From NCBI GenBank assembly GCA_025699025.1, contig JAILWJ010000003.1, positions 154,192-218,191 on the forward strand: a stretch of 64,000 nucleotides of DNA. The letters are read 5' to 3'. Below the pieces are notes generated by a model. The model was not told where the DNA came from. It saw only the letters and a program-made list of their open reading frames with translations, and did no database searches. The translations under genes were made by a program, and so were the position numbers. Of this stretch, positions 1-64,000 are shown piece by piece. The stretch comes from Nitrosarchaeum sp. Lineage in GTDB: Archaea; Thermoproteota; Nitrososphaeria; Nitrososphaerales; Nitrosopumilaceae. Positions within the stretch are counted from its first letter, which is position 1, and each line of letters opens with the position of its first letter.

Positions 1-354
1 ATAATCTAAAGTTTTGGCCATCGACAGAGAAACCATATTTTCTATGTCTATTAGCATAAATGCAAGATCAAGTTTGTTTTTTGTTGCTAGGGATTCTACA
101 TAAGAGACTAACTCTGAGGCAAGCCCCCTTCTTCTGGCGGAATCTTTGATTCTTATTCCTTCTAGCCATACTTGATTGTTTGAGAAAAATGCATGACACA
201 TACCCACAGGTTTTTCAACATCAACTACGAATAGATTTCCTTCATCAAGCCAATAATTCCAAACATCTTTGATATAATCACCCCATGAAAAAGTATTCTT
301 ACAAAATTCCAAAATCACATTTTTATCACCAGGTTTTGCCTCTCTAATTATCAT
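1..354 (-). CDS. GNAT family N-acetyltransferase (3' part cut by window edge)
   Basis: Reverse-strand reading frame opening at ATG 354 (MIIREAKPGDKN) and running off the window at base 1, so the C-terminus is missing. The N-terminal beta strand/IIREA start, the acceptor-site segment with GMCHAFF, and the acetyl-CoA loop RRRGLASELV (the R/Q-x-x-G-x-A motif A) are typical of GCN5-related acetyltransferases. The substrate cannot be told. It is divergent from the Rieske gene with 46 bp between them. Confidence 0.85.
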   Translation of the reverse strand, partial: MIIREAKPGDKNVILEFCKNTFSWGDYIKDVWNYWLDEGNLFVVDVEKPVGMCHAFFSNNQVWLEGIRIKDSARRRGLASELVSYVESLATKNKLDLAFMLIDIENMVSLSMAKTLDY

Positions 355-400
355 TCTTCAATATACGAAAAAATATTAAGAATAAAAAGGCTAGAAAATC

Positions 401-709
401 ATGGTTAAGATTATTGCAGGAAAAATTTCCGACATAACACCTGGAAAAATGGTCAAAGTTTCAATAGATGGGAGAGATATTTTGGTTGCAAATATTGACG
501 GAGTTTACTGTGCGGCAGATGATTCATGTACGCATTCTGGCGCAAGTTTGTCAGAAGGCAAACTGGAAAACGGGATTGTAACTTGCGGATGGCACGCGGC
601 ACAATTTGATTGTAAAACTGGAAAATTAGTTAAATTTCCTGCAAAAATAAGAGATTTGACATCATACAAGACAAGTGTAGAATCTGATGATGTCTTCATA
701 GAGGTGTAA
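401..709 (+). CDS. Rieske [2Fe-2S] ferredoxin-like protein
   Basis: A 102-aa soluble protein holding both Rieske cluster-binding boxes: C43-T-H45 and C62-G-W-H65, followed by the usual FD turn. It matches the small ferredoxin subunits of non-haem oxygenases and nitrite reductase small subunits in length; there is no membrane anchor, so it is cytoplasmic rather than a bc1-type Rieske subunit. It probably carries single electrons to an unidentified partner. No oxygenase gene lies next to it. An ORF on the opposite strand inside it is a shadow. Confidence 0.93.
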   Translation: MVKIIAGKISDITPGKMVKVSIDGRDILVANIDGVYCAADDSCTHSGASLSEGKLENGIVTCGWHAAQFDCKTGKLVKFPAKIRDLTSYKTSVESDDVFIEV

Positions 710-743
710 CTTTATACTTCGAATCATATATGGAGATATAGAA

Positions 744-1013
744 ATGGTTGATGACAAGCAAAACAAGGAATCGATGAAAGAAGCAATAGATACGTTAAAT
801 CAAATTGCATCTAACAATTCAACCCCCAAAACAATCAAAAAATCAATTGCTGATTTGATTGTGGATTTGAGCAATGAAGAATATTCGTTATCTGTAAGAG
901 CAGCAAACACAATTAGTTTGCTAGATGATGTTACGCAAGATCCCAACATGCCATCATATGTAAGAACTCAGTTGTGGCAGGCAGTATCCAAATTGGAAAG
1001 CATAAGAGAATAA
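744..1013 (+). CDS. UPF0147 family protein
   Basis: An 89-aa helical protein with the conserved UPF0147 pattern: a TPKTIKK-Ax-DLI stretch, then an SLSVRAANTISLLDDV-QDPNMP segment and a C-terminal R-T-QLWQAVSKLE helix. The family is archaeal and without known function. It starts 34 bp after the Rieske gene and is followed 25 bp later by a methyltransferase, so the three may be co-transcribed. Confidence 0.9.
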   Translation: MVDDKQNKESMKEAIDTLNQIASNNSTPKTIKKSIADLIVDLSNEEYSLSVRAANTISLLDDVTQDPNMPSYVRTQLWQAVSKLESIRE

Positions 1014-1038
1014 ATCATCTGATGCTTTAATCAACATA

Positions 1039-1794
1039 TTGAAAATAGAAGAATATTTCAAATCACTCCCTGAAAACATCCTAAGCGGAGAAGATGTTCA
1101 GCTTTCTGACAAATCATTTAGAGATATCTTCAGCTTTGTGGATTTGAGAGAAGATGATATCTTCTATCATCTTGGATGCGGAAATGGCAGGGGAATAGAA
1201 ATTGCATCAGAGGAATACAGAGTAAAAAAGGCAGTAGGGATCGACGTCAACAAGGAAAAGATCATACAAGCAAGAAACAATCAGAGCAAAAACCCGTCGG
1301 TTGAATTGATCTGTGAGGACATTCAAGATTCAGAAATTTCGGATGCCACGGTAATTCTCTTTTGGTTTACTAATGAAGAGATCATCAACATCATGATGAA
1401 AAAATTTGAGTTGTTGAATCCAGGTACAAGAGTCATTACAATCTGGGGGCCGTTACCGGAGTGTCTTCCTGAAAAAGTAAGATTTCCATACATTATCAAC
1501 AAAGTACCATTCAAGAAGGCAGATAGTTTACAAGAACAGACGTTAGCAGTTTTTGGTGTGAAATGCGTGGATTTTGTGACAGCATGGGAATTTGCTGAAA
1601 GATACACCAAAGCGATAGGAACAAATGTAAAAAATGACAGATTCCTTACAATAATTCAGACGCTCATAATTTGGATCAATGCAAAAAAGCTCGGAGTCTC
1701 TTGCGGAGACGAGGTTCCAGAATCCATAAAAACTTACATCAACATAATGAAAACACATTTTGATATTGACTTTGAACATCTTTTAAAAGAATAA
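1039..1794 (+). CDS. class I SAM-dependent methyltransferase
   Basis: 251 aa from a TTG start at 1039. A Rossmann SAM-binding motif I lies at residues 45-52 (LGCGNGRG), followed by the acidic strand end GIDV (67-70) and an ICED motif II/III region. The middle (VILFWFTNEEI) corresponds to post-motif II. The N-terminal 35 residues are helical and may help choose the substrate, which is unknown. The fold is similar to DOT1-like archaeal enzymes, but that link is inferred. Confidence 0.85.
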   Translation: MKIEEYFKSLPENILSGEDVQLSDKSFRDIFSFVDLREDDIFYHLGCGNGRGIEIASEEYRVKKAVGIDVNKEKIIQARNNQSKNPSVELICEDIQDSEISDATVILFWFTNEEIINIMMKKFELLNPGTRVITIWGPLPECLPEKVRFPYIINKVPFKKADSLQEQTLAVFGVKCVDFVTAWEFAERYTKAIGTNVKNDRFLTIIQTLIIWINAKKLGVSCGDEVPESIKTYINIMKTHFDIDFEHLLKE

Positions 1795-1836
1795 TTTTTG
1801 TGCAATCCTTTTATTTTGTGAACACATAGTGCATCT

Positions 1837-2184
1837 ATGGAAGGCAGAATCCACATCAATGTATCTGCCATAGATTACGATCAGACAAGTAAAGCATTAT
1901 CAAGACAGCTATATCTGTTAGAAGAGATGGTTCATGGACAAGATGATTTTGCTATGACAGATTCAGAATTTGCATTTGGATGGCATTTTTTTGTTGTAAG
2001 CGTAAATCGCTCATTGGTTGAGAAATTAGTAGATCAGATGGGCTCAGAATTTGATAGACTAAAGGGAAAAGGAATGGAGAAAAAATTTCTAACATGGCTA
2101 ACAAACAATGTTGAAGGAAAAACCTCAAGGTTCAAGCTTGCCATAAAAGAAGAGATGGAATCTAGCAAATACGGAATTTTCTAA
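1837..2184 (+). CDS. conserved hypothetical protein, 115 aa
   Basis: I do not recognise the family. The protein is soluble, starts at ATG 1837 and has an alternating beta/alpha look: RIHINVSAIDYD strand, long helix, a GWHFFVVSV strand, then an amphipathic helix and a Lys-rich C-terminus. It follows the methyltransferase by 42 bp on the same strand. Confidence 0.7.
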   Translation: MEGRIHINVSAIDYDQTSKALSRQLYLLEEMVHGQDDFAMTDSEFAFGWHFFVVSVNRSLVEKLVDQMGSEFDRLKGKGMEKKFLTWLTNNVEGKTSRFKLAIKEEMESSKYGIF

Positions 2185-2298
2185 TAAAGTAAGATCATTT
2201 TAGCCATAAATTTACTCGTTATCACAAATAGTAAGAAAAGAATTGACATTAGTAAATTGAGAATCTTGTAGTTTGAATACGAGGTGTCTAGATCTCAT

Positions 2299-3099
2299 CT
2301 ATTCTTTTAATTTACTCTCTTTGAATACATCAGAACCATACCAACAGTATCTAAAGTAGTCCAGACACCATTCATGAAACATTGGATCATCGCCATATAA
2401 CATCTCAGTGATGTCTGCCTCATCCTCTATGGTAGGAAACATCAGACATGCTTCTTTTTCATTTAATACCAAAACGGTCTGAACGTTTTTGCCCATTTTT
2501 CTTTCAACAAGACCATTTTCGAGAAGTTTGTCAAATCCCAGTTTTTTAAGTAATGCCTTTCTTCCCTTTGGCACCACAATGTGTTCATCAAAAATATACT
2601 GAAACTTGATTCCTTTTTTGACGCGGTTGATTAGTGGTTCAATCAAATCTAATGGAACCTCGGATAATATTTCATAGATGTATTCATCTGCATTTTTGTA
2701 GATGGATTTCCATTGTTCCAGAGTTTTAGAAACACCTTTGATGTATTTTCCAGATGCAAGCTGTCCTGCCCTCATGATAAACTTGGTGGGAAGATCCCCA
2801 AATGTGTGATCTTCAAAATACTTTCTATTTTGAGACAAGAACACTATAGATGGAACTTGGGTACACATGGTTCTTCCAAATGTGGTCAACCCATACTTTC
2901 CATCTTTGCCTTTTTCAATCAAACCAGTCTCTTCCAAACGAGTAAAATTTCGGTGGACTTCTTGTTTTGTCACATCTATATCTTTTGCAAGAAATGTTGC
3001 AGTGGTTCGTTCCTGTAGCAATTTAAATAAAATTTCCAGTCTTTGAGAGCTTGCAAGTTCTAAAAAATTTTCAGATGCTTTATCATACAAGTCACTCAT
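2299..3099 (-). CDS. winged-helix regulator with FilR1-like sensor domain
   Basis: N-terminal winged helix (about residues 10-85: LASSQRLEILFKLLQE, then a recognition helix KQEVHRNFTRLEETGLIEK and wing) joined to a C-terminal domain ending with FHEWCLDYFRYCW. That tail and the preceding P-x-GRK...VERK...LVLNEKEACLMFP pattern match the FilR1 middle domain (formerly DUF1724) of archaeal regulators. I use ATG 3099 (MSDLYDKAS) as start; an upstream in-frame start at 3132 adds 11 unrelated residues. The target genes and ligand are unknown. Confidence 0.85.
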   Translation of the reverse strand: MSDLYDKASENFLELASSQRLEILFKLLQERTTATFLAKDIDVTKQEVHRNFTRLEETGLIEKGKDGKYGLTTFGRTMCTQVPSIVFLSQNRKYFEDHTFGDLPTKFIMRAGQLASGKYIKGVSKTLEQWKSIYKNADEYIYEILSEVPLDLIEPLINRVKKGIKFQYIFDEHIVVPKGRKALLKKLGFDKLLENGLVERKMGKNVQTVLVLNEKEACLMFPTIEDEADITEMLYGDDPMFHEWCLDYFRYCWYGSDVFKESKLKE

Positions 3100-3175
3100 A
3101 GTTTTCCCTAGTTTTTTCAGTATAAAAAACAAGATAGAATGGTGGATTTTAAATCCAGTAAATCAAACAGGCATC

Positions 3176-3301
3176 ATGTCATTTCCATTACTGTACACAA
3201 AATCATGCAAAAAATGTCATTTTAGGATCTATAAATGGGATACCGCATTTGGAGTATTTTGCACTTTTACGGGACAGAGAGGAATTCACCAAATATCATA
3301 A
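3176..3301 (+). CDS. possible small CxxC protein, 41 aa
   Basis: Open frame from ATG 3176 to TAA 3301 coding MSFPLLYTKSCKKCHF..., with one C-x2-C-H group and a further Cys. It resembles the many tiny Cys-containing genes of this window but has no second clear metal ligand pair, so it may be chance. It lies between the FilR1-like regulator and a DUF1059 gene. Confidence 0.3.
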   Translation: MSFPLLYTKSCKKCHFRIYKWDTAFGVFCTFTGQRGIHQIS

Positions 3302-3317
3302 AAATGGAAACAAGGCT

Positions 3318-3482
3318 TTACTGAGTTTTTCTCAAGATGAACTGCATTAGAACTTCTTTAGGATAGTCAATGCCATGCTCTTCTTCAGTATGTTTTCCAA
3401 ACTCTTCAATTATTTGCTCAATATTGCCCTCAGCTATGAAATCACATTCAAAACCATAGTCATTGCATCGTAATTTTACCAA
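3318..3482 (-). CDS. DUF1059 family small protein
   Basis: A 54-aa frame on the reverse strand starting at TTG 3482 (an in-frame TAA at 3495-3497 excludes a longer start). It holds the DUF1059 hallmarks: LRCNDYGFECDF (two Cys), then E-G-x(2)-E, and H-x(4)-HG in KHTEEEHGI. Members are about 55 aa, of unknown function, and may bind metal. The length fits. Confidence 0.8.
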   Translation of the reverse strand: MVKLRCNDYGFECDFIAEGNIEQIIEEFGKHTEEEHGIDYPKEVLMQFILRKTQ

Positions 3483-3520
3483 TTCAAGCTTTTTTTAAAT
3501 TTGATTCTAATATACTTCAG

Positions 3521-3533
3521 TTAACAATGTTAA
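3521..3533. promoter_or_regulatory. palindrome TTAACAATGTTAA, copy 1
   Basis: Thirteen-base palindrome (one central base) overlapping the ATG at 3527 of the broken ORF. First of four copies in 1.25 kb; likely operator of a local regulator. Confidence 0.5.
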
Positions 3534-3685
3534 CTAGTATTCAATTGTCAATAGATAATGCAGAAGCAAAAATAGGAAATATGGCATCTAAGGAAGTAAA
3601 TGAAACCTAGGATGAATTGAACGCAATATTTCCTGTTGGAGTAGGTGCTTCTGCATTAATGGCTTTTACATTTATCGGTATTTAG
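3527..3685 (+). pseudogene. small gene interrupted by in-frame TAG
   Basis: From ATG 3527 the frame codes MLTSIQLSIDNAEAKIGNM... for 27 codons, then meets TAG at 3608-3610, and continues without another stop for 24 codons (DELNAIFPVGVGASALMAF...) to TAG 3683-3685. The second half looks like a short membrane helix. A 52-aa protein with a soluble head and membrane tail would result without the stop. I infer a nonsense mutation; a short 27-aa product is also possible. Confidence 0.35.
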
Positions 3686-3692
3686 GAGAAAC

Positions 3693-3705
3693 TTAACAAT
3701 GTTAA
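3693..3705. promoter_or_regulatory. palindrome TTAACAATGTTAA, copy 2
   Basis: Exact second copy, 35 bp upstream of the small acidic ORF that starts at 3741. The spacing suits an operator near a TATA box. Confidence 0.5.
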
Positions 3706-3740
3706 TTTAATTTTATTAAAAATCTTGTCGTAATATTCTT

Positions 3741-3842
3741 ATGAAGAAGGGGGAGAAACTAGAGGAATCAGACATTGTAGATGGAGAAGAGGAGTCGTTG
3801 AGATTAGAGAAATTTCAGATAGGCAGGAAAAAATTTGCATAA
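3741..3842 (+). CDS. possible small acidic/basic protein, 33 aa
   Basis: ATG 3741 to TAA 3842, coding MKKGEKLEESDIVDGEEE followed by a basic tail ending GRKKFA. No known domain. It is listed because a palindrome copy sits at a promoter-like distance upstream. Confidence 0.35.
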   Translation: MKKGEKLEESDIVDGEEESLRLEKFQIGRKKFA

Positions 3843-3881
3843 GTATGATTTTGCAATGGAGTTATGAGACCGTAAACCAAA

Positions 3882-3894
3882 GTAACAATGTTAA
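3882..3894. promoter_or_regulatory. palindrome GTAACAATGTTAA, copy 3
   Basis: Twelve of thirteen bases match the TTAACAATGTTAA palindrome. It is 127 bp upstream of the membrane protein gene at 4022 and 90 bp upstream of an 11-codon ORF (3985) that precedes that gene. Confidence 0.4.
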
Positions 3895-4021
3895 GCATGT
3901 GCTAAATACTGAATGATGGAATAACAAAAGCTAGAAATGATCAGAAATTTTAATACCTCATCAGACACAAGCATTTTAGAAAGTATGAAATCTCATTTTA
4001 AGATAGAGGAGGCACCATAAT

Positions 4022-4390
4022 TTGTCAGATGTTGGAAAAGACATACTAAGTTCGATGGATCTTTTTATTGAAAAAATTCAGCATTTAAAAGGTGTCATGT
4101 TGGGCGTTTCACTGTCTGCTCTTATTTTGGCACCATTAGCCATTGGAATCTCAACATATCTCATTACACATCCAAATTTTTTCCGTCTGGTTGAAAACGA
4201 AAGTGAATTTGCAACATTGCTGATAATTCTATTAACAGTTGTTTTGGTAACTTCTGGAGTGTGGCTGGTAACAGGTCTGCAACAATTTAGGTCCCTCAAC
4301 TCATGGAATAGAAGATATTACAGCTATCTAAAGAGAAAAGAAGACTTGGATAAGAATATCTCATCAAAATTTCATCTAGATGAAGAATAG
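4022..4390 (+). CDS. small membrane protein, 122 aa, two TM segments
   Basis: Starts with TTG 4022 about 12 bases after GGAGG. Two hydrophobic segments at roughly residues 24-47 (MLGVSLSALILAPLAIGIST) and 66-86 (LLIILLTVVLVTSGVWLV) flank a short loop; the N- and C-termini are charged, with a Lys/Arg-rich tail. No family recognised. The 3' end overlaps the convergent winged-helix gene by 15 bp. Confidence 0.65.
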   Translation: MSDVGKDILSSMDLFIEKIQHLKGVMLGVSLSALILAPLAIGISTYLITHPNFFRLVENESEFATLLIILLTVVLVTSGVWLVTGLQQFRSLNSWNRRYYSYLKRKEDLDKNISSKFHLDEE

Positions 4391-4711
4391 GCATCCAAGA
4401 TTGGTCACAGATGGAGATTTACCACCTCTTGGAAACAATTTTTCATAAGGTTCAAGAATTTCGCGACAAAAATCCATTCCCTTGTTTGTTACTTTAAAAA
4501 TAGCAATTGTTCTTTTTCCGTCCATGTTTTCAAGTCGCTCTATCATTTGATTTTGTTCTAGATTATCCAAGATGGATTTATGTTTGGAAATGTTTAATCC
4601 ACAAAAGCTAAACAAGGCAGTTTGGTTAAGCTCTCCATATTCTGAAAGAGTGAGAATTATATCTTTTACAATATAGATTCTGTCTCTGTATTTTTTAGGG
4701 TCTGCCAACAA
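4376..4711 (-). CDS. winged-helix DNA-binding protein
   Basis: 111 aa from TTG 4711 (a stop lies directly upstream in frame). Helix-turn-helix with wing: YIVKDIILTLSEYGELNQTAL, then a recognition helix SKHKSILDNLEQNQMIERLE and the YxVTxKG-like strand FKVTNKGMDFCREI. It is similar to the small regulator at 46891. The palindrome at 4760-4772 lies between this gene and the divergent C2H2 operon, suggesting it controls itself and that operon. Confidence 0.75.
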   Translation of the reverse strand: MLADPKKYRDRIYIVKDIILTLSEYGELNQTALFSFCGLNISKHKSILDNLEQNQMIERLENMDGKRTIAIFKVTNKGMDFCREILEPYEKLFPRGGKSPSVTNLGCLFFI

Positions 4712-4759
4712 TCATCATTAAAATTATTAGACTTTAACTATTCTCAATGTTTTTAATAA

Positions 4760-4772
4760 TTAACAATGTTAA
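4760..4772. promoter_or_regulatory. palindrome TTAACAATGTTAA, copy 4, in divergent promoter
   Basis: Exact copy placed 48 bp upstream of the winged-helix start (4711, minus) and 35 bp upstream of the C2H2 start (4808, plus). This is the best placed of the four copies for an operator. Confidence 0.55.
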
Positions 4773-4807
4773 GCAACTGCTTATAATCTCAAATTCCCTA
4801 GTTAATT

Positions 4808-4981
4808 ATGAAATCAGGGCTATCAATTAAGAAGAATCTGCTAAAAAATATTTTCAAGAAAGAGGAAGAATTCTCCAATAAATGCAGAATTTGTGATATG
4901 GAGTTTACAGATTCTGAAAGGACAAAAAAGCACATGCTAAAAGCCCATTCAAAACCAAAGCGTGAAAGACAAACGCGTTGA
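4808..4981 (+). CDS. small C2H2 zinc-finger protein, 57 aa
   Basis: ATG 4808 to TGA 4981. A basic N-terminus (MKSGLSIKKNLLKNIFKK) leads to one classical finger, CRICDMEFTDSERTKKHMLK-AH: C-x2-C-x(12)-H-x(4)-H. A basic tail follows. One finger plus basic flanks suggests nucleic-acid or protein binding; this is inferred. It is one base upstream of the Lrp-type gene, so they form an operon. Confidence 0.8.
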   Translation: MKSGLSIKKNLLKNIFKKEEEFSNKCRICDMEFTDSERTKKHMLKAHSKPKRERQTR

Positions 4982-4982
4982 G

Positions 4983-5525
4983 ATGGCCAGAGCATACGTA
5001 ATGATGTGTTGTGATGTAGGCTCTGAAAGAGAAGTAATTTCAGCATTAAAAAATGTAGAAGGTGTAAAAGAAGTCCATGGAACGCTAGGGCTTTACGATG
5101 TTATTGCCCAGATAGAAGTTGACGCTGAAGAAAAAATCCAGAAAATTGTCACAGGAGTTATTCGGAAAATACCCAAGATTCACACTACGGTGACTTTGAC
5201 TCGTTCAGAGTCAGGAGAGCTGTTTGAAGCGTCTGAGAAACTAATCGGAGCTATGCTAGGACAAAACCTCGTACAAGCATATGTCGTTATGTACTGCGAT
5301 AGAGGTGAGGAGTACTCGACATTAAAGAATCTCAGTCACATTCCAGAAGTCAAGGAAGCAGATGTCGTATTTGGGTATTATGATGTAATTTGCAAAATTG
5401 AGGCATCCGATGAGAAGACGCTAGAGAGGATAATTACCAAAGCGATACGAACATTGCCACACATTAAAACCAGCATGACGTTAAATATAATCAAAGAACA
5501 AGAATCTGAATTATTAAAAAATTAA
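4983..5525 (+). CDS. tandem Lrp/AsnC ligand-binding domain protein
   Basis: Two copies of the RAM/Lrp C-terminal domain (about residues 3-75 and 93-170), each with AYV-M-CD-G, a V-x-E(V/A) strand and YDVI-x-KIE / TLT end. No helix-turn-helix is present, so it cannot bind DNA by itself as Lrp does; the domain usually binds amino acids and forms dimers or octamers. I take ATG 4983 over GTG 4962, since it starts just after the C2H2 stop. Confidence 0.85.
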   Translation: MARAYVMMCCDVGSEREVISALKNVEGVKEVHGTLGLYDVIAQIEVDAEEKIQKIVTGVIRKIPKIHTTVTLTRSESGELFEASEKLIGAMLGQNLVQAYVVMYCDRGEEYSTLKNLSHIPEVKEADVVFGYYDVICKIEASDEKTLERIITKAIRTLPHIKTSMTLNIIKEQESELLKN

Positions 5526-5599
5526 GATGTTGTAAAACCAGAATACATGCTGTATCTAACCACCACATAATAGTAAAATTCCAATAAAAGTTGTCGCGA

Positions 5600-5764
5600 T
5601 CACGAGTCTTGACTTATTTTCTTTGTATGACTAGAGTCATTTTCCACGGCTTCTCTGACCTTATTCTCAATCTCTACGATGTGTGCATCCCTACAACTAT
5701 CGTGGCAAAACTTTTCATTAGTTCCATCAAATGACTTTCCACAGTGATGGCATACCAGTTTCAA
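5600..5764 (-). CDS. small zinc-ribbon protein, 54 aa
   Basis: From TTG 5764: MKLVCHHCGKSF..., with C-x2-C near the start and FCHDSCRDAH some 15 residues on, a four-ligand zinc knuckle pair. The rest is a charged helix. A stop lies 15 bases upstream of the TTG in frame. Function unknown. Confidence 0.65.
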   Translation of the reverse strand: MKLVCHHCGKSFDGTNEKFCHDSCRDAHIVEIENKVREAVENDSSHTKKISQDS

Positions 5765-5892
5765 TTTTTCCCTGTTTTACCATACAGACAAAATACTAAA
5801 AGAAATTGGTACAAGTTTCAAAAACTCTCATCATCATACTGATTTACAATTATTCTTGACAGATGTAAATTCCCACAAGTGGGAGAGTAAAA

Positions 5893-6774
5893 TTAAAACA
5901 GTTCCTCCAACAGATTTCCTTTTTCATCTATGTGCCTTATGTACAGAATTGAATCAGAATATCCTATCCATATTTGTGTAGAATCATTCAAGTTATACAC
6001 ATAGATGTGAATTCCACTGCCAATGTCTGCATCAGGTTGGCTAAACATATCAAAAATTTTATCAATATCTGGTGAGGTTAAAAGAACATTTCTAAAATCA
6101 CTTAATGTTGGATGTGGCTCTTTTTCAGGAAGAGTGTTTTCTGCATTTTCATGATTTGTCCATCCTCTTTCAATAAGATTGGTTTTAGTTTTTTGGGTAA
6201 CACACGCAGGAGAACCATCATATTTTGCGACAAGAATCAGATGTGCCTTGCACATTACATTTTCTGGATATATTCCAGACATCATCTGTTTTAAGGGCGG
6301 AATAACATCAGATGAATTTTTCGATATTTTTAAAACTGCAGCATAATCAGACGGGTTTATTGTAAGAGTATTGTTCGGATAGGGTTTTACATCAATTAAT
6401 TGTATTTGGTACTTGTCAAACACGGAAACTGACTCATTGTTAATTAGAACAATTTCTATTGAACTATCTTGGTACATTGCCGTGACCGTATCGTTATTGT
6501 TGAGAATAATTTTGTCAGTGCTGTCTTGGAATATTTCAAAGGCTAGACGAATTTGTCCTTCCCACACACATGTCACATCAGAAGGGCATCTAGAATCCTC
6601 CAATACTTCTAAAAACATCACTGTAAGATGTTCAGATGCAAACTCTGCAGGTTGTTGTGGTTGTATCTCAAATACAATTCCGGATTCGGAAATGTCTTGC
6701 AAAGATTGAGCGTTAACAGGTAAGAATCCAATGCCTACAAAAATCAGAAAAAACACAGAATATTTTATCATCAT
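5893..6774 (-). CDS. secreted two-domain protein
   Basis: 293 aa with a signal peptide (MMIKYSVFFLIFVGIGFLPV, cleavage near NAQ). The first domain (about 25-150) is beta-rich with RCPSDVTCVWEGQ, a Cys pair and Trp motif common in secreted proteins of unknown function. The C-terminal part has the C-x(8)-K...ACV...LIERGW module seen also in the 444-aa protein at 49111. ATG 6774 overlaps the TGA of the upstream zinc gene by four bases, so the two are translationally linked. Confidence 0.75.
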   Translation of the reverse strand: MMIKYSVFFLIFVGIGFLPVNAQSLQDISESGIVFEIQPQQPAEFASEHLTVMFLEVLEDSRCPSDVTCVWEGQIRLAFEIFQDSTDKIILNNNDTVTAMYQDSSIEIVLINNESVSVFDKYQIQLIDVKPYPNNTLTINPSDYAAVLKISKNSSDVIPPLKQMMSGIYPENVMCKAHLILVAKYDGSPACVTQKTKTNLIERGWTNHENAENTLPEKEPHPTLSDFRNVLLTSPDIDKIFDMFSQPDADIGSGIHIYVYNLNDSTQIWIGYSDSILYIRHIDEKGNLLEELF

Positions 6775-6977
6775 ATCCTCAGCAGAAGATCCTGATCCTT
6801 TCTATTTCTAGTGGAGTGTCTTACTCTTGCATTACAACATGGGCAGCGAATGAACCATCTCTCAAAGTAATAGTCACAGTTTCTGCAGAAGCTTCCACCC
6901 TCATGATATATTCTGTTCTTGTTTCCTTGAATAAAGTCAGTGCAGATGTTCTTGCATTGATTCACATATTGTTTCAA
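6771..6977 (-). CDS. small Cys-rich protein, paralogue of the 47683 gene
   Basis: 68 aa: CKNICTDFIQG..., then FCRNCDYYF and RCPCC...RH. The same order of motifs (IC-DF-QG, CRNC-YY, RCPCC, RH-RN) appears in the plus-strand gene at 47683, which argues that both are real. The two C-x2-C pairs form a zinc ribbon. Function unknown. Confidence 0.75.
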   Translation of the reverse strand: MKQYVNQCKNICTDFIQGNKNRIYHEGGSFCRNCDYYFERWFIRCPCCNARVRHSTRNRKDQDLLLRI

Positions 6978-7011
6978 AGTTTACAGATTCATAAATTCTT
7001 CTAATCTTTTG

Positions 7012-7067
7012 TCAAATAGACGGTGTGAGGTAGTCGGTCTGGGGAAAACCTCCACCTGTCTATTTGA
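7012..7067. ncRNA. long hairpin, possible structured RNA or 5' UTR element
   Basis: Arms 7012-7031 and 7048-7067 pair over 19 bp: ten perfect (TCAAATAGAC/GTCTATTTGA), then 4 and 5 more, separated by two single-base bulges; the 16-base loop holds GGTCTGGGGAAA. No T-run follows on either strand, so it is not a simple terminator. It is 35 bp upstream of the minus-strand gene at 6977 and 176 bp upstream of the RHH gene. It could be a free small RNA or an upstream element. Confidence 0.4.
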
Positions 7068-7242
7068 TTATGCTAAAACAAATCCAGATAAAAGTAGAAC
7101 TGATGAATCGTTCATATCAATCATCAGAACGTCCTAAATACTAAATTACAATAACATGATCAATTGGAACTGTCACCAAGTAACAGCCGTTGTTGGTCTT
7201 AAGTTCCAATTATTATCATTTCAATATCGTAGAGTTAAAAGA

Positions 7243-7818
7243 ATGAAAAATACATTATTAATGGCAAAGATTCCAGTATACGAGTTGGACGCAGAACAGA
7301 AAAAGAAAACAGAGACAATGTCATTTAGATTAGATGGTCATATTCTAGACAAGTTAAGAAGAGAATCAGAATCTCAGGGGATAAGCTTGAATGTGTTGGC
7401 AAACAAAATTTTTACAAGATATGTAGAATGGGACATGTTTGAACCGAAGGTAGGAATGGTACCAATAGCAAAACCCATAGTAAGCGCATTATTTGAAAAA
7501 CTAACAGAGAAAGAAACGATTGAATTGGCAAACAAGATTGGTCACAGCATAGTATCAGACATTGCCACATTCATGAAGGGAACTTTGGATATCGATTCTT
7601 TTGTATCATGGTTTGTAACAAGGATGAAAATGTCAGATTTTGAGATGAATCATACGGAAAAGAATGGAAGACACATCTACATCATAAAGCATGATTTGGG
7701 ATACAATTGGTCTCTATATCACAAAACGGTCTTGGAGTTGATTTTTAATGGTATTTTAGGAAAAAAGATAGATTCTGAAATTAAAGATCGAATGATGGAG
7801 ATATCTTTTGAAAGATAA
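7243..7818 (+). CDS. ribbon-helix-helix protein with C-terminal unknown domain
   Basis: About 191 aa if started at ATG 7243 (MKNTLLMAKIP); ATG 7261 is also good because a TTAAAAG TATA-like element lies 27 bases ahead, whereas the frame-maximal start at 7156 adds an unlikely leader. The MetJ/Arc-type segment TETMSFRLDGHILDKLRRES is followed by a helix that closes the RHH fold. The remaining ~140 residues are a mixed alpha/beta domain of unknown role. The stop abuts that of the convergent oxidase gene. Confidence 0.75.
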   Translation: MKNTLLMAKIPVYELDAEQKKKTETMSFRLDGHILDKLRRESESQGISLNVLANKIFTRYVEWDMFEPKVGMVPIAKPIVSALFEKLTEKETIELANKIGHSIVSDIATFMKGTLDIDSFVSWFVTRMKMSDFEMNHTEKNGRHIYIIKHDLGYNWSLYHKTVLELIFNGILGKKIDSEIKDRMMEISFER

Positions 7819-9174
7819 CTATACAGATTTTACGGTGCCGGTCATCCATGGATGAAGCATGCAATAGTACTCATACAATCCTGCGCCATCAAATGTGTGC
7901 TCAAATGTATCACCAGGCATCAACATTCCAGAATCAAATAGGTCGTCATTGCTTGTTACGGTATGAACTGATATGTCTTTGTTTGTCCATGTGACCGTAT
8001 CACCAACTTTGATTTGTGTCAACTTTGGATAATACGATTTGTTGGAGGATTTGATTGCAGAACCTTCTTCCACATCACATAGAGTTGTCTCAATTATTTG
8101 AGAGTCATCTTCATTGGTTTGAGTAAAAGCATCATGTCCTTTATGGTTCGAGGCGACAGATGTTTTTGTGACTTTGGCATTTTTGTCAGACTGCTGTAGG
8201 TTTGTAAACACTTGTTTTTGCCAATCCCACATATCAATAGACTTGGTTTTTGCTACATCTACACCATCAGTTGCATCAGAGGTAACATCCTTTACATCAA
8301 AGTATGCCATAGTGCCCCTTTCTTCAGGAATGCCATGCAAATGAAAAAGATACCTTCCAGGCTCTTTCCATTTTGCTTCAAATATCGCAGCATTGCCAGG
8401 ACTCACCTCCCATGTCTGAGTTTTAATTGGCTCATTTTCCCAGATTCCCGAAACTATGGTATCAAAAATTGTTCCATGTATATGGAATCCAAATGCTGGC
8501 ATGGCACCCATATCGACATAGTATAATCTCACTAACTCGTTTGTTTTTGCAGGTAGTGGGTTTGACCAGTACTGATCAGTATATCCGTTAAAGAAGACAT
8601 AATCTGGTGTCCAGTTCTCTTGGTCTTCTAGGTCATATTCTCCCTTGACTAGGACATATTCTCTGGCAGGCTCCAAGCCTTCCTTAGGATCCACAATGAA
8701 TGCGCCGTACAATCCGTTTCTAACGTGTTCGGATACAGGCATAACATGGCAATGATACATGAAAACTCCCGCTGGTTCTGCGATGAAATCATAAGTGTAG
8801 GATTCGCCAGGAAGAACCTCTTGGAATACACCGTCATTTTTTTCATTGTGATCTCCGTGAAAATGCATGGTATGTGGAAGCTTTCCGTGATTGATAAAAT
8901 TGATAATTACTCTATCTCCTTCGGTTGCACGTAATGTAGGGCCTGGAATCGTGCCGTTGTAGGTCCAGGCTTCAACCCTAATGCCAGGGGAAATTTCAAG
9001 AGTTGTGTCTTCGGCAATTACAGTAAATGTGATTGTCTGAGGAGAATGAGCTTGATTTTCTGCAAATGTCTGTAAAGTAACTTGTGAATCAAACAAAAAA
9101 AGCCCCAAAGAAACGCCTAAAGAAACGATTGCAAGGATCATGATAATGGTTCGGTCCACGAGATACGGTATCAA
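7819..9174 (-). CDS. two-domain multicopper oxidase with fused plastocyanin, NirK-like
   Basis: 451 aa. An N-terminal hydrophobic helix (8-29) targets it outside. Domain 1 has the copper ligands H101/H104/H106 and HCH at 141-143 with H150; the axial position 155 is Leu, not the Met of classical NirK. Domain 2 has H231-I-H233 and H278-L-H280. A third cupredoxin (about 380-451) has H404, C438, H441, M444. Ammonia-oxidising archaea have such proteins, often called NirK, thought to act on NO/nitrite or hydroxylamine; the substrate here is inferred only. Confidence 0.85.
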   Translation of the reverse strand: MIPYLVDRTIIMILAIVSLGVSLGLFLFDSQVTLQTFAENQAHSPQTITFTVIAEDTTLEISPGIRVEAWTYNGTIPGPTLRATEGDRVIINFINHGKLPHTMHFHGDHNEKNDGVFQEVLPGESYTYDFIAEPAGVFMYHCHVMPVSEHVRNGLYGAFIVDPKEGLEPAREYVLVKGEYDLEDQENWTPDYVFFNGYTDQYWSNPLPAKTNELVRLYYVDMGAMPAFGFHIHGTIFDTIVSGIWENEPIKTQTWEVSPGNAAIFEAKWKEPGRYLFHLHGIPEERGTMAYFDVKDVTSDATDGVDVAKTKSIDMWDWQKQVFTNLQQSDKNAKVTKTSVASNHKGHDAFTQTNEDDSQIIETTLCDVEEGSAIKSSNKSYYPKLTQIKVGDTVTWTNKDISVHTVTSNDDLFDSGMLMPGDTFEHTFDGAGLYEYYCMLHPWMTGTVKSV

Positions 9175-9337
9175 ATATTAAATTTAATTGGGAGGTTTAT
9201 TCTGCAAACAAATGCAAACAGTTGCATGCAAAATTACATGATTATGATTTGGCATCAATGTGTAATAGATTGTTTTGATTTTTGTTACAAAAAGAATGAT
9301 TTGGATTTTATTTCCAACATCTAAATCAAGTGCAAAT

Positions 9338-9880
9338 CTAGAAAATTCTCCTCATCTTTAGATTTTTTACATCATCATCCCAAGAAATCGTGATTGAATC
9401 AATATTTCCATAGTTTATCTCAGTCCAAAACTCAGCACAGTGCCCAGAAGCAACAGATTTTGGCAAAACAATTATTGTAGTCTCATACTTGGAATTAAAC
9501 AGAATTTTCTGTTTTGATTCTTTTTCAAAATTGCAGATTTTATATTTTACAAGATGAAAACTTTCTCCAATAGATTTATCAAATAATAATTTAGAGGAGA
9601 CAGTATTGACATCAGGTATTACTTTTGAAGTGTCAAAATAAAGATTAGATCGCGTATCTTTGAATAGATCAATACAATGATTAACTACCCTGTTATGCTC
9701 ATATCTTTTTTTATATACAGATTCCCCTAATTTGATAAAATTTGTAAGGTGGTGTTTACATCGTAATTCTGTAATGCTTGATTTTTCTGCATAGATTGCA
9801 GAAAAAATAGATGGTAGAAATAAAGTAAGAACAATAAATGAAATGACAAGATGTCTTTGTTGAAATGACAATAACAGCAA
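9338..9880 (-). CDS. secreted protein of unknown function, 180 aa
   Basis: Signal peptide or anchor at about residues 10-30 (LVISFIVLTLFLPSIFSAIYA). The mature part has four or five Cys and is beta-rich at its C-terminus. No family recognised. It stands alone between the oxidase and module A. Confidence 0.55.
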   Translation of the reverse strand: MLLLSFQQRHLVISFIVLTLFLPSIFSAIYAEKSSITELRCKHHLTNFIKLGESVYKKRYEHNRVVNHCIDLFKDTRSNLYFDTSKVIPDVNTVSSKLLFDKSIGESFHLVKYKICNFEKESKQKILFNSKYETTIIVLPKSVASGHCAEFWTEINYGNIDSITISWDDDVKNLKMRRIF

Positions 9881-9915
9881 ACTTGAAAATCATTATTTAA
9901 CAATGAATTCTATTT

Positions 9916-9926
9916 TGTGGTATGCC
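9916..9926 (+). promoter_or_regulatory. TGTGGTATGCC motif, orphan copy
   Basis: Exact match to the shared motif described for the signalling modules. The nearest gene start it points at is that of the winged-helix-like protein at 10271, too far for direct promoter action, so its role is unclear. Confidence 0.3.
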
Positions 9927-10067
9927 ATATAACCAAATTAGAACTTCATGCTTTCGGTTTTGTCCATTCACCATGTCCTCATTTGTAAAATTCTAAGAGA
10001 TCACTCTCAAATTCCAAATATCCATTCTTTTTGATGTTTCTACGCATAGAATTTAGAACATATCGAA

Positions 10068-10220
10068 TCAATACTCTTCCTCCATTAACGTCCAAGTTAA
10101 TCCTCGAATGTCTTCCCAAGACAAGGAGTTTGAAAATTTTGTGCCTTCTTTTACTGGTATTTCTTCAACCAGAATGGTTTTTGGCTCAGGTTGCCTAATT
10201 TTTAGGAGTTGTTGACTCAT
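10068..10220 (-). CDS. small protein with C-terminal SWEDIRGLTW motif, 50 aa
   Basis: ATG 10220 to TGA 10068. A Lys/Pro-rich N-terminal half is followed by SWEDIRGLTWTLMEEEY. The tail matches that of the 40-aa protein at 37288 (TWRDIQGLSWIFQDEW), so both are probably real members of an undescribed small family. It is divergent from the winged-helix-like gene of module A, with a TGTGGTATGCC motif between them. Confidence 0.55.
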   Translation of the reverse strand: MSQQLLKIRQPEPKTILVEEIPVKEGTKFSNSLSWEDIRGLTWTLMEEEY

Positions 10221-10264
10221 AATAGTGCAATATCACGACAAATATTAGGCGATACTCCCTAGTT

Positions 10265-10275
10265 TGTGGTATGCC
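10265..10275 (+). promoter_or_regulatory. TGTGGTATGCC motif at the start of module A
   Basis: Exact motif whose ATG is the start codon of the gene at 10271. Because it overlaps the coding start it may instead serve the divergent small gene at 10220, 45 bp away. Confidence 0.45.
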
Positions 10276-11134
10276 ATTAAATGAACAAGGGACGGTCTAT
10301 GGAAATTTGCATGCTTACAAAATGTATACAAGACCAACTGCTCAACGACTCTTTGGAGCATATTCATTTAGAAAAAAACAGGGGACCAAACATCATGAAA
10401 ATGTCCAGAAAACTTTAGAGGTTTTGGCACTGAATGGGACACTTACTACTTGGGGCATGGCAAAGGTGCAGCTTAGAGATTCAGAAGGAATTAGGACAAA
10501 GGAAAAAGAAAACAGAAGATTGCTTGTAGGTAGAATGGCAAGAGGTAAGCACACTATCGGATTACTAGAATCGGGATTAGTAGTGAAAGATGGAAAAAGC
10601 TATGCAAAAGCACCAGCTGATCAATATAGATTATCATTACATGGCATATTGTATTCTCTTGATGTTCTGGCGCTCTCAGACAAACAGATTGACATTATGG
10701 CAGAAAAATATTCCAAGGTATTGCCAATGGTTTTTGGAAAATGGGATTATCTGAAATCAAACATAGGCAGTGAGGTGTATCGATTGAAGAATCTGGCAGC
10801 AGGATTGTTTATGGACAATATACAGATCTCCAAGATTTCAAATTTTCCAGTATATGAGCTAATGACATATCTTAATGTAAAATATCAGAATAATTTTGAA
10901 CAGATAGACGAGGAGGATCTTGCAAATCAAATATCTATCTGGTTTTATACAAATTTGCTTGTTCCTGCGAGATTTAGATCATCATCAAAACATTCATCAT
11001 TGGAAATAAAGCAATGGAAGAAAATTATTCAAGGAGATAAAAATTTGAAAAAATGGTATTATGATTTTGTAAATGAGGCCATAAGTTTTTACAATCAGAG
11101 GTTTAACAAATTAAAAAAGTTGGAAAATACGTAA
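10271..11134 (+). CDS. winged-helix-like protein of signalling module A
   Basis: 287 aa, paralogue of the 286-aa protein at 43657 along its whole length. Residues 41-130 read like a winged helix: HHENVQKTLEVLALNGTLTTWGMAK (helix-turn-helix), then a second helix and the wing/strand GLVVKDG...YRLSLHGI. The C-terminal 150 residues are helical. No known output domain name. In both copies it lies tail to tail with a CheY-like receiver and its kinase. I infer that it is the DNA-binding output of this two-component pathway; it could instead be a scaffold. Confidence 0.7.
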   Translation: MPLNEQGTVYGNLHAYKMYTRPTAQRLFGAYSFRKKQGTKHHENVQKTLEVLALNGTLTTWGMAKVQLRDSEGIRTKEKENRRLLVGRMARGKHTIGLLESGLVVKDGKSYAKAPADQYRLSLHGILYSLDVLALSDKQIDIMAEKYSKVLPMVFGKWDYLKSNIGSEVYRLKNLAAGLFMDNIQISKISNFPVYELMTYLNVKYQNNFEQIDEEDLANQISIWFYTNLLVPARFRSSSKHSSLEIKQWKKIIQGDKNLKKWYYDFVNEAISFYNQRFNKLKKLENT

Positions 11135-11135
11135 C

Positions 11136-11501
11136 CTATGCGTATTTAGTAATTGTTTCTTCGAGCTGTTCAAAAGAATACGGTTTGTTAATAGTAGTAA
11201 GCAATGACATGCTCTTTGCCCTGAGATGTTTCTTCTCATCAATAGAAAATGCGGTTATCAATACAACTTTTGCTTCCGAGTCGAACTGTTTTATCTTAAA
11301 AAAAGCATCAAATCCATCCATTTTGGGCATTTTTATATCCATTATGGTCAAATCAGGGTGAATATCTTTGTATTTTAGAACTGCATCCTGTCCATCTTCT
11401 GCAGTAACTACGTCATAACCAATACTCTTTATCATATAGGCAGTATTCTCCAATAGATCAATATCATCATCCACAAGAAGAATTGTTTTCTTTAGTGACA
11501 T
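11136..11501 (-). CDS. CheY-like single-domain response regulator (module A)
   Basis: 121 aa, a receiver domain only. The acidic pocket D12/D13, phosphoacceptor D55 (TIMDIKMP), T83 (LITA) and K106 (NKPY) are all present. There is no effector domain, so phosphorylation must act through a partner. The stop is one base from that of the convergent winged-helix-like gene; the kinase gene lies 48 bp upstream on the same strand. Confidence 0.95.
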   Translation of the reverse strand: MSLKKTILLVDDDIDLLENTAYMIKSIGYDVVTAEDGQDAVLKYKDIHPDLTIMDIKMPKMDGFDAFFKIKQFDSEAKVVLITAFSIDEKKHLRAKSMSLLTTINKPYSFEQLEETITKYA

Positions 11502-11549
11502 GACAAAGATGTGATGTCATGTATGATAAAACTTTCTGAGAAAAGGGCT

Positions 11550-13436
11550 CTAATCCTCAGAGATAGGCAATGTAATGGTAAATCTAGTAGGATTGTTTTG
11601 GACAGATATTGAACCATCATGCTGTTCAACTACATGCTTGCATGTAGACAATCCCAATCCAGTTCCCTTCTGTTTGGAGGTGATAAGGGGATGAAAGATC
11701 TTAGGTAATATGTTGTCAGGTATACCTGGACCCGAATCCTGAATCTCAATTGTCACGATGGATTCTTTTTGTTGAATATTGCATCTAATTTCGCCCACAT
11801 TATTGCCAATAGATTGAACTGCATTCAAGAAAATATTAATAAAAACAATTTCCATTTTTCTAACGTCACATTTTATCTCAATATCAGAATCTGGAATAAA
11901 AACAGAAATGTTATCTGGGATTTCTAATGATTTTTTTGCTATCTGCAATAATTCACTTATTTTGATTACTTCTTTTTGCAACGGTGTTATTCGCACATAA
12001 TTCAGTACATCATCAATCTGATGAGATATTCGATCAATTGCCCTGTTCATTCTATTCACAACTTCATTTAATTCAGGATTTTGTTTATTGGTTCTTTGCA
12101 AGATATCCGCAGAGCTCTTAACAATACCAAGAGGGTTTTTCATATTATGTGCCATGCTAGAGGCAATCTCACCAATAGTGGTTAGTCGTTCATTTCTAAT
12201 TTTGACATGTGCCTCAGCTAGTTTTCTCTCCATATCTATCAATTTTTTTATATTATCTATCATCTCTTCAAACGAGTTACTAATGGTTTTAATCTCATCA
12301 ATGCCACTCTTTTTGATTGATACGTCAAACTTCCCCTGAGATATTGATTTTGCAATTTTTGTGAGATTTTTTAATGGAGAGGTAATAGTCGTGGAAATTA
12401 ACAATCCCCCAATTACTGAGGAGATCATTCCAATCACAGATCCTAACAAAATAGATTGGCGTAACTCTTCAAATTCGCCTACAATGGTAGAGGCATCCTG
12501 TGCAACAATGGTTATCCAATCAAATCCCTCAAATGTTCTATAACCAGTGGATTTTGCATATGAGATCAAATGAAAATTGTCAATATCGTCTTCCAATTCA
12601 AAGTATCCAGTATCTTTTCCATTTACAATGTCAACAAAATAAGGTACTGTGGAATTGGAAATGAATATTTTTCCATCAGAGACAACCACGTGACCCCGTT
12701 CATCTAATAACATAGCATTTCGTCCCGCAGTAACAAGAAGTTCTGATTCATCAATAAATCCCTCAACAAGATCATCTAGAGAGACAGATATTTGAAGAAC
12801 TCCAATAAATTTACCATTAACATCATTTACTCTAAATGCAAAATCCATCAAATAGCTTTGTGAGTTTTCGTTAAAGCGGATCTTTCCTGTATATTTTCCA
12901 GATGTTTTTGCTGTTTGCCACCACTCTTCATCACTTTGAAGATAGTCAGATGTTTCAGATAATAACGTAATGCCGATACCATAGGCATTTGTTACAATGA
13001 TTTCTTGGATTACATCATAATCGTATTCATCACGGTAAAATTCAATCGTATCTACAAGCTCATTGGTTAACATTTCATTGTTTAGGCTTTCAATGAATCG
13101 ATCTGTGTTTGTGATTTCAATTTGTTCTTTAGTATTAAGATATTGGTCAAAGTTCGGAATTTTTTCAAATTCTTGATTTGATTCTAGTAATGCAGCATGT
13201 ACAAGATTTAGATTTGTTAATTCCTCAAAATTTGATATTCGATCTTCTATGTGGTTATCTAATCCTTGCATCATATTGTATGCAAAATTCTCATTTCTTA
13301 CTCCTAGCAATTTCTTTATTTCGTTGACACTAAGATCAAAAGTAACTAATCCAAATACCGTAAATGTCAATGATATTGAAAACATTATTGCAATTATGAC
13401 AAAAGAGATTTTCAAGAGATTACTAGCCAAGATCAC
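11550..13436 (-). CDS. membrane sensor histidine kinase, Cache-HAMP-HisKA-HATPase (module A)
   Basis: 628 aa. TM1 about 10-30, a large outer domain with the Cache-like EEWWQTAKTSG segment (about 40-310), TM2 about 328-350, HAMP about 350-400. The HisKA phosphoacceptor is H430 (SMAHNMKNPLG). The ATPase domain has N box N538, D567-x-G569-x-G and GTGLGLS (591-597). It should sense an external small molecule and phosphorylate the receiver encoded just downstream. A TGTGGTATGCC motif lies 41 bp upstream of its start. Confidence 0.95.
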   Translation of the reverse strand: MILASNLLKISFVIIAIMFSISLTFTVFGLVTFDLSVNEIKKLLGVRNENFAYNMMQGLDNHIEDRISNFEELTNLNLVHAALLESNQEFEKIPNFDQYLNTKEQIEITNTDRFIESLNNEMLTNELVDTIEFYRDEYDYDVIQEIIVTNAYGIGITLLSETSDYLQSDEEWWQTAKTSGKYTGKIRFNENSQSYLMDFAFRVNDVNGKFIGVLQISVSLDDLVEGFIDESELLVTAGRNAMLLDERGHVVVSDGKIFISNSTVPYFVDIVNGKDTGYFELEDDIDNFHLISYAKSTGYRTFEGFDWITIVAQDASTIVGEFEELRQSILLGSVIGMISSVIGGLLISTTITSPLKNLTKIAKSISQGKFDVSIKKSGIDEIKTISNSFEEMIDNIKKLIDMERKLAEAHVKIRNERLTTIGEIASSMAHNMKNPLGIVKSSADILQRTNKQNPELNEVVNRMNRAIDRISHQIDDVLNYVRITPLQKEVIKISELLQIAKKSLEIPDNISVFIPDSDIEIKCDVRKMEIVFINIFLNAVQSIGNNVGEIRCNIQQKESIVTIEIQDSGPGIPDNILPKIFHPLITSKQKGTGLGLSTCKHVVEQHDGSISVQNNPTRFTITLPISED

Positions 13437-13477
13437 ATTGATTTGAATTTAAACATCACTAATTTTCAACAAAAAAA

Positions 13478-13488
13478 GGCATACCACA
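13478..13488 (-). promoter_or_regulatory. TGTGGTATGCC motif upstream of kinase A
   Basis: Exact motif on the minus strand, pointing at the kinase gene and followed directly by a T-rich TATA-like tract. Placement suits an activator site just upstream of BRE/TATA. Confidence 0.55.
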
Positions 13489-13531
13489 AAGTTTGAGTCA
13501 TCACCAAATAACAATACGCCAATAGACATTC

Positions 13532-13849
13532 ATGAACTCTTTGAAAGAGATATCACCCATCGGAAAAACCAAGCCCACAGAATCAGTTTTCTCAGTCAAT
13601 ACCCCCGACCTTACTGCAAGCAGAATCAATTCTATTGATGGGGAGAATCTTTCAAAGAGTGTTTTTTTTGCATGTACTATATGTGCTGGTCCACTAGTAC
13701 CCACTTCAACATGTGTCTTTTGTAAAAAAACATCTCTACGCAGATGTACAAAATGTGCCAAAATTTGTCAACTCAAGGATCATGAGATGTGTAAAATTTT
13801 GATCTGTTTTGGAAGTGTAGTTACAAAAAACAAGGAGGTAAACATATGA
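13532..13849 (+). CDS. Cys-rich zinc-ribbon protein, 105 aa
   Basis: The N-terminal half is low in structure. Residues 48-90 hold C-x2-C (CTIC), CVFC, CTKC and two later Cys, enough for two zinc sites, resembling the double ribbon of the gene at 51270. The stop overlaps the next ATG by four bases (ATGA), so it is translationally linked to the secreted protein downstream. The reverse-strand frame here is a shadow. Confidence 0.7.
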   Translation: MNSLKEISPIGKTKPTESVFSVNTPDLTASRINSIDGENLSKSVFFACTICAGPLVPTSTCVFCKKTSLRRCTKCAKICQLKDHEMCKILICFGSVVTKNKEVNI

Positions 13850-14328
13850 AAAAACAAGTTATTGGATATGCCACTTCTATTCTCATTTTGACTATAGTTT
13901 TCTCTGCAATCCAGCCAACTGAAGCTGTAACATATTCCGGTCACGATGGTTCTGTTAGTGAATATCTAGAAAAAGTAACAGTAAAACCATATCAAAATAA
14001 GAAAGATTATTGGGTATACATAATAAAAGCATGTGCAACAGATCACGCTTTGGGTGTTTCAGGAGTAATTCTAAAATCAGATACGGAAAAGATAGTTCTT
14101 GGAGTAAACAAATCAATTAAGAAAGGAGATTGTTCTCATTATGGTGCAGTAATGAAAGCAAAAGATGGAAGGTCATTGGGAGCTGAATTGATACATAAAC
14201 ATGAATCTGTTGAAAAACAGATACAAATAATCAAAGACATCAAAAATGCATCCAGTAGTCAGAAAAAAATCATGATGCAGGAATACATGAAGATATACAT
14301 GATGACAGGCTTTTTGCCACGAATGTAA
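13846..14328 (+). CDS. secreted protein with the ACA...SDTE domain, 160 aa
   Basis: Signal peptide (to about TEA, residue 27). The mature part has one copy of a beta domain read as: Y-V-YIIKACA, ...VILKSDTE, ...I-KGDC, ...MKAKDGRSLGAELI. The same pattern occurs in the proteins at 48459 (once) and 49111 (twice). The C-terminus is a charged helix. Role unknown; the domain is outside the cell. Confidence 0.7.
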   Translation: MKKQVIGYATSILILTIVFSAIQPTEAVTYSGHDGSVSEYLEKVTVKPYQNKKDYWVYIIKACATDHALGVSGVILKSDTEKIVLGVNKSIKKGDCSHYGAVMKAKDGRSLGAELIHKHESVEKQIQIIKDIKNASSSQKKIMMQEYMKIYMMTGFLPRM

Positions 14329-14358
14329 ATCTCACCATTTTTTTATTTTTTAAAGAAA

Positions 14359-15171
14359 TTATTTCAGAGCAGCAATTGCCTTGACTATCACAAATTTTGG
14401 TTTCCAGCTTAATGGATCATCGCTAAGTTGATGTGCTTTGATGAATAATGGATGTGCCTCTGAATCTCTACGCAATTCTTGTAATGCATTTGCCTTGTTA
14501 ACTAGAGCCCCAATTCTATCAGGTTCCATCTCCAACACTCGATCAAAATAGATTATTGACTCTTCATATTCTCCTCGCTCAAGCAATGTTACACCTTTGT
14601 TAATCAGCGCAGCTGTTAAGGTCTCCTGACGAAGTTTATTTTCGTTTGCAAGTGCACGATCAAAGTAAGCCAGAGCCTGGTTTGGATCTCCATATATTGA
14701 CATTACAATGCCTGCATTAACCACAGCTCGAAAATCCACAACACCGTTTAATTCTGATAATTCTATGGCTTTATCAAATAGTTGTTTAGCATTATTGAAA
14801 TTTCCCTGACGGGCCAAGACAATTCCTTTGTTAATCATTGCCTGAACATCCTTAGGATCTTTCTCTAGTGCAGCATTGAAAAACTCCAAAGCCGAAAGAT
14901 TGTTCTTGTTTAGAAGGTCCTCGACTCCTTGTTCTATTAACTCCTGCTTGGTGTCAGACGGCTCGGGGTGTTTTATTTCATTGCTTTGATCTAGATTCAA
15001 GATTCCGTTGTTTATCAAATATTTAATTGCATTAAGAAAATCAGCCTCAGTAATTTTGCCCTCGCCGTACCATTTTGCAGTATTTTTTATCCAGTCAGGA
15101 ACTGCAGCATAAGAATTCTGTGCAAACAGTCCTAATGCCATGATAATTGCAAGGATGTATACGACTCGCAT
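14359..15171 (-). CDS. secreted TPR protein with WIKNTAKWYGEG module
   Basis: 270 aa. Signal peptide 1-22, then the thaumarchaeal module VPDWIKNTAKWYGEGKITEA...YLINNGIL (about 24-60), then four to five tetratricopeptide repeats (about 70-265; for example ALEFFNAALEKDPKDVQAMINKG). TPRs build protein-binding scaffolds. It is probably an outer-surface adaptor; the partner may be the 981-aa protein next to it on the same strand, but that is a guess. Confidence 0.85.
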   Translation of the reverse strand: MRVVYILAIIMALGLFAQNSYAAVPDWIKNTAKWYGEGKITEADFLNAIKYLINNGILNLDQSNEIKHPEPSDTKQELIEQGVEDLLNKNNLSALEFFNAALEKDPKDVQAMINKGIVLARQGNFNNAKQLFDKAIELSELNGVVDFRAVVNAGIVMSIYGDPNQALAYFDRALANENKLRQETLTAALINKGVTLLERGEYEESIIYFDRVLEMEPDRIGALVNKANALQELRRDSEAHPLFIKAHQLSDDPLSWKPKFVIVKAIAALK

Positions 15172-15285
15172 AACACTAAGGGTATTTCAAGTGTTATAGG
15201 TCTTACGTTTTTTTCATGTATGTTTTATCAACCAATGTATAATTTTTCAGAAATAATGTTTCAAACACATAAACAGTAAGACAAG

Positions 15286-18231
15286 TTACCTTACATTGAA
15301 AAAGTCAGTTACAACAACATCGTGGTATTGCAGCTGTGCAACATACATTCCAGAATCAAAAGGTTGTGATAGTATTTCAGAGAACAGTCCTGAAGAATTG
15401 TCTTTTAGTGCAATTTCTTGGACGAGTGTGCCGCTCTGATCATATATGTCCACAAAGAGATCCTCTCTAAAGGCAATAGTTTTTTGGACTGCTCCCGAGA
15501 CAATCAGTTTGTCATTTTCGTATGAGGTTTCGATTATTGCAACACGCGAACGTGTTGGAAGGAATCTCTCGATGAATGATTTTAGTTCGTCTAGTTTTGT
15601 ATCAACCACTTGTGCATTTCTGTTTGTAAATCCAGATTCTATCTCACTGATTAATGACTCGAATCTGGGGTTTGCAAGGTTATCGCCCCCAAATCGCTTG
15701 GCAAATGACTCTAGTTCCTCAAATTCGCGAGCCAGGTCAACCATGTTCAGGTTTTGATCATCATATTTGAAGTCAAACTTTTCCTCTACATGAACAATTT
15801 GAGTCGCCTGGGAGTTTTTGTACTGTAGCATCACAACGTACAGTCCTGGCTCTGTTGGAGCCTCCCATTGGGTGAAAAAGTTTCCTTGCTTGGTATCAGT
15901 AAATTCAAGACTGCTGTGTTTGGTTCCATCCATATTGTACACTGTAACATACAGATTCTCCCTTCTATCAAAGATGGATTTTTCAGTAGCCCCCTTGATT
16001 ACCCAGATATTCTTTTCACGATCAAAAGATATGTCATAGATTATACTAGGATCGTTTAGAATCAAATGCTCGCTTAGATAGTTGCCAATTTCCAAAATTT
16101 TGGATTCAGCATCAACAAAGTTTGCAATCTCAATTAGCCTGTATGCGTCATCCATCATTTTGTTGTATTCATCCACATTGTCTGAAAACTCTGCATTATA
16201 GAAAGTTGAAACAGTGTTCGAATACGCATCCAATTTTTTACGAAATTCAATGCGCTTGATTTCATCTACAGTATACCCAATATCAGAACCATGTGGATCC
16301 TTAGCATAAGCGTCTGAGACCAGAGTCCATTCTTCAAACAACTCCCTGACTAGATTATCTGCTTGTTCCAAATCATTTTGTATGACAAGATCTCTGACAC
16401 GATCGATTTTTTCATTAAATGTTTCAGTAAATTCGATATAGTTTGGCAAGAAACGGTTCTTTGTCAGACTTAGTTCAACCAGATTTTCAATAGACTTGGC
16501 TCTCTGCAATATGTCGCTGGCACGTACTTTGAACGCATCTTTGTCATACGAGTCAAGTTTGTCTTTTATTTGGGGTGCTTTTTCGCTTGCCCATGTAAGT
16601 AAAACTTCTATTCTGTCAATTCTGGTTATGGAAGGATTGCCCGATTCCATTTGCTTGGCGGTATCTATTATTTTCAGTGCATTGTCTATCAAAAATAAAT
16701 TCTCATAGTCTGCCTGTAGTTCGGCCTTTTCTTTCATGCTTTTGTATTGGAATTCCAAAAGTGTCAGAGGATTACGTTTTTCCCTAAGTTCTGTCATGGA
16801 ACGGTCAAATTCTGACACTATTGATAGTATCTCTTCTACAGAGTTTGCATTATCCACTCTCTCCAAAAGCGACTCCCAGTCATTTACAAGCGAATTATCA
16901 ATTCCACTTGCTTGGGAAATCTCAATGCTTTTGTTGATTCTGGAGGAGATCTCAATTACTTGAACCATGGTCACAATCTCAGATTCTGACTCTAGTATGT
17001 CATCAACTGAGGTCGCCAGAGCCAGTTTTGACTCTAGTGAGTCTAAATCAGGTTTTATCAGATTTGCCAAATCGCTGTTTTCTTCAGAATCGAAGGAAAC
17101 GAATCGTTCAACACCGTTTAGATCACGTAAAAGCAGTGCAGCAGTGTGCAGCTCAGATACGCGTGAATTTGATCCGACAAGCTCTTCGATTGATTCCTTT
17201 CCGATTAGCGATTCTCTGAGTGTTTCCCAGTCACTCTGGACTAACCTGTAAAGATCACTTTGTGCCCTTGATATAATGTCAAGATAGCGGGCCTTGGATA
17301 GAAGATCTATAAGATCTGCAATCTCAGCAGAATATACAGGAGCAGTGCCCCTGGCAAAGATAAAGCCAACTTCGTTCTTTACTGACTTGCTCATCACAGT
17401 ATCAGACTTGGTCATCAGGTTCAGCAGCGAGTCCTCCAGCTCATCAAATGTGGGGGCTCTTTGAGCAGTCTTTTCAGGATTTACATTTCTGATATCAACA
17501 AATGCATCAGTAAGTAGATCGATGGATTTGGTTTTATCGCCTATTTCATAATGAAATATCGCTGCAAAGACTGTTCTGTCAATGGACTTTGCAACATCAA
17601 AGGAAATTTCATTTGAATCCAATAATTTTGTCACAGATTCTAGCGAGGAGGTTACAGGAAGCCTTATCATAGGATTTATCTCTATGATTAAATCCTCAAC
17701 GTAGAATTCATCCCACTTGTCAACATAAGTGGATTCCAACTCTGCCAAAGTGTCAGGAATCGGATCTGATATGGACGAGTCAAAGACATCATTAATTGTC
17801 GCAAATTGTTTTTCTACTAGATTTTTTGCCAAGATAATTTTTTGATCATTTGTTGGTTCAGAAAAAACAGCGCTTGAGACTATGAATCTGGTTGTCTTTG
17901 AATCGTCTCCATAAAATAACTTGATTTCATATTCGCCAGGAATTCCACAAATTCTACCATCCAGCGGAATTGCATCCGTGATAAACTCCCCATTTGGTAG
18001 CGGTACAAGCTGCTGGATCTGACACAGATCACCCTGGGGATTTATGATTTGCAGTATCAGAAAAGCATCGTCTGTTACACTTGCCACTTTTCCAAAGATG
18101 AAAATAGGCTCTCCCCGGTCATAACTGCCAGAACTTTCAAGTACTGTGATTCGGTCAGATGTCTGAGCAGACGCATATACAGGCATCAACAAAAGAAAAA
18201 TCATGCTAAAAACTACAGAAACTTGCTTCAC
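15286..18231 (-). CDS. large secreted helical surface protein, 981 aa
   Basis: Signal peptide 1-22 (ending ASAQ). A beta-sandwich domain follows (about 25-115, GKVASVTDDAFLILQIINPQ). Residues about 140-740 are nearly all helix with many Glu/Asp/Leu, and the C-terminus has two more beta-sandwich copies (about 760-840 and 895-981) of the same G-x-x(4)-R-ENL-V-VYN-DG type. No C-terminal membrane anchor. It looks like a macroglobulin- or filament-like surface protein. Several reverse-frame ORFs inside it are shadows. Confidence 0.75.
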   Translation of the reverse strand: MKQVSVVFSMIFLLLMPVYASAQTSDRITVLESSGSYDRGEPIFIFGKVASVTDDAFLILQIINPQGDLCQIQQLVPLPNGEFITDAIPLDGRICGIPGEYEIKLFYGDDSKTTRFIVSSAVFSEPTNDQKIILAKNLVEKQFATINDVFDSSISDPIPDTLAELESTYVDKWDEFYVEDLIIEINPMIRLPVTSSLESVTKLLDSNEISFDVAKSIDRTVFAAIFHYEIGDKTKSIDLLTDAFVDIRNVNPEKTAQRAPTFDELEDSLLNLMTKSDTVMSKSVKNEVGFIFARGTAPVYSAEIADLIDLLSKARYLDIISRAQSDLYRLVQSDWETLRESLIGKESIEELVGSNSRVSELHTAALLLRDLNGVERFVSFDSEENSDLANLIKPDLDSLESKLALATSVDDILESESEIVTMVQVIEISSRINKSIEISQASGIDNSLVNDWESLLERVDNANSVEEILSIVSEFDRSMTELREKRNPLTLLEFQYKSMKEKAELQADYENLFLIDNALKIIDTAKQMESGNPSITRIDRIEVLLTWASEKAPQIKDKLDSYDKDAFKVRASDILQRAKSIENLVELSLTKNRFLPNYIEFTETFNEKIDRVRDLVIQNDLEQADNLVRELFEEWTLVSDAYAKDPHGSDIGYTVDEIKRIEFRKKLDAYSNTVSTFYNAEFSDNVDEYNKMMDDAYRLIEIANFVDAESKILEIGNYLSEHLILNDPSIIYDISFDREKNIWVIKGATEKSIFDRRENLYVTVYNMDGTKHSSLEFTDTKQGNFFTQWEAPTEPGLYVVMLQYKNSQATQIVHVEEKFDFKYDDQNLNMVDLAREFEELESFAKRFGGDNLANPRFESLISEIESGFTNRNAQVVDTKLDELKSFIERFLPTRSRVAIIETSYENDKLIVSGAVQKTIAFREDLFVDIYDQSGTLVQEIALKDNSSGLFSEILSQPFDSGMYVAQLQYHDVVVTDFFNVR

Positions 18232-18329
18232 AATGATCCAGACTAAAGCTCATCTTACTTAAAACTTGAGTAACTTTGATACGGATATTTTTGTGCGTTT
18301 TGGGTCTAATTTACATATTAAAAATCAAA

Positions 18330-18776
18330 TCACGTGTAATTTGATTTTAAGATTTTAGATTTTACAATCAATACAGGGCAACTGGCTTTTGTTATTATTG
18401 CCGAGGCTACACTACCCAGGACCAATTTCTTAAAGCCTGATCTGCCATGAGAGCCCATTACAATAAGATCAACGTTATTTTTCTCAGCAAAATACAAAAT
18501 TCCATTTATTGTTGAAGGATTGTGAACAATTTTAGCTGAAACGTCAATGTCTTTATATGATTTTTTTAGATTGTTCAGATCATCGGTAGTTTTGTTTTCT
18601 ATCTCATCATGAGCTTCTTGGGCTCTTGACAAAGACATGCCTGATGTGTCAATATCGTTTCCAAGTACAGTCAACAGAGTTAATTTTGAATCAAACTTTT
18701 TTGCAATCTCCACTGCCTTTTCAAATGCCTGATCTGCAAAGCTTGTGAAATCATAAGGAACAAGAATATTTTTCAT
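18330..18776 (-). CDS. universal stress protein, UspA family
   Basis: 148 aa from ATG 18776 (MKNILVPYDFTSFA); the longer frame to 18815 adds an unrelated leader. The ATP-binding motif G-S-H-G-R-S-G-x(9)-G-S lies near the end (GSHGRSGFKKLVLGSVAS), and IVMGSHG precedes it. It should bind ATP and respond to stress. It is divergent from the SLC13 transporter with 41 bp between, so they may share a control region. Confidence 0.92.
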   Translation of the reverse strand: MKNILVPYDFTSFADQAFEKAVEIAKKFDSKLTLLTVLGNDIDTSGMSLSRAQEAHDEIENKTTDDLNNLKKSYKDIDVSAKIVHNPSTINGILYFAEKNNVDLIVMGSHGRSGFKKLVLGSVASAIITKASCPVLIVKSKILKSNYT

Positions 18777-18817
18777 TATGTACTTAATTCTGGAGCATAT
18801 TTCAAATATTAACATAT

Positions 18818-20269
18818 ATGGAAAAAATCACCCACAATATCATGACATTTAATCTAAGGGTTTTTGGGATGGTTTTAGGACCTTCGTTATTTTTTCTGAT
18901 TATGTTTATGCCTACTCCTGAAGGCATGACAGAATCTGCAAAGGCAGTATTTGCAATTTCTGCATGGATGATTATATGGTGGATAACAGAGGCCATACCA
19001 GTTTATGCAACCGCGCTACTTCCGTTAGGTCTGATACCGATGTTGGGAGTTCTGCCTGTCAAAGACGTGGCATCTGAATACATGCACCCAATCATTGTTT
19101 TACTTTTGGGAATGTTTATGATTGCATTGGCTATTGAAAAATCAGGACTGCACAAAAAAATTGCATTTGAATTGATATCCATTTTTGGATATTCTCCAAA
19201 GAGAATAGTTTGGGGATTTATGATTACCACTGCATTACTATCCACAGTAGTAATGAGCACAACTGTAGTGTTGATTTTATTACCGATTGCGTTTATAGTG
19301 TTGTCATCTCTTTCAAAATCAGATTCTATCAACAATGTAAAATTTAAAGTGACATTCATGCTCTCAATTGCATATTCATCATCAATTGGAAGTGTTGCAA
19401 CTTTGATTGGTGCCCCGCCTAACCTATTATATGCAGCGACCATGATGGAGATGTTTGATCACAAAGTAACATTTGTTGAGTGGTCTATGATTGGGGCTCC
19501 ACTGTCAATATCCATGTTGGTGTTATGTGGACTATACATGACACATAAGGTTGGAAAAAACACCATGGAGGTCAACGCTGAAATAAAGAAAACATTGATT
19601 CTTGAAAAATCTCAGATTGAAAAGATGACAAACGAGCAAAAGACAGTACTTGTCGTATTGACAGGAGTACTAGTCTTGATGTTCACATCTCCCTTATGGC
19701 AACCCGAGAATTCATACATTACAAATTCCGTAATTGCAATATTAGGAGGAATTTCACTGTTTGTACTACCTAAAACACGATCAGAAAGCCTGATGAACTG
19801 GGCAGGCATTGAAAGACTTCCTTATGGATTGTTGTTTCTTTTAGGAGGTGGGTTTGCATTGGCTTTGGCATTCGTGGATTCTGGTTTGGCAAATTGGATT
19901 GCTCAATCTTTTGGATTTGTTAGCAATTATCCATTTGAATTAGTGATTATAACTCTAGTTGCAATAATCATGTTTCTAACAAACGTCAAGTCCAATACTG
20001 CAACTGCTGCAATTTTTATTCCCATTGTTGGTACCATGGCGATGCTTAACGGGTGGGCCCCATTGCCTATTTTGTTCGCAATAACAGCTGCAACATCATT
20101 TGCATTTTTGTTACCTATGGGAACCCCACCAAATGCACTGATTTATGAAAAAGCACAAATTTCAATCAAGGCAATGATCAAGCACGGATTAGTTCTAAAT
20201 GTTATAGCAATCGGTTTAATTTCAGCATTTACAGTTTTTGTATCTACAAAATTCTTAATTTTACCTTGA
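18818..20269 (+). CDS. SLC13/DASS family anion transporter
   Basis: 483 aa, about 11-13 membrane segments. The two family signature hairpins are clear: SVATLIGAPPNLLYAA and the later SNTATAAIFIPI plus MGTPPNALIY (SNT and PPN motifs that bind sodium and the anion). Members import di/tricarboxylates, sulfate or related divalent anions with Na+. The exact substrate cannot be told. ATG 18818. Confidence 0.93.
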   Translation: MEKITHNIMTFNLRVFGMVLGPSLFFLIMFMPTPEGMTESAKAVFAISAWMIIWWITEAIPVYATALLPLGLIPMLGVLPVKDVASEYMHPIIVLLLGMFMIALAIEKSGLHKKIAFELISIFGYSPKRIVWGFMITTALLSTVVMSTTVVLILLPIAFIVLSSLSKSDSINNVKFKVTFMLSIAYSSSIGSVATLIGAPPNLLYAATMMEMFDHKVTFVEWSMIGAPLSISMLVLCGLYMTHKVGKNTMEVNAEIKKTLILEKSQIEKMTNEQKTVLVVLTGVLVLMFTSPLWQPENSYITNSVIAILGGISLFVLPKTRSESLMNWAGIERLPYGLLFLLGGGFALALAFVDSGLANWIAQSFGFVSNYPFELVIITLVAIIMFLTNVKSNTATAAIFIPIVGTMAMLNGWAPLPILFAITAATSFAFLLPMGTPPNALIYEKAQISIKAMIKHGLVLNVIAIGLISAFTVFVSTKFLILP

Positions 20270-20361
20270 AAATCTAATTACACGAATTAATGTTCAAGGT
20301 AAAAACATGTATAAGATTATCTTCCTTATCAGATAATTATTCAGTAAATTAAAAAAAGTGA

Positions 20362-20481
20362 TCACTTATCATTCCGAATGAATTTATGACATCTGGTACA
20401 TTCGTACAATCCAGCATATCCTGCCATCTTGACTTTTGCATCATGCGGACATGTGTCTTGGGTTACAGTTCTGTACGCCAT
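20362..20481 (-). CDS. small CxxC/HxxC protein, 39 aa
   Basis: ATG 20481 to TGA 20362: MAYRTVTQDTCPHDAKVK...YECTRCHKFIRNDK. Ligands C-x-H and C-x2-C-H make one zinc site likely. It starts one base after the stop of the Cys-rich gene at 20483, as a two-gene unit. Confidence 0.6.
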   Translation of the reverse strand: MAYRTVTQDTCPHDAKVKMAGYAGLYECTRCHKFIRNDK

Positions 20482-20482
20482 A

Positions 20483-20581
20483 TTATGGCTCCCAATGACA
20501 ATCGCAATTACATCCCTTTTGGCAATGCACTCTCTTGCAATCAGAGCATATTTTTTGCCTATATGATGGCGCTGTATTCAT
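20483..20581 (-). CDS. Cys-rich peptide, 32 aa
   Basis: ATG 20581 to TAA 20483: QKICSDCKRVHCQKGCNCDCH, with six Cys and two His in 21 residues. High ligand density suggests zinc or copper binding. First gene of a two-gene minus-strand unit. Confidence 0.6.
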   Translation of the reverse strand: MNTAPSYRQKICSDCKRVHCQKGCNCDCHWEP

Positions 20582-20822
20582 AGTGTTATAATGCACTTTC
20601 ATCCTAATTAACACAACATTTGGAGAAACACTATAAGCAATATTCGATACAATACCAGTAACGTAGTGGTGTGAGTTTGCATATCTGAAAGGAAGGACTG
20701 AATTAACTACTCAGCTACGCAATGAACAATTCTGGAAATTACTGTCTTTATAAGCAAGATACTGCCCAACTGATCATGTTAAAAAGATTATTTTCAAAAC
20801 CTAAGGGAAGCCAAGAAACACG

Positions 20823-20948
20823 ATGATCACACTAAATGATTTGAAAACGTGTGAAAACTGTGGCAACATATTCTCAAAAAAGACATCAACCAAAATAGTA
20901 AATCGTTGTCCCGCATGTAATGTGTGGAAGAAAGACACCGTCGAATAA
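20823..20948 (+). CDS. zinc-ribbon microprotein, 41 aa
   Basis: ATG 20823: LKTCENCGNIFSKK...NRCPACNVWKK, two C-x2-C knuckles 17 residues apart. It is a clear paralogue of the gene at 21486 (LKVCSDCGTVYYGK...GICPSCH). Its ATG overlaps the stop of a 16-codon basic ORF (20776-20826). Confidence 0.7.
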   Translation: MITLNDLKTCENCGNIFSKKTSTKIVNRCPACNVWKKDTVE

Positions 20949-21043
20949 AGCCAAATAGACACGATTAATTAGAAACTCGTCACTAATTCATCCATTAATG
21001 TGTAAAAGATATTATTTAGGAAGCGAGCAAAAGATTTTTCAGA

Positions 21044-21319
21044 CTACTTGATTGTGATTTTATACTTGCAAAGCAAATCCACAAAAAACTTCAAGTCCTT
21101 TTTGTGATCCTTTTCTGCTTCATTGAATTCTTTGAGCAAATCCTTGTATTCATAGTCAGAGTGAGATTCCATCGATTCCAGTTTTACCTCGTTTTCTGAA
21201 ACCCTTTTGTGTATTTGTTTAATCTTGTTTTGTCCATATTCAATTATAGAGTCAATCTTATCTTGGTGTCCGGGTTTTGATGTGGCAGAATCATCAAATT
21301 TGATAGTGTCTGTGGTCAC
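21044..21319 (-). CDS. coiled-coil protein, 91 aa
   Basis: Soluble and highly charged; after about residue 20 it is one long helix with heptad-like spacing (IDSIIEYGQNKIKQIHKRV...). No family recognised. ATG or GTG start near 21319. Confidence 0.6.
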   Translation of the reverse strand: MTTDTIKFDDSATSKPGHQDKIDSIIEYGQNKIKQIHKRVSENEVKLESMESHSDYEYKDLLKEFNEAEKDHKKDLKFFVDLLCKYKITIK

Positions 21320-21485
21320 ACATTACTAGGCCATATCTAGTATATAGGATTGAGAAAGAAACTGTCTGTTTTGGATACTTTCCAAAAAATATTGGATAGT
21401 TATCAAAACACGATATTACAGTGATGCCATCAAGAACATAGTCGTACTCAGAAATGCTTAACTCCAAACAATGTGGTCATAGTAC

Positions 21486-21632
21486 ATGATAGATGTAGGG
21501 GATTTGAAAGTGTGTTCTGATTGCGGAACCGTGTATTATGGAAAATTTTCCAGAGGAATATGTCCAAGTTGTCATACCAATAATTATGAAAAGGTATCAG
21601 CTGACAGTGGCGTTGGAAGTTTGGACAGATAG
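21486..21632 (+). CDS. zinc-ribbon microprotein, 48 aa
   Basis: ATG 21486: MIDVGDLKVCSDCGTVYYGKF then RGICPSCH; two zinc knuckles. Paralogue of 20823, with the same DLK-C-x2-C-G beginning. The reverse-strand ORF over it is a shadow. Confidence 0.7.
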   Translation: MIDVGDLKVCSDCGTVYYGKFSRGICPSCHTNNYEKVSADSGVGSLDR

Positions 21633-21705
21633 AAACCATTCAAAATCACCACACAGTCAAGTTTTGTAATGAGTACCTAATATACAGAGTCGTACCTGTA
21701 CAAGT

Positions 21706-21822
21706 ATGAAATACTGCCATGATTGCCTTACTCCGATAAACCGCTATTCAAAAGAAGAGTATTGCATGCTGTGTTTAAGAGACAAAAAGTCTAAAGATTC
21801 AGAAAAAACAGCAGTGAATTAA
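21706..21822 (+). CDS. zinc-ribbon microprotein, 38 aa
   Basis: ATG 21706: MKYCHDCLTPINRY then EYCMLCLRDKK; two C-x2-C knuckles 16 residues apart, then a charged tail. A minimal zinc ribbon with no other domain. Confidence 0.65.
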   Translation: MKYCHDCLTPINRYSKEEYCMLCLRDKKSKDSEKTAVN

Positions 21823-21837
21823 TTCTGCATCAAGAAT

Positions 21838-21927
21838 CTAGTTGGATGTACATTCACATTTTTGCTGTTTTTCAAATCGAGGAAACTTTAGTTTATGACA
21901 GACTTCACAATACAGTTGGCTTGACAT
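21838..21927 (-). CDS. Cys-rich microprotein, 29 aa
   Basis: ATG 21927: MSSQLYCEVCHKLKFPRF then KCECTSN. Four Cys and a His; convergent with the gene ending at 21822. Confidence 0.5.
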   Translation of the reverse strand: MSSQLYCEVCHKLKFPRFEKQQKCECTSN

Positions 21928-22008
21928 ATCACTAACATAAAATGTATTCAAGTAAAAAGGAGCATCATACAACAAAACTAGCTAAACATACCATTCAGAA
22001 TCAACCAT

Positions 22009-22137
22009 CTAGCATGTCGTGACATGTCCAGATGTATCTAGCAGATTCCCACATGTTTGACACTCCCATTTATCAGAGTTTGATTGGGTGGGATCTAGAA
22101 TCCTTGGAGCATTACAAACCCTACATCGGATAGACAT
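22009..22137 (-). CDS. zinc-ribbon microprotein, 42 aa
   Basis: ATG 22137: MSIRCRVCNAPRIL then WECQTCGNLLDTSGH-V-TC; a standard zinc ribbon. Its ATG overlaps the TAA of the preceding finger gene (TAATG), so the two are translated together. Confidence 0.7.
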   Translation of the reverse strand: MSIRCRVCNAPRILDPTQSNSDKWECQTCGNLLDTSGHVTTC

Positions 22138-22241
22138 TATTTTGATTTTTCCATATGTGTTTTTTCATGTTCTCGTACTGTCTCAAAAGTATATGAGGTT
22201 CCTTCCCATCGGAAGCTACACTCCTTACATTGGTATTTCAT
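22137..22241 (-). CDS. single C2H2 zinc-finger microprotein, 34 aa
   Basis: ATG 22241: YQCKECSFRWEG...VREHEKTH, that is C-x2-C-x(16)-H-x(4)-H, nearly the whole protein being one finger. First gene of the pair with 22009. Confidence 0.7.
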   Translation of the reverse strand: MKYQCKECSFRWEGTSYTFETVREHEKTHMEKSK

Positions 22242-22397
22242 TTTACTTTTCTACTCCACATTATTTTGTTTTTTAAAATCGCTGGTTGCGTTTACGTCAT
22301 CAGTATTTTTATGATAACCAAATTTTAGTTTTTGAATTATTTTTTTGAACATGTCCTTATAGTGCTTTCCCTATGATATATACCAGAGTAAATTGAT

Positions 22398-22568
22398 TTA
22401 ATTGCAATATTTGCATGGAGAAAATTTTTCTTGGATTGCCTGATTGAGCGTGTCTGGAGTAAAGTACTGCATATCTCTCCTTTCTATGCAATATATTTTA
22501 CAGTCAGGTTTCATGACTGCCAAATGATGTACAACCATGTCTGATTTATTTCCAAGGTATCCTGACAT
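22398..22568 (-). CDS. small protein with two Cys pairs, 56 aa
   Basis: ATG 22568: MSGYLGNKSDMVVHHLAVM, then C...C and a C-terminal SPCKYCN. Starts four bases after the stop of the Lrp-type gene at 22573, so it is in that operon. Confidence 0.55.
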   Translation of the reverse strand: MSGYLGNKSDMVVHHLAVMKPDCKIYCIERRDMQYFTPDTLNQAIQEKFSPCKYCN

Positions 22569-22572
22569 GTTA

Positions 22573-22899
22573 TCACATAGTTGGTTTGCAGTGCAATGTC
22601 ATTGCACTTCTTACATTTGCCAGATTCCGTATTTTGTGAACAATGAATTTCTCTAACTGTTTAGATGTGATTGATTCAATTTTTGCTATAATGTCGTATG
22701 CGCCACATGTCTCTTGAACTTCCTTGATGTTGTCCAGATTACCAATTTCTGCCATGACACCCTCGAGTTTACCGTCATTGCATGTAATTAGAACATATGC
22801 TGCATTTGTTTTACACAGGCCGGTCTTACAATTACGGCAAACATACTCGCCAGACAAATTTTCGCATCCGCAAGCACAAGTACACGTATAATCATTCAT
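22573..22899 (-). CDS. Cys-rich N-terminus fused to Lrp/AsnC ligand domain
   Basis: 108 aa. Residues 1-30 hold eight Cys (YTCTCACGCENL, YVCRNCKTGLC), then a full RAM domain (about 32-105): AAYVLITC, NIKEVQETCGAYDIIAKIE, HKIRNLANVRSAMTL. No helix-turn-helix. The metal-binding head may replace the DNA-binding part of classical Lrp. Second gene 22398 follows at four bases. Confidence 0.85.
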   Translation of the reverse strand: MNDYTCTCACGCENLSGEYVCRNCKTGLCKTNAAYVLITCNDGKLEGVMAEIGNLDNIKEVQETCGAYDIIAKIESITSKQLEKFIVHKIRNLANVRSAMTLHCKPTM

Positions 22900-23096
22900 G
22901 AATTGAGCCCAGATAGACCCTACTCAACATGGTGTTTAATTGAAGAGCATTCCAAAAAATCATCTTGAGATAATCACTGTGCTCCATCCTATAAACGAAC
23001 GCAAGTACTCAAAATGCAAACAAAAAGAGATGGCATTACCAATTGTAATGTCCAAACCACATTCTGTATTGTTTTGAGAACTCATTGCAAACAACA

Positions 23097-23174
23097 CTAA
23101 GTAAAAGCCATGATTTCATCCTTGGCAAACTTTGCTCGAAGTCTTTCCTTTTCTTGTTCTTTTTTATTTTTCAT
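23097..23174 (-). CDS. possible 25-aa basic peptide
   Basis: ATG 23174: MKNKKEQEKERLRAKFAKDE... A charged helix with no family. The rest of 22900-23309 shows nothing else to me. Confidence 0.25.
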   Translation of the reverse strand: MKNKKEQEKERLRAKFAKDEIMAFT

Positions 23175-23309
23175 AAACAAAATTACTCAAAGTGAAATTT
23201 ATCCCAATATACACACAAACTGAAAAATTATTTAGGAATCACAGAAAAAATGGACATTCTTTTAGTTTTCAGAATTATGACTATAATATCACTGTAGACC
23301 ATCATATTC

Positions 23310-23411
23310 GTGGAAGAGATAACAAAGTGTCAGTGTCCTCCAGGTTCAGAGGGATATGAAAACGAAGACGGTATGCTAATCTGTTCCTCATGTAACGGAT
23401 GGGTTGAGTAA
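23310..23411 (+). CDS. zinc-ribbon microprotein, 33 aa
   Basis: GTG 23310: VEEITKCQCPPGSEGYENED then LICSSCNGWVE; C-x-C and C-x2-C. Followed four bases later by another Cys-rich gene; three such genes lie in a row to 23725. Confidence 0.55.
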   Translation: MEEITKCQCPPGSEGYENEDGMLICSSCNGWVE

Positions 23412-23415
23412 TAAA

Positions 23416-23565
23416 ATGTCGCTAGAAAATACAATCAAATTAGAACCATATACAGACTGTGAAAGATGCCACAATACATTTCCGCACTGTCATTGTACGT
23501 GCCCATATTGTGGGGAAAGAGATGACTGTGAATGTGCGTTGTTTGATGCAGCTACAGGAGGATGA
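23416..23565 (+). CDS. Cys/His-rich microprotein, 49 aa
   Basis: ATG 23416: TDCERCHNTFPHCHCTCPYCGE then DDCECA. Nine Cys and three His within about 30 residues, enough for two metals. It ends one base before the next ATG (23567). A longer frame over it in another phase is a shadow. Confidence 0.65.
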   Translation: MSLENTIKLEPYTDCERCHNTFPHCHCTCPYCGERDDCECALFDAATGG

Positions 23566-23566
23566 C

Positions 23567-23725
23567 ATGAATATTTACGACACAAAGCAGATACGTTGTG
23601 CGGTATGTAAAAAGGCAATAGGTGAGATAGACTACGATGCTGAAATATTTAGGCCAAAATGCGGACAGTGTGCAAATCCAACACCGCATCCAAAAGACAA
23701 GATGAATTATCTGATGTCACATTAG
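23567..23725 (+). CDS. MNIYDT-type zinc-ribbon protein, 52 aa
   Basis: ATG 23567: MNIYDTKQIRCAVCKKAIGEIDYD then KCGQCANP. The same start and spacing recur in the standalone gene at 51088 and at the N-terminus of the UspA fusion at 53819, defining a mobile zinc domain of this lineage. Confidence 0.75.
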   Translation: MNIYDTKQIRCAVCKKAIGEIDYDAEIFRPKCGQCANPTPHPKDKMNYLMSH

Positions 23726-23742
23726 ATGCAATCAGAAATGGA

Positions 23743-24273
23743 TTATTTTTCAAATCCCTGATTTTCAACTATGTTTAGTGTGCTAGTTGATTTGATATTT
23801 GGAATTTTTCTTATCTTGTTTGTTAAAATATCAGATATTTCATTGTAAGACGGAGCAACGACTTTGCAGATTATCTCATATGAGCCAATCAGGACATTGC
23901 ATTCAATGATTTCAGGGATTTGTCTTAGGTTTTCTATAATTTGGGATTCTCCGGAACGGTTACAATGAATAATCACAAATGCCCTTGTCATATGTTGTTC
24001 CAGTACTTCAGTTTCGACTTTGGTTGTTTTTCTAAAGCCACTGCCCCTGATGATCTCAAGGGTTAATGTGGAACGTATATGCGGTATTCTCCTTAATCTA
24101 CGTGAGATGTCTTGTTCTAGCTTGGTTTCATCAGCAGATTCAAATTTTGTAAGCACGTCAAAAGTTCCAAAAGTCCCATATGCTGCCTTGACAGTCTCAA
24201 TATTTCTCAGAGCAGATATAACAGAGTCGTCAGTTCCAGTCTCATTTACCAGTAAAACATAGTACTCAGACAT
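23743..24273 (-). CDS. tandem Lrp/AsnC ligand-binding domain protein, 176 aa
   Basis: Two RAM domains (about 3-75 and 92-170) without helix-turn-helix, the same architecture as the gene at 4983. Each has a (Y/A)V...N-x-(T/S)G start, an (A/C)YG/I-GSY turn and a closing ST-T-LEI/NIV strand. Located four bases after the single-domain gene 24277. Confidence 0.85.
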   Translation of the reverse strand: MSEYYVLLVNETGTDDSVISALRNIETVKAAYGTFGTFDVLTKFESADETKLEQDISRRLRRIPHIRSTLTLEIIRGSGFRKTTKVETEVLEQHMTRAFVIIHCNRSGESQIIENLRQIPEIIECNVLIGSYEIICKVVAPSYNEISDILTNKIRKIPNIKSTSTLNIVENQGFEK

Positions 24274-24276
24274 GTG

Positions 24277-24516
24277 CTAATTCTGCCCCTCAATTCCCAT
24301 GAGAGTAAGGGTGGATCTGACATTGTCTATTTTTCTAATGTTCCAGATGATTATCTCGCGCAGTCTTTCTCTTTTGTCATGTTCAACCTTTGCTATAACA
24401 TCATAAGCGCCAAATGTTCCATGTACCTCCTTGACAGAATCTATGTGTTTGAGATTTTCAATTATATCCGTCTCTTTGCCAAACTCACTAGTGATTAAAA
24501 CAAAAGCAGTTACCAA
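24277..24516 (-). CDS. single Lrp/AsnC ligand-binding domain protein, 79 aa
   Basis: TTG start at 24516 (MVTAFVLITSEFGKE). One RAM domain: VKEVHGTFGAYDVIAKVE and RKIDNVRSTLTL. These stand-alone RAM proteins bind amino acids and can pair with full Lrp regulators. Operon with 23743. Confidence 0.85.
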   Translation of the reverse strand: MVTAFVLITSEFGKETDIIENLKHIDSVKEVHGTFGAYDVIAKVEHDKRERLREIIIWNIRKIDNVRSTLTLMGIEGQN

Positions 24517-24600
24517 CGATGAAGTTAGGCAAAAACATTATTTAAGAAAAACCATCCAGTTGATTTAAAAATATTGAGAAACTGCAATGATTTTCAAACA

Positions 24601-24855
24601 TTAGTAAAGAAGAGTAAACTTTTGCAGTCTAATGTAATGTGTCATCAAAAATTCCATGACATCGCGATCCTCGGCTTTATTGATAGGAGCCCCGTTTGCA
24701 ATTACGCTAAGATATTTTAGGTTCAGCTCAAGTTGGTGAATTGATTGTTTAACTCCTTTGATATAGTCAAATTTTAGAAACTCTTCAATGTCATTTTCTA
24801 TTTTCAGGATATCGTTTTTGAGGGTTTGAATATTCTGTCGAATGTCAGTTTGCAT
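24601..24855 (-). CDS. helical protein of unknown function, 84 aa
   Basis: ATG 24855 (MQTDIRQNIQ) chosen over TTG 24870. Two long helices (IQTLKNDILKIENDIEEFL and IHQLELNLKYLS) then a short third. No domain recognised. Confidence 0.55.
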   Translation of the reverse strand: MQTDIRQNIQTLKNDILKIENDIEEFLKFDYIKGVKQSIHQLELNLKYLSVIANGAPINKAEDRDVMEFLMTHYIRLQKFTLLY

Positions 24856-25035
24856 TGTACAATTTGGCAATCATGAAAAATAACCTTGGTTCTAAGATTT
24901 CTTAATTATTGTAAAAATAATGGAAAAAAATTAAACAGATGTTAATGATTTTCAAAATACTGTTTTTATGTCATAATGACGACTAGACCCTAGTAGTAAT
25001 CATCCAAAGAAAACATCGGTGGGAAGAGAAAATCG

Positions 25036-25137
25036 ATGGCAAAAGTCAATGGACTTGTGCGGTGGGTGGTTACTACGGTCATTTTTCTGATTCTAGTGAC
25101 ATTTGTGAAAATCCAGAATTATACAAGATTACTTTGA
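25036..25137 (+). CDS. possible single-TM peptide, 33 aa
   Basis: ATG 25036 codes MAKVNGLVRWVVTTVIFLIL plus a basic tail, one membrane helix. The stop overlaps the convergent gene's stop by nine bases. Confidence 0.35.
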   Translation: MAKVNGLVRWVVTTVIFLILVTFVKIQNYTRLL

Positions 25138-25575
25138 ATGCGTGTTGTCTAGAAAACGCAAAGACGTTTCTGCATACAAATTCATCATTGTATGAAGGTA
25201 TTCATCAAATGACTTTACTGCAGAGATTCGTGTTTTGACATATGCATCAAACAGTTTTGTGTTCATCTCAATGCTTTCAATCATGCTGTGTTTTAATGAC
25301 TGGGAATACTCTTTGAACAGCGATAGAATTTTTGGATCAATTTGAAACTTGTCAAAGTATTGTTTTTCTGCAATGTAGCATGTCCCAAAAACATCATCAA
25401 ACATGTGCAGATATGTAGAATACAAGTCAGAATAGTTTTGTACAAATGATGGTATCTGACATTCAAGTTTTCGTATGACTTCGGATGTATCTCCTTTCAT
25501 TAATTCACATATTGAAATCTTGTCTTGGTTTGTCTGCTCTTGTTTTTCCATATAGTATTTGGTACTTTCTAGCAT
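25129..25575 (-). CDS. all-helical protein, 148 aa
   Basis: No family recognised with certainty. Long amphipathic helices with several aromatic residues and no TM segment; the shape recalls phasin-like proteins on polyhydroxyalkanoate granules, which some of these archaea make, but no phaC/phaE lies nearby, so this is a guess. Confidence 0.5.
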   Translation of the reverse strand: MLESTKYYMEKQEQTNQDKISICELMKGDTSEVIRKLECQIPSFVQNYSDLYSTYLHMFDDVFGTCYIAEKQYFDKFQIDPKILSLFKEYSQSLKHSMIESIEMNTKLFDAYVKTRISAVKSFDEYLHTMMNLYAETSLRFLDNTHSK

Positions 25576-25751
25576 TTAACAGATTTGCCCAAAGATTTGA
25601 TTTTCAGGCTGGCATAACACATGAAAAATTAACAAGTGTCAAAAAATATCAATTAAAAAATATTTGAATTGAATGAGTTTTGATTGTATTAATATGGAAA
25701 AAACAAATCACCAAAACTAGGAATAAATAACAAAGAAGATGTCACTAGATT

Positions 25752-26045
25752 GTGCTAGCTGTAATAGTGATTCCTCTGATGATAACAGCTATAATAGGCA
25801 TCATAGGATATGTGATATATCGAATGGTCATCTTTGACTATTTGTGCAATAGATCGGTCAATTCAACCTTGCAAAGATACAACATTAAAAAAACGCAATT
25901 TCAGATAACCAGAGAATACTACCAAAGCAAGGGCGAATCAATATCTGAAAAGAGAATACTTCAACTCACCAAACAGTACAGACAGAGAGAGCCTGAGCAG
26001 TTTCTTGCAATGTATGATTCAATTAGAGAAAAATCTGAGAAATAA
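25752..26045 (+). CDS. membrane-anchored helical protein, 97 aa
   Basis: GTG start at 25752. One N-terminal TM segment (MLAVIVIPLMITAIIGIIGYVIY) then a basic, charged helical cytoplasmic part with KRILQLTKQYRQREPEQFL. Convergent with the prohibitin gene, eight bases between stops. Function unknown. Confidence 0.6.
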   Translation: MLAVIVIPLMITAIIGIIGYVIYRMVIFDYLCNRSVNSTLQRYNIKKTQFQITREYYQSKGESISEKRILQLTKQYRQREPEQFLAMYDSIREKSEK

Positions 26046-26052
26046 ATACGGA

Positions 26053-26913
26053 TTACTTGGTGGGTATCTGTATGAACGGGGTTCCGCCTTCTCCAACTAC
26101 TAGTGGCAGTTTGCCATCCCAAGCCTGCACTTTAAGCCATTCCAGATAGTTTGGGTTTTGTGCCAATGCCTCGTTGATTATTCGGATTGCCTCGGCTTCG
26201 CCTTCGGCTTCTGCTACGTTTGCAGCAGCAATACCTTTTGCCTGCTGTTCTTGCTGTCTTGCCTCGACCTCAATTCTTCGAAGATCATTTTCTGCTTTGA
26301 GAGCTTTTTGCTCAGCCTCTACTTTGGATTCTATTGCCTGGGAAAATAGTGGAGAGAATTGAAAATCGGTGATAGATATGGCATCAGTATTAATGTGGTA
26401 TGGAATAAGGCGGGCAGTAATTTCAGTCTCTATATCAGATTTTACTAGAGGTCTTTTTGTAATTAGTTCCTCTGCATTGTATTTTGCAGTGATTTGTTTA
26501 ACTACTTCTTCTACTGCTGGTTGAATAATTCTATTTTCATAGTCTAGACCTACTTCTTTGTACAATACATGTACCGAATTTGGAGATGCTCTATAGTTTA
26601 CGGTCACTTCGGTGGACACCGTTTGGAGGTCCCTTGATGCGCCAGACGTTCCCTTAACATACTTTAGTGTTCTGACCTCCATGTTTACGACTTTATCTTG
26701 AAATGGCACTACAAAATGCAATCCTTCTTCTAACGGAGGAACGGTTGTATCCACAGCACTCCAATGTAACAATACGCCTCTGTTTCCAGATTCTACTATT
26801 TGTACAGAAGTAGACGATATAACTGCAATTAAAACAAGTCCAATTACGCCTAAAATTATTAGTTTAGCTTTACCAAAATTTACTTCAATTTTTGGTTGCT
26901 GATACTTGGACAC
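26053..26913 (-). CDS. prohibitin/SPFH (Band 7) family membrane protein
   Basis: 286 aa. One TM helix at about 14-33, then the Band 7 domain (VESGNRGVLLHWSAVDTTVPPLEEGLHFVVPF, split here only to name it) and an Ala/Glu-rich coiled coil (ALKAENDLRRIEVEARQQEQ), with the usual C-terminal NPNYLEWLKVQAWDGKLP. Prohibitin-like proteins form rings in membranes and steady other membrane proteins. ATG 26913. Confidence 0.92.
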   Translation of the reverse strand: MSKYQQPKIEVNFGKAKLIILGVIGLVLIAVISSTSVQIVESGNRGVLLHWSAVDTTVPPLEEGLHFVVPFQDKVVNMEVRTLKYVKGTSGASRDLQTVSTEVTVNYRASPNSVHVLYKEVGLDYENRIIQPAVEEVVKQITAKYNAEELITKRPLVKSDIETEITARLIPYHINTDAISITDFQFSPLFSQAIESKVEAEQKALKAENDLRRIEVEARQQEQQAKGIAAANVAEAEGEAEAIRIINEALAQNPNYLEWLKVQAWDGKLPLVVGEGGTPFIQIPTK

Positions 26914-27028
26914 TGTGTTTTGTTCTCATCACTACTATTATACCATGTTATCTTTGTTTTGGTAGATCAAATCTATCTTTAGTTACAAAATAACAATGAT
27001 GAAATATGTTTGATTCTTGAGATTTTAC

Positions 27029-27442
27029 ATGGCAGACGACAATCTTTTGTGGATTTATTTGATATTTCTCATAATTCCGTTATCTAGAATCATACCGCGT
27101 CTGATAAAAAAATGGAAGTCAAATAACACCACGAAGACTTTAGGATCAGAGAGAACACCTCACATAAAGACCACGATTCCTGAAACAAGGGAATTTGCAG
27201 ATATACAAAACAAATCATCCCCAAAAACAGATGAAATGAAAGTATTAGGCGAACTTGTTCAAGGCACAAAAAACTTTGAGATACTTCAGAAAAAATTAGA
27301 ATTAGATAGTGAAGCATTAAACTCTATTTTAGAGGGATTAGAAAACAAAAAACTGATGAGAGTGCAACAAAAGCAGGGAATCTTAGGGCAAAAAATAGAA
27401 TTGTACCCAACTGAAGAAGGGATCAAGAAATATTATTCTTGA
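27029..27442 (+). CDS. membrane-anchored winged-helix protein
   Basis: ATG 27029 (MADDNLLWIYLIFLIIPLSR): one TM, a basic linker, then a winged helix near the C-terminus (about 70-135): KVLGELVQGTKNFEILQKKL, LDSEALNSILEGLENKKLM, then a wing ending LYPTEEGIKKY. A membrane-tethered DNA-binding protein is inferred. The longer TTG start at 27017 adds four residues. Confidence 0.7.
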   Translation: MADDNLLWIYLIFLIIPLSRIIPRLIKKWKSNNTTKTLGSERTPHIKTTIPETREFADIQNKSSPKTDEMKVLGELVQGTKNFEILQKKLELDSEALNSILEGLENKKLMRVQQKQGILGQKIELYPTEEGIKKYYS

Positions 27443-27641
27443 CAGTAAAAATTCAGAATATTTTTAGAAATTCTAATGAAAGGATACCATCACAAATGCA
27501 AGAGTGAATATGTGGTTAATGAGATTAGACTTAGGCCCTCGAGGTGATGTGTCAACTTTATTCGTTCCTAACAATCTCAGGCGTGAAAATCACAAATTAA
27601 AAGCAAAAAAATATCAAAATCTGAAATTAATAAATAAAATT

Positions 27642-28343
27642 CTACGGAACCGTCAGGTGAACACCAATACAACTAAAATTTGTTCTGTCTCTTATTTCAG
27701 AATCTTGATTTCCTGAGAATTGGTATATGAATACAGTGTCTTGAAGATAAGTGCCATAACTAGTTATTTCACACGATACAAATTCCCAAGTTTGGATTGT
27801 TTTTCCCCTGCCGTCCAACACTTCAATGTCTACATCAAATTTGTTTAGAAGATCCCCTCTGTCCATCCAATCACCTACAAATTTGTAAAATTGTTTTTTA
27901 TCAGCACTGGGCAAAGACTCTAAAAAGAATTTTGGATTGATGTCTCTAAAATCATACATTCTACCACGAGGATCATCTGCTGTACCAGGCTCAGAAGTGG
28001 AGATTTCAAATTTTTCAAAATGTGAAACTGCAATTGGTGATACAATGTTTGAAAGTGTTACTCTAAATGATTGAGCCCGGTCTTCATCTGTTAATGCAGT
28101 TTGGGCAGCAGTTACTTCAGCGATTGGAATTTGAATTATTCCATTAGCAATAAGATATTGTAGTGATTGGACATAATCTGATTCACTAATAGTTCCTTCA
28201 GACCACCATTTTGCATTATTTTTAACCCAATCAGGAATTGTAGAGTCTGTAGCTGATGCAACAATTGAGAAACTTAGGAATCCAACAAGACTAATCGTAA
28301 ACAATATCGAAAATTTGCTTGGAATTTTTTTCAAATTTATCAT
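27642..28343 (-). CDS. secreted protein: WVKNNAKWW module plus C-terminal cysteine domain
   Basis: 233 aa with signal peptide 1-30. Module 1 (about 35-72): IPDWVKNNAKWWSEGTISES...YLIANGIIQI. The C-terminal domain (about 90-233) ends FDVDIEVLDG...FVSCEITSYGTYLQDT...FSCIGVHLT and matches each of the three repeats of the gene at 59302. Extracellular; role unknown. Confidence 0.75.
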   Translation of the reverse strand: MINLKKIPSKFSILFTISLVGFLSFSIVASATDSTIPDWVKNNAKWWSEGTISESDYVQSLQYLIANGIIQIPIAEVTAAQTALTDEDRAQSFRVTLSNIVSPIAVSHFEKFEISTSEPGTADDPRGRMYDFRDINPKFFLESLPSADKKQFYKFVGDWMDRGDLLNKFDVDIEVLDGRGKTIQTWEFVSCEITSYGTYLQDTVFIYQFSGNQDSEIRDRTNFSCIGVHLTVP

Positions 28344-28716
28344 GGAGATTTGTAGATTATCAGAAACATGTTACAGATATAAACAATTACTGTCTTCCAG
28401 CATCAAAACAATGCAAATAGTCTTTTAGGATACACAGATATTCGAATATAGGATTCATTTATTTTCGTAGTTGGCATGTCAGTTGATTTTTCTACAAAAA
28501 AATATCTGATCACACATGGCAAGTGACTAAAATGCATTAACTGGCGGTGATGTATCAACTTAATTCAAATCCTTTCAATTTTGTTCAAAAAATAGGCACG
28601 AAATATCAAAGAAATGGTTGGTAAAAAATTAATTCGCACACACTGCAAATGATGCTAGAAACATGATCAAGGCAAAGATTTTGCATGTGCAATATGTTAT
28701 TTTTACAGATAAATTA
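28344..28716. other. gap of 373 bp with a direct repeat half
   Basis: No convincing ORF or RNA. GGTGATGTATCAACTT at 28546-28561 repeats 27543-27558 (15 of 16 bases), one copy on each side of the gene at 27642. Confidence 0.3.
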
Positions 28717-29133
28717 TCAGGTGTATTTTGGGGATTGGTAATCCTTGTGAACGACTAGTTGATCAAAGCCTTCATCTTTTGTAGGTGTCTCAAGTTCTTT
28801 TAACTGCTTGTTGATTACTGCCATGGGAAACTGCTCATTTCTTCGCAGTGTTCTTTGCTGAAGCAAACCTACAGAAGTATTCATAAAAATTCCAATAATT
28901 TTGGCATTGTATTTTTTTGCAAGATCAATGTGCATCTTTCTAATCTTTTCTGTCAGGTTTGTGTCATCTACAACCACATTCTTTCCACGCTTTAAGCACT
29001 CTTCGATGTATTCCATCTCTTTTTTCCTGTTGTTATCAAAGTATGACAATTGGACAACCTCATGGTCAAAGTTTGCTTTTCTGTACGTGGTTTTTCCACT
29101 CAGTGCAATACCAATCATAATGACGTATTCCAT
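28717..29133 (-). CDS. P-loop kinase, polynucleotide kinase-like
   Basis: 138 aa from ATG 29133 (MEYVIMIGIALSGKTTYRK); the longer frame adds a poor leader. Walker A G-x4-GKT (GIALSGKT), then KNVVVDDTNLTEKIR, the Asp pair and Asn-Leu typical of PNK/AAA_33 kinases, and RTLRRNEQFP as lid arginines. It should move the ATP gamma-phosphate to a nucleic acid or small molecule; the substrate is unknown. Confidence 0.85.
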   Translation of the reverse strand: MEYVIMIGIALSGKTTYRKANFDHEVVQLSYFDNNRKKEMEYIEECLKRGKNVVVDDTNLTEKIRKMHIDLAKKYNAKIIGIFMNTSVGLLQQRTLRRNEQFPMAVINKQLKELETPTKDEGFDQLVVHKDYQSPKYT

Positions 29134-29289
29134 GCATAGTGATAGGCAGGCATTTTGGATAAGAGTTGTTATTGTACCTTGAATGATCTTTTGAAGGGAT
29201 TTCAAATCATGGAAGATGAAAAGATGGATTTGACACCAGCGTATTAAAAGACGTCAACAAAACTTTTTACTCTGCCCATCACCTTGAGC

Positions 29290-29676
29290 ATGTACTTGAA
29301 GTACAGGTTTACACCTAATGATTTAGAGTGGCATCAGACAATACTTAATGCATTTGAAAACATTTTGAAGATGAAAATTAAGCCAGTTCTTGTTTATGAC
29401 AGAAAACATTTTTCCAAGTACGTATACAAGGGGAGTACAAGACCAAATGCAATATGGGCAGAATGCATCAAAGAATGCGGGACAATTTGGCTAAACCCAC
29501 ACCTCTCATCGGAGCCAAAAGTAGAAACAGTGAACACCATCTATCACGAATGTCTGCACGTAAAATATCCCAAATTATCTGAAAGAGAAGTAAGAAAACT
29601 TGCAGACAAGATGATTCCAGTTGCACCGTCAATGACAACAAAGAAATCCAAATTTGATATCACACACAAAAAATAG
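29290..29676 (+). CDS. putative zinc metallopeptidase-like protein
   Basis: 128 aa from ATG 29290 (TTG 29284 also in frame). Residues near 82-87 read YHECLH, an H-E-x2-H zinc-hydrolase signature within a helix, with preceding strand TIWLNPHL as in SprT/WSS1-like or minimal gluzincin folds. The third ligand is not obvious. Divergent from the kinase gene by 156 bp. Confidence 0.65.
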   Translation: MYLKYRFTPNDLEWHQTILNAFENILKMKIKPVLVYDRKHFSKYVYKGSTRPNAIWAECIKECGTIWLNPHLSSEPKVETVNTIYHECLHVKYPKLSEREVRKLADKMIPVAPSMTTKKSKFDITHKK

Positions 29677-29730
29677 TAACGTCAAGATCTCAGAATTCAG
29701 CATTTAGTTTCTAGTCAGTGTAAATCAAGT

Positions 29731-29943
29731 TCATGCATTTTCTCTCATCACTGCTTCTACTTTTTTTTCTTCTTCAAACATAACTTGCTCAAATTCCTCT
29801 CTTAACTTGTCACATTTTGCTTGTTTCTCAGTTTCATTCATTTTTGAAAATCTAATATCTCTGATTTCATTGACAATTGCGGAGATTTTTTCATTTGTTT
29901 CATACATGATTTCGTCAATATTTTTTTGTGCTTTTGGATTCAT
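29731..29943 (-). CDS. coiled-coil protein, 70 aa
   Basis: Almost entirely one charged helical hairpin (IDEIMYETNEKISAIVNEIR, then EKQAKCDKLREEFEQ). No TM, no known family. ATG 29943. Confidence 0.6.
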   Translation of the reverse strand: MNPKAQKNIDEIMYETNEKISAIVNEIRDIRFSKMNETEKQAKCDKLREEFEQVMFEEEKKVEAVMRENA

Positions 29944-30047
29944 TTCTTGTACGCCACATTATCATTAAATTCATGACATTAAATGATTACTGACTTTTAC
30001 TTTTGATAATTGTGTGTGATGTTTAATTATTATGTTCACGTATAGTT

Positions 30048-30145
30048 GTTGCATTAAACTTCGGTTTAGTGCACCGCACGGAAACGTAGGGTATTAACCC
30101 AAGCAACATACTTTGGTATGACGTTTTTGCGTTTCCGTGTTTTTC
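30048..30145 (+). ncRNA. candidate structured RNA, ~95 nt
   Basis: Four helices are readable: P1 30051-30059/30064-30072 capped by a TTCG tetraloop; P2 30077-30086/30130-30139 (CACGGAAACG/CGTTTCCGTG, 10 perfect bp) enclosing P3 30089-30092/30097-30100 (GGGT/ACCC) and P4 30107-30111/30116-30120 (CATAC/GTATG). TTTAATTAT (30022-30030) gives a TATA box about 26 bp before P1, and T5 follows P2. AAACGT (30082-30087) could instead pair with ACGTTT (30121-30126). It ends ~48 bp before the ATG at 30193. Either a free small RNA or a switching leader. No Rfam family recognised. Confidence 0.55.
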
Positions 30146-30192
30146 AAGTGCCGAGGGTTTAAAAGACTAGAATTGCAATTAAGAGCAAAACA

Positions 30193-30693
30193 ATGAGCAT
30201 TTACAAAACACTGAGAAGCATTGCAGATATTTGTGCAACCAAAATGAGATTCAAAAGAAAAACAACACTAAAAATTAGCGACATAGACGGAGATTCAGAA
30301 ATCATATCAATTGATAAAATTGGCATCACGGATTTAGGATTAGGCGTCATAATATTCAAAACAAGTGATGGTAACGAATTTCCAATTTCAGCATTTTCTG
30401 CAGAGACTGCAAAAATAATTTCAGAATTTCAGGAAGGCAGAATCAATGAGATTCCCACTACATATAACATAGTAGAACAGGTATGTGAGGAGTTTGAAAT
30501 ACAGTTAGTCAAAGTGAGAATATATGATAATGGTAATGCACTAAGGGCAAACCTGTATTTTACGGGCAAGAAAGATTTGGTTTTGAGAAATTATAGAGCT
30601 TCAGATGCAATTGCACTTGCAGTACTGTATAGAATCCCCATCTTGATCAAAAAGAGCATTCTGCACCAAAGTCCTCAGATCAAAACAAAATAA
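30193..30693 (+). CDS. bifunctional nuclease (BFN/DUF151) domain protein
   Basis: 166 aa. The C-terminal half fits DUF151: VRIYDNGNALRANLYF...LRNYRASDAIALAVLYRIPILI. DUF151 proteins may be nucleases or nucleotide-linked enzymes. The N-terminal part is soluble beta-rich. The folded RNA candidate lies just upstream, so this gene is the best candidate for its control, if it is a leader. Confidence 0.85.
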   Translation: MSIYKTLRSIADICATKMRFKRKTTLKISDIDGDSEIISIDKIGITDLGLGVIIFKTSDGNEFPISAFSAETAKIISEFQEGRINEIPTTYNIVEQVCEEFEIQLVKVRIYDNGNALRANLYFTGKKDLVLRNYRASDAIALAVLYRIPILIKKSILHQSPQIKTK

Positions 30694-30987
30694 CTTTCAA
30701 TTTTGAATGTCAATACTTGACAGAGATTATCAAAACTGATAGTATATGGCATAATAAAATATTTAAAAAAGATAATGGGCGAATAGTTCATTCTATTTAT
30801 TTTTCCTTATTTCTTATTGACAATGCACTTGCTGAGACATGTAAGGTGTTCATAAATAACAAAAAAGGGCGTGAATGAGAAGTGACACACATACACACGA
30901 AGACAAAGCGTAGGAATTGATTCTTCTCACCCACAATGGCGGTTTGCTCTTCATTTTCTTGTAAGCATGTTTTGAATATAACAAAAT
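30694..30987. other. gap without supported gene
   Basis: A reverse ORF (30797-31000) has no recognisable content and starts inside the operator repeat. I see no convincing feature. Confidence 0.3.
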
Positions 30988-31010
30988 TGGTACATTTCAT
31001 CTTTGTACCA
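30988..31010. promoter_or_regulatory. inverted repeat TGGTACA-N9-TGTACCA, copy 3
   Basis: A perfect 7-bp inverted repeat with nine-base spacer ATTTCATCT-like, identical in form to the tandem pair at 33731-33776. It is 36 bp past the end of the thioredoxin-CcdA gene. Confidence 0.55.
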
Positions 31011-31046
31011 TTGTTTTGATTTTGTTAAACTATTTGACATGCATGT

Positions 31047-32357
31047 TTACTGGAAGTTAAAACCAAACGAGGTATTGAAAATATCGGATAAGACAGTAAG
31101 TGTTCCTGTCAATAGTATAATTCCAATTCCAATAAACAGCAACCCGCTAATTCTCTCAATCCACATCAATCTATTTTTAATAAACGAGGTAAATGCGAGG
31201 ATTCTGTCTATTGCAAAAGCAGATAACAAAAATGGAATTGCCAATCCTGCCGAATAAATTGAAAGTAAGAGTGCGCCTGACAGCACAGATGAGCTTGATG
31301 CAGCTATAGTCAATATTCCTGCAAGAATTGGTCCAATACAAGGAGTCCATCCTGCACCAAAAGCCATTCCAACCAAAAAAGTGCCAGACTTGCCAGAGGA
31401 TTTTTTTGTCACGTCAAACTTTATTTGTCGCTCAAGCCACTTTATGCGAAATACTCCCAACAGATGCAGTCCAAGTACAATTAGGATCACTCCACCTATT
31501 CTTTCAATCCATTGGGATGCATTAAGAAACAAAGATCCTGCAAATGCCACAGTAGAGCCAAGAAGTATGAATATTGTCGAGAATCCAAGTACAAACAATA
31601 TTCCTCTAGACGTTGCAGAGATTCTCAGTTTTTTCTTGTTTAGATTTGATTTTTCAGACATTTCCTTTACGCTAAGGCCAGTCAGAAATGAGGCATACAC
31701 TGGTATGAGGGGCAAGACACACGGAGATAAGAAGCTTAACAGTCCTGCGCTAAACGCTATTGCAGCACCTACAGCAATATTTTCCCCAATACCGTTTGTA
31801 GAGTCATCTCCAACATATTCCAAATCCATCAAAGCCAGCTCTACTCTGGAAATCGTGCTATCGGCCATAGGATCAAATGCTCCTCTCCACTGATGCAGTA
31901 TTTTACCGTCTTTGTTAATCAGTACAGTTTCAGGAACCCCTATAGTTCTAAAAGCAAATTGGAACTTGTCTTCAAGATCATGCCAAATTGTATATGATAT
32001 GTTTTGAGACTCTAGAAAATTTTGAATCATCTGGTTAGAACCTTTGTCATCAATACTTACACCTATCACAGAAAATTCAGATTCAGAAAATCTGTTTTGA
32101 AGTTCTTGTAGTGCAGGCATCTCTTCTCTGCAAGGCTCACACCATGTAGCCCACACATTTATCATCACTACGCTTCCGTCCAAGTCTGAAAGCGATACCT
32201 GATTTCCGTCAAGTGTGACTGCAGTGTAGTTAGGAGCATCAGGCAAGATTGATGTTTGTGCAAAAGAGAGCAGATCAGGATAAAAGGAATTCGTAATTAA
32301 TAATACTCCAAAAAATATCATTGAAATGTACGCAATTTTTTTGGTATATTTTGACAT
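31047..32357 (-). CDS. TlpA-like thioredoxin fused to CcdA/DsbD membrane domain
   Basis: 436 aa from ATG 32357 (MSKYTKKIAY). TM1 about 8-28; thioredoxin-fold domain (about 35-165) with active site C73-E-P-C76 (NVWATWCEPCREEMPAL). A six-TM CcdA domain follows (about 195-420), with catalytic Cys in LSPC213VLPLIP and WTPC340IGP. The membrane part should pass electrons from the cytoplasm to the attached outer thioredoxin, to reduce proteins (cytochrome or copper-site maturation). The gene starts one base after the upstream stop. Confidence 0.92.
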   Translation of the reverse strand: MSKYTKKIAYISMIFFGVLLITNSFYPDLLSFAQTSILPDAPNYTAVTLDGNQVSLSDLDGSVVMINVWATWCEPCREEMPALQELQNRFSESEFSVIGVSIDDKGSNQMIQNFLESQNISYTIWHDLEDKFQFAFRTIGVPETVLINKDGKILHQWRGAFDPMADSTISRVELALMDLEYVGDDSTNGIGENIAVGAAIAFSAGLLSFLSPCVLPLIPVYASFLTGLSVKEMSEKSNLNKKKLRISATSRGILFVLGFSTIFILLGSTVAFAGSLFLNASQWIERIGGVILIVLGLHLLGVFRIKWLERQIKFDVTKKSSGKSGTFLVGMAFGAGWTPCIGPILAGILTIAASSSSVLSGALLLSIYSAGLAIPFLLSAFAIDRILAFTSFIKNRLMWIERISGLLFIGIGIILLTGTLTVLSDIFNTSFGFNFQ

Positions 32358-32358
32358 G

Positions 32359-33693
32359 TCATACAGATGTAGATGAGCATTGGATGTCTTGGTCAGAGCT
32401 TGCCCATACAATTGAGACAAAGCCGTTTCCTGATGCGATTACTGGAGATCTTCCCTCGGCAATATTTATTGGCTCAGTTGAGCGCTCTATGATTCCCTGA
32501 GGAGTGATCTTTGCATAGTAGATCATCGCTTGTGTCTCCTCGTATCTCCAAACGGTTTCATTTGCAGACAAGCCAGTAGAGTCTTCCCATGTTATCCAAA
32601 CATTGTCTTTATCATCAATAGCAAGCTGTGCACGCAGTGGCGGAACCCAGGAATCAGTCAGAATTGGAATTGGCTTGCCAAATGTCTGTGCATTATCTGA
32701 AGACCTGGTATAATACACGCCGGGGCCATCCTCCTGACCAGTATACCACACCGTATGTAAATTGCCTTTACTGTCCAATGCCATAGGCGCACCCACATGA
32801 ACACATCCATCAAACTCGAATCTGTCATCACTTATCTTGGAAGGAGTCGAGAATGTCTTTCCTGTATCAGATGAATGAGACACCACCATGTCTCTAACGG
32901 TCATGCCGTCGGGATTTTCAAAGATTTTTCTCCAAGAAATATAGACAGAATCATCTGACTCGGCCAGAATACTCACATTGCAACATGGACAAGGGTTTGT
33001 GTCCACTATAGAAGACTCGAATGTTTTGCCGCCATCAATGGAGCGAGCAAACTTTACCGTACTTGGACGAGAACCATCTGAGATTATCTTGCCTTCTTCA
33101 TTTAATGTAGCTGGCGAATCTAGCCATCCAACGTATATTTTCCCATCCGAGGACACATCAATGGCATGAAATGATTTTCCAGACAGGTTTTCTTTGTCTA
33201 TCATAATAGAGGGAGAGAATGTTTTTCCTCCGTCTTCAGAATATGAGAACATCAAGCTACGAATTACGCCCATGAATAGTTCCGGAGCAGGTTCTGCCTT
33301 TACCCATAACACGTAGATCTTGCCTTGGTTATCAACAACTACGTTTGGCGATACCCTGCCATCAAGAAACACATCATCTGGATTCTGATTTATGCGCAAA
33401 GATGAGGAAAATGTCTTGCCGCCATCTTCAGAATGTTTTAGGTATAGATTATGCCCGTCTGGATCCTCGCCAATATACACGACATACATCTTGCCTGAAG
33501 ACTCATCAAATGCCACACTTGGCGCATTGGAAGGCTGATCTGCTGATGCAGCAACGGTTGTTGGCTCGAAAAAAACAGATGATTTTTCAAGTGTATCAGA
33601 GTCAGAATTAAAGGCAGTGTCTGAATCCATGGTGATAAAAATCACAACTGCAATTATAGCTAATACAGATGCTCCTAAAACTAGTTTTTTCAA
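32359..33693 (-). CDS. secreted Asp-box (BNR/sialidase-like) beta-propeller protein
   Basis: 444 aa, N-terminal TM or signal (about 5-22). Five Asp-box repeats of the form S-x-D-x-G-x-T-F: HSEDGGKTF, YSEDGGKTF, RSIDGGKTF, HSSDTGKTF, RSSDNAQTF (about 88, 152, 218, 274, 331), building a six-bladed propeller. A CPCC motif (235-238) is unusual and suits a redox or copper-linked role with the partner thioredoxin-CcdA. Sialidase catalytic residues are not apparent, so it need not be a glycosidase. Confidence 0.8.
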   Translation of the reverse strand: MKKLVLGASVLAIIAVVIFITMDSDTAFNSDSDTLEKSSVFFEPTTVAASADQPSNAPSVAFDESSGKMYVVYIGEDPDGHNLYLKHSEDGGKTFSSSLRINQNPDDVFLDGRVSPNVVVDNQGKIYVLWVKAEPAPELFMGVIRSLMFSYSEDGGKTFSPSIMIDKENLSGKSFHAIDVSSDGKIYVGWLDSPATLNEEGKIISDGSRPSTVKFARSIDGGKTFESSIVDTNPCPCCNVSILAESDDSVYISWRKIFENPDGMTVRDMVVSHSSDTGKTFSTPSKISDDRFEFDGCVHVGAPMALDSKGNLHTVWYTGQEDGPGVYYTRSSDNAQTFGKPIPILTDSWVPPLRAQLAIDDKDNVWITWEDSTGLSANETVWRYEETQAMIYYAKITPQGIIERSTEPINIAEGRSPVIASGNGFVSIVWASSDQDIQCSSTSV

Positions 33694-33730
33694 TTAAAAT
33701 CATTTCAGGTGTATACAATAAAGAGAATAT

Positions 33731-33776
33731 TGGTACAATCATCGAATGTACCATGGTACATTTCATGACTGTACCA
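33731..33776. promoter_or_regulatory. two tandem TGGTACA-N9-TGTACCA operators
   Basis: Copies at 33731-33753 and 33754-33776, directly adjacent, each a perfect 7-bp inverted repeat with nine-base spacer. They lie between the divergent genes starting at 33693 and 33811, hence an operator for both. Confidence 0.65.
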
Positions 33777-33810
33777 TTTTGCTTATGTAAATAATTCAAA
33801 ATAAAATCTC

Positions 33811-35130
33811 ATGGCATGGGTTATTTCATTGTCAGTTGTTCTCGTGTTTCTTACAGGCATGACTGTGGATATATTTGCAAATAAAGAGATGATAACTGAT
33901 GATGCGACAGGAGTAATCATGAAGACGTGCGGGAACAATCCACTGAGAGACGATTATAATTCAGATACGGTGTCAGGTGCTGAGATTTTCCAGCGATGTG
34001 TAGAGATTCAGGAGGGTTATTCATGGGGAAGTCGAGTGTATGTGCTGATTTTTGCTCCGGCTTGGAACACTGATCCGTACAAACTTGACATGATAGGAAA
34101 TGATCCAAGCAACCCCATAACTGCAACATCACGGGAAGGAAGCATGACACTGGAGGATGCAGGATGTAATGGGTTTATTGAAACGGGGTTTGATCATGGA
34201 GTATTTTTTGGCTCAATCAAGCTTTCCGGGTTTAGATACGACATTACGGGCGATGGCATACCTGACTTGTTTGGAGGCAACAGATGCGAGAGAACCCTCT
34301 CAATACTGGATGATGGTTCCGGCAGAGTTGAAACAAAACAAGATGGTGAGGCAACGATTACCTGGGAATATTTTGAAAACAAGTATGTTTCAAAAACCAT
34401 CAAGCATACTTGGCGCGAGGTAAAACTAGAATTTGATAAAAAGGCATACGACGTAAACGATGAGGTACATCTGATGTTAAATGATCTAGACAATCTGAGA
34501 TTCCCGTTTGATGATGACAAAATCTATGAGATCAATGTCTATTCAGACACGGACGGAAGGGGAATTACGCTTGATGCATTGTGGAAGACAGACTACAAGG
34601 GAATCCCACAAATGAGTGGGACATACCCGGTAAAATTTTCTCTTACAGGTGACAAGGAATCAAACAGTTCCAGATTGAGAGTTTCACCTGGTGATTCCAT
34701 ATATGCAGAGTACTGGGACTATACACTACCAAAACCTCATTCAATAGGAGATAGGAAAAAGATCACTATGTCTGCACATGTTAATTATGTTGATATAAAA
34801 TCCAACATTGCAGTAAGTACAAAAATCACGGACGGTTATGGTAATCCCCTTCACCATTGCAACAAGGGAGGTACGGCAATCATAAAGACGGAGATTGCAA
34901 ACAGTTTTGAAAAACCTCTTTCTGTTTCAGTCATTACACAGATAAAGAATCCAAACGGATCTGTTGAGAAAATACAGTGGTCAACTCTAACAATTGCACC
35001 GGATCAAACATCGCGAATACAAACAGACTGGATAATGAAGCAAGATGGCATTCATAAATTTGAAGTGTATGTCTGGGACAGCATAACAAACGCAAAGTCA
35101 TTGCATGAGGCAATTATTACAGAGATTTAG
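33811..35130 (+). CDS. secreted surface protein with FDK...SDTD beta domain
   Basis: 439 aa; signal-like first 25 residues. Several Cys in the N-terminal half. Residues about 205-305 form a beta domain (LEFDKKAYDVNDEVHL...VYSDTDGRGITLD...L-V-PGDSIYAEYWD) that resembles one in the gene at 62680. A further Ig-like domain closes the C-terminus. Role outside the cell unknown. Shares the operator with the CcdA operon. Confidence 0.65.
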   Translation: MAWVISLSVVLVFLTGMTVDIFANKEMITDDATGVIMKTCGNNPLRDDYNSDTVSGAEIFQRCVEIQEGYSWGSRVYVLIFAPAWNTDPYKLDMIGNDPSNPITATSREGSMTLEDAGCNGFIETGFDHGVFFGSIKLSGFRYDITGDGIPDLFGGNRCERTLSILDDGSGRVETKQDGEATITWEYFENKYVSKTIKHTWREVKLEFDKKAYDVNDEVHLMLNDLDNLRFPFDDDKIYEINVYSDTDGRGITLDALWKTDYKGIPQMSGTYPVKFSLTGDKESNSSRLRVSPGDSIYAEYWDYTLPKPHSIGDRKKITMSAHVNYVDIKSNIAVSTKITDGYGNPLHHCNKGGTAIIKTEIANSFEKPLSVSVITQIKNPNGSVEKIQWSTLTIAPDQTSRIQTDWIMKQDGIHKFEVYVWDSITNAKSLHEAIITEI

Positions 35131-35258
35131 ATAGTTCTTGGAGTATAGTCAAGAAGAATAAAAAAAGAAAAGAACTATACTCTCGCTCACGTATTTACAT
35201 AATTTTGGTTTTTATAAGATGTAAATATGAAATAGACACAGACTTACGTATTAATATT

Positions 35259-35373
35259 CTAGTCATCAGTATCATCAATGTTAATTCCAAATTTTTTCAT
35301 CATCATACGAACTTCTTTGAAGAGTTTGTTTCATGATTTGATTAGAATTTCTAGATACATCAATGTGTTTCAT
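35259..35373 (-). pseudogene. small gene with probable one-base frameshift
   Basis: From ATG 35373: MKHIDVSRNSNQIMKQTLQ..., while another frame gives KEVRMMMKKFGINIDDTDD to the TAG at 35259. The segments fit one 38-residue protein if one base near AAACAAACTC is removed (115 nt = 3n+1). It may be a decayed gene or a sequencing error. The rest of 35131-35491 shows nothing else. Confidence 0.35.
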
Positions 35374-35491
35374 TTTGAACACACAAAATCATCTAATAAT
35401 CAGAGAAAAAATAATATGAGTTGGAGTTTTTGATAAAGAAAATTACAGTTTTGGATTTCCATGAGATGTTTATTGTAAAAGGTACTACAAC

Positions 35492-36139
35492 ATGACAAAA
35501 AATACTGTAGCATTGATCTTCTTCATGTTGATAATCAATCTTTTATACATCCCTGCATCTTCTCAAGAAGAAATTTCATGTCCTCTAGAATACAATCCCA
35601 ACGACAGACACATTCCTCTTCAAGAAGACCAAATATCAAGATCGCCTACCATGAGCAAGATGATCTGCAGTTATCATAAACAGTCAACATCTACAACAAT
35701 TTTCGAGGTCTCATGGTCCCCAAGTGGCAAGATATATGGAGGAGATTGGTGTACAGAAAAATTAACCATATCTCATGGAATGGGAGAATTCCAAAGTAGT
35801 AATCACTATGTCAGAATCTTAGCAAATGGAATACTTCCACATGAGAAAGAATATGCTCAGAATTTTATGTATGCTCTGTATGACATGCTAAAAAGCAATT
35901 CAAAATCATGTTTATCCAACACAGACGAGTTTGTGATTCAGTTAGAACCACCACAGGAAGAGATCATAGAGAATAAGGATCTTACATATCAAGAAACTAA
36001 GTTAGATGTCAAACATGAACCAGACAAGGACATGCCCACACAATTTCCTTTTGAAATTATAATTGTTTTAATAATTGCAGGAATTGCATATATGCTGTTT
36101 AGGAAATACAAGAAAATAGATGGCGTGAACAAGTACTAG
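35492..36139 (+). CDS. membrane-anchored secreted protein, 215 aa
   Basis: Signal peptide (about 1-24) and a C-terminal TM (about 187-204, FEIIIVLIIAGIAYMLF) followed by KYKK, a type I topology. The outside part has four to five Cys. No family recognised. Confidence 0.6.
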   Translation: MTKNTVALIFFMLIINLLYIPASSQEEISCPLEYNPNDRHIPLQEDQISRSPTMSKMICSYHKQSTSTTIFEVSWSPSGKIYGGDWCTEKLTISHGMGEFQSSNHYVRILANGILPHEKEYAQNFMYALYDMLKSNSKSCLSNTDEFVIQLEPPQEEIIENKDLTYQETKLDVKHEPDKDMPTQFPFEIIIVLIIAGIAYMLFRKYKKIDGVNKY

Positions 36140-36196
36140 ATAACATAACATAAAACATAGAGCCAAAAAATTTAGGATTTATTCATATTAGATCAT

Positions 36197-37039
36197 CTAT
36201 TTTGAAAAAACCCTATTGGTAAATCGAGATTTGGCAGATATTATAATCAGAGATATGATTGCAGCTGTCAAGATCATCATTACGGTTGTACCGAATTCTG
36301 GAATGACAAAAGTTCCGACAATTGTAAGTATTTTAGATTTTTCTGTCAAAGGAATCAACAAAATATTCATTTCGTTTTCTTTTTCATGTTCAAAATCAGT
36401 TATTTTTTTACCATCCACCCAAACAACATAAGGCCCATCCAAGAGCGTGGACGGTAGTTTTAGGAAGAGATTGTGATCAGAATGCTTTGAGTTTCCTATC
36501 AGTTCAAAAGTAATTGATTTTTGATCAACATTGATCTGAGGATTGGACAGTAACCTGCTGAATTTGTATTCAACGTCAAAAGACACGCTGTCGTTTGTAA
36601 CATTTTTACCCACATCCGGGAGAACCGACAACCCTTCTGTAACTATTACCTCTCCAGTCATCCAAGGATGTACGATACAAAAGTATGGAAAATTACCTGT
36701 TTGACGGAATTGGAATGAAAATGAACTGCCAGGAGGGAACAGACCACTATCAAAGATGTTATCAGGGCCTTTTTCTGGAGTTCCAGAAGTTACAGTGTGT
36801 GCTGCAGTGTCTGCATTTTCCCACACAACAGTATCGTCATTGTTAATTTCAATTATCCCGTTAGTGCGACCGTCCTTCTCGCTTTGCCAAAAATAAGGAG
36901 CATTTGGATCGGCTGCACCTGTGGGTATGTTGATTGTAAAAGTGTCTTGTGCATATGCCATACTAAATGAACCAACAATAAACAGCGACATTCCGAACAA
37001 AAATATTATTTTCAACCGATGTTCAGATGTCGTACTCAT
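36197..37039 (-). CDS. plastocyanin-like copper protein with PEFG-CTERM anchor
   Basis: 280 aa. Signal peptide to about YAQ (30). Cupredoxin domain about 35-135: H...(AAHTVTSG), then C-x2-H-P-W-M (CIVHPWM), the type 1 copper ligands His, Cys, His, Met. A beta domain follows, then FVIPEFG and a C-terminal TM plus basic tail, which is the PEFG-CTERM sorting signal for an archaeosortase. A surface-anchored electron carrier of the respiratory chain is likely. Confidence 0.87.
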   Translation of the reverse strand: MSTTSEHRLKIIFLFGMSLFIVGSFSMAYAQDTFTINIPTGAADPNAPYFWQSEKDGRTNGIIEINNDDTVVWENADTAAHTVTSGTPEKGPDNIFDSGLFPPGSSFSFQFRQTGNFPYFCIVHPWMTGEVIVTEGLSVLPDVGKNVTNDSVSFDVEYKFSRLLSNPQINVDQKSITFELIGNSKHSDHNLFLKLPSTLLDGPYVVWVDGKKITDFEHEKENEMNILLIPLTEKSKILTIVGTFVIPEFGTTVMMILTAAIISLIIISAKSRFTNRVFSK

Positions 37040-37287
37040 ACATACTAACTAGACAAACTAGTTTAATTATTTTTAATTTCAAAACAGATGTCCTGCAAAT
37101 ACATGGCAACAATGCCTATTTTTTACAAACATTTCTTTAAGAAATTGGGTCATAACATTGGATTATAAACCAAATTATTTGAAAATCTGAATAAATTTGA
37201 GATCAAAAACAATGCATGTCATTTGGTTGCCGATATTGAGACATTTTACAAAATATCTCAACATCTAAAACCATTTGCCTAACGACA

Positions 37288-37410
37288 TCACCATTCATCT
37301 TGGAATATCCAAGAGAGTCCCTGGATATCTCTCCAGGTAATTTTAGATGTATTCTTTGTAACTGAGTTTGTCTTTGATGTCGGGATAACCTGTTTTTGGA
37401 ATACTTGCAT
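37288..37410 (-). CDS. small protein with TWRDIQGLSW tail, 40 aa
   Basis: ATG 37410 (MQVFQKQVIPTSKT), ending TWRDIQGLSWIFQDEW. The tail matches the gene at 10068. A motif TGCGGGATCCC on the minus strand lies 61 bp upstream (37471-37481). Longer upstream reading is unlikely. Confidence 0.55.
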   Translation of the reverse strand: MQVFQKQVIPTSKTNSVTKNTSKITWRDIQGLSWIFQDEW

Positions 37411-37454
37411 GACATAGGTTTGTTCATGAAAATATAATAGAGTGTATAGATGGT

Positions 37455-37481
37455 TACGGGGTGCCAAAAAGGGATCCCGCA
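37455..37481. promoter_or_regulatory. back-to-back pair of the shared motif
   Basis: TACGGGGTGCC on the plus strand (37455-37465) points at 37520; TGCGGGATCCC on the minus strand (37471-37481) points at 37410. Five A separate the pair. Each is about 55-61 bp from its start. Confidence 0.5.
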
Positions 37482-37519
37482 TTTTTTTGCAGAACGATAA
37501 ATATTCATTTGAAGCAGAG

Positions 37520-37654
37520 ATGCTAATGGAATACAATCATAACCATCAGTGGGAATATGATGAAAGATTCAGAACATGCATGATATGTTTTAAAATAGAA
37601 ATGTGTCATGAAAATGTCCTCAACACAAACAAAATACAGATTGCGGAGGCATAA
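37520..37654 (+). CDS. small His/Cys protein, 44 aa
   Basis: From ATG 37520 (MLMEYNHNHQWEYDE): H-x-H, then RFRTCMICFKIEMCH, a possible zinc site. The longer frame from 37442 crosses the motif pair and is unlikely. ATG 37526 is also possible. Confidence 0.5.
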   Translation: MLMEYNHNHQWEYDERFRTCMICFKIEMCHENVLNTNKIQIAEA

Positions 37655-37714
37655 GGTGAAGGCTTCAAGATTCCCGATGTTTGGAAAAGCAAAGGTGAAA
37701 ATACACGATGGTAA

Positions 37715-37745
37715 TGTGACAGTTTTTTTCGTAAAACCTGTCACA
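37715..37745. terminator. hairpin between convergent genes
   Basis: TGTGACAG (37715-37722) pairs with CTGTCACA (37738-37745), extended by TTTT/AAAA; T7 follows the first arm. Located between the plus gene ending 37654 and the minus gene ending 37772. Confidence 0.4.
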
Positions 37746-37771
37746 CCATGACTTTTATTTTAAAAAAATCA

Positions 37772-40147
37772 CTAAATTTGGATGATTCCATTTTGTATTA
37801 AGAATTCAGTGGCAAATACAAATTCAGAATCACTAATGCGCCCATCAACCCACCATCCTATGTTTTGCTGTATCCAGTTAGGAATATGAGAAGCATTGTC
37901 AGTTTGTTCTGTTTGTGACACATGAATAATTTTGGTAGAAATTAGAAATTCTAATGAATTGAGAAACTCTTCTGTGGATACCCTGTTTTCAATCCACCAT
38001 TTTGCATTGTTTTTGATCCACTGTGGCACAAGTACCTTTTGATTTGGTTCAGTGTTTATTTCACTTATCAGAACTGTGTTGATGTTGTATTCTTGTATCT
38101 TGGAGAATAACGCTTCCAATTGCTCAATCTGTGCAGAATTTACTTTATTTTGGTAATTTTGATTATAGAATAACGAAAACTCTTGTGGATGTAGTGTTAT
38201 GACTGCAAATCCATGTTCTGATATGCTTTCTTTCATCTGCTCAAACGTTGTATTACTGCCTAATCCTACAAATCTGGTTCTGTCTTCGTTTAATTTGCCA
38301 GTAAATGCCGTCTCTGGAAAATGATACAGTGTTTGACCTGAAAGGGGAAATGGAGGGGTTGTAAAATCCAATTCGGAGCTCAAGTGAGTAAAGCCCAAGG
38401 ATGTCAAGGCAGCAATAGTTTCATCATTGTAACTGTTTTGAGGAGGAATGAAGACAGTAGGCTTTACACCAAACAGACTGGCAATCTTGTTGTTAGATTT
38501 GAGTAAAAGCATCTCCTGACCAACTGTATCAAATTGTGTAATCGGTTCATTATCCCATCCATGGTTTGCAAATTCAATTCCAGGTTTGTCAGATATGTTT
38601 GAGAGAAAATCAGTCATGTCCATATCACGCCCAATATTGTTTGCGATGATTCCAATGGTTAGTTCCACATTATTTTTCTGAAAGGTTTCAATTAGAGCCA
38701 TTTGTACATCTGTTATGAAATAATCTTGAATGTCATCCAATCTGAATGCGACACAATTACAGGTTTCATACATGGTTTGAATTTCATTATCATCTACAAA
38801 AGAAACAGAAGATATTCCCAATGATATCGGAACACCATTATCCCGTATTCTGATTTGCATTCTATCAATGGAAGTAATGTCCTGTGTTCCTGTCAATTCC
38901 AGTTCATCTGCAGTAAATGAAATCTCTGACCAGTTTTTAGAAATTATTTCAAACGGTACAGAGTACGTATACCAACCAGATTCAAAATTATCACTGGTAA
39001 ATGTAAACAGTAGTTCATCCACATTACCAGGCTCGTTCACAAAAATATTTGCAGAAAACCTAGAAGTTGACAAGTCTTCGTTTATTTCATAACTCCGTGT
39101 AAACACTGGCAGGTTATCTCCATCAGTTACAAGCTCCAAAAAACTTGTGATACCATCATTAGAATAATTCTGAGTGCCACTGATAGATTGTTTTAAGAAA
39201 TTCAGATCCGCAAGCATGTTACTGTCATATTTGCCAATTGTGGAATCGACTTGTGGGGTTTCGCTAGACGTATTTGTTGGATATGGATCTTGTACGATGA
39301 TCTTAATGTCATTTGTTTTTTTATCTAGTACAACAGTTTGATTTGCCCATATTAGATGAGGCCTGTCACGTTCAAAGATAGTTAGTTCAAACACCCCTAT
39401 TGGCAAGGGTGCAAAATGAGCCTGACCTCGATTAAATGGCACTGTTTTGACAAATTCATCACCTGTAAGCGTAGCTAAATACTCGTCATTCCATGAATGC
39501 ATTCCGTGTGCTTTGTCTTTTTGTGCAGTGATGTGCAAATAATCTATTTCTGATGGCCAAGGTGTCACTATTTTGACATCAGTAGAACCTGAAAGTAATT
39601 TCAGATGGGTGTGTGTAAAAGCAATCCCATTGTCAAGTAAAACAGTTGGGACGTAGTGATTATCTTCGTAAGGCGTTGTAGATATCCAAAATCTCAGAGT
39701 TTGTCCTTTTGAATCAGTGTTGCCAGTCCTGATCAAATTGCCCTCATGGGAATAAAGTTTCAAAATTGCATCTTCAATAGGCGTTCCATCATTGTAATAC
39801 ACAAAAAACTTGAGCCCTCCTGATGATGGAATGTTTATAGTTATTATCCCATCAAGATCGTCAGGTCCAATCAGCTTTGTGGAAATTAACATATCATGGA
39901 CATACACGTGAATTCTATAGTTTAATGACGAATCCAGAGAGACTTGAAAATTTTGCATAGAATTGTTCCCAGAGATTTTTGTATGATATGTTCCATCTGT
40001 AGATTCCACTACAAGAGTTGCCTCGTTGATTGTTGCTCTATCCCCGTTAGGGTACAGCAATTCAATTGCTACGTCTTTCTGATCTGCATAAGCTGCAGAA
40101 ACAGACAGAGCAATTAAAACAGAAAATACTAAAAGTCTAAACGTCAT
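37772..40147 (-). CDS. secreted polysaccharide deacetylase (NodB-like) with WW modules
   Basis: 791 aa. Signal peptide 1-21; carboxypeptidase-type beta domains (about 25-290); a carbohydrate-binding-like beta domain (about 330-450); NodB deacetylase (about 460-695) with D471-D472 (FRLDDI), H529 (NHGWD) and H653 (LHPQE). Two C-terminal repeats of the VPQWIKNNAKWWIE.../IPNWIQQNIGWWVDG module (708-791). It should remove N-acetyl groups from an extracellular polymer, probably the one made by the GT2 enzyme four bases upstream. Confidence 0.85.
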   Translation of the reverse strand: MTFRLLVFSVLIALSVSAAYADQKDVAIELLYPNGDRATINEATLVVESTDGTYHTKISGNNSMQNFQVSLDSSLNYRIHVYVHDMLISTKLIGPDDLDGIITINIPSSGGLKFFVYYNDGTPIEDAILKLYSHEGNLIRTGNTDSKGQTLRFWISTTPYEDNHYVPTVLLDNGIAFTHTHLKLLSGSTDVKIVTPWPSEIDYLHITAQKDKAHGMHSWNDEYLATLTGDEFVKTVPFNRGQAHFAPLPIGVFELTIFERDRPHLIWANQTVVLDKKTNDIKIIVQDPYPTNTSSETPQVDSTIGKYDSNMLADLNFLKQSISGTQNYSNDGITSFLELVTDGDNLPVFTRSYEINEDLSTSRFSANIFVNEPGNVDELLFTFTSDNFESGWYTYSVPFEIISKNWSEISFTADELELTGTQDITSIDRMQIRIRDNGVPISLGISSVSFVDDNEIQTMYETCNCVAFRLDDIQDYFITDVQMALIETFQKNNVELTIGIIANNIGRDMDMTDFLSNISDKPGIEFANHGWDNEPITQFDTVGQEMLLLKSNNKIASLFGVKPTVFIPPQNSYNDETIAALTSLGFTHLSSELDFTTPPFPLSGQTLYHFPETAFTGKLNEDRTRFVGLGSNTTFEQMKESISEHGFAVITLHPQEFSLFYNQNYQNKVNSAQIEQLEALFSKIQEYNINTVLISEINTEPNQKVLVPQWIKNNAKWWIENRVSTEEFLNSLEFLISTKIIHVSQTEQTDNASHIPNWIQQNIGWWVDGRISDSEFVFATEFLIQNGIIQI

Positions 40148-40151
40148 ACAA

Positions 40152-41552
40152 TCACCTGGTTAACCACTGGTTTTTTCTAAGTGTCAGAATTGCTGGAAAT
40201 ATCAACCAAGACAAACCAAATGACGTGAACAGATTCATAATTGGTTTGTATTTCCATGTCTTGGATTTTGGATCACGGAATTTATAGTCCAGTCCATGGG
40301 CCAATCCCACAAGCAATGAACCACCTACAAAAGCAAGTGGGACAATGTAATTTTTTAATATGAAGGGCTCATACACGAATACCACCAGTGTTATGAACGG
40401 GGCAGTAAAAGTAGTCATGAATTCGGTATAAAATATAGATGAGATTATGGGATTTTTTTTCCAGAAGAATGTGCTGACAAAGAAATTAGAGCGGATGTAC
40501 CCTTTTTTCCATCGTGTCTGCTGTCTTATGTATCCTCGAATCTTTTCTGGAACGTCAGTATACACTATGGCAGACGCAACATAAACCGACTTCCATTCGA
40601 CCAGAGTTTGGGCAGTAAGAATTCTGTCTTCAGCATCGTCATAATTTGCACAATTTTCCATTAGTTTCTTTGAGAGTGGCGTAAGTTCTTGCTTAGCCCA
40701 CTGGTTAGCAATAACATACGTGGTAAGATCACGATCATCGCTATTTTGTATCTTTGACTTTAACCAGTAGGGTATGAAGCGTTCGATTGCTTCTCTTCTG
40801 TATCCTGCAAGACATCCAGAACAGCACATGACATTTCCCAGATAGCTTTCAGTCGTTTTGTGAATGTTAAATGCATAGTCATACCAGACATCTTGGCATT
40901 TTGTAAGAAAGTTTTTCTTTGCATTCCATACCTTGGCATATCCTACAACCGAACCAACATCGGGATTGTTGCTAAATGTTTTCATGAATTCCTTTATTGC
41001 ATGTTTATCAATCACACTGTCAGAGTCAATCAACACCAGAATGTTGCCTTTGGATTTGTAGAACCCAGTTGCGACTGCTTGACGCTTCCCCTCGTTTTTC
41101 TTATGTATTACATTTAGTGTGGGGTATTTTTTTGCCAGATTATCAAGAATTTGTCGTGTTTTATCCTTGCTTCCGTCATTGACGGCAATTACCTCGACAT
41201 TTTTGTATGAGGAGCTGTATATTGCGTCAATTACAATGTCAATCATGGATTCCTGGTTGTAAACAGGGACTATGACAGACACGAGTTCATTTCCTGCCTT
41301 GCCTGTCGCAGGGTTTTTGTAAAATAGCCATCCAATCATGATTACCAACAATGCATGAATTGGCATGATTGTAGAGTACGCAACCAAGGGATCTCTTAAC
41401 AATATTCCCTGAGACAGGTTGTAAACAATAACCCCAATCAATCCTGTGATTATAGATAAACGGATTAGCCATCCGACTTTGTTGATGTGAATGCGTCCAG
41501 AAGAGTTGATCGTCTGCTCTGATTTGTCATGTAGCTCTAGCTGCAATGCCAT
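40152..41552 (-). CDS. processive family 2 glycosyltransferase (membrane synthase)
   Basis: 466 aa from ATG 41552 (MALQLELHDK); the stop of the preceding gene is at 41554. TMs at about 27-50 and 55-78, then the GT-A core: VSVIVPVYNQ, VNDGS (D126), D176-S-D178, ED309R, and Q344-x2-R347-W348. The QxxRW motif marks processive synthases such as PgaC, HAS and NodC. Further TMs at about 360-460 form the export channel. Product: a beta-linked polymer, perhaps of GlcNAc, inferred from the deacetylases beside it. Confidence 0.9.
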   Translation of the reverse strand: MALQLELHDKSEQTINSSGRIHINKVGWLIRLSIITGLIGVIVYNLSQGILLRDPLVAYSTIMPIHALLVIMIGWLFYKNPATGKAGNELVSVIVPVYNQESMIDIVIDAIYSSSYKNVEVIAVNDGSKDKTRQILDNLAKKYPTLNVIHKKNEGKRQAVATGFYKSKGNILVLIDSDSVIDKHAIKEFMKTFSNNPDVGSVVGYAKVWNAKKNFLTKCQDVWYDYAFNIHKTTESYLGNVMCCSGCLAGYRREAIERFIPYWLKSKIQNSDDRDLTTYVIANQWAKQELTPLSKKLMENCANYDDAEDRILTAQTLVEWKSVYVASAIVYTDVPEKIRGYIRQQTRWKKGYIRSNFFVSTFFWKKNPIISSIFYTEFMTTFTAPFITLVVFVYEPFILKNYIVPLAFVGGSLLVGLAHGLDYKFRDPKSKTWKYKPIMNLFTSFGLSWLIFPAILTLRKNQWLTR

Positions 41553-41553
41553 A

Positions 41554-42261
41554 CTAGTAATCCCCCAGTACAGGATTGGCAACGAGGTCAGAGACAGTAA
41601 GAAATTGCGTGTTGTATGACTTTATTTCGTAAATTATACCCGATATTACATCGATTGATTGTGAATTATCAAAAGAAAACCTAGACGGCATCAATCCTTC
41701 TGATGAGGGTATTTCAGATGGATGATCAACGGTAACTAGATCATATCGTACAAACTGTCCATTTTCATAAATGTTAAAGTGATCTTCATATGAAAAATCT
41801 GCAAGTATTCCAGAACGGCTAAGTAATGAATAGATGTTATCATCAGTTTGGGAAAAAGGAGCTTTGAAGGATTTTGAATCAAAATTTCCGATAATATCAA
41901 TTGTTTGTTTTCCCTGCTGTACTTCATCTAATTGAAGTAGGTAATCAGAACTTGAAAGCGATACATAGTGATATGTCATGCTACCAATCTCAACATCATC
42001 TCCAAACAATGTCACACATTCAGGATGTTGTTCGGCAAGTTTACCACTGATGAAAACAGTTGCCTTTACATCAAATCTTGTTATGGTATCAGATAGGTCT
42101 TGGCACCAAGAAGGAAGGTTATAAGAATTGTTAATCTCAAATGAAAGAAATACAGGATAGTTTTGTGGCAGGTGTGGAATAATCAATGCCGGAGCAACAA
42201 GTGATACTCCAATTGTAATCACTAGACCCGTGGAAATTATTCCGGCATGTACAAGTTTCAT
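41554..42261 (-). CDS. divergent polysaccharide-deacetylase-fold protein
   Basis: 235 aa with an N-terminal TM (about 8-28). The start has VFLSFEINNSYNLPSWCQDLSD...KATVFISGKLAEQHPE, the layout of a NodB fold but with the usual metal Asp pair replaced by E-I-N. Later DVEIGSMTYHYV replaces the H-x3-H site in part. Catalysis is thus doubtful; it may bind polymer or help export. Between GT2 and the dehydrogenase in the operon. Confidence 0.75.
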   Translation of the reverse strand: MKLVHAGIISTGLVITIGVSLVAPALIIPHLPQNYPVFLSFEINNSYNLPSWCQDLSDTITRFDVKATVFISGKLAEQHPECVTLFGDDVEIGSMTYHYVSLSSSDYLLQLDEVQQGKQTIDIIGNFDSKSFKAPFSQTDDNIYSLLSRSGILADFSYEDHFNIYENGQFVRYDLVTVDHPSEIPSSEGLMPSRFSFDNSQSIDVISGIIYEIKSYNTQFLTVSDLVANPVLGDY

Positions 42262-42262
42262 G

Positions 42263-43309
42263 TTACGATGCCAGGGCAGTTTCTTGTTTTGCGCTTCCAG
42301 TAGTTGATTTTATGTGCATTCTATAGTTGGAATCAATTTTCTTTGATGATTCCAAAATGCTGTCAGAGATGTATTTCTTTGACAGATCAAGAACCATTTG
42401 GCTGTCTTTGGGAAGACAATGGCCTCCAATTCCATCAATGGCTTGCAACATGTCGATATTCCATTTTGTGTTTATGGAATTTCGTAGCTCTTCAAAGTCC
42501 ACACCAATGTTATCACATAACATCTTCATCTCTTCGGAAAATGCAATCTGAACAAAGCGGTAAGAGTTTTCCACTATTTTTGTGAGCTCTGCTACGTCCG
42601 GATTGCTTACAGGATGTAACGGGATATTGAGCAAATGGCCATAGAATTTGCGTCCTTCATCATAACAGCACTGCTCACAGGCTCCAATGACACGTTTTTG
42701 CTTTACGCCATGCTCAGTCTTTTCGTGCTTATAGTACCTGTGGGGAACGTGGACTACGTGCATCTTATGGTTGAGAATTTCCAATATCTTTTTTGTGGTA
42801 TTTTGAGGAACTGTACTGTCAATACCAAGCAAAGCCCCGCTCTTTCCCTCACGTAGTAGCCTATACACAGTCTCGTAGAGGCCATCAAGATATGGAACAA
42901 ACATGTTTTCAGGTTTGTGCGTAGATATACAGATCAGATAGTAGTCATAGTCAGAGAAATCAACTGCCTTCCTTTTGATTATGTTATCATCTAATGCTCT
43001 TTGGATTGCTTTGTCATTGATATCATAACCTTCCACCCAAAGCCCAATTCCTGTCATGTATTCAGCGTTGGTATAGCCAATTTCGCCCAAACCAATGATC
43101 AGTATTTTCTTTTGACCATTTTGCATCTCAGTAAGAATACCCTGAGATTTTTCAAATTCTATCCAACACTCGGAATGAAAAAAATTTTCGTTGTATAAAA
43201 CTACGCCTTCCTTGATCTCCATCTCAGAAAAGCATCCAGAACAAGAAACAATCCTGTGCTTTGAATTATTCTTGTCTATTGGTTTTTGTTGTTTCGTAAA
43301 CACATTCAT
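42263..43309 (-). CDS. UDP-sugar dehydrogenase family protein with N-terminal half-LIM zinc finger
   Basis: 348 aa. Residues 23-48 hold C23-x2-C26-x(18)-H45-x2-C48, the first half of a LIM-type finger, not usual in this family. Then a Rossmann NAD site G73-x-G75-x2-G78 (IIGLGEIG), ISTHKPENMFVPYL, and the catalytic Cys motif GIGGHC298LPKD. It should oxidise a nucleotide sugar to the uronic acid in two steps. It heads the operon (spacings of one, one and four bases), supplying an acidic sugar for the polymer. It is shorter than classical UGDH. Confidence 0.87.
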   Translation of the reverse strand: MNVFTKQQKPIDKNNSKHRIVSCSGCFSEMEIKEGVVLYNENFFHSECWIEFEKSQGILTEMQNGQKKILIIGLGEIGYTNAEYMTGIGLWVEGYDINDKAIQRALDDNIIKRKAVDFSDYDYYLICISTHKPENMFVPYLDGLYETVYRLLREGKSGALLGIDSTVPQNTTKKILEILNHKMHVVHVPHRYYKHEKTEHGVKQKRVIGACEQCCYDEGRKFYGHLLNIPLHPVSNPDVAELTKIVENSYRFVQIAFSEEMKMLCDNIGVDFEELRNSINTKWNIDMLQAIDGIGGHCLPKDSQMVLDLSKKYISDSILESSKKIDSNYRMHIKSTTGSAKQETALAS

Positions 43310-43353
43310 GACAAGACTGAAATTTTTTTAATATTTTACATTAGATTGGGCGA

Positions 43354-43364
43354 CGCGGGGTGCC
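43354..43364 (+). promoter_or_regulatory. CGCGGGGTGCC motif
   Basis: Variant of the shared motif, 44 bp upstream of the operon start at 43309 but oriented away from it; it points toward the small ORF at 43463 (98 bp). Confidence 0.35.
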
Positions 43365-43462
43365 ATCAAAAAATAAAATGAGAAACCAACAAAAACCAGA
43401 ATAAAACCATATCGTATAAATCATAATAAATTGTTATTTTGAAATATTACATTTTGGATTTT

Positions 43463-43561
43463 ATGAAAGATATTTTCATAACACATGATGAAGATGAAGA
43501 ATCAGATGAGGACGAATGGGGTTTGGAAGATGAAGAAGAACGTTTGGAACGTGAATGGTGA
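43463..43561 (+). CDS. possible acidic peptide, 32 aa
   Basis: ATG 43463 codes MKDIFITHDEDEESDEDEWG and more acidic residues; 18 of 32 are Asp or Glu. It lies just before module B. No family known. Confidence 0.4.
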   Translation: MKDIFITHDEDEESDEDEWGLEDEEERLEREW

Positions 43562-43592
43562 TAACAAATCTCAAAAAATCCAACCCTCCAAT

Positions 43593-43603
43593 TGCGGGAT
43601 GCC
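43593..43603 (+). promoter_or_regulatory. TGCGGGATGCC motif upstream of module B
   Basis: Motif 53 bp upstream of the TTG start at 43657, pointing at it. Confidence 0.55.
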
Positions 43604-43656
43604 AACGTAGAATTTCTCTGTAAAATTATTATACTATCAAATCTCGATTTTTGTAA

Positions 43657-44517
43657 TTGACTGAAATAAAACCTGGCATTTTAGGAAATCTATATTCTTA
43701 TAAGATGTATGCAAGGCCCACAGCAAGAAGATTATACGGTGAATTTTCATATCGAAAAAAAGAGGTTCCAAAACATCACGAAAACATACAACGAATGCTG
43801 CACGTACTTGCCATACACGGACCGCAGACAACATGGGGGATGGCAAAAGTGGAACTTTCAAACGACACATCAAAGATCAGAGCAAGAGAGAAACAATACA
43901 GAAAATTTCTTGTAGGTCGAGACGATCGCGGAAGGCATTCTGCGGGAGTTCTTGAGACGGGATTGGTGGTTATTGATGGAAAAAACATGCTAAAGACGCC
44001 TGCAAACATCTACCGACTGTCAATATACGGTATTTTGTACTGTTTAGACGTCTTAGATCTCACAAATAAGGAAATTGACATGATGGCAGAGCAATATAGA
44101 AAGGTAATTCCAGGAATTTTTGGTAGATGGGAGTATCTCAAGGAGACCATAGGCAAAGACGTTTACAGGCTAAGACTTTTGGCCAAGGGGTTGTTTTTAG
44201 ACAACATTCAGACAACAAAGATTGCAAAGATGCCAGTTTATGAGATTCTGACATACCTGTCAACAAAATATCTTGACAATTTTGAACACATTGAGGAATC
44301 TGATCTTGCAGAACAAATCTCTTGTTGGTATTATACACAGTTGTTGATTCCCAGAGATCCTCACAAAAAAAACTCGTTAGTAGAGTACCATCAATGGTAC
44401 AAACTAATCACAAAAGGAGACAAGGAATTAAAGGAAATGTATCAGAAATTCCTAGACGAGGTAACCGAATTTTATGAAAGTAGATTCAAGATTGTAAAAA
44501 AACTGAAAAGACTATGA
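43657..44517 (+). CDS. winged-helix-like protein of signalling module B
   Basis: 286 aa from TTG 43657. Paralogue of the protein at 10271 over its full length, keeping GNL-YKMY-RPTA, KHHENIQRMLHVLAIHGPQTTWGMAK, GLVVIDGK, YRLSIYGILY and the C-terminal FNF-type helices. Its end overlaps the convergent receiver gene by six bases; the A copy is one base apart. It is the likely DNA-binding or adaptor output of the kinase-receiver pair; this is inferred from the winged-helix look and from the repeat of the set. Confidence 0.7.
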   Translation: MTEIKPGILGNLYSYKMYARPTARRLYGEFSYRKKEVPKHHENIQRMLHVLAIHGPQTTWGMAKVELSNDTSKIRAREKQYRKFLVGRDDRGRHSAGVLETGLVVIDGKNMLKTPANIYRLSIYGILYCLDVLDLTNKEIDMMAEQYRKVIPGIFGRWEYLKETIGKDVYRLRLLAKGLFLDNIQTTKIAKMPVYEILTYLSTKYLDNFEHIEESDLAEQISCWYYTQLLIPRDPHKKNSLVEYHQWYKLITKGDKELKEMYQKFLDEVTEFYESRFKIVKKLKRL

Positions 44518-44883
44518 GTTCAAATACTTGTTAATGGTATCTTCGAGTTTTTCAATATCATATGGTTTTCCTATGGTTTCTAATAATGACATGCTTTTAG
44601 CTTTAAGATGTTTTTTTTCATCCACATTATATGCTGTAATCAGAATAACTTTTGCATCAGAATCAAATTCTTTAATTTTAAAAAAGGCATCAAAGCCGTC
44701 TTGTTTTGGCATTTTGATGTCCATAAATGTCAATAAAGGCCGGGCAGATTTGTAAACGTCAACAGCTTCTATTCCGTCTCTTGCAGTAATGACTTCATAT
44801 CCAAGTGTTTCTATCATATATGCAGTATTTTCCAATAGTGGAAGATCATCATCGACAATCAAGATCAGTTTGTTTGAGATCAA
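44512..44883 (-). CDS. CheY-like single-domain response regulator (module B)
   Basis: 123 aa receiver domain with D12/D13, D55 (TFMDIKMP), T83 and K106 (GKPY) in the same places as in module A, and the same K-KHL-AKSMSLL helix. No effector domain. Encoded 26 bp after the kinase. Confidence 0.95.
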   Translation of the reverse strand: MISNKLILIVDDDLPLLENTAYMIETLGYEVITARDGIEAVDVYKSARPLLTFMDIKMPKQDGFDAFFKIKEFDSDAKVILITAYNVDEKKHLKAKSMSLLETIGKPYDIEKLEDTINKYLNS

Positions 44884-44909
44884 GGTACCGACATTTTTTG
44901 AATTTGTAT

Positions 44910-46799
44910 CTATTTATCTCTCTCTACATTATCTATAACCACATGTTTTGGAAAAACAATGGTGAACTTAGTGGGGTCGTTCTGTGCATAGATCGAACCC
45001 CCATGTTGAGCAATCACATTTTTGCATGTAGCCAAGCCCAGCCCAGTTCCCTGAAGCTTGGTGGTAAACAAAGGCTCAAAGATTTTGTGTAAAATCTCCT
45101 CAGGTATTGGCAAACCGCTATTTTCTATTTCGATTTTGTATGCATTGCCAACATCCGTGGTAGAAAATATGATCTCCCCAGGTTTTTCTCCAATTGCCTG
45201 AATTGCGTTCAGTATGAGATTTATCAAAACAATTTCCATTTTTTGTTTGTCGCATTCAATTACTACGTCTTGTTTGGGAAATGTGACTGTAATGGAAGGC
45301 GGAATCTGAATTGAATTTATTGCGTTATCTATCATCTGAATAAGATTTGTTTTAGTTAGATTCATGGGAGTAATGCGTACATATTCTAAAACCTCGTTGA
45401 TCTGATGAGAAATTCTGCTTATTCCCTCGTCCATGTTCAAGAGTACCTTGCCAACTTTCTCATCTTGGCTGCCAAATTTTCGCTTCAATACATCTGTTGC
45501 AGTTTTTAATATTGCCAGGGAGTTTTTCATGTCATGGGCCATGCTGGCAGATAATTCCCCTATTGCAGTAAGACGCTCATTTCTTACTTTTACCTTAGAT
45601 TCTGCCAGATCCTTTTCAGTCTGAATGAGTTTCTTTAAAGACATTGCAAAATTGTTGTATGAACTTGAAAGAATGTTGATCTCATGTATGATGTTGGGTT
45701 CTGCACGGACATCAAAATTTCCAGAAGACAATTGGTTGTAGATTTTTGCTAATTTTCCAAGAGGATTTGAAACAAAAATTGTAATCATGATACCAATCAC
45801 GATTGTAACTATGGCACCAATGATTGATGGAAAAACAAGCGAATTTCTCACATCATCTAATGATGTAATGATGTTTGCTTTGCTTTGCTGAATTACAGCT
45901 ATCCATCCCAGTCCAGTTTTTGAATTGGCGGACTTGGAATATGACAAGACATGAGTAGAGTCATCAAGAGAAAATTCAAAACTTCCCTCTGTATCACTTA
46001 GTTGAGCAAAATACGAGGCTGTCATATTTTCCCCATATTTTATACCGTCAGAATAGATTATCTGACCACTGTCATCTAGAAGGACGACTTGTTTGCTTTG
46101 TTCATCAAGCAATATAGCATTACTAGTGAAATCGGATAGTAAATGGTCTAGTGCAATCAAGACCCGTATGGCACCCAAGAATTTGCCATTTTCATCTGAG
46201 ATTGATATTCCCAAAGGTACAGAGTATGAACCGTATTCTGGAAAATACTCTACATCACCTACATAGATTCCATCAGATTTTGTGGTTTGCCACCATTCTT
46301 TGTCATACTGTACATAACCAGACATCCCCAAAATCGGTACAATGTTTGCACCATATGCATTTGTTACAAAAAACTCATCGGCAAAATCAAAACCATACGT
46401 CTGATCATAATTTGCAATTATTGAAGACAGTTCATTTAGGTGTCTCTGCTCTACAGCTTGCGTGATAAATGGGAGGTATCGACTGTAGTTTTTATAAGAA
46501 AAAGTCTTTTCCTCTACATATGCATCAATATCTGGAATTTTTGAAAATTCTTCGTTAGATGATTGTAAAATTTGTCTGATTTCTTTTGCTTTTTCTAGAG
46601 ATTGAAAATCAGATATTCGCTTGTCGATAAATAAATCAAGATTCTGGATTAGGCTGTTTGTAATGACTTGGTTTTTTAACGCAGTTGATTCAACGAGTTG
46701 CTCAGAATTCACCTCAAATGTAACATAACCCTGAATAACATAAACAGTGGAGATAATTGTCATTCCAACTATCAATAGATAGATAATTCGTATACGCAA
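44910..46799 (-). CDS. membrane sensor histidine kinase, Cache-HAMP-HisKA-HATPase (module B)
   Basis: 629 aa from TTG 46799. TM1 about 5-25; Cache-like outer domain with DKEWWQTTKSDG; TM2 about 322-345; HAMP to about 395; HisKA H422 (SMAHDMKNSLA); N box ILNAIQAI and GTGLGLATCK. Same design and size as kinase A, but the outer domain differs most, suggesting a different signal. A motif TGCGGGGTGCC lies 37 bp upstream. Confidence 0.95.
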   Translation of the reverse strand: MRIRIIYLLIVGMTIISTVYVIQGYVTFEVNSEQLVESTALKNQVITNSLIQNLDLFIDKRISDFQSLEKAKEIRQILQSSNEEFSKIPDIDAYVEEKTFSYKNYSRYLPFITQAVEQRHLNELSSIIANYDQTYGFDFADEFFVTNAYGANIVPILGMSGYVQYDKEWWQTTKSDGIYVGDVEYFPEYGSYSVPLGISISDENGKFLGAIRVLIALDHLLSDFTSNAILLDEQSKQVVLLDDSGQIIYSDGIKYGENMTASYFAQLSDTEGSFEFSLDDSTHVLSYSKSANSKTGLGWIAVIQQSKANIITSLDDVRNSLVFPSIIGAIVTIVIGIMITIFVSNPLGKLAKIYNQLSSGNFDVRAEPNIIHEINILSSSYNNFAMSLKKLIQTEKDLAESKVKVRNERLTAIGELSASMAHDMKNSLAILKTATDVLKRKFGSQDEKVGKVLLNMDEGISRISHQINEVLEYVRITPMNLTKTNLIQMIDNAINSIQIPPSITVTFPKQDVVIECDKQKMEIVLINLILNAIQAIGEKPGEIIFSTTDVGNAYKIEIENSGLPIPEEILHKIFEPLFTTKLQGTGLGLATCKNVIAQHGGSIYAQNDPTKFTIVFPKHVVIDNVERDK

Positions 46800-46836
46800 A
46801 CATTTCTACTAGCCATATTTGTGGATTTAAGTTAAA

Positions 46837-46847
46837 GGCACCCCGCA
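46837..46847 (-). promoter_or_regulatory. TGCGGGGTGCC motif upstream of kinase B
   Basis: Minus-strand motif followed at once by TTTAACTTAAAT, a good TATA box, 26-38 bp ahead of the start. This placement (activator site, then BRE/TATA) is the clearest in the set. Confidence 0.6.
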
Positions 46848-46890
46848 TTGGGGGCTCAAACCAATTATAATTAAATTCAAATGAAATTTC

Positions 46891-47178
46891 ATGGCAAGAT
46901 CCCAATACCGTTCTGAGATGGTCGTAATACACGAGATACTTGCGATAACAGCCGACGGAGGACGTTTGGGTGCAAATGTCTCATACATATCACTGAAGGC
47001 AAATCTTTCACATTATGCAGCAATTGAAAAATGTGATAGGCTTTTGGAGGCAGGATTGATGGAACAGCATGTAAAAAAAGGAAGCAGGGTTTTTTGCGTG
47101 ACTAACAAGGGTTTGATGTTTTTCAGAGAGTTGGACAGATTTCAGAATATCGTCAGTTCATTAAACTTGAGATGCTAA
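46891..47178 (+). CDS. small winged-helix regulator, 95 aa
   Basis: ATG 46891. Helices IHEILAITADGG and KANLSHYAAIEKCDRLLEAGLMEQ form the helix-turn-helix, then a wing ending FCVTNKGLMFFREL. Paralogue in style of the gene at 4376. Divergent from kinase B with 91 bp between, so it may act on that promoter. Confidence 0.8.
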   Translation: MARSQYRSEMVVIHEILAITADGGRLGANVSYISLKANLSHYAAIEKCDRLLEAGLMEQHVKKGSRVFCVTNKGLMFFRELDRFQNIVSSLNLRC

Positions 47179-47208
47179 AACACATCAAAACAGGCATGTC
47201 TCAGAACT

Positions 47209-47337
47209 TTATGATCTCTTTTCAATGAAAAGTGTGCATTGTTTATCACCTAAATCAAGAAGCAGGTTCACATCGTGCTTGAGCATGTCAAGCAGGAGAT
47301 CGTCCTGCCTCTGTTTGCAATATATTGTTTTTATCAT
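47209..47337 (-). CDS. possible small protein, 42 aa
   Basis: ATG 47337: MIKTIYCKQRQDDLLLDMLK, then a helical LLLDLGDKQCTLFIEKRS. Sensible codon use and helix, but no known family. Confidence 0.4.
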   Translation of the reverse strand: MIKTIYCKQRQDDLLLDMLKHDVNLLLDLGDKQCTLFIEKRS

Positions 47338-47682
47338 TAAAAAACAATCCTCATAATTCCATCGAAACTTTTTCTAAATATGTGATACACGTTACACACA
47401 ATTGAAACTAGTCCTGTACAAATTTGATTTTATAAAATAGTCACATTGGTTTGCATGAGATAAATTCCGCAGAAACTATGAAAATGGATCATATTATAAC
47501 GTCGTGTGAAAAAAGCAACCCGCAACAGCATAGCTTGATTCAAGTATTACAAACTACAATTGTGGTATATGTCATTACGAAAAAATATACTTTATCATCT
47601 AAACGTACTTGATCAGGAACATGATATGGATAACCGTATGAAGAATGACTTGGATTGGTAAGTGTGTTAGATTTGAAGTAGT
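47338..47682. other. gap of 345 bp
   Basis: A plus-strand frame at 47478-47612 (44 codons) has no domain or good start signal. Nothing supported. Confidence 0.25.
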
Positions 47683-47886
47683 ATGATGTATTGCAAAGAA
47701 ATCTGTACTGATTTTGTCCAAGGAAAAAGAACACAGATATACGATAATAATGGCTGCTATTGCAGAAATTGTGAGCGATATTACAAGGAAATGTTTTCAA
47801 GATGCCCCTGTTGCAACAGCTTAACAAGGCATAAACGTAGAAACAAGAGATCCCTAAAACTTACAGAGTCAGACAATCAAAAATAA
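47683..47886 (+). CDS. small Cys-rich protein, paralogue of the 6771 gene
   Basis: 67 aa: CKEICTDFVQG, then YCRNCERYY and RCPCC...RHKRRNK. Order, spacing and many residues equal the gene at 6771. Two zinc knuckles. The opposite-strand frame is a shadow. Confidence 0.75.
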   Translation: MMYCKEICTDFVQGKRTQIYDNNGCYCRNCERYYKEMFSRCPCCNSLTRHKRRNKRSLKLTESDNQK

Positions 47887-47969
47887 ATAAAGTTAATTTC
47901 TAAATACCGCTTATACTGCTTGCACATGGTTTAGGATACAAACAACCAAAAGACGACACTCAAAATATT

Positions 47970-48086
47970 TTATGCCTTTATTCTCATCTTTCTTGCAAAA
48001 TAGTGCTGTGTAGTGTGTCCCTCGTACAGCATGCATCTGGAATCGTCGCATTGTATTGGGCATCTGCTTGGAGGCTGGAAAGGCAT
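47970..48086 (-). CDS. small protein with three Cys, 38 aa
   Basis: ATG 48086: MPFQPPSRCPIQCDDSRCML then a basic tail. C-x3-C-x4-C. Could be a metal-binding peptide. Confidence 0.45.
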   Translation of the reverse strand: MPFQPPSRCPIQCDDSRCMLYEGHTTQHYFARKMRIKA

Positions 48087-48145
48087 GTTGGATAATGATG
48101 AATCACCATATTTAGATCATTTGCTTGCATGAGACAGGCAGTATG

Positions 48146-48390
48146 CTAGAAAATATTTGGAGTACCTCCAATAACTGTGTGGCCAATTCCATCACCAGCA
48201 TAGCATCCATAATAGTTACGTAAAAAATTAAAGTTGTGTGGGAAATTTTCTTTCCCCCACAAGGCGAAATATGTGTTCTTTGATCTATGCAAGAGCTGCT
48301 ATTGATTTAGCTTAATGCTTGGTTTTGTGAAACCAAAACAAGACTTGAGATTAAAAGAAAAATTACAGAATATTTCACACTGAAATCCAT
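48146..48390 (-). pseudogene. broken gene for a small secreted protein
   Basis: From ATG 48390 a signal peptide reads MDFSVKYSVIFLLISSLVLV to ALS, then TAA; the frame continues INSSSCIDQR...GGKK. A second frame starting in GGGGGAAAGAAAATTT gives NFPHNFNFLRNYYGCYAGDG and ends TPNIF at 48146. One stop and one frameshift in homopolymer runs would restore a protein of about 80 aa. The frameshift spot also forms a 12-bp hairpin (48234-48245/48251-48262). Confidence 0.4.
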
Positions 48391-48458
48391 GACAACCATT
48401 GAAAAATGCTCTTATGCTTTGTATGTCACAAACAAATCGTAAAATCACAATTCAACAG

Positions 48459-48818
48459 TCAGACAAAATTAGATAGATCAGACATTTGTATTTTGATGCT
48501 GGCAAAGTGCCTGGCATCCACTCTTGTTTCATAAGACTTGCAGGTATTTGATTCGTGCAGTTTTTGGAATTTGATTGTTTTTGTTCCTACATCAGACTCT
48601 ATGACAAATGTAGGAGATGTTGCATATTTGTTTCCGATACATGTCTTAAACTGGATATAGTGCATTTCTTTTGCAATCTTGGCGTTGTACTCTATCTTAA
48701 TTGATCTTACATTGGGGTTCTTGTCTTCTGCATAGGCATTTGCTGAGAATGCAGACACTAGTAAAATTGCAGACAGAATTAATGCAGTGATTCTTGTCGG
48801 TTTTTCTTTGTTTTTCAT
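48459..48818 (-). CDS. small secreted protein with ACG/SD-type domain, 119 aa
   Basis: ATG 48818 (MKNKEKPTRITALILSAILL), signal peptide to about AYA. The mature part is one copy of the domain FKTCIG-K, SPTFVIESDVG, then NTC...DARHFASIKIQM, shared with 13846 and 49111. Confidence 0.75.
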   Translation of the reverse strand: MKNKEKPTRITALILSAILLVSAFSANAYAEDKNPNVRSIKIEYNAKIAKEMHYIQFKTCIGNKYATSPTFVIESDVGTKTIKFQKLHESNTCKSYETRVDARHFASIKIQMSDLSNFV

Positions 48819-48942
48819 TTTTCTCACATGAGGTCAAACGTATCTGAGATGAATCAGGGGTTGGGCGTTTAGAAGACACCTCAAATACGCTTTTTCTCAG
48901 AAAAATATTAGACATGCAGATATCTATTGATTGGTTTTAGTC

Positions 48943-48953
48943 TGTGGTATGCC
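48943..48953 (+). promoter_or_regulatory. TGTGGTATGCC motif
   Basis: Exact copy in the 292-bp gap between 48818 and 49111; no gene start lies ahead of it. Confidence 0.3.
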
Positions 48954-49110
48954 AAATAGATTGAACTTTGGCTATTGTAAAAATGGATTTTATCTTGGTT
49001 GTTTGCACATGATGTTTGTTTATAAGTAATCTACAATGAAATAGTTCTCAGTTTATCAGCATCATGCCATTTCAACAAAATAATTAAAAGATTTTTGACG
49101 TATCAGAACA

Positions 49111-50445
49111 TCATTGATAGGTAAGATATAGGATCTTGCTTAGTTCTGCCTTTGCAGATATGGTTTGCTCTCTTAATGAAGAGATTTTCTCCACATGTGA
49201 TGTCAGTTTTTCATTAAAATCTGAAGGCTTGTTCGGATTGTGAATGAGTAATTTCATGGCTTCTTTTTCAGCTGCAAGTTCCTGATTAAGACTATTTATC
49301 TTCAATTCAAGATCTGCTGCTTTGTTTGAAGAGTCTGCATTCCCAGCAGGTTTTAGAGAAATACTTTCAGGATCTGTTGCCTCAACTTTGGCAAAACTCA
49401 ACAGACACGTATTTGGAGATATTTTTTCTCCCAGTTTTACATCAACATTCTGTCTATCTGATGCAACTTGTATTACGGGTAATCGAACATGCTTTTCTCC
49501 AGCACATGCTTCAAAGACTACATTGTAGAAGTCTGGTGTGGATATTGACTTTGTTGCAGATACCTTGGTTACAGTCTCTCCAGTTATTGGAGCTCCCAGA
49601 AAAGAGAGCCTTTCAGGGGTGAATTTAGATTTGTCAGGAGTATATAGTGCAAAATGTATTCTGTAAAGATCTGCTTTGGCATCATTTAGCTGTTTTCGCA
49701 GTTCTGCAATTTTTTGACCCTGCTTTTTGTTGTCTTCAGTAGTGTCTCTTCCAAATGATTTTTTTGCATCTTGGAGTTGCATGCTAAGAGAATCCACCTG
49801 TTCTGAAAGAGATGCAAGTATCTGTGATACATCACCCTTGCTGACCAACGTTGCCGTAATGGAATCAGGGGATGATGCTTTAATTATAGTTGCACTTAGT
49901 GTGCAGAAATTTGGTGCAACGGTTTCAGCCAGTTCATATCTTTTAGTTTCACTGTCTGAGCGAATCAGTACTTCTGGCGAGAATAGTGTTTTGGTGGAAG
50001 CACATACCTCAAACACATAGTCATAGCTGCCAACTGATACCTTTGGCGACTGTTTGCCAAAATCAGTGTTGATTGGAGTAATGATTATTTTGTTGATCGT
50101 TCCTGTGGAGATTCCTATCTGTGTCAAGAATTCCTTTAGTTTTGTTTCATCGACTGGTTTTGCCCATCCTTTTGATACTAGTTTTGCAACACTTTGTGCA
50201 TCAACACATGCGACATTTCCTTTACTCTCTTTGATTACTTTGAACATTCCAGTCTCACATACAACATCATCTGCAGATATGCCAAAATTCATCTGTTTTT
50301 TTGGAGGAAGTATATCTGCAGTAGCAGGAGAAATCATTGTCATGACAACCAATAATGAAACAGAAAATAATACAAGCGGAACTTTATTCACATATAATTG
50401 GTTTTTTAATACTTTAAAAGTGGTTCGTTCATCAATATTGTCCAT
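49111..50445 (-). CDS. secreted protein with two ACA/SD domains, 444 aa
   Basis: Signal or TM at about 18-40. About 55-92: the C-x(10)-K-GNVACVD...LVSKGWAKP module, as in 5893. Then two copies of the beta domain (about 128-205 and 298-375: VFEVCASTKTL, SPEVLIRSDSE, ...C...IKASSPDSITATLV), each followed by a coiled coil with QLNDAKADLYRIHF-like helices. A TGTGGCATGCC motif is 50 bp upstream. Probably a cell-surface structural protein. Confidence 0.75.
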   Translation of the reverse strand: MDNIDERTTFKVLKNQLYVNKVPLVLFSVSLLVVMTMISPATADILPPKKQMNFGISADDVVCETGMFKVIKESKGNVACVDAQSVAKLVSKGWAKPVDETKLKEFLTQIGISTGTINKIIITPINTDFGKQSPKVSVGSYDYVFEVCASTKTLFSPEVLIRSDSETKRYELAETVAPNFCTLSATIIKASSPDSITATLVSKGDVSQILASLSEQVDSLSMQLQDAKKSFGRDTTEDNKKQGQKIAELRKQLNDAKADLYRIHFALYTPDKSKFTPERLSFLGAPITGETVTKVSATKSISTPDFYNVVFEACAGEKHVRLPVIQVASDRQNVDVKLGEKISPNTCLLSFAKVEATDPESISLKPAGNADSSNKAADLELKINSLNQELAAEKEAMKLLIHNPNKPSDFNEKLTSHVEKISSLREQTISAKAELSKILYLTYQ

Positions 50446-50494
50446 CTTTTGTCATTATCATGAGAAATAAATGCAGCAAACACCAAAATCAGAA

Positions 50495-50505
50495 GGCATG
50501 CCACA
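50495..50505 (-). promoter_or_regulatory. TGTGGCATGCC motif upstream of 49111 gene
   Basis: One mismatch from TGTGGTATGCC, minus strand, pointing at the start at 50445 (49 bp). Confidence 0.5.
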
Positions 50506-50695
50506 GTCATCCAAGTATTGTGATATATTTCTGAATTCATGATACATTATGACAACAAGATCAATTCATAAAAAATCTCAAAATTGGGCTCAAAACATCC
50601 CAAAAAAACAAAACGCAATATGTCAAAACATTGCAAATAAAACCAATCTCAAAGATTGGCAAGTGGTTCAGTCAAACAAAGGAGGCCTGTACTAG

Positions 50696-51091
50696 TTGGA
50701 AGTCAAACAGATATGCCTGTATGATGACGCATGCAACCAAATTTGCCAAGTTCCAGGAATCAGGTTTTCAGCAATAATTAACAAAAGAGGAAGAAAGATT
50801 GCAGGTGGATTCAACGCCAAAGTCACACCACTAGAAAAAGACGAGCAAAAAATGGAGATGCTATTCATGGAGACTACGCTTGACTTCTCAATGAGAAAGG
50901 AATTTGATGAGTCATTAGGGGGCATACATGCCATTGTATCTTACAGAGACAAGGTCAACATCATCACAATCCCATATCAGGACAACCTGATCTTGCTATC
51001 AGTGGAGTCAGGACTGGATGTTTCCAAGGTTATTCAAATTGTACATCAAAAGTTCACACACAATAGAATCATGGAGGCAATGATCCAATGA
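50696..51091 (+). CDS. DUF6659-like / roadblock-like protein, 131 aa
   Basis: TTG 50696 preceded by GGAGG 15 bases upstream. Alpha/beta pattern: IRFSAIINKRGRKIAGGF, then two helices and SYRDKVNIITIPYQDNLILLSVE. It resembles the family I recall as DUF6659 in ammonia-oxidising archaea, and has a roadblock/profilin-like order of strands. Paralogues at 54687 and (more distantly) 60982. First gene of a three-gene unit. Confidence 0.65.
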   Translation: MEVKQICLYDDACNQICQVPGIRFSAIINKRGRKIAGGFNAKVTPLEKDEQKMEMLFMETTLDFSMRKEFDESLGGIHAIVSYRDKVNIITIPYQDNLILLSVESGLDVSKVIQIVHQKFTHNRIMEAMIQ

Positions 51092-51273
51092 ATATCTATG
51101 ACACTAAAATGGTAATATGTACAAAGTGTAAAAAAACAATAGGTGAAATCGACTTTGAAGCTACAGCATATCATGTTCTATGTAGGCAATGTTCAAGTCC
51201 ATCACTAGAAAGTAAAATGCATCATGATCACAATTATCAGGATTCTTTGCTAAAGACTCCTCGTGTAATATGA
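51088..51273 (+). CDS. MNIYDT-type zinc-ribbon protein, 61 aa
   Basis: MNIYDTKMVICTKCKKTIGE...LCRQCSS; near copy of the gene at 23567 and of the head of 53819. ATG overlaps the previous TGA by four bases, and its own stop overlaps the next ATG. Confidence 0.75.
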   Translation: MNIYDTKMVICTKCKKTIGEIDFEATAYHVLCRQCSSPSLESKMHHDHNYQDSLLKTPRVI

Positions 51274-51518
51274 TCTTGGTATGTAGGAATAGTCTTTTGC
51301 CTGACGAATCATGTAGGAGATGTGGCGGAGCACTGCTAGACTATACATTATGTGAAAAGTGTAGGGTTCCTACAAGTTTCATTTGTAAGATCTGCTCCTA
51401 CAAGACACTTCCTAGGATTCATGATCAGTTTTGTTTTAAATCCAACCCCTTGCAAACCGAGCATGATTTTTTACCATATATCATGATTCAAAACACACAC
51501 GGTAAAAAACCAAAATAA
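51270..51518 (+). CDS. double zinc-ribbon protein, 82 aa
   Basis: ESCRRCGGALLDYTLCEKCRVP, then ICKICSYKTLPRIHDQFC; four knuckles, hence two zinc sites. Third gene of the unit, ATG overlapping the preceding TGA. Role unknown. Confidence 0.75.
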   Translation: MILVCRNSLLPDESCRRCGGALLDYTLCEKCRVPTSFICKICSYKTLPRIHDQFCFKSNPLQTEHDFLPYIMIQNTHGKKPK

Positions 51519-51663
51519 ATTATTCAGAAATTTCCAGAAATAACTTTGAATCATCGAGAGTTTGATGAGTATTGACTTATGATTCTAATACAATAAAGCA
51601 TTATTTGAGCAATAATTAATTTACATCAAACAATTGTAGACACAAAGTTACGTATTGAATATT

Positions 51664-51792
51664 CTAACAGTCAGCTATAAAATTATCCATGGTTTTCTTT
51701 ATCTTTTTTTTAGAAACATGTTCGTCAGAATCCATGTCTTTTTTCATAATTTTTCTCAATTCGTTAATTGTTGATGACTTCTTTATTTTCAT
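51664..51792 (-). CDS. possible basic small protein, 42 aa
   Basis: ATG 51792: MKIKKSSTINELRKIMKKDM..., ending ADC. Lys-rich helix; family unknown. Confidence 0.4.
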   Translation of the reverse strand: MKIKKSSTINELRKIMKKDMDSDEHVSKKKIKKTMDNFIADC

Positions 51793-51826
51793 AAAACACC
51801 GTTAACCATTTTTGTAATAATTCACA

Positions 51827-52330
51827 TTAAGCTTGGTTTGCTCTTTGCGCTTTCTGGATGTTTTTCTTTCTTGCTCTTTGCTGTCTGGGTGTAGGCTTTT
51901 CGCTTTCTGGAATATTTTTCCTAGGTTTTGCTTTGAAGATGTTTCCTTTGTATCGTTTTACGGTACCGCGTAGTCTGTCAAGGATTTGTTTTATCTTTGA
52001 ATTTTTAGATTTTAAAACATCATTTTGAACATAGGCGTCATCTTTATGAATTAGCCAAGAATGGGTAGCCCAACTTCCACTGGAGCGTTTTCCGGCAACT
52101 CTTTGTGTATGTCCAGAGCGTCCAACATCATGTGTCCTAAACGTTACAAATTCTGATTTTGGACGAATTATTACTCTGTAATACTCTCCCTGATTTCCCA
52201 TTCCTGGTTTTTTTCTTAATTGTCCGTCAGGCTGTCTTAGGGATCTTTGACGTGTCGTCATATTCTGCCATGCTGTTTGTGCTTTTTTGATATTTTGTTT
52301 AGCAGCATGGATTTGTTTTGTAGTTGCCAT
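51827..52330 (-). CDS. basic protein, possible nucleic-acid binder, 167 aa
   Basis: Arg/Lys/Gln-rich. N-terminal HAAKQNIKKAQTAWQNM and C-terminal PRQQRARKKNIQKAQRANQA are related by a K-N-I-x-K-AQ element. The middle (YYRVIIRPKSEFVTFRTHDV...SWLIHKDDAYV) looks like a small beta domain. It could bind RNA or DNA; inferred only. Confidence 0.6.
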   Translation of the reverse strand: MATTKQIHAAKQNIKKAQTAWQNMTTRQRSLRQPDGQLRKKPGMGNQGEYYRVIIRPKSEFVTFRTHDVGRSGHTQRVAGKRSSGSWATHSWLIHKDDAYVQNDVLKSKNSKIKQILDRLRGTVKRYKGNIFKAKPRKNIPESEKPTPRQQRARKKNIQKAQRANQA

Positions 52331-52474
52331 TACAATATGTTAGATGTTATTGTATATGATATTGATTGTACAGCCAACACAATTATGAAGCGATACTAAA
52401 AAAATAAGCTGAATCCTTTAACTTCAGCTTTGGTTTGTATGATGTTTTTTTAGACATCAGGAGAATAATGCAGT

Positions 52475-52681
52475 ATGAATAGAATCGCAGTGCTTTCAGG
52501 AATAGCAGTTGCAGTAATAGCATCTGGCGTATTAGGTGCATATGCCATACTTGAAAGTGAGATAGACATACCGACGCCACAGAATGCCGAAGAGATTGTC
52601 TCAGACATTGGTGAAGACATCGACAATGCCGATCTTGGCTATGGTCAGGTAGAAAAACAGGAAGGGGCATATTCACCATAG
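52475..52681 (+). CDS. small secreted or anchored protein, 68 aa
   Basis: Hydrophobic N-terminus (MNRIAVLSGIAVAVIASGVL) followed by an acidic exported part with NAEEIVSDIGEDIDNADLGY. Good ATG. The overlapping reverse frame is a shadow. Confidence 0.7.
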   Translation: MNRIAVLSGIAVAVIASGVLGAYAILESEIDIPTPQNAEEIVSDIGEDIDNADLGYGQVEKQEGAYSP

Positions 52682-52818
52682 ATTTTTTTTATTTTTACAG
52701 TTCTGATAAAAAATATGCCTTGAGATTCCAGCCAACGCTGTAAATTACCAATATTGCCTGTCAATATCGAACTGGAGTTATTTTGAAAATCTTAACCAAA
52801 TTATGATATAAAAATTGA

Positions 52819-53079
52819 TTAATTTTGCATAGATTGTGATTGAAATCCATGCAAATCAGCAATGCGAAACATCATCTGGTTTTTACGTATTGATATTTGT
52901 GAGTTTTTCTTGAAACGATATTTGGTGACAATGCGTCTTTTTTTATTGTATAGTGTTATTTCAGATTTAGATAAAGCTAAAAAAGTAAAAAGATGCTCGC
53001 TTGAAATTCTGCCCAACTCTTGCCAAGTGTCATCCATAACAAATTTATCAAATATTTTCCTAGTTTTTCCAAATGTCAT
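52819..53079 (-). CDS. hypothetical protein, 86 aa
   Basis: Beta-rich and basic: HLFTFLALSKSEITLYNKKRRIVTKYRFKK. A plus-strand frame overlaps it, but this one has the more normal composition. No family. Confidence 0.45.
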   Translation of the reverse strand: MTFGKTRKIFDKFVMDDTWQELGRISSEHLFTFLALSKSEITLYNKKRRIVTKYRFKKNSQISIRKNQMMFRIADLHGFQSQSMQN

Positions 53080-53169
53080 ATGTTGAAAATAAAAAAAGTC
53101 AAATCAGAATTTCAGCACTTTGATTGATGTCTTGGTGTATTCAACAGATTATTTGTCATCGGCGTCATT

Positions 53170-53328
53170 TTATCCCTCATTTAGCCTCAATTTTGGACTT
53201 TTTATTGTATTTAACATTAATTTTTTCCCCATGAATACAATGTTGTCGTGTAAGAGATATCCGTATGTAAGCTTGTTTGAGTAATTTAAGCTGGTTTCTA
53301 TTAGTTGTGATCGTGTGTCATTAATCAT
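53170..53328 (-). CDS. possible hypothetical protein, 52 aa
   Basis: ATG 53328 (MINDTRSQLIETSLNYSNKL) chosen within a longer frame. Beta-rich, basic end. Weak support. Confidence 0.3.
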   Translation of the reverse strand: MINDTRSQLIETSLNYSNKLTYGYLLHDNIVFMGKKLMLNTIKSPKLRLNEG

Positions 53329-53398
53329 ATAGCTAGTCTGATTAAAATCAGCTAAACCGTTTACAAGTATTAAAATGATTTCATTACAAAATCTACAC

Positions 53399-53614
53399 AT
53401 GACAAAACTACAACAACTTCAAAAACTGGTTGAAGAAAAAGGTGAGTTGATGGTCATGTCAAATACTGGTGAAAAGTTTGAGCTGCACAAACATAATGTA
53501 AAGTTCAACGAGTCATCAGATCTGGTAGAGGTTGACGGGGGAACCAAAAAGTTTTGGTTGATTCCATCAAAGATAGCATACTTTTGGACTCATGATAAAG
53601 CCAGAGAAGAATGA
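53399..53614 (+). CDS. hypothetical protein, 71 aa
   Basis: ATG 53399 (MTKLQQLQKLVEEKGELM). A helix then small beta strands (GEKFELHKHNVKFN, FWLIPSKIAYFW). No family. Convergent with 53617. Confidence 0.6.
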   Translation: MTKLQQLQKLVEEKGELMVMSNTGEKFELHKHNVKFNESSDLVEVDGGTKKFWLIPSKIAYFWTHDKAREE

Positions 53615-53616
53615 CC

Positions 53617-53814
53617 TCATTTTTTATCTCTTTTAATTTTAAGAAATACTGCAACAACAAAGTATGCAATACTGATCATTACAAATAACAATCCAATCCA
53701 CCACTGCTGTGAAAAAGAATTTACAAACATTATTGCCAACAATCCCAAAACAAATACAATCGATGCACCGATCAAACCAATAATTCTTGGGGACTGGATG
53801 TTTTTAATTCTCAT
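53617..53814 (-). CDS. two-TM membrane protein, 65 aa
   Basis: TMs at about 10-32 and 37-57 with a basic C-terminal IKRDKK. Starts four bases after the UspA-fusion stop, as an operon. Confidence 0.65.
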   Translation of the reverse strand: MRIKNIQSPRIIGLIGASIVFVLGLLAIMFVNSFSQQWWIGLLFVMISIAYFVVAVFLKIKRDKK

Positions 53815-53818
53815 GGAA

Positions 53819-54490
53819 TTATTTGGCTCCTACTTTTTGTTTCATTTTGTAAAATGGAACTCCTTCTCCATGCCTTTGTAATTTCTTTTTGGTAGTTGAT
53901 TTTTTTCTGAATTTTGATATTTTTGTATCAAGTTTGGAGGATTTTTCTTTAACCAACAAAACTGGAATGTCAGATGCATGCATGACATAGTTTGATATGC
54001 TTCCAAAAACTATCTCTTTTATTGGTCCTTTTCCTGAAGAACCCATTATGATTAGATCATATTTTGATTTTTTTGCAACTTTTACAATCATTTCTGCCTC
54101 ATCGCCTTTGACAATTCTGTGGTTTGCAACAACGTTCTTGTTTTCACAGTAAATTTTTGCTTGCTTGATTGATTTTTCTGTATGTGTCCGAATTTTTTTA
54201 GACATTTCATCGTACGGTGTGCCTGATTTTACGCCAGGCATAGCCTTCATCAGAGTAATTGACGCACCCAGGTGTTTGGATAGATAAATGGCAGTGTCTA
54301 GTGCCTTTGTAGATTTTTTTGTAAAATCTACAGGCACAAGTATTTTATCAATTCCTTTATGAATAATGTTTTTTTGTTTTTTATTGCATCCACTGCACAG
54401 TGGAAATATCAAAGTGGAGCCAAGGTCTACTTCTCCGATAAATTTGCCACATACAGAGCATTTGATCTGTCTTGTGTTGTAGATATTCAT
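53819..54490 (-). CDS. MNIYNT zinc ribbon fused to UspA domain
   Basis: 223 aa. Residues 1-38: MNIYNTRQIKCSVCGKFIGE...LCSGCNKK, the same zinc domain as the genes at 23567 and 51088. Residues about 45-185: UspA (KILVPVDFTKKSTKALDTA, IIMGSSGKGPIKEIVFGSIS with the G-x2-G-x9-GS ATP motif). A basic tail follows. The fusion suggests the zinc domain guides stress proteins to a target. Confidence 0.9.
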   Translation of the reverse strand: MNIYNTRQIKCSVCGKFIGEVDLGSTLIFPLCSGCNKKQKNIIHKGIDKILVPVDFTKKSTKALDTAIYLSKHLGASITLMKAMPGVKSGTPYDEMSKKIRTHTEKSIKQAKIYCENKNVVANHRIVKGDEAEMIVKVAKKSKYDLIIMGSSGKGPIKEIVFGSISNYVMHASDIPVLLVKEKSSKLDTKISKFRKKSTTKKKLQRHGEGVPFYKMKQKVGAK

Positions 54491-54686
54491 AATTTTGGGA
54501 TTTTTTCAGTTTTAGTTTGTATGTTGGTTTTATCCTCATTCATAAAGCAATTACAAACATGTGTAAGATATTAGTAAGTAAGCTTGAGAATGTAAAATAA
54601 GCTAATCAAGTATAATTACGCATAATGAGTTGAAATAATATTTTTTGTTTATTTGACAATATAACAGATTTTCTATCAGATATATC

Positions 54687-55076
54687 ATGAAGTCATTATC
54701 GAGCAAAGAAATTCAAAAATTTGAAGGTATATGTGAGAAAATTTTAAAAAACAAAGATGTCAGATACATTTGCCTTTTAAATAAAATGGGCAAATTAGTT
54801 GTAGAAAAAAAACAAAAGAAGGTAAATTTTTTAATTCCAGATAAAAAAGCAAGAGATCTTTACATAAAATTAAAACTTGAATCCTCTTTAATCAAAGACT
54901 TTGATGATGAGTTGGGCAAGCTGGAATTTGTAGTAACATATAGAAAAAAAATGCAAATGATGAGCATTCCTATTTATGGATATTTGGTAATGGTATCTGC
55001 TAAAAAAAGTGCCAATTCACATCTAATTGCTAATTCAATATTAAATTTATTTGAAAAAAACATCATGATTCAATAA
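54687..55076 (+). CDS. DUF6659-like protein, 129 aa
   Basis: ATG 54687. DVRYICLLNKMGKLVVEKK, then helices and LEFVVTYRKKMQMMSIPIYGYLVMVSAKK, the same plan as 50696. Lys-rich. Function unknown. Confidence 0.65.
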   Translation: MKSLSSKEIQKFEGICEKILKNKDVRYICLLNKMGKLVVEKKQKKVNFLIPDKKARDLYIKLKLESSLIKDFDDELGKLEFVVTYRKKMQMMSIPIYGYLVMVSAKKSANSHLIANSILNLFEKNIMIQ

Positions 55077-55184
55077 AGATGCCAAGTAATTTTTAAAATT
55101 ACTTGATCATAAAATTTTTCATCTAATGTTTGAATGACAGTTTTTGCAACTATACACAATCATGGTTTATTATCAGATTATGAA

Positions 55185-55721
55185 TCAATGATTATTTTTT
55201 TTAACGAATAGATATTTTCTTGCAACAAAAAATACGATCACAATGGTCATTACTGCCACAAACACAGACATGACGGTACTTTCATTTGGTTGCTCAACGG
55301 ATTCAGGGGTTTGGAATTTTCCTTCAGATAAGCAGTCAATTGTCAGTTCTAATGTCTGACCAGGCGCAGAAATATCCTGATTTGCCAGTATTTTGCCATT
55401 TTTAACAATATATGCAGACAAATTTTGGCCGCCTAATGTAGGATATACTGAAATGGATATTGTATTTGATTCCCCACATGAGATATGAAATTTATCATTT
55501 CCTGTGTTTCCTATTTCATGCATGACATAATTTCCATCATGAATTTCCCCTGTCCATTTAGAGTCCGTATAAACTAGCATCAACACCTTGTTTGCATTTA
55601 ATTTCTTGGAGTTTTGAATCTCTTTTGATAAATTCTCGACATTATCTGTTTGTGCAAAGGATTCTATCGGAACTGCAATTAACATCAACATAATTAATAA
55701 AAAGATATTTTTTTCCTTCAC
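55185..55721 (-). CDS. membrane-anchored secreted protein, 178 aa
   Basis: Signal peptide 1-23; a C-terminal TM (about 150-170) followed by KKNNH. The external part is a beta domain with two Cys (ISCGES, IDCLSEG). Family unknown. Confidence 0.6.
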   Translation of the reverse strand: MKEKNIFLLIMLMLIAVPIESFAQTDNVENLSKEIQNSKKLNANKVLMLVYTDSKWTGEIHDGNYVMHEIGNTGNDKFHISCGESNTISISVYPTLGGQNLSAYIVKNGKILANQDISAPGQTLELTIDCLSEGKFQTPESVEQPNESTVMSVFVAVMTIVIVFFVARKYLFVKKNNH

Positions 55722-55826
55722 ATGTTACATCGTAAAATCATGATAAATTATAATTTATAATAGATTTAGCTTAAAATCTCGTTTTAACTTAAAAGGTATT
55801 TTTTTGTTTTAAAAAGAATTTTTTTC

Positions 55827-57143
55827 ATGAAGTCAGATATAGAAAGAGAAGAATGGAAATCATCTAGCGGTTTCATTCTTGCTTGTATTGGCTCTGCAGT
55901 TGGAATTGGAAACATTTGGAGGTTTCCTTACATAGTCGGTGAGAACGGAGGAGGGGCATTTTTAATTCCTTTTTTGATGGTTGTTGTGGGACTTGGAATA
56001 TCCCTGATGATGCTAGAATTTGCAGTTGGAAAATATTTCCGATCTTCCATTGTAAAAAGCCTTGAAAAAATAAAAAACAACTTGAAATGGTCTGGCGTAT
56101 TCATTGCTTGTGTATCTTTAGCAGTTCTAAGTTATTATCTGGTAGTAATTGGTTGGATTGGGTTTTTTCTTTCCAGTTTTGCTGCTGAGACGTTTATGGA
56201 ATTTGAACAGATGACTGACACTTATTTTTCGATAGTTTCATTTCTTGTTGTAGCACTAATTGTAATGGCAGTAATAGGAAAGGGAGTCATTGGCGGAATT
56301 GAAAAATTCAACAAAATTTCTGTTCTGATTCTTATTTCCATACTGATTCCGTTTTCTGCATATGCTGTAACATTACCTGGAGCCTTTGATGGCATTTCAT
56401 ATTTTATTACTCCTGATTTTTCATCCCTGTACAATCCCAAAATATGGGCCACTGCCTTAGGACAAGCGTTTTTTTCACTATCTTTGGGTTCGGGTGCATT
56501 ACTGACTTATGGTAGCTATTTGGGAAAACGCCAGTTTCTGCTAAAACCCACAATTACAATAATCTCCACAAATACTGCGGTGTCCATTCTTGCTGGATTT
56601 TTGATCTTTTCGCTGGTTTTTTCAAATAATCAAAGCCCTTCTCAGGGACTGCCTTTGGTGTTTAACATACTTCCTGACATATTTGCCTCCATGGAACATG
56701 GTACTGTTTTGGGAGCTGTTTTCTTTTCGCTTCTTTTTGTGGCAGGCTTGACATCTGCTGTAGGATTGTTTCAGGTGCCAACTGCATCAATCCAAGAATC
56801 CCTGAAAACCTCCAGAAGAAAAGCCACATTGATCGTGTTTGGGTTGGTGGTGGCAATAGGCATGCCTTCTGCACTGAGCTATACGCCGCTGGAAATACAG
56901 GTAAATCAAATCAAATTTTTAGACTTTATGGATGACATCTTTGGAACTTATGGCATCACTTTAGCAGAACTGGTATTTGTCGTATCCGTATCATGGTTTA
57001 TGTGCAAAACAAGGATTTTGGAAAATCTTAACAAAAATTCCAGATTCAATTTTCCAGATTGGACAATCTATGTGATGAAATTTGTTGTTCCTGCATTAAT
57101 TATATTTGTAATAATATTTTCGGCTATATTTGATAATGCATAA
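55827..57143 (+). CDS. sodium:neurotransmitter symporter (NSS/SNF) family transporter
   Basis: 438 aa, about 11-12 TM segments. TM1 is the family hallmark: CIGSAVGIGNIWRFPYIVGE with NGGGAF. The ligand and Na+ sites in TM6 (FFSLSLGSGALLTYGSY) are kept. Bacterial and archaeal members import amino acids with sodium. No RBS needed if leaderless; ATG 55827. Confidence 0.93.
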   Translation: MKSDIEREEWKSSSGFILACIGSAVGIGNIWRFPYIVGENGGGAFLIPFLMVVVGLGISLMMLEFAVGKYFRSSIVKSLEKIKNNLKWSGVFIACVSLAVLSYYLVVIGWIGFFLSSFAAETFMEFEQMTDTYFSIVSFLVVALIVMAVIGKGVIGGIEKFNKISVLILISILIPFSAYAVTLPGAFDGISYFITPDFSSLYNPKIWATALGQAFFSLSLGSGALLTYGSYLGKRQFLLKPTITIISTNTAVSILAGFLIFSLVFSNNQSPSQGLPLVFNILPDIFASMEHGTVLGAVFFSLLFVAGLTSAVGLFQVPTASIQESLKTSRRKATLIVFGLVVAIGMPSALSYTPLEIQVNQIKFLDFMDDIFGTYGITLAELVFVVSVSWFMCKTRILENLNKNSRFNFPDWTIYVMKFVVPALIIFVIIFSAIFDNA

Positions 57144-57197
57144 TAAGAATAACATCTGGTGCCATCAATCAATGGATGTTATGCATTTTTCAATAAG

Positions 57198-58088
57198 CTA
57201 GGTGATTTGTCTGAGGCTCTTGCAGCGTTGTCTCACGGTCACCTCCGTAACGCCTGCAGCATCAGCAATATCTCGCTGAGTCTTGATCTCCCCTGCAGAA
57301 ATCCCTGCCAAATACAATGCAGATGCTGCCATGCCCATAGGATGTTTTCCGGCCAAGATGTGTTGCCTTTCTGCTTTTTTTAGAATCTTTATTGCATCAC
57401 GCTTTATTTTTTCAGATACATCAGCATTGCTTGCAATCTTTGCAATACAAGATACAGTGTCAACAACAGGCATTTTGAGATCCAATTCTCTGAAAATTAA
57501 TCTGTAACAAGCCGTGACCTCCTTTCTTCGGACTCCAATTGCGTTTGCCACTTCATTAATGGTTCTTGGGGTCTCAGATGCACGGCATGCGGCATACAGA
57601 GATGCTGCCACCAGTGCAGATATTGAGCGTCCCCTGATTAGCTTTTTCTCTAGTGCCTTTCTGTAAAGGTATGCTGCCTTTTCAGATATGGCTTCAGATA
57701 ATGACAGTTTTTCTTTTAGTTTAAGAATCTCGCCTAATGCATATCGAAGATTTCTTTCGTCATTGGATTTTACTCTGCTTATACTATCCCATCTTCGCAG
57801 CCTGACAAGAGACGACTTCATGGTTGAGGACAGAGGATTTCCTGTCGAGTCCCTATCAACAGAATGGATGACGGTACTTAGACCGCGATCGTGTCTTACC
57901 AGGGAGGACTTGTCTCCAGCGTGAGATCTGTTGGAATCAGATTCGCCAAAAGATCTATCAGGTCTTCTGTCGTCAGTTTTTTCATCAACTACAAAGCCGC
58001 ACTTTGAGCAGAAGATCTCTTTGGAATCCATATCGGTAATCAAGGAATTTTTTCCGCATCGAAGGCATTTTGTTTCTTGAAAACTCAT
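57198..58088 (-). CDS. tfb: transcription initiation factor IIB (TFB)
   Basis: 296 aa. N-terminal zinc ribbon C-x2-C...C-x2-C (CLRCGKNS, FCSKCGFV), B-finger/linker (RPDRSFGESDSNRSHAGD), then two cyclin-like repeats (about 95-190 and 195-290: RSISALVAASLYAACR and HILAGKHPMGMAASALYLAG). It bridges TBP-TATA and RNA polymerase. Archaea of this group have several tfb copies; this is one of them. Upstream methyltransferase ends 10 bp away. Confidence 0.96.
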   Translation of the reverse strand: MSFQETKCLRCGKNSLITDMDSKEIFCSKCGFVVDEKTDDRRPDRSFGESDSNRSHAGDKSSLVRHDRGLSTVIHSVDRDSTGNPLSSTMKSSLVRLRRWDSISRVKSNDERNLRYALGEILKLKEKLSLSEAISEKAAYLYRKALEKKLIRGRSISALVAASLYAACRASETPRTINEVANAIGVRRKEVTACYRLIFRELDLKMPVVDTVSCIAKIASNADVSEKIKRDAIKILKKAERQHILAGKHPMGMAASALYLAGISAGEIKTQRDIADAAGVTEVTVRQRCKSLRQIT

Positions 58089-58098
58089 TGCAAAAATC

Positions 58099-58950
58099 CT
58101 ATTGTATCATTGCATGTTTTAGTTCCAGAGACAGATCACATGGTTTGAATTCTTGCTTGTTTGGAGCAGCAATGTAAAAATCGGCGTAAAAATATCCGTC
58201 ATCTTCAAGCCACTTGGTATCAATGCCTTTTTTGTGCAAAAGAGACAGTGTGTGGAGTTTTTCCTTGGCATCTGCAAAACGTCTCTGGGGGATTGGTTTG
58301 ATGTCGGTTTTTTCTATGGAATAGCCATACTTTTCAAAGGTATCCTTGATTTTTTCCATGTCAAATATCCTCAATACTGAAAATGCAAAAACAGGGTATT
58401 TGGAATGCAAGTCAGAATTTTGTTTTTTCAGATAGTCAAACAGGTTAGAGAATGCATCATGTCCGATGTATCCTATACACCCAGTTGCAATGACCATGTC
58501 TGGAGAAGGAATGTCAATTTCATCCAGATTGTCATCTTCAAGGTTTACGCATATTCCTTTGCTGCACAAATTTACATCTTCAGAAAATCTAAGTGCAGGC
58601 TGTGAAATATCAATTTGATAAAATACAATATTCTCATTTGATTCTAGATTCTCAAAAAACTTTTTGGATTGTTCTTTTGTTGGTTTTTTGTTTAAAAAAA
58701 AGTCGTCTAGCTCTGACATCTTTAGATCATATTTCATGAGCGCAGAATTGATGCCATATGAACTTCCAATGTCAAGGACTTTTATTTTCTCAGAGGAGTC
58801 ATGTTTTAGTTTTTTTGCAATTGACAGATAGAGAGGTTTTGTCTTGTCAGGAATCCTGTAATCTAGCTTCTTCATCTCTTTTAGGTAATCGTTAGGAGAT
58901 TTCTGGGTGTAAATGTCCGTAAAATCTTTTTTTACCTCCAACTCTTTCAT
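58099..58950 (-). CDS. class I SAM-dependent methyltransferase-like protein
   Basis: 283 aa. Motif I at about 55-63 (VLDIGSSYGINSALM), then the acidic strand and PDMVIATGCIGYIG as post-motif II. The substrate is unknown; the length and the C-terminal FYADFYIAAP resemble small-molecule methyltransferases. In an operon with tfb. Confidence 0.75.
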   Translation of the reverse strand: MKELEVKKDFTDIYTQKSPNDYLKEMKKLDYRIPDKTKPLYLSIAKKLKHDSSEKIKVLDIGSSYGINSALMKYDLKMSELDDFFLNKKPTKEQSKKFFENLESNENIVFYQIDISQPALRFSEDVNLCSKGICVNLEDDNLDEIDIPSPDMVIATGCIGYIGHDAFSNLFDYLKKQNSDLHSKYPVFAFSVLRIFDMEKIKDTFEKYGYSIEKTDIKPIPQRRFADAKEKLHTLSLLHKKGIDTKWLEDDGYFYADFYIAAPNKQEFKPCDLSLELKHAMIQ

Positions 58951-59301
58951 AATAGGGAAATTATATCATACCACACATTATAAAACCATCGATGGGTAGC
59001 ACAATTCAATAAACTGCAAGAATCATAGGTCATTCAGATCGTGAAATAAAATAGTTTTCAACATCATGTCTGTATATCTTAAAAGATGATCTGATCATGG
59101 TACAAACCACTCTCACGTATCGAGATGGTGCGTTGGAAAATAAAATGGTGTGGATAGATACAGATCCGCCCATAGAATCTGATCAATGATATTGTAAAAA
59201 ATCGATGGCTTCTACATGTCTTTTCATATGGTGAATGTAGTAAAACTTTGAATGGCAATGTATTCCTACTGTTTAACTTCTCTTTTGATACGTTATGTTT
59301 A
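58951..59301. other. 351-bp intergenic region
   Basis: Holds TGTGGTATGAT (58965-58975, minus strand, 2 mismatches to the shared motif, 15 bp before 58950) and a 30-codon ORF (59097-59189) with no known content. No other feature. Confidence 0.25.
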
Positions 59302-60882
59302 ATGAGTAAAAACTGCCAAAAACCATCTTTTTTGATGTCCGTTGTGCTGATTTTGGCAATAATGACGACTGTAGGTTTTTCAAGTATGGCATATGCTGAT
59401 GAATATGATTTTGTAGCAGGAATACACAATGAGATTACATTTCACTTTAGAGATGGTATTGAAACTGTGAATTTTCCTGTTTTTTCTACCACTTCTGACA
59501 TAGTATCCAACTCTGGAACTAGCTTTGAAGTTGAAGGTGTGATTGGAAATGCCCCTCATTTACACAAGGCATTAGATGAGGCATACAAGCATAGATTATC
59601 TAAATTAACTGCAGGGGGTGCGTTTGAATATGGTTATAGGTATTTTGATGTCGATGTCAACATAGTCCAAAACAACGATATCCTAAAGTCCCTCAAGTAC
59701 AAAAACTGCGAAATTTCCGAATACGGCATATCTACTCTCAATGACGATTATGAATCATATTTGGTGTCCAATTCCGGATTTGCCATTGTCAATACTATAG
59801 AATTTGGGTGCAGTGGGATTCGTATCAATCCAGAACAAACTGCTTCCAATTCGTATCCTTCATCCATTGGTTTTGTTGATTATGGACCTTTGCCTTTTAC
59901 GCAAGCTGAAGATGTGCACACGTTTCTCACATTTGACTTTGATAACGGCGCTGAAAAAATCGAGTCTGTAATATTTACATTGACTTCAGGATTTGATGAG
60001 TCTGACTATGGGAATCCCAGTTTTCAAATAATTACTGCGGTGTTGCCCCATCCATTAATAGACAATGCAATCTCCAAGTCTCAGAAAGTCTCCGGCATGT
60101 CATCTGGTTTTAATGAGGACTTTGATGTGAATGTGGAATTTGTAAATCCTGAAAAATTACGCGGTCTAGATTTTAAGGATTGTATTGTAACTGGCTATAG
60201 CATATCCACCCTAAGAGATAAGGAGGAGGGCTATACCGGAAAACGAGGGTTTGCCACGGCAGAAATACTTGATGTCAAATGTCTAGGTTTAATTCCAGTC
60301 AATCCTGGTTTTGACAAGTTGTCTAAAGAACATGATTCATCAGTAACCAACATCCCTCATCCATATAACATGGGTACTGGTCCCAACATTATTGCCACGT
60401 TTGATTTTGATAGTGGTATTGAAACTGTGAATTTTCCTGAATTCCATCAAGGCAACTTGTTAACAAGGGCAAATCCTACATTTGCACTCGTAGGAGTCCC
60501 TAGCAAAACCCCCTTGTTGTATGATGTAGTCGATAACGCTAGAAAGTCCGGATCAAGATCGACTGGTGTTTCTACAACAGATGAACTGTTTAACGTAAAT
60601 CTTGTTTTAGCATATGATGACGATGTTGTTCGTGGATTTGATTATACCAAATGCCGTGTTACAGAGTATGCAATAAAAACTGAACATGACGGAGAAGAGA
60701 GCTTTTACAATGGGTTTGCATTAACCAATGAATTCCATTTTGAATGCCAAGGGTATAGCCCATATGATCCAATGTACAATGCACTATTCAAAACCATGAA
60801 AGCAAAGACCGAATCCACGCTTGACAGACAGTCAAACGAACGATCTACATGGGGGTCAAATTTCAGATATGAAGGCAACTAG
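59302..60882 (+). CDS. secreted protein with three repeats of a Cys-containing beta domain
   Basis: 526 aa from ATG 59302 (MSKNCQKPSFLMSVV); the frame opens 54 bases earlier. Signal peptide to about AYA. Three repeats (about 36-175, 205-330, 375-505), each with FDFD-GIETVNFP-like start, an SG-x2-F strand, D-N-V, Y-x2-C-x-I/V-x2-Y-I-T and GFA...F-C-G. The domain also ends the gene at 27642. Extracellular; role unknown. Confidence 0.78.
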   Translation: MSKNCQKPSFLMSVVLILAIMTTVGFSSMAYADEYDFVAGIHNEITFHFRDGIETVNFPVFSTTSDIVSNSGTSFEVEGVIGNAPHLHKALDEAYKHRLSKLTAGGAFEYGYRYFDVDVNIVQNNDILKSLKYKNCEISEYGISTLNDDYESYLVSNSGFAIVNTIEFGCSGIRINPEQTASNSYPSSIGFVDYGPLPFTQAEDVHTFLTFDFDNGAEKIESVIFTLTSGFDESDYGNPSFQIITAVLPHPLIDNAISKSQKVSGMSSGFNEDFDVNVEFVNPEKLRGLDFKDCIVTGYSISTLRDKEEGYTGKRGFATAEILDVKCLGLIPVNPGFDKLSKEHDSSVTNIPHPYNMGTGPNIIATFDFDSGIETVNFPEFHQGNLLTRANPTFALVGVPSKTPLLYDVVDNARKSGSRSTGVSTTDELFNVNLVLAYDDDVVRGFDYTKCRVTEYAIKTEHDGEESFYNGFALTNEFHFECQGYSPYDPMYNALFKTMKAKTESTLDRQSNERSTWGSNFRYEGN

Positions 60883-60981
60883 TCTTTCGTTCTTTATTCT
60901 TTAATCACTTTACATTTTCATGTTTGACTCCAGATAATTTGTGATCCTCCCAAAGATAGGAGTTTATTTTTCAAATGAATC

Positions 60982-61383
60982 TCAGGCTTTTGTTGGATCG
61001 CCACTTAGGATATTGAGAACATGTTCGATGATTTGTTTTTGTCCTCCCTCATGAAGATCCGTTCTCATCGTATCCGAACCCAAGCTCACAAAGATCAGGT
61101 TATTGTCTTCCAGTGGAAAAGTAATGCGTGTGATTTTTTCAAACGCTGCAACCGCGTAAAGCCCCTTGCCAATTTTAGGACTGAGCTGTTTTCGTGCCTT
61201 CCATGCACTTGCAGCTCTTTTTAGAGAAGAGGCAGTTTCGGCAGGTGACAAATAATTTGTTATCCCGTCGCGATGGCTGACAGTGAGAATGTTGCCATCT
61301 AGATCAGTAACTATGCTGTGTCTGATGTTTACGTCAGAATCCATGATTCGCTTGAGAAGTTTTTCAAAAACCACGTAATACAT
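60982..61383 (-). CDS. roadblock-like protein, 133 aa
   Basis: ATG 61383. IRHSIVTDLDGNILTVSHRDGI, then a helix, then LYAVAAFEKITRITFPLEDNNLIFVSLGS, the strand order of DUF6659/roadblock-like proteins seen at 50696 and 54687 but more diverged. Soluble. Partner unknown. Confidence 0.6.
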   Translation of the reverse strand: MYYVVFEKLLKRIMDSDVNIRHSIVTDLDGNILTVSHRDGITNYLSPAETASSLKRAASAWKARKQLSPKIGKGLYAVAAFEKITRITFPLEDNNLIFVSLGSDTMRTDLHEGGQKQIIEHVLNILSGDPTKA

Positions 61384-61609
61384 ACGGAAAAATATTACTT
61401 AAAATTATTCAAATGCCATCAAACAATGTAAGATAATTTTTCAACAAAAATAAAAATTCATTTGAAAAAAAAGGAAAAACTAGACAGATTTTCAGAAACA
61501 ATATTTGAGATTTAATTTTTCTAATGCATAAAATCAAACAGAGAAGATGTTGCATTGCTGGGAAATTTCATTATATGAATAAACACTCAGCAATTATCAA
61601 TTTTTTGCA

Positions 61610-61993
61610 TCAGATATAGTGGATCAGTCGGTGTGTTCTTAGCTCGTCCTCGTATCTGGTCATGAATCCGCAGTGTGTGCACTCAAAGAACGGGTTGGTA
61701 TCAGTCCTTGAAATTTTTTCCAGTTTCTCTTTCATGTCTTTGCCATCAAGCGGTTCTATTTTGATCTCATCGCCCTTTGGAATTGCCTGATAGTTTTCTT
61801 TCATGTCTATTGATTCTAGAAATTCAGAGATTGCATCTAGTACGTCAATTTTGTCTATTGTCTTGGAATCATCAACGGGTGTAAGGATGAATTTTTCTGA
61901 TTTTAGTATGGGAAGTGCCTGAAGTTTGTCAGCCACATGGACTAGCAGCTTGTCCTTTATTGCAAGTGAGTGTGAGCAGTCAACTGTAATCAT
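61610..61993 (-). CDS. protein with C-terminal C2H2 zinc finger, 127 aa
   Basis: Alpha/beta N-terminal part (about 1-95), then FECTHCGFMTRYEDELRTHRLIH: C-x2-C-x(12)-H-x(4)-H. Fingers of this kind recur in small genes here (4808, 22137). Possibly nucleic-acid or protein binding. Confidence 0.7.
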   Translation of the reverse strand: MITVDCSHSLAIKDKLLVHVADKLQALPILKSEKFILTPVDDSKTIDKIDVLDAISEFLESIDMKENYQAIPKGDEIKIEPLDGKDMKEKLEKISRTDTNPFFECTHCGFMTRYEDELRTHRLIHYI

Positions 61994-62041
61994 TTTACAT
62001 TCATTTTATTCCCAACATTTTCTAAAATGTATTTTGGATTG

Positions 62042-62371
62042 TCAATTTCTTCTTTTATCCCAAACTACAACAAATCCGATAATCACGAACGGCAGAACAA
62101 TCATGCTTGTCACAAATGGCAGATTGTTCATAATTTGATCTGCAAGTGCAGGAACTTCCATTCCATCGGGCGTACCTGTCCATGAACCAACATCACTGCC
62201 ATTATCCCATATGTGTGGACTAGACACTACAGGTCGCGTCAAAAGTACCATTTCGCGCCACACAATACAGTCAGAATTTGTACTATTACATACCTGCAAG
62301 ATTGGAATCAATGCAAAATAAAACGTAACAAACGAACCTATAACTAGTAAGATTTTGTATCTAGTTTTCAT
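62042..62371 (-). CDS. small membrane protein, 109 aa
   Basis: TMs at about 7-26 and 83-102; an outside loop with CNSTNSDC. Starts six bases after the next gene's stop in a three-gene operon, all products beginning MKT(R/K). Confidence 0.6.
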   Translation of the reverse strand: MKTRYKILLVIGSFVTFYFALIPILQVCNSTNSDCIVWREMVLLTRPVVSSPHIWDNGSDVGSWTGTPDGMEVPALADQIMNNLPFVTSMIVLPFVIIGFVVVWDKRRN

Positions 62372-62377
62372 TTTATC

Positions 62378-62683
62378 CTAAGAACCTCGTGAAAAGATAA
62401 ACAAAATCCACACTACAACAAAAAATGGGCCAGTTAAGCAGATCACATACAGTGGGGGAAATCTAGACACAAACCGTCCAATCACAAAAGATATTCCAAC
62501 AAGGGATGTTGGAATACCCACTAGAACTGCACTCATGTTGTAAAGTGCAAGATTGGGAATAGGCCTCATTTCATTTGGTTCCATGTTTGCACGTTCGAGT
62601 TCAATAATCGATATTGCAGTGCCAAATACTATCAAACCAGATACAATCAAAACAATTCCCATTACCAAGAGTCTAGTTTTCAT
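62378..62683 (-). CDS. small membrane protein, three TM, 101 aa
   Basis: TMs at about 5-25, 48-66 and 78-97. Start overlaps the preceding stop by four bases (ATGA). Family unknown. Confidence 0.6.
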   Translation of the reverse strand: MKTRLLVMGIVLIVSGLIVFGTAISIIELERANMEPNEMRPIPNLALYNMSAVLVGIPTSLVGISFVIGRFVSRFPPLYVICLTGPFFVVVWILFIFSRGS

Positions 62684-63831
62684 TTTCTAATCCTCCATAC
62701 AATGAAAACCACCAAAACTCCAATCCCCATAACAACATATGGCCAAAAAACAACAAAAAACATTCCAAACAGCATAGAAAGACCACCGTCATCTATCGTA
62801 CAAGGAACTATGCTTCCATCGTCTTTTTGATACCAGCACTCACTTGTATTCTCACGTTTGTCTAATTGTTCAGCTAATTCAGACTCGCCAACTATTCTTG
62901 AAAAACCACGATTTTCTTTGTGTTGTGCATATACGGCATCCTCTACTAAAAGTCTAGTTCCACTTGATTTATCAACAGGTGAGAAAAACACTGTTCCTTG
63001 GAATGCTCCAGTATCCATACCAGTCTCAGTGATTCTTAGCTGTATGCCTTTGTGATCAGTGTCTGAAAAAACATGAATGTCAAAATAATCCATTTTCTCA
63101 TTGTCAAGATTCATGTCTTTATCAGTTACATGAACAATACCGGTATCATTTGCAAGATAGTTGGATTTGTCCCACTTTACCTTTATTCCATCATCAATTG
63201 GTGCAAGCCACTTGTCACAAAGAAAATCGTTTCTGTGATTTTCAAAGCTGGAGATTTTTTGCGAGTCCACCCATTTGGCCATTCTGTAATGTTTCATGCC
63301 ATCAGCTACAAACTCGGTGCAGATTATTGCAGGTAATTGCAATCTGCCATCCACGCTATCCCAATTTCTATCTGACATTTTCCAGTCCTCATAATTTGTC
63401 TCAATGTTTCTAGCAAAATTTTCCATGATGGATGTTTCAGTCAATGGCTCAGAGCTTCCCATAAAGGCATCAAAGCAAGGTTGTGGCAGAATTGTTGCAG
63501 CGCAGCCAGCATATGCATATTTTATTTCCAAACCGCCTGCAACATCTAAAAAGATTGGTTCTATGAAACTAGTGTAAAGAGATTCCATAAATCCAGGGAC
63601 CCCATGTTCAGTTGTTTGCCAAGTGCATGTTATCAAATCAAAAGAATGAGTGTGATTGTACAATCCAATTGAAGGAACTATCTGATTATCTTCAGGAGGA
63701 ACACAGTTTTGTACCCATTCTGATTTTTTTATCTCTTGGTCTTGCAATGACAAATAATATTGATCAGATGCCAACAAAGATGCCAGTATTGCAGTAATTA
63801 TTCCAGTTATTGTCAAGAGTTTAGTTTTCAT
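62680..63831 (-). CDS. secreted/anchored surface protein, 383 aa
   Basis: Signal peptide or N-TM (about 5-25) and a C-terminal TM (about 350-380). The outside part has Cys pairs and a beta domain (about 215-310) VKWDKSNYLANDTGIVHV-TD, SDTDHKGIQLRITE, as in the gene at 33811. Heads the small membrane operon; role unknown. Confidence 0.65.
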   Translation of the reverse strand: MKTKLLTITGIITAILASLLASDQYYLSLQDQEIKKSEWVQNCVPPEDNQIVPSIGLYNHTHSFDLITCTWQTTEHGVPGFMESLYTSFIEPIFLDVAGGLEIKYAYAGCAATILPQPCFDAFMGSSEPLTETSIMENFARNIETNYEDWKMSDRNWDSVDGRLQLPAIICTEFVADGMKHYRMAKWVDSQKISSFENHRNDFLCDKWLAPIDDGIKVKWDKSNYLANDTGIVHVTDKDMNLDNEKMDYFDIHVFSDTDHKGIQLRITETGMDTGAFQGTVFFSPVDKSSGTRLLVEDAVYAQHKENRGFSRIVGESELAEQLDKRENTSECWYQKDDGSIVPCTIDDGGLSMLFGMFFVVFWPYVVMGIGVLVVFIVWRIRK

Positions 63832-63838
63832 TTTTTAT

Positions 63839-64000
63839 TCACTGAAGAGATTCTGCAACTTTGATTAATTCATGTAATGGTAAAGTCGTTTCAAGCATGT
63901 AACTAACTCCGTTATCATCGATGAATTTGATTTTTGTTGTAGTCGATGTGGATTCCTGAATTATTCTGTCAGTAAAGTTTGCAGTCTGCATACCACAATC
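63839..64000 (-). CDS. partial protein of unknown function (5' part cut)
   Basis: Open reverse frame without a stop upstream to base 64000, ending ETTLPLHELIKVAESLQ at TGA 63841-63839. It has a beta-hairpin then a C-terminal helix. N-terminus lies outside the window; no family named. Confidence 0.6.
   Translation of the reverse strand, partial: DCGMQTANFTDRIIQESTSTTTKIKFIDDNGVSYMLETTLPLHELIKVAESLQ

Follow-up and report, generated by a model that had tools for sequence, protein, structure and literature searches.

Is the crowd of very small cysteine-rich reading frames at 20362-23725 of the window (the whole 64,000-nucleotide stretch of Nitrosarchaeum DNA analysed here) a set of real genes, and do they share a role? 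The 12 microproteins and the Cys-headed Lrp-type ORF proposed by the initial annotation were all recovered in place: the interval holds 12 Cys/His microprotein genes (29-56 aa) and one Cys-headed protein with a RAM domain, the Lrp/AsnC ligand-binding domain. The microproteins are named m1-m9 and m11-m13, and m10 denotes the Cys-rich head of the RAM fusion. The genes of the field and its border, with the evidence for each, are:

20362..20481, minus strand: m1, 39 aa, CPH...C-x2-CH, downstream partner of m2 (7 relatives, pN/pS ~0.19)
20483..20602, minus strand: m2, 39 aa, CxDC-x4-C-x3-CxCDCH, ATG start (GTG at 20614 possible) (relatives, pN/pS, alignment)
20823..20948, plus strand: m3, 41 aa, CENCG...CPAC, zinc-ribbon type, m4 paralogue (relatives, pN/pS)
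21044..21319, minus strand: charged protein of 91 aa, probably helical, without a Cys-pair motif, bystander or partner (conserved in genome G003, 78%)
21486..21632, plus strand: m4, 48 aa, CSDCG...CPSC, zinc-ribbon type (relatives, pN/pS ~0.13)
21706..21822, plus strand: m5, 38 aa, CxxC...CxxC (relatives, pN/pS)
21838..21927, minus strand: m6, 29 aa, CEVCHKLK...CEC (relatives, pN/pS ~0.14)
22009..22137, minus strand: m7, 42 aa, CxVC...CxTCG, zinc-ribbon type, overlapping the m8 stop (TAATG) (relatives, pN/pS)
22137..22241, minus strand: m8, 34 aa, single C2H2-type finger, C-x2-C-x16-H-x3-H (alignment, AlphaFold2)
22398..22568, minus strand: m9, 56 aa, C-terminal FxPCKxC, weak Ada-type likeness (relatives, pN/pS)
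22573..22899, minus strand: m10-RAM fusion, 108 aa, 7-Cys head CxCxCGC-x8-C-x2-C-x4-C plus RAM domain, without a helix-turn-helix (HTH) (PF01037, E=3e-9)
23310..23411, plus strand: m11, 33 aa, GTG start, CxCPPGS...CxSC (relatives, pN/pS)
23416..23565, plus strand: m12, 49 aa, tandem C-x2-C-x6-CxC / C-x2-C-x5-CxC, tail ALFDAATGG (alignment, profile search, tree)
23567..23725, plus strand: m13, 52 aa, MNIYDT..C-x2-C..IGE..C-x2-C (relatives, alignment)
23743..24273, minus strand: double stand-alone RAM protein, 176 aa, convergent with m11-m13 (PF01037 in two stretches, E=7e-25)
24277..24516, minus strand: single stand-alone RAM protein, 79 aa, 3 nt upstream of the double RAM gene (RAM match 24301-24507)

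The high density of small Cys-pair ORFs that had been claimed is borne out by two backgrounds. The region contains 8 ORFs of 25-80 aa with two or more Cys pairs, where order-1 shuffles predict 0.59 (never more than 3 in 300 shuffles), and 6 field ORFs pass a stricter intergenic filter against ~0.27 expected in 3.4 kb (Poisson P ~4e-7), the latter figure being scaled from 32 intergenic ORFs of this type in a 400-kb sample of the same genome. Relatives of all 13 are present in other Nitrosopumilaceae genomes, and pN/pS is ~0.1-0.4 throughout with an excess of third-position changes, values that are biased low because the relatives were found by protein similarity and that involve a pS near saturation. 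Chance ORFs are ruled out by both backgrounds, the relatives elsewhere and pN/pS. The Cys pattern, on whose conservation in relatives the initial annotation had made its proposal depend, is indeed conserved: the five families that were aligned (m2, m8, m10, m12 and m13) show little or no variation in their metal-ligand columns.

Most of m1-m13 carry two Cys pairs as described, except m9, which has one C-x2-C pair, and m8, which is a C2H2-type finger. Two paired-Cys half-sites in a protein below 70 aa, the hallmark of archaeal zinc-finger u-proteins, are thus found in most of the set. Those proteins (PMC6562870, PMC10716476 and PMC11241148) are likewise single-domain, shorter than 70 aa, rich in paired Cys, numerous per genome and mostly without a known mechanism; m3, m4 and m7 share their C-x2-C(G) pairs, whereas several field members differ in having 7-8 Cys and CxC runs. 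No field sequence passes the cut-off of the HVO_0758 family (NF041912; m4 scores 13 vs 70 bits), and none of the microproteins tested reaches the cut-off of a Pfam or NCBIfam model, the NCBIfam run covering m1-m5, m7-m9, m12 and m13. The m8 ligands are invariant in 16 sequences and its AlphaFold2 model is beta-beta-alpha (mean pLDDT 87.5), so that m8 has the C-x2-C...H-x3-H ligands and, as a prediction, the fold of a C2H2 zinc finger. It differs from known C2H2 fingers in being a single stand-alone finger without a significant Foldseek match (best C2H2-type match SALL4, E=6), and its score for Pfam zf-H2C2_5 is below the cut-off (14 vs 27 bits). An Ada domain (Ada_Zn_binding) was rejected for m9, which scores 19.5 vs 23 bits and lacks a conserved first half-site; of its two other Cys beyond the C-x2-C pair, the second is N or Y in relatives.

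The field is organised as several short operons, with genes on both strands. Translational coupling, also claimed initially, is seen in several pairs that are 1-4 nt apart or overlap: 1 nt from m2 to m1, an overlap (TAATG) from m8 to m7, 4 nt from m10 to m9 and from m11 to m12, and 1 nt from m12 to m13, which has an SD-like GGAGG at the end of m12. A simple scan for TATA-like promoter patterns was uninformative. The module m4-m6-m7-m8-m3-m2-m1 recurs in the same or a similar order in at least three genera; genus g14 retains the order m4-m6-m7-m8-m3-m8-m2-m1, and g11 and g1 retain part of it. A second module consists of m11-m12-m13-RAM-RAM, and the field modules also occur separately in other Nitrosopumilaceae. 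Judged from the sequences, the field is a composite of older modules made of real, family-wide conserved Cys/His microprotein genes. Because it merges modules found elsewhere, it is not a local nursery, and the earlier suggestion of a nursery of duplicated adaptors mostly falls: duplicates of a local type are limited to the proposed paralogues m3 and m4 (42% over 33 aa) and to the m8 copies, and the remaining families are distinct from one another, old and present in other genera.

It is rather doubtful, though conceivable, that these are independent metal-site microproteins as in haloarchaea, gathered in a permissive intergenic-rich segment, with unrelated functions and a clustering that reflects genome organisation only. 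The two strands and several operons, the separation of the modules in relatives and the differing neighbours of m2 would agree with this, as would Haloferax volcanii, which has 49 C(P)XCG u-proteins and in which deletion mutants of a set show diverse phenotypes (PMC11241148, PMC6562870). Family m2 is present in 86 of 136 family genomes, and its copies in relatives often adjoin Usp, CBS or TFB genes that vary by genus; as a TFB-specific partner it is a weak candidate, since 6 of the 46 copies listed have TFB within 1.4 kb (one locus among these being counted twice) and Usp/CBS neighbours are commoner. Against independence stand the gene order kept in g14 and partly in g11 and g1, the coupling of m8 and m7 here and their fusion as one ORF in L016, and the strong RAM linkage of m10-m13.

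This linkage is evident both as fusion and as neighbourhood. The proteins at 22573 and 23743 pass the gathering score (25) of PF01037 (AsnC_trans_reg) with 37.1 and 87.2 bits, and neither has a helix-turn-helix match; that at 24277 was assigned to RAM by a tblastn match only, and its 79 aa are too short for an HTH beside the RAM domain. The m10 head (32 aa) stands alone in L020 (CSP1-1) and is fused to RAM here and in G003, RAM and m12 form a single ORF in L046 and L055, and an m13-family head is fused to UspA at 53819-54490 of the window; no RAM fusion of m1-m9 was seen. A RAM gene lies within 600 bp of 9 of 12 copies of m11, 12 of 18 of m13, 33 of 97 of m12 and 5 of 13 of m10, compared with 0.8% of random positions, and the double RAM gene adjoins m13 or m11 in L013, L015, L019, L040, L042 and others. 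Stand-alone RAM proteins such as DM1 and STS042 (PMC2995911) likewise have the RAM domain without HTH, as at 22573-22899, 23743-24273 and 24277-24516; here, RAM in addition carries or adjoins Cys-rich heads or microproteins. DM1 was reported to respond to 2-oxoglutarate, and the role of such sensors has been called unclear (PMC2995911).

A further link concerns m12, whose sister clade immediately precedes the alpha and beta genes of 2-oxoacid:ferredoxin oxidoreductase (OFOR) in several families of the phylum. OFOR-alpha is directly downstream in 50 of 59 non-RAM loci (median distance 53 bp), as it is for 13 of the 15 copies that come from other families in the phylum; the same genome has its own OFOR-linked copy at L132:6659-6778, and NF041170/NF041171 confirmed the identity of alpha and beta. 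A tree built on 41 columns separates the OFOR-linked from the RAM-linked copies (support 100/99), and 3 of the 4 copies with both RAM and OFOR-beta branch first on the RAM side. RAM, m12 and OFOR-beta are adjacent in four contigs (L046, L053, L055 and L059); the L059 locus has RAM and m12 as two separate frames and stops within OFOR-beta, and may be decayed or misassembled. The window m12 belongs to the OFOR-operon family by descent, as indicated by shared Cys columns, tblastn/HMM matches and its sister clade in the tree. Because it and the RAM genes it adjoins are not next to OFOR, any OFOR role of this copy would come from its ancestry alone. In position, the ancestral m12 resembles Brz of Halobacterium salinarum, a very small zinc-finger protein whose gene lies immediately before the one it controls (PMC2253796); the targets are unrelated. 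The AlphaFold2 model of m12 was poor (pLDDT 58) and was not used, and a profile search of solved structures with m12 gave nothing significant.

Could m12 instead serve OFOR in redox chemistry or electron transfer, as a subunit whose 8 Cys bind Fe-S rather than zinc, with the RAM-linked copies acting as redox-responsive regulators? The ancestral place of m12 as the first gene before alpha-beta would fit this, as would the finding that ammonia-oxidising archaea (AOA), all of which have OFOR, retain only the (ab)2 type and have lost the (abcd)2 type (PMC7554672). The idea is nevertheless unlikely. The spacings C-x2-C-x6-CxC and C-x2-C-x5-CxC are not the ferredoxin C-x2-C-x2-C-x3-C(P), and no ferredoxin model of Pfam or NCBIfam matches; m12 was thus rejected as the 2[4Fe-4S] ferredoxin (delta) subunit. 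Encoded, in its sister clade, at the head of the operon of an (ab)2-type OFOR (NF041170/NF041171), it corresponds to no known subunit of that enzyme. Very improbable is a metallothionein-like role, in which the CxCxC-rich m2, m10 and m12 would act as copper or zinc buffers in an ammonia oxidiser that depends on copper. These three do have 7-8 conserved Cys/His in 30-45 aa with CxC runs, yet non-Cys residues of m12 are strongly conserved (GERDxCECALFDAATGG), OFOR and RAM linkage and fusions are present, and no metal transporter or chaperone was recognised in the field.

We thus favour, with a probability of roughly 0.6, the reading that the field microproteins are small metal-site adaptors working with stand-alone RAM nutrient sensors, one of them derived from an OFOR-operon protein. 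Of the metal-dependent regulatory layer suggested at the outset, it is the adaptor or regulatory part that gains support, from the RAM fusions of m10 and m12, the RAM genes beside m11-m13 far above background, the Usp/CBS/TFB genes by m2 and the OFOR-operon sister clade of m12. Each microprotein would be folded about one or two metal ions, zinc being the likeliest, and would serve as a small docking adaptor for protein or nucleic acid; predicting zinc binding from Cys motifs is unreliable, as PMC11241148 shows. The RAM proteins would bind amino acids or other small metabolites through an Lrp/AsnC ligand-binding domain without the DNA-binding part; at least m10 and m12 would work with them, as would, judging by linkage, m11 and m13. 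Family m12 would descend from a microprotein at the head of the OFOR operon, and RAM would likely sense an amino acid or 2-oxoacid pool and pass the signal through m12 to OFOR or its gene. Probable roles for m1-m9 are as additional adaptors, directed at other regulatory targets; in relatives, m2 copies are neighbours of TFB, Usp and CBS genes. Gene neighbourhood and fusion are linkage, not contact; metal binding, translation and any OFOR contact we infer from the sequence. More tentatively, it is possible that in AOA a microprotein duplicate was captured by amino-acid-sensing RAM domains to give ligand-controlled regulatory subunits of central carbon metabolism, the window field being one site of this RAM-plus-metal-microprotein system.

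The broad kind is already known from archaeal zinc-finger u-proteins and stand-alone RAM proteins. In the parts consulted of the u-protein papers (PMC6562870, PMC10716476 and PMC11241148), neither a conserved field order nor RAM fusion or OFOR linkage was found, and the open-access literature searched gave no description of the field proteins, an m12-type protein in an OFOR operon or a RAM/OFOR pairing. The field also shows that conserved Cys ligands, taken together with operon order, can validate genes as short as 29-56 codons where no proteomics is at hand. For the majority of AOA proteins this small no function is assigned, and the field provides a set with testable partners, the RAM sensors and OFOR. 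If the proposal is true, an overlooked protein would be added to a well-studied enzyme operon, and, in microbes that rank among the most abundant in the sea, amino-acid or 2-oxoacid sensing would be tied to carbon metabolism.

The initial annotation described twelve short Cys/His ORFs at 20362-23725 (the field; here m1-m9 and m11-m13, 29-56 aa) and a Cys-rich head joined to an Lrp-type domain, and both are present; the latter is m10, a protein of 108 aa ending in RAM, the Lrp/AsnC ligand-binding domain. The features discussed are as follows.

20362-23725, the field of twelve microproteins and m10
22573-22899 (-), m10, Cys-rich head on a RAM domain
23743-24273 (-), double RAM gene beside the field
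24277-24516 (-), single RAM gene beside the field

The density noted for the field is exceptional against shuffled sequences (8 ORFs with at least two Cys pairs vs 0.59) and against a 400-kb background sample of the genome (6 ORFs by the same filter vs ~0.27 expected); the source genome, G000, is 1.7 Mb in four contigs, and the window is G000:C3:154192-218191. The proposed coupling is seen in the short operons m2-m1, m8-m7 (TAATG), m10-m9 and m11-m12-m13, and the two RAM genes beside the field also form one short operon. An SD-like GGAGG ahead of m13 lies within the last codons of m12 (ACA GGA GGA TGA, 23550-23566), so the conserved TGG tail of m12 may partly be an RNA signal.

A joint query of all microproteins found matches in 46 of 61 genomes, the source genome counted. 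Contigs carrying relatives bear the names Nitrosopumilus, Nitrosarchaeum and Nitrosotalea, so the source genome belongs to the ammonia-oxidising Nitrosopumilaceae or lies very near that family. The initial annotation had named synteny, selection in the tiny frames and the Cys pattern in relatives as checks, and all three favor real genes. Loci read one by one carry the same proteins, often in the same order. Codon position 3 is the most variable across relatives. All 13 give pN/pS values of 0.1-0.4 relative to the window copy; choosing relatives by protein similarity skews these low, and synonymous sites are close to saturation. Ligand residues are the most conserved alignment columns in m2 (every Cys plus His, one Cys absent in one copy), m8 (C5, C8, H25 and H29), m10 (seven Cys), m12 (eight Cys, one absent in one copy) and m13 (Cys pair 1 invariant, pair 2 nearly so). 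No microprotein scores above curated Pfam or NCBIfam cut-offs, the NCBIfam comparison covering all except m6, m11 and the m10 head. Small archaeal zinc-finger proteins are a known kind, with studies in Haloferax (PMC6562870, PMC10716476, PMC11241148).

Elsewhere in the genome sample, BLAST groups at least four mutually similar copies of a dispersed Cys-rich family of 60-77 aa (C-x3-C...RCxxC...RCPCC...LR..R, basic tail; L112:12389-12574, L114:1803-2036, L116:15979-16197, L126:1718-1900), and the single copy tested matched no Pfam family; two look-alikes lie in the window at 6771-6977(-) and 47683-47886(+). By sequence inspection, 10271-13436 and 43657-46799 are parallel cassettes, apparently duplicates, each with a 286/287-aa protein, a response regulator and a histidine kinase.

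Module orders within the field recur in other genomes: m4-m6-m7-m8-m3-m8'-m2-m1 inside 1.4 kb in genus g14 (L012; L014 similar), m4-m6-m7-m8-m3-m2 (L176) and m7-m8-m3-m8-m2-m1 (L016) in genus g11, and m8-m7-m6-m4-m10RAM-m8 (L010) and m3-m8-m2-m1 (L018) in the window's own genus. Another module pairs m11-m12-m13 with one or two opposing RAM genes (L013, L015, L040, L042, L043 and others); it is intact in the window at 23310-24516. Therefore, judged from gene order, the field is a composite of older modules. The two paralogues reported at 20823/21486 are confirmed as m3 and m4, and m8 occurs more than once; apart from their Cys pairs, the remaining families bear no obvious likeness to one another. 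The coupled m8 and m7 form a single ORF in L016.

A RAM gene lies within 600 bp of m11 in 9/12 copies, m13 in 12/18, m10 in 5/13 and m12 in 33/97, compared with 0.8% for positions drawn at random from the source genome. The m10 head is a separate protein in CSP1-1 (L020) and RAM-fused in the window and in genome G003, and in two further Nitrosopumilus bins, L046 and L055, a single ORF encodes a RAM domain followed by m12. The fusion of two different microproteins to opposite ends of one type of sensor domain is good evidence from sequence that m10, m12 and RAM domains would act jointly. An m13-type head (MNIYxT...CxxC...IGE) is also fused to a UspA domain at 53819-54490(-), and a stand-alone copy lies at 51088-51273(+). 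A shorter second m12 paralogue (YTKCxxCxxxLLxCDCNCPKCGKRExCxC) often adjoins RAM-linked m12 (L036:6251-6343, L038:6262-6354, L043:2403-2495 and others).

The most frequent type of m12 relative lacks a neighbouring RAM gene. Of 59 loci of this type, 50 have the alpha gene of 2-oxoacid:ferredoxin oxidoreductase (OFOR) directly after m12 (median 53 bp) and OFOR beta next, the two matching NF041170 and NF041171, the archaeal alpha and beta subunits. On the divergent side, 49/59 loci carry a D-2-hydroxyacid-dehydrogenase-like ORF, so named by sequence look only (median 72 bp; L065-L111 and others). Of 300 genomes of the phylum searched with an m12 profile, 63 hold relatives, which represent the source genome's family, two more from its order and another two; outside the source genome's family, 13 of 15 inspected copies lie just upstream of OFOR alpha-beta (f2, f8, f18), and in family f40 the relative is not ahead of these genes. 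The source genome also carries an OFOR-linked m12 (L132:6659-6778); there, as in OFOR operons of the phylum, the conserved 8-Cys microprotein directly adjoins alpha-beta upstream. The open-access papers searched describe neither the field, nor RAM-microprotein fusions, nor any small protein of the OFOR operon.

A tree of 77 m12 copies splits OFOR-linked from RAM-linked copies (support 100/99), and its inner forks are untrustworthy because it rests on 41 columns. The RAM-linked side holds copies with adjacent RAM, m12 and OFOR beta (L046, L053, L055, L059), three of these four being its first branches. Since copies from the distant families fall within the OFOR-linked side, the RAM-linked clade would most simply be a duplicate arisen within ammonia-oxidising archaea (AOA).

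The Cys spacing of m12, a tandem C-x2-C-x5-6-CxC, is unlike that of ferredoxins and has enough Cys for two predicted metal sites. Its predicted model is low-scoring (pLDDT 58); m8 is modelled as one beta-beta-alpha finger (pLDDT 87.5). Stand-alone RAM proteins are already a known kind. RAM domains bind amino acids, and a response to 2-oxoglutarate is reported for DM1, a stand-alone RAM protein (PMC2995911); AOA retain only the (ab)2-type OFOR (PMC7554672). In the simplest mechanism, m12 would be a small metal-stabilised adaptor, originally for OFOR alone, which after duplication may relay the RAM sensor's state to OFOR, or to OFOR expression. The rest of the field probably consists of adaptors with other targets; in relatives, copies of m2 adjoin Usp/CBS genes and sometimes TFB genes. 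The link between OFOR and RAM is the part of the field worth testing.
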